Source: DRGV01 sp018903055 [NCBI: bacterium]
GTDB lineage: Bacteria > UBP18 > UBA7526
Assembly: GCA_018903055.1 (NCBI GenBank)
Contig: JAHIPW010000077.1
Location: 1 to 7,134 of the forward strand
Reading direction: 5' to 3'
Length of the DNA stretch: 7,134 nucleotides
Both the position numbers and the translations under genes were made by a program. Below the pieces are notes generated by a model that was not told the DNA's origin, did no database searches, and saw only the letters and a program-made list of their open reading frames with translations. Within the stretch, counting starts at the first letter, position 1, and every line of letters begins with the position of its first letter. Of the stretch, positions 1-7,134 are shown piece after piece.

Positions 1-515
1 GAAGTCCGATGGAGAGCAGCAGAAGCTTTGGGTGAGATAGAAGACCCACGAGCAATAGAACCACTTATTGCTGCACTAAAGAATGAGTATAGACATGTCC
101 GAGAGCTAGCAGCAGAAGCCTTGGGCAGGATAGGAGACAGCTCCGCAGTAGAGCCACTCATCGCTGCATTAAAGGATAAGTATGGACTTAACCGAATTAA
201 ATCAGCAGAAGCCTTAGGCAAGATAGGTGACCCACGGGCAGTAGAGCCGCTCATTGCTGCATTAAAGGATGAATATTGGCCTGTCCGAGAGGCAGCAACA
301 GAAGCCTTGGGGAAATTGGAGATAAAAGAGCAGTAGAACCACTCATTACTGCACTAAAAGACGAGCATGGGTCTGTCCGGAGGGAAGCAGCAGAAACTTT
401 AGGCAAGATAGGTGATAAAAGATCTGTTCCTGCCTTGACAGAGGCCCTGAAAGATAAAGATAAAGAGGTTCGAAAAGCTGTTGCAAAGGCACTGGAAAAG
501 ATAAAATCTAAATAG
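1..515 (+). pseudogene. HEAT-repeat (PBS-lyase-like) protein, 5' partial, frameshifted
   Basis: The reading frame is open from base 1 and begins beyond the window. It encodes tandem 31-residue helical units with the core AAEALGxIGDxRAVEPLIxA and a VRE-type second-helix end, the pattern of PBS-lyase-type HEAT repeats. Units start at 16, 109, 202, 295 and 387, followed by a short Lys-rich end (KALEKIKSK, stop 513-515). Such proteins are usually protein-binding scaffolds, and no enzymatic residues are visible. In the first frame translation stops at 334-336, but the repeat pattern continues without a gap in the frame that runs to 515. One base is missing around GGGGAAATT (309-317): restoring it gives [13 protein letters not shown]. 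This is either a real inactivating deletion or a base-call/assembly error at short homopolymers. Unit 2 lacks the usual VR at its end. The HEAT family call is confident; whether the gene is truly broken is not. Partners are unknown, and nothing links it functionally to the downstream etf genes. Confidence 0.8.
16..479 (+). repeat. 93-bp tandem coding repeat (five HEAT units)
   Basis: Five units begin at 16, 109, 202, 295 (92 bp because of the missing base) and 387. Units 1-4 are alike at DNA level, not only protein level: GCAGAAGC[CT]TT[GA]GG near the start of the unit and GAxCCxCT[CT]ATTxCTGCA in the middle recur with few changes. Unit 5 has diverged in its second half. This suggests fairly recent unit duplication, with the 3' unit the oldest or under different constraint. 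Confidence 0.8.
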
Positions 516-572
516 AAGTAAAGAAGCTTATGAATCCCATTTGGGTTGAATTGTAATCTTGGTATCATTTCC

Positions 573-596
573 GCCGGAGGCAGACCTGCCTCTGGC
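573..596. repeat. Hairpin-forming inverted repeat upstream of etfB
   Basis: GCCGGAGGCA (573-582) pairs with TGCCTCTGGC (587-596) over 10 bp, including one G-U pair, around the four-base loop GACC. No U-tract follows, so a standard intrinsic terminator is unlikely. It could be a dispersed palindromic element or a structured leader RNA. Confidence 0.65.
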
Positions 597-610
597 ATGG
601 CGCACGCCTG

Positions 611-640
611 CCCCGTTGATGGCAGAGCCTATCCACGGGG
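611..640. repeat. Second hairpin-forming inverted repeat upstream of etfB
   Basis: The arm CCCCGTTGATGGC (611-623) pairs with GCCTATCCACGGGG (627-640) around the loop AGA, with one mismatch (T617 opposite C) and one bulged base. It lies 14 bases after the first hairpin and 43 bases before the etfB start. No U-run follows. The two hairpins together look like a compact structured or repeat-derived element. Confidence 0.6.
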
Positions 641-683
641 AATGAACGAATGAAGTAAACCTAAAAGCATTAGAGAGAATTCT

Positions 684-1469
684 ATGGAGATCATCGTCTG
701 TATCAAGCAGGTACCGGATACTGCGGATATCAGGATTGATCCCAAGACCAATACCCTGATAAGGGAAGGGGTCCCCTCCATCATTAATCCCTTTGATACC
801 TATGCCATTGAGGAAGGGGTGAGGTTAAGGGAGAAGTATGAAGGGAAGGTGACCGTAATATCAATGGGGCCTCCCCAGGTAGAGGATACCTTAAGAGAAG
901 CCATATCCTTAGGGCTGGATGAAGGGGTATTATTATCCGATAAGGCCTTCGCTGGTGCAGATACCTTAGCCACATCTTATACCTTAGCAGAGGGGATTAA
1001 AAAAATCGGGAAGTTTGACCTCATCATCTGCGGGAAGCAGGCCATGGATGGCGATACCGCCCAGGTTGGACCGGGGATCGCAGAGAAATTAAATATCCCT
1101 CATGTCACCTATGTGAGAAAGATTGAAGAGGTAAAAGAGGGCTATATTCAGGTTGAGAGACTGATGGAGGAAGGGTATGAGGTAATCAAGATGCCCCTTC
1201 CGGCTTTAATCACTGTGGTGAAGGAGATAAATGAGCCGAGGATGCCCTCTTTGAAAGGTAAGTTAAAGGCAAAGAGTGCTCAAATAATTACCTGGGGCGC
1301 CAAAGACTTAGAAGCCGAAGAGAAGAGGATTGGATTAGAGGGTTCGCCCACTCAGGTAATCAAGATATTTACTCCCCAGCCGAGAGGTGGGGGAGAAATG
1401 ATAGAAGGAACGCCTTCTGAGCAAGCAGCGAAGTTAGTAGAAAAACTAAGAGAAACGAAGATCATTTAA
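684..1469 (+). CDS. etfB: Electron transfer flavoprotein subunit beta
   Basis: EtfB is the small subunit of the cytoplasmic ETF heterodimer. It pairs with EtfA and holds AMP, or a second FAD in electron-bifurcating forms. The protein is 261 residues, normal for the family. It opens with MEIIVCIKQVPDT, the usual first strand and loop, followed by NPFDTYAIEEG (35-45), the nucleotide-binding GKQAMDGDTAQVGP (117-130), the family signature region VERLMEEGYEV...PLPALIT (157-177) and EPRMPSLKGKLKAK (184-197). The C-terminal tail that wraps onto EtfA includes SPTQVIKIFTP (221-231). The start at 684 gives the expected N-terminus; GAGAG at 673-677 is only a modest ribosome site. etfA follows after 177 bases, probably in one transcript. 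The ferredoxin-fused partner makes a bifurcating or ferredoxin-linked role likely, but this is inference. No dehydrogenase partner gene is in the window. Confidence 0.96.
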   Translation: MEIIVCIKQVPDTADIRIDPKTNTLIREGVPSIINPFDTYAIEEGVRLREKYEGKVTVISMGPPQVEDTLREAISLGLDEGVLLSDKAFAGADTLATSYTLAEGIKKIGKFDLIICGKQAMDGDTAQVGPGIAEKLNIPHVTYVRKIEEVKEGYIQVERLMEEGYEVIKMPLPALITVVKEINEPRMPSLKGKLKAKSAQIITWGAKDLEAEEKRIGLEGSPTQVIKIFTPQPRGGGEMIEGTPSEQAAKLVEKLRETKII

Positions 1470-1496
1470 TACTAACGGGGATAAGCAAGGAGAATA

Positions 1497-1595
1497 ATGG
1501 TTACTACGTCCCACAAATGTGGGACTGTTACTATCAGTTACTACACTTCGTTGTTACTAACGGTTGCTTTTGTACTAATCACCGGTAACTATTAG
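1497..1595 (+). CDS. Possible 32-codon ORF in the etfB-etfA spacer
   Basis: ATG at 1497 is preceded by AAGGAG (1487-1492) with a 4-base gap, the best Shine-Dalgarno match in this region. It opens 32 codons beginning MVTTSHKCGTVTISYY, with a hydrophobic C-terminal half (LLLTVAFVLI), and stops at TAG 1593-1595. It is encoded almost entirely by the repeat array, so its composition (many Thr, Tyr, Val) follows from the repeats. It could be a leader peptide, or the old etfA ribosome site separated from its gene by repeat growth, or chance. I know no homologue. Confidence 0.15.
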   Translation: MVTTSHKCGTVTISYYTSLLLTVAFVLITGNY

Positions 1596-1634
1596 TAACC
1601 GTTTAGTAACCCTTAGTAACTATTAGTAACCGTT
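1500..1634. repeat. Heptamer array: four GTTACTA then four inverted TAGTAAC
   Basis: GTTACTA occurs at 1500-1506, 1527-1533, 1537-1543 and 1553-1559. Its reverse complement TAGTAAC occurs at 1593-1599, 1604-1610, 1614-1620 and 1624-1630. Within the second half a 19-bp perfect direct repeat, GTAACTATTAGTAACCGTT, is at 1585-1603 and 1616-1634 (31-bp period). CTAACGGTT (1557-1565) pairs perfectly with AACCGTTAG (1628-1636). The transcript can fold into a long hairpin in several registers. The array fills nearly all of the etfB-etfA spacer. Confidence 0.85.
1508..1525. repeat. Perfect 7-bp hairpin inside the array
   Basis: GTCCCAC (1508-1514) and GTGGGAC (1519-1525) are perfect inverse complements around the loop AAAT. 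The hairpin sits between the first two GTTACTA copies, as if placed between two units. It is not followed by a U-tract. Confidence 0.7.
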
Positions 1635-1635
1635 A

Positions 1636-1640
1636 GAGGT
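1636..1640 (+). promoter_or_regulatory. Ribosome binding site of etfA
   Basis: GAGGT lies six bases before the ATG at 1647 and abuts the last repeat unit. It supports the start that includes the Fe-S domain. Confidence 0.55.
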
Positions 1641-1646
1641 AATAGT

Positions 1647-2849
1647 ATGATTGAGATTAAGATAACTGATAAGTGTACTGGCTGTGAAAAGTGTATCCCC
1701 AGCTGCCCCTATGGTGCTATAAAGGTCACTGATAAGAAAGCAGTCATTTTAGAAACCTGCACCCTCTGCGGAGCATGCGTTGGCTCTTGCCCCTTTAAGG
1801 CCATCGAACTCACCAAGAAGGAAGTGAAGATGGCTAGCCTTGAGGAATATAAGGGGGTGTGGGTCTTTGCTGAACAGAGGAAGGGAAAGGTACAGAGCGT
1901 GGTCTATGAGCTCCTGGGTAAGGGAAGAGAGCTTGCTAATCAATTAAAGGTGGAACTGGCTGCCGTTCTACTGGGAGAGAAGATGGATAAAGAAGCCCAG
2001 GAACTCATCGGATATGGAGCGGATAAGGTCTATCTTGCAAACCATAATAAACTGAAGGACTTCCGGGATGACTCCTATGCCGATGTCCTGGTCGATCTAA
2101 TCAGTGAATATAAGCCAGAAATTATATTAGCCGGGGCAACCTCCATCGGAAGATCACTCATTCCTAAGGTAGCTACTCGTTTAGAGACCGGACTTACCGC
2201 AGACTGCACTGGATTGGAGATCGATGAGGAGAAGAAGATTCTCTTACAGACCCGGCCCGCCTTTGGGGGAAATATCATGGCCACCATCATCTGTCCTAAT
2301 CACCGGCCCCAGATGGCTACCGTGAGACATAAGGTGATGAAAGAGGCCTCCTTTAATAAAGAGAGAAAGGGAGAGATTATCAGAATAGAGGTCGATCCCA
2401 AGAGAATCCCCCTGAGGACAGAGGTAATCAAGATGGTGGAGAGTATGGAGGAGACCGTTCTCCTGGAAGAGGCGGACATCATCGTCTCTGGGGGAAGGGG
2501 ATTGAGGGCGCCAGAGAACTTCAAACTCATTGAAGAACTGGCCAAGACCCTGGGGGGAGCAGTAGGCGCATCAAGGGCCACAGTAGATGCCGACTGGATC
2601 CCCTATGCCCATCAGGTGGGCCAGACAGGGAAGACGGTCTGCCCCAAGATATACATTGCCTGCGGGATATCGGGCCAGATACAACACCTGGCCGGGATGC
2701 AGTCCTCAGATATCATCGTAGCCATCAATAAGGACCCCGAGGCACCAATATTCAATGTCGCTACCTATGGCATTGTGGGAGATTTGTTTGAGGTAGTTCC
2801 AATACTGACAAAGAAATTCAAAGAAGTCCTTGGTAAGAACACGGATTAA
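1647..2849 (+). CDS. etfA: Electron transfer flavoprotein subunit alpha with N-terminal 2x[4Fe-4S] ferredoxin domain
   Basis: EtfA binds FAD and forms the ETF heterodimer with EtfB. The product is 400 residues, about 60 longer than plain EtfA because of a ferredoxin-like domain at 1-57. Two complete cluster motifs are visible: C10, C13, C16, C20 and C38, C41, C44, C48, the second followed by Pro. The EtfA N-terminal domain starts near 65 (EEYKGVWVFAEQ). The FAD domain follows, with SGGRGL (281-286), GASRATVDADW (307-317), QVGQTGKT (323-330), the family signature IYIACGISGQIQH (335-347) and AINKDPEAPIF (359-369). The same fusion is known in CarE of the Acetobacterium woodii caffeyl-CoA reductase-Etf complex, which bifurcates electrons to ferredoxin. 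A similar role here is inferred, since the dehydrogenase partner is absent from the window. A second ATG at 1830 could give a form without the Fe-S domain. The last codons (NTD-stop) lie in a short tandem repeat. Confidence 0.96.
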   Translation: MIEIKITDKCTGCEKCIPSCPYGAIKVTDKKAVILETCTLCGACVGSCPFKAIELTKKEVKMASLEEYKGVWVFAEQRKGKVQSVVYELLGKGRELANQLKVELAAVLLGEKMDKEAQELIGYGADKVYLANHNKLKDFRDDSYADVLVDLISEYKPEIILAGATSIGRSLIPKVATRLETGLTADCTGLEIDEEKKILLQTRPAFGGNIMATIICPNHRPQMATVRHKVMKEASFNKERKGEIIRIEVDPKRIPLRTEVIKMVESMEETVLLEEADIIVSGGRGLRAPENFKLIEELAKTLGGAVGASRATVDADWIPYAHQVGQTGKTVCPKIYIACGISGQIQHLAGMQSSDIIVAINKDPEAPIFNVATYGIVGDLFEVVPILTKKFKEVLGKNTD

Positions 2850-2858
2850 CACGGATTC
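2839..2858. repeat. Tandem AACACGGATT x2 across the etfA stop codon
   Basis: Two exact 10-bp copies lie at 2839-2848 and 2849-2858. The first encodes the last three etfA residues (Asn-Thr-Asp), and the stop TAA (2847-2849) spans the junction. The words CGGATT and GGATTAAC recur in the array just downstream. Confidence 0.8.
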
Positions 2859-2870
2859 AGAATAGAAGTT

Positions 2871-2947
2871 GAGCTCGTTGGCCCGCTGGCCCGTTCGCCC
2901 GTTAACGGGAATAACGGGTCTAACCGGATTAACGGAATTAACGCACC
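2871..2947. repeat. Two-phase short tandem array between etfA and smc
   Basis: First part: 8-bp units GAGCTCGT (degenerate), TGGCCCGC, TGGCCCGT, TCGCCCGT at 2871-2902. Second part: five 9-bp units at 2903-2947, TAACGGGAA, TAACGGGTC, TAACCGGAT, TAACGGAAT and TAACGCACC. The junction is a perfect 12-bp palindrome, CCCGTTAACGGG (2898-2909), so the second run is the inverted word of the first. The 9-bp units keep a frame open, producing a spurious Thr-Gly-Leu repeat upstream of smc. Confidence 0.85.
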
Positions 2948-2948
2948 T

Positions 2949-2952
2949 GGAG
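2949..2952 (+). promoter_or_regulatory. Ribosome binding site that sets the smc start
   Basis: GGAG lies six bases before ATG 2959, giving the protein start MYFKSLVMQGFKSF, which matches the usual SMC N-terminus. The frame is also open upstream to a TTG at 2869, but those 30 codons are repeat-derived and precede the conserved start. Confidence 0.7.
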
Positions 2953-2958
2953 AGAAAG

Positions 2959-5900
2959 ATGTACTTCAAGAGCCTGGTCATGCAAGGGTTTAAGTCCTTT
3001 GCTGACGAGACAAAGTTAGAGTTTGAGCCCGGCCTTACTGCCATTGTAGGACCGAATGGCTGCGGAAAGAGCAATATCTCGGATGCCATCAGGTGGACCC
3101 TTGGTGAGCAGCGGCCTACCGCTCTGCGCTTGAGCAAGATAGAGGATATTATATTCTCCGGCTCCGAAGCCCGGAAGCCCCTGGGCCTGGCAGAGGTCTC
3201 CCTAACAGTAACCAATGAGGATAAAAGACTCCCCATTGAGTTTACTGAGGTCACCATTACCAGAAGGCTCTTCCGGAGTGGAGAGAGCGAATACTATATC
3301 AACAAGGCACCGGTGAGGCTCAAGGATATCCAGGAACTCTTCATGGATACCGGCCTGGGCTCCAGCACTTACTCCCTCATCGAGCAGGGGAAGATCGAAC
3401 TCATCCTATCCTCCAAGCCGGAGGATAGGAGATTTTTATTTGAGGAAGCTGCGGGAATCTCAAAGTATAAACACCGCAGAGAAGAGACCCTGAGAAAGTT
3501 GGAGGCTACCCAGGAGAACCTTCTGCGCTTAGATGATGTAACAGGAGAAGTGAAGCGTCAGATCAATTCCCTAAAGAGGCAGGTGGGCAAGACAGAGAGG
3601 TATCAAGAGATAAAGGATGAGTTAAAAGATCTGGAACTAAATCTGGGGGTTATAGAGTTTCGTGAATTGAAGAAGAGAAAGGAGTCTTCTTCTCAAGGAT
3701 TGGAAAAATTTCAGGATGAACGGGAATCTTTAGAGGGCAGAATAAGGGAGACTGAAGAGACCCTAAAGAATATCCAAGAAAAAGCAAGAGAGATCGAGAC
3801 TACTCTCTATGAAGCCCATCAAAAAGTATTCAAAATAGAGAGCGAGATTGAGAGGTCAAAAGATAGGATTGCTACTTATCAGGAGAGGGGAGAGGGACTC
3901 GAGGACGAAGGGGGAAGAAGAAAGAAAGAAATAGAAGACCTCAAAGAGAAGAGAAAGAGTTTAGAGGGGGAAATTGGGGGAAGGGAGGAGGAATTAAAAT
4001 CACTCAGCATCCAGATTGAAGAGGAATCAGCCAGGTCAAAGAAGGAAGAGAAATCTCTCAAAGGGTTGAATAAGGAGTTAGGGGAAGATATAGAAGCCCT
4101 GGAGGCCCTGAAGAACGAGGTTATTGAAACCCTTTCCACGACTGCAAATACCAGAAACGACCTAAGATACTTGGAGACCGGACAGAGGAATGTTGATATC
4201 AGGAGAGAGAGACTCTTAACAGAGAAGACGAAAATTGGAGAAGAAACGAAGGATGTCGAGGGAAAAGCGAAAGAGATAGAGAAGAGCATCGAGAACCACA
4301 GGAAAAAAATCTCTGAATTTGAAGAGGAGAAGAAGAGTCTTTTAGAAAGGGAGAGGAAGGATAGGGAGGAACTTCTCGATTTTGGGGAAAAGATCGACAG
4401 ATTGAAGACTCAGATAGCAAAGAAGACTTCCCACTTAGAATTTCTGCAAGAGGGGCCTGGTGGAGGAGTGAGAGAGGCTCTCCTCGCCCGGGATGGATTA
4501 TCGGGCATCGAAGGGGCAATAATAGATTTAATTCAAACCTCTCCAGAATATGAGAGGGCCATCGAGGCTGCCTTAGGGGAGAGAATAGAGAATATTGTTA
4601 CCCGGGATATGAAATCTGCCCGGGAGGCCCTGGAGTATCTAAAGGCCAGGAATCTGGGAAGGGCCACCTTTCTTCCCCTGCAAGCCGTTAAGCCGGATAG
4701 GAAATTAAATCCTTCTTCTTTGGTAAAAGAGGAGGGAGCCATTGGTCCTGCTTCTGGCCTCGTCAAGTGTGAGGCGAGGTATCGACCGATTATAGAATAT
4801 CTCTTAGGAAATGCCTTAGTCGTAAAAAACCTCGATGCTGCCTTTGAGCTCGGTAAAAAGACAAAGGAAAATATCAGGATAGTGACCCTCGAAGGAGAGA
4901 TAGTCACTCCTCAGGGGGAGATTACTGGTGGTTCTTTGAGGCGCTTGCTGGGGAGAGAGGGGGGGAAGGGAGAACTCGCCAGAGAGATTAAGGCCCTGGG
5001 TGAAAACCTCAAGAAGTTAGAGGAAGATAGGACTAATTTAGAGAAGAAGGGTCTTGAGAAAAGGGATGAAATCTCCAGTATCGATTCCCATGTTAAAAAA
5101 GAGGAACTGGAAATGAACCTCAAGGAAAGGGACTTAGCGAGCATTGTTTCCCAGAAAGAGAGGGTAAATAAGGACCTTTCGTTTTTAAAGACAGAGGGGG
5201 AGGAACTGGATAAGGAGGGGGAGGGGCTGGCCAAAAAGAGAAAAGAACAGGAGACCCGATTAGAAAATCTCGGAGAGAAAGAGATTGGGACTCAGGAGAA
5301 AATCACTAAACTAAAGGAAGAGATGGGGGTAAGAGAGGAAGAGATTAGCAAGGTAAGTAGTGAAGTGACTAACCTTAAGGTTTCTCTTGCTTCATTAGTG
5401 GAGAAGGAGACTGGACTTCGCGAAAATCTGGGGCGTATGAGGGAAAATTTAAAGGACCTCACCAAGTCAATCGAGGCCCGTGAGGGCGAAATTGATGAAG
5501 GAAAAACAAGAAAAGAAGAGTTCAGCGACTTAATTACTAAAGAGGAAGAGAACCGGAAAGAATTATTGCAAGAAAGAGAAGAGACAGAAAAGAGACTTGA
5601 GAATCTAAAAAGGAAAAAGGAAGAGATTACTGACGAAGTATCTAAAAAGGAAGAGGAATTAAGAGAAATTAGGGTTCTTGGGGAGAAGCTTCAGGGAGAG
5701 TCCAATGAATTGAGTTTTCAGGGCCGGGAACTCGACCTTGGAACAGAGAATCTTGCCCGAAGAGTGAAAGAGAACTACGGAGTCTCCTTAGAAGAGATTG
5801 AAGGGGACTATCAGGTACCAGAGATAGAAGATAGGGAAGGCTATAAAGCAAAGATAAGGGAATTGAGAGAGAAGATAGAGGCCCTGGGGCTGGTGAACTT

Positions 5901-6588
5901 AGTGGCCATAGAGGAGTATAAGGAACTTGAAGAGAGGTATAATTTCCTGACCGGCCAGAAGAAGGATCTGGAGGAAGCGACTGTCTCTTTAAAAGAGGCC
6001 ATCGCCAAGATTAATAGGACAACCAGGAGCCTCTTCTCCAAAACCTTCGAACAAATACGAGAAAATTTCAACCAGGTCTTTCAAAGACTATTTGAAGGAG
6101 GGAAGGCGGACCTGATTCTAATAGATGAGAGAAATATCTTAGAATCGGGAATAGAAATTAAGGCCCGCCCACCAGGAAGAACTTCGAGAAACATTTCCCT
6201 CTTATCAGGAGGGGAGAAGGCCCTCACCGCCATTGCTCTGTTATTTGGTATCTTCATGGTCAAGCCCTCTCCCTTCTGTGTCCTGGATGAGATCGATGCC
6301 GCCCTGGATGAGGCGAATGTCAGTAGATTTACCCGGGTGTTAGCGGAGTTTGCCAAGAAGTCACAGTTCATTGTTGTTACTCATAATCGGGGGACCATCG
6401 AGGCCTCGGATACCATGTATGGAGTGACTATGGAAGAATCTGGAGTATCGAAACTGGTCTCAGTAAAGTTTGCCCAAGAGGAAATTGAGAAGCAGAGAAG
6501 AGAAGAGAAAAAGTCCAAGGTTCAGAGTCCCCCCGACAAGCAGGGAAGGAAAGAGTCGGGGTCTCCGCTTCACTCCGAAAAGTCATGA
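2959..6588 (+). CDS. smc: Chromosome segregation protein SMC
   Basis: SMC is a cytoplasmic ATPase that dimerises at its hinge and acts with ScpA/ScpB to compact and segregate the chromosome. The protein is 1209 residues from ATG 2959, slightly long for the family. The N-terminal head has Walker A GPNGCGKS (31-38), an R-loop region around RPTALR (52-57) and Q-loop IEQGKIELIL (141-150), followed by FEEAAGISKYKHRR (161-174). Coiled coil runs from about 175 to 490 and from 665 to about 1000, very rich in Glu, Lys and Arg. The hinge lies between (about 495-665), including GRATFLPL and VTPQGEITGGS. The C-terminal head has signature LSGGEK (1082-1087), Walker B FCVLDEID with D1110 and catalytic E1111, the D-loop ALDE and the switch VVTHNRGT. 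All ATPase motifs are intact. The last 38 residues (after VSVKF, 1171) are a charged, Pro/Ser-containing tail that appears not to be conserved. scpA and scpB are not in the window. Confidence 0.97.
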   Translation: MYFKSLVMQGFKSFADETKLEFEPGLTAIVGPNGCGKSNISDAIRWTLGEQRPTALRLSKIEDIIFSGSEARKPLGLAEVSLTVTNEDKRLPIEFTEVTITRRLFRSGESEYYINKAPVRLKDIQELFMDTGLGSSTYSLIEQGKIELILSSKPEDRRFLFEEAAGISKYKHRREETLRKLEATQENLLRLDDVTGEVKRQINSLKRQVGKTERYQEIKDELKDLELNLGVIEFRELKKRKESSSQGLEKFQDERESLEGRIRETEETLKNIQEKAREIETTLYEAHQKVFKIESEIERSKDRIATYQERGEGLEDEGGRRKKEIEDLKEKRKSLEGEIGGREEELKSLSIQIEEESARSKKEEKSLKGLNKELGEDIEALEALKNEVIETLSTTANTRNDLRYLETGQRNVDIRRERLLTEKTKIGEETKDVEGKAKEIEKSIENHRKKISEFEEEKKSLLERERKDREELLDFGEKIDRLKTQIAKKTSHLEFLQEGPGGGVREALLARDGLSGIEGAIIDLIQTSPEYERAIEAALGERIENIVTRDMKSAREALEYLKARNLGRATFLPLQAVKPDRKLNPSSLVKEEGAIGPASGLVKCEARYRPIIEYLLGNALVVKNLDAAFELGKKTKENIRIVTLEGEIVTPQGEITGGSLRRLLGREGGKGELAREIKALGENLKKLEEDRTNLEKKGLEKRDEISSIDSHVKKEELEMNLKERDLASIVSQKERVNKDLSFLKTEGEELDKEGEGLAKKRKEQETRLENLGEKEIGTQEKITKLKEEMGVREEEISKVSSEVTNLKVSLASLVEKETGLRENLGRMRENLKDLTKSIEAREGEIDEGKTRKEEFSDLITKEEENRKELLQEREETEKRLENLKRKKEEITDEVSKKEEELREIRVLGEKLQGESNELSFQGRELDLGTENLARRVKENYGVSLEEIEGDYQVPEIEDREGYKAKIRELREKIEALGLVNLVAIEEYKELEERYNFLTGQKKDLEEATVSLKEAIAKINRTTRSLFSKTFEQIRENFNQVFQRLFEGGKADLILIDERNILESGIEIKARPPGRTSRNISLLSGGEKALTAIALLFGIFMVKPSPFCVLDEIDAALDEANVSRFTRVLAEFAKKSQFIVVTHNRGTIEASDTMYGVTMEESGVSKLVSVKFAQEEIEKQRREEKKSKVQSPPDKQGRKESGSPLHSEKS
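6525..6565. repeat. Inverted repeat within the smc 3' end
   Basis: CCCCGAC (6531-6537) and GTCGGGG (6555-6561) are perfect inverse complements around a 17-base loop. GAG/CTC can add three outer pairs after a small internal loop. It lies in codons of the non-conserved SMC tail, 20-60 bases before the next gene start. It is too loosely built and lacks the U-run of a terminator. Confidence 0.45.
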
Positions 6589-7134
6589 GGAAATTTCTTT
6601 TAGTAACTTTGATGTTGTTAATAACCTCCTTGGCATATGGGGAGGGAATAAAGTGGTATGAGAACTTTGATGGGGGATTGGCAGAAGCCAAAAGAACGGG
6701 AAAGCCCATAATGATTGACTTCTATACTGACTGGTGTGGCTGGTGTGATGAACTGGATAAGAAGGTCTATACTGATTCCGACGTTATAAAATTGGCAGAA
6801 GATTTTATTTCTGTTAAAATAGATGCGGATGTTGATGAAGAGACGAAGGAAAAGTATAGAGTGCGTGCCTATCCCACGATTATCTTCACTGATTCCCAGG
6901 GCAAAGAGATAAATAAGATAGTGGGCTATAAGAAGGCTCCTGCCTTTGCCCAAAGTATGAGCCAGGTTTTAGCTAAGGTACCCAAGCCTGTAGCAAAACC
7001 AAAAATTGGAAAAATCCCTTCTTCTAAAGTGTTAAGCCCGGAGGATAAAGCAAAGTCCATCTACTCTTTAGGTGAAAATTACGAGGCGAACAAGATGTAT
7101 TCCCAAGCAATAAGGGAATATCAGAGAGTAATCA
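6585..7134 (+). CDS. Exported thioredoxin-fold protein with TPR-like region, 3' partial
   Basis: ATG 6585 overlaps the smc stop as ATGA, and the frame stays open to the window end (183 full codons). It begins with a typical Sec signal peptide: MRK, a hydrophobic stretch at 4-17 and a likely cleavage after AYG (19). A thioredoxin-like domain follows, similar to the thioredoxin_7/DUF255-type group: KPIMIDFYTDWCGWC with active-site cysteines C51 and C54, and the cis-Pro segment YPTIIF (P97). After a Lys/Pro-rich linker (about 131-150), SIYSLGENYEANKMYSQAIREYQRVI (from 158) looks like the first helices of a tetratricopeptide repeat. A role in periplasmic or envelope thiol-disulfide exchange, with the TPR part binding partners, is inferred. 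There is no clear Shine-Dalgarno, so translation is probably coupled to smc. The 3' end is outside the window, so the number of TPR units is unknown. Confidence 0.88.
   Translation, partial: MRKFLLVTLMLLITSLAYGEGIKWYENFDGGLAEAKRTGKPIMIDFYTDWCGWCDELDKKVYTDSDVIKLAEDFISVKIDADVDEETKEKYRVRAYPTIIFTDSQGKEINKIVGYKKAPAFAQSMSQVLAKVPKPVAKPKIGKIPSSKVLSPEDKAKSIYSLGENYEANKMYSQAIREYQRVI

Follow-up and report, generated by a model that had tools for sequence, protein, structure and literature searches.

Foldback arrays of short words in the intergenic spacers of a bacterial lineage: candidate mosaic mobile elements

To our knowledge, the palindromic repeats of bacteria are single sequence families, and the REPs are tied to one transposase each. 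ERIC, RUP, RPE and NEMIS have one sequence per family and defined ends, and the STRR heptamer arrays of cyanobacteria are direct; Vioque is said to have described, in 1997, cyanobacterial short repeats within RNase P RNA. REPINs and BIMEs are moved by RAYT transposases. They are described as inverted doublets scattered through intergenic DNA that fold into hairpins, and are regarded as miniature mobile DNA (PMC3116915, PMC3733652). Stem-loop families and MITE-like repeats such as ERIC, RUP, RPE and NEMIS are characterized as small, foldable, present in many copies and often intergenic (PMC2267715, PMC2229807). For marine Beggiatoaceae, one report places arrays of the heptamer TAACTGA in intergenic DNA, mostly just upstream of start codons, with 169 sets of direct repeats and one inverted (PMC4679880). 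Template switching has been reported to create and maintain hairpins, and at quasipalindromes it predicts matched arms and compensatory changes at the DNA level (PMC8794818). For the foldback-array design considered here, searches of an open-access collection of papers listed no description.

The window, that is, the whole stretch of 7,134 nucleotides analysed, comes from the genome of DRGV01 sp018903055 and contains, in this order, the end of a HEAT-repeat gene (a name assigned by reading), etfB, etfA, smc, and a thioredoxin-like gene (Table 1). At positions 276-515 the HEAT-repeat ORF is interrupted: the repeat spacing changes from 93 to 92 bases and the frame shifts before 336, a break that is either a real frameshift or an assembly error. 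The two spacers around etfA had been noted as each consisting of a run of one word followed by a run of its reverse complement, and this description holds, with 4+4 exact units of GTTACTA and 2+2 of CCCGTT; the range of 1500-2947 assigned to them, however, also takes in the whole of etfA, which lies outside the arrays. In a 6-mer flip test, where all copies of a word precede all reverse-complement copies and the score is the smaller copy number, the score is 4 for 1470-1646 (spacer 1) and 2 for 2850-2958 (spacer 2), and the observed score was reached by 0 of 3000 dinucleotide shuffles for either spacer. Spacer 2 is the weaker of the two arrays, its exact words being flanked on both sides by extra degenerate units. 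Spacer 1 folds at -54.6 kcal/mol (z -3.49; 1 of 200 shuffles equally low) and spacer 2 at -35.2 kcal/mol (z -1.92; 10 of 200). A scan of the window against Rfam gave no match at the gathering score, and spacer 1 matched nothing in the phage and plasmid records searched with it.

Table 1. Positions of the genes, spacers and repeat units in the window
Feature	Position	Strand	Remarks
etfB	684-1469		
etfA with ferredoxin domain	1647-2849		
smc	from 2959		
Spacer 1	1485..1646		Lies between etfB and etfA; foldback element of the GTTACTA family, with outer arms; blastn copies, clusters read
Forward unit GTTACTA 1	1500..1506	+	
Side hairpin CGTCCCACAAATGTGGGACT between units	1507..1526		Hairpin in predicted fold; 26 distinct hairpins of this kind covary
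Forward unit GTTACTA 2	1527..1533	+	
Forward unit GTTACTA 3	1537..1543	+	
Mini-hairpin CACTTCGTT	1544..1552		Other strand, AACGAAGTG, is the A-T version of the usual AGCGAAGCG
Forward unit GTTACTA 4	1553..1559	+	
Central part of spacer 1, GTTGC...GGTAAC	1563..1589		
Reverse unit TAGTAAC 1	1593..1599	-	
Reverse unit TAGTAAC 2	1604..1610	-	
Reverse unit TAGTAAC 3	1614..1620	-	
Reverse unit TAGTAAC 4	1624..1630	-	
AACACGGATT x2	2838..2857	+	Overlaps end of etfA; CACGGAT-type word; CACGGA foldbacks exist elsewhere
Spacer 2	2876..2943		CCCGTT/AACGGG foldback between etfA and smc
Spacer 2 forward words CCCGTT, at 2890 and 2898	2890..2903	+	
Spacer 2 reverse words AACGGG, at 2904 and 2913	2904..2918	-	Axis 2903/2904

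Searching the genome of the window (a 1.09-Mb draft) with spacer 1 by blastn gave 29 pieces, the window included and several of them at one place. Pairs of GTTACTA at most 8 bases apart number 75 in this genome, and the control, the same pattern read backwards, gave 0. Clusters were read at places with at least two exact heptamers, single heptamers being set aside; of the 27, spacer 1 among them, 24 have units in both orientations, without exception with the forward units all ahead of the reverse ones, and the other three (L045, L050 and L052) have a single orientation. Variable hairpins sit between the units of the array clusters. The usual anatomy, seen in an alignment of 24 copies chosen from this and related genomes, begins with forward units separated by 3, 3, 4 and 3 letters and continues through an inner loop, for example GTTACCAGTGATTAGTATAAAAGCAAC, to the reverse units. 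Of these there are typically four, and one hairpin separates units 1 and 2 and another units 3 and 4; parts are absent in several copies. On the other strand of the central part, all 24 copies of the alignment agree in GTTAC and G.AAC, and the loop length varies. Among the copies of this genome, the share of the major letter is 0.51, 0.66 and 0.52 between units and 1.00 and 0.91 at unit letters 5 and 7, and unit letter 6, at 0.68, varies as much as the between-unit letters. By reading, three copies (L038:454, L038:2853 and L042:326) have in common the left flank TGATNCNGTAATATGA, with stops in three frames, and the right flank ATATTATA, after which comes GAGG, resembling a Shine-Dalgarno sequence; it looks as though a gene end and a gene start came with the element. 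A one-orientation array of four GTTAATA units and one GTTACTT lies at L040:957-1003 and is absent at the matching place in the sister-genus genome G003.

With another GTTACTA copy as query, matches were found in 5 of 98 genomes, all of them family members, and the GTTACTA flip pattern, looked for in 386 genomes, occurs in 4, each of them one of the 6 members of the family; G002 and G005 gave no GTTACTA foldback by this exact pattern. Six of 193 Omnitrophota genomes have GTTACTA foldbacks, with 1-4 matches each, four of the six being already known holders. Among 15 genomes chosen for a match, 11 have such foldbacks (2 of the family, 8 Omnitrophota, and Tritonobacter, the last with 3 matches). 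A scan of GTDB contigs for triple GTTACTA returned at least 106 stretches, and among the 80 matches listed many of those outside Omnitrophota are one-orientation arrays. The Bacteroidetes MAG JABDAV01 contains a dispersed family of one-orientation GTTACTATAAG arrays (loci L095, L098, L119, L157 and L102), with a common 3' flank in four of the five loci. The Omnitrophota foldbacks L110, L112, L130 and L137 have, by reading, a loosely conserved insert between reverse units, about AAACT.TC.TTTTACTTG.AAT. At L035:3449-3627, L040:3103-3260 and L215:11737-11920 a longer module, alike at the three places (..CTCAAGAACCTTGTT...CAGAAAT.., also by reading), sits inside the loops of GTTACTA and GTTAATA elements.

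A harvest of the sequences lying between exact TAGTAAC units gave 58 inserts: 23 of 9 bases, 29 of 18-30 bases (26 distinct), and 6 longer ones. The nine-base inserts comprise AGCGAAGCG (14), AACGAAGTG (3) and four rarer forms; GCGAAGC is a hyperstable DNA mini-hairpin. The side hairpins covary: when the 26 distinct hairpins are compared at their six outer pairs, 145 of 156 cells are Watson-Crick, 7 are G-T, 3 A-C and 1 other, and redealing the 3' letters in 500 trials gave a mean of 111.5 Watson-Crick cells and a maximum of 120, relatedness being ignored in this comparison. Pair 5 is C-G in 20 of the distinct hairpins and G-C in 6. GTAG, which like CGTC is a tetranucleotide expected at one end of a REP palindrome, follows each harvested side hairpin, a regularity that is forced, since the harvest demanded G and then TAGTAAC. 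Hairpins of the AGTCCCG...CGGGACG kind are present in both GTTACTA and GTTTAC elements, the latter having side hairpins like those of the former (for instance, AGTCCCG...CGGGACGG). Moreover, longer modules nest in small ones, as in L039, with a 43-base insert against 9 bases in its G003 counterpart L078; these two loci were matched by the left flank only, because the contig of L039 ends on the right.

How common the design is was assessed by counting as flipped any spacer with a 6-mer present at least twice whose copies all come ahead of two or more copies of the reverse complement. Spacers were delimited with a single simple ORF caller, and those above 1500 bases (one, in Scalindua) were excluded. 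In a sample of 91 spacers from 36 contigs of this genome, picked by number and none known to hold close GTTACTA pairs, 26 are flipped, against 3.40 expected from 20 shuffles each or 2.97 from 30, and among the stretches fetched for GTTACTA the count is 30 of 81 (2.90 expected). The first batch from G003, in which 9 of 20 stretches lie on known matches, gave 56 of 166 (4.70 or 4.63 expected), and the second, less tied to known copies and partly from the same contigs, 32 of 137 (4.75 expected). The 184 control spacers, drawn from 8 genomes and from 50 kb of E. coli K-12, gave 9 flipped, with 6.93 expected. At least three copies per side are found in 7 of 91 spacers of this genome and 18 of 166 in G003, with fewer than 0.3 expected, and in 1 of 184 controls, with 0.37 expected. 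Commoner than foldbacks are spacers with some 6-mer three times in one orientation: 65 of 91 in this genome (16 expected), 109 of 166 in G003 (31 expected), and 45 of 184 in the controls (37.5 expected). The comparison with shuffled spacers, set beforehand as the one that could refute the preliminary description, came out in its favour. By the spacer flip test, the dense design is not clearly seen in other phyla with GTTACTA copies: the Omnitrophota gave 3 of 17 (G390; 1.73 expected), 5 of 37 (G391, including one contig already known to hold a match; 0.90), 1 of 22 (G389; 1.33) and 2 of 21 (G392; 1.93), G386 yielding no spacer, Tritonobacter gave 3 of 24 (1.23), and Scalindua 6 of 32 (4.60). 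Self-folding arrays specific to this lineage, which had also been suggested, are only partly what is seen: the density of the design is special to the lineage, whereas GTTACTA foldbacks as such extend to Omnitrophota and Tritonobacter.

The suggestion of one design common to both spacers is supported, and the design recurs with about ten words: GTTACTA, GTTTAC with GTTAAC, GTTAATA, GGTTAG, CACGGAT, ATCAG, GAAAAC, ATCAAA, CCCGTT and TCCGTC. All 6 family genomes have GTTTAC foldbacks, against 0 of 139 others, and some GTTAATA elements have inner-loop letters in common with GTTACTA. In the DNA examined, exact foldbacks are located in spacers in 16 of 17 cases in this genome (the remaining one falls within an ORF, where a contig ends) and in 11 of 11 in G003. 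Single-linkage clustering lumped together 122 of the 144 foldback spacers and was therefore set aside as a source of copy numbers for the words. A search with spacer 2 gave, besides itself, no match in its own genome, two in G005, one in G003, and one in G001, which spans 20 bases and is limited to the AACACGGATT part; the three larger matches (L200, L201 and L203), in two relatives, are by reading foldbacks of similar words, and smc was not found in their 3-kb loci. Spacer 2 is thus no high-copy family, and the two spacers therefore represent different families of one design. In addition, an RNase P RNA at L239:1479-1901 (Rfam RF00010, 207.5 bits) carries a 63-base CACGGAT/ATCTGTG foldback at a helix tip, where it can leave the helix unspoiled, and the first hairpin of the same RNA is written in TCCGTC/GACGGA words. 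We take the helix with the insert to be P12 and the first hairpin to be P3.

Places were compared between this genome and G003, where the spacer flanks have 71-93% DNA identity. Both flanks were present in the G003 DNA compared for 45 of 172 spacers: a foldback is found in both genomes at 8, in this genome only at 9, in G003 only at 8, and in neither at 20, and the words of the eight common sites differ in four, are the same in three, and are ambiguous in one. From stretches fetched for GTTACTA come 26 of these 45; the other 19 divide into 1, 6, 6 and 6 in the same order. In the neighbouring spacers L031:10255 and L031:11140 words are exchanged, a GAAAAC-type foldback here corresponding to GTTACTA in G003 and the reverse next door. 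Clean empty counterparts are found for L038:454 and L038:2853, and at L040:3024 the G003 counterpart holds other short repeats. Some copies (L035, L046) have stayed at orthologous places in different genera, as would also be expected if they were useful. The etfB-etfA spacer itself has a TCCGTC/GACGGA foldback in G004 (score 2, reached by 0 of 3000 shuffles) and in G003 (score 3), is 2 bases long in G005, and in G002 has 49 bases, with GTTTAC ends mixed with GTC/GAC words; in G001 no etfA of this kind was found. The site comparison for spacer 2 is weaker. Next to etfA, smc was not seen in G003 or G004; in G005 the bases before smc read ATCAGG/ATCGGG and then CCTGAT, and this spacer fails the 6-mer flip test (score 1, reached by 1708 of 2000 shuffles) and folds at -35.7 kcal/mol against a shuffle mean of -22.1, with 0 of 500 shuffles as low. 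Inspection by eye of the compared places, where the ends are diffuse, showed neither a recognisable fixed end nor a target-site duplication, which in MITEs accompanies terminal inverted repeats. Since places filled in one genome are empty or otherwise filled in a relative, and alike copies are dispersed, we conclude that DNA has moved.

If the element acted as a structured RNA, with the fold of the transcript setting mRNA stability or translation of the next gene, selection on the mRNA fold should favour G-U. Arms were aligned on the gene strand, with equal penalties for G-T and A-C, in 116 of 131 co-directional foldback spacers (at most 500 bases); the pairs comprise 275 G-T, 275 A-C, 3678 Watson-Crick and 510 others, and spacers without foldbacks gave 355 G-T and 325 A-C. 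With G-T equal to A-C on the gene strand, the pairing therefore looks to be kept at the DNA level. The low fold energy of spacer 1, the array at a helix tip in RNase P RNA and the position of 54 of 56 foldback spacers of this genome between co-directional genes would suit an RNA regulator; but 103 of the 116 other spacers are co-directional too (in G003, 77 of 88 foldback and 184 of 215 other spacers), so that an operon-specific placement is not clear, relatives have other words or nothing at the same gene pair, and the window is without an Rfam family match. We consider such a regulator very unlikely. Little credence can likewise be given to a nucleoid or regulatory protein that binds GTTACTA in both orientations, the units following one another at 10 or 11 bases, roughly a turn of B-DNA. 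Conservation is mostly higher at unit letters than between units, and GTTACTA runs exist in Omnitrophota, though found with patterns demanding this pitch, but other words of the same design have, by reading, other pitches, and the covarying side hairpins and word swaps at one place would be left unexplained.

The elements might also have arisen by generation in place alone, with slippage multiplying a word, template switching at the nascent hairpin writing its inverted copy, and drift and re-homogenisation following, no mobile element being involved. Different words at one place, hairpins that covary without wobble bias, one-orientation repeats in many spacers and the absence of Y1 transposase and reverse transcriptase in the six family drafts all agree with it; however, GTTACTA copies at 27 places have loop letters, inter-unit letters and long stretches in common, and two counterparts are cleanly empty. 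Slippage, moreover, should copy whole 10-base units, yet the between-unit letters vary more than unit letters 5 and 7, an argument weakened by unit letter 6, which varies like the between-unit letters. We regard this origin as unlikely. Template switching followed by drift, put forward in the preliminary description, is accordingly not supported as the sole generator, being countered by the letters common to the copies and by the places filled in one genome and empty or differently filled in a relative; alone it does not explain the dispersed copies, and it may keep the arms matched.

We find it on the whole probable, if far from certain, that both spacers belong to a class of short, mosaic, non-autonomous mobile foldback elements, spread throughout the lineage, that insert into intergenic spacers. 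Dispersed copies, turnover between genera, hairpin kinds common across words, covariation and no wobble bias make up the evidence; the different words, or none, at corresponding places in related genomes suggest small mobile DNA elements that are defined less by a single sequence than by their shape. The word run and the inverted run after it would allow either DNA strand to fold into one long hairpin, with small hairpin modules plugged between the units; the form moved would be the folded single strand, and the mover a putative host or transposon enzyme. Insertion into spacers and later loss would leave relatives with other words or none at one place, and the arms may be kept complementary by DNA-level processes, either template switching at hairpins or a fold needed in transposition. 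Word change in place is conceivable at single places, such as the 49-base mixed etfB-etfA spacer of G002. Searches for a mover in the six family genomes, drafts that are 53-93% complete, gave no Y1 transposase (PF01797; the control query matched 5 of 14 genomes) and no reverse transcriptase (RVT_1; control, 3 of 14). The only match of the three mobiliser searches was to the IS110 N-domain, in 1 of the 6 genomes: an N-terminal fragment (L351, G002:C46:3850-4140, 38.8 bits) on the same contig as the G002 etfA. The absence of a mover is soft, because it concerns drafts and three families only.

A bolder and rather doubtful extension of the mobile-element reading is that the heritable unit is the architecture, rather than a sequence, in which case a machinery of this lineage would copy and paste folded single strands and extend them by snap-back synthesis, with new words constantly arising and competing for the same intergenic places; this would account for some ten word families of one design in one genome. 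About a quarter of the surveyed longer spacers in this small genome carry foldbacks, built from many words in a common layout; from genus to genus the layout comes back at a given place with another word. This makes it testable how new families of repeats arise and whether a mover may recognise a fold instead of a sequence. Such arrays in metagenomes should not be read as genes or regulators.

Compared with the described systems, the elements resemble REPINs and BIMEs in their inverted conserved units, hairpin, intergenic location and many copies, 24 of the 27 clusters of this genome being forward-then-reverse. However, an arm here consists of several short words, whereas a REPIN arm is one palindrome of 20-40 bases, and here many unrelated words occur per genome, with RAYT/Y1 transposase in 0 of 6 family genomes. 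A retron, DGR or group II intron product would call for a reverse transcriptase, found in 0 of 6 family drafts. In contrast to ERIC, RUP, RPE and NEMIS, the elements showed no recognisable fixed ends or target duplication, and hairpin kinds are common to families with different words. Quasipalindrome template switching acts in place, and 150-base copies would not be dispersed by that alone. As with the cyanobacterial STRR heptamers, an array lies within RNase P RNA here too, but the direct tandem heptamers, STRR and TAACTGA, have a single orientation, and here both orientations are present in 24 of the 27 clusters. Finally, the TAACTGA arrays of Beggiatoaceae are alike in being heptamer arrays in intergenic DNA, whereas the arrays described here flip and carry side hairpins.
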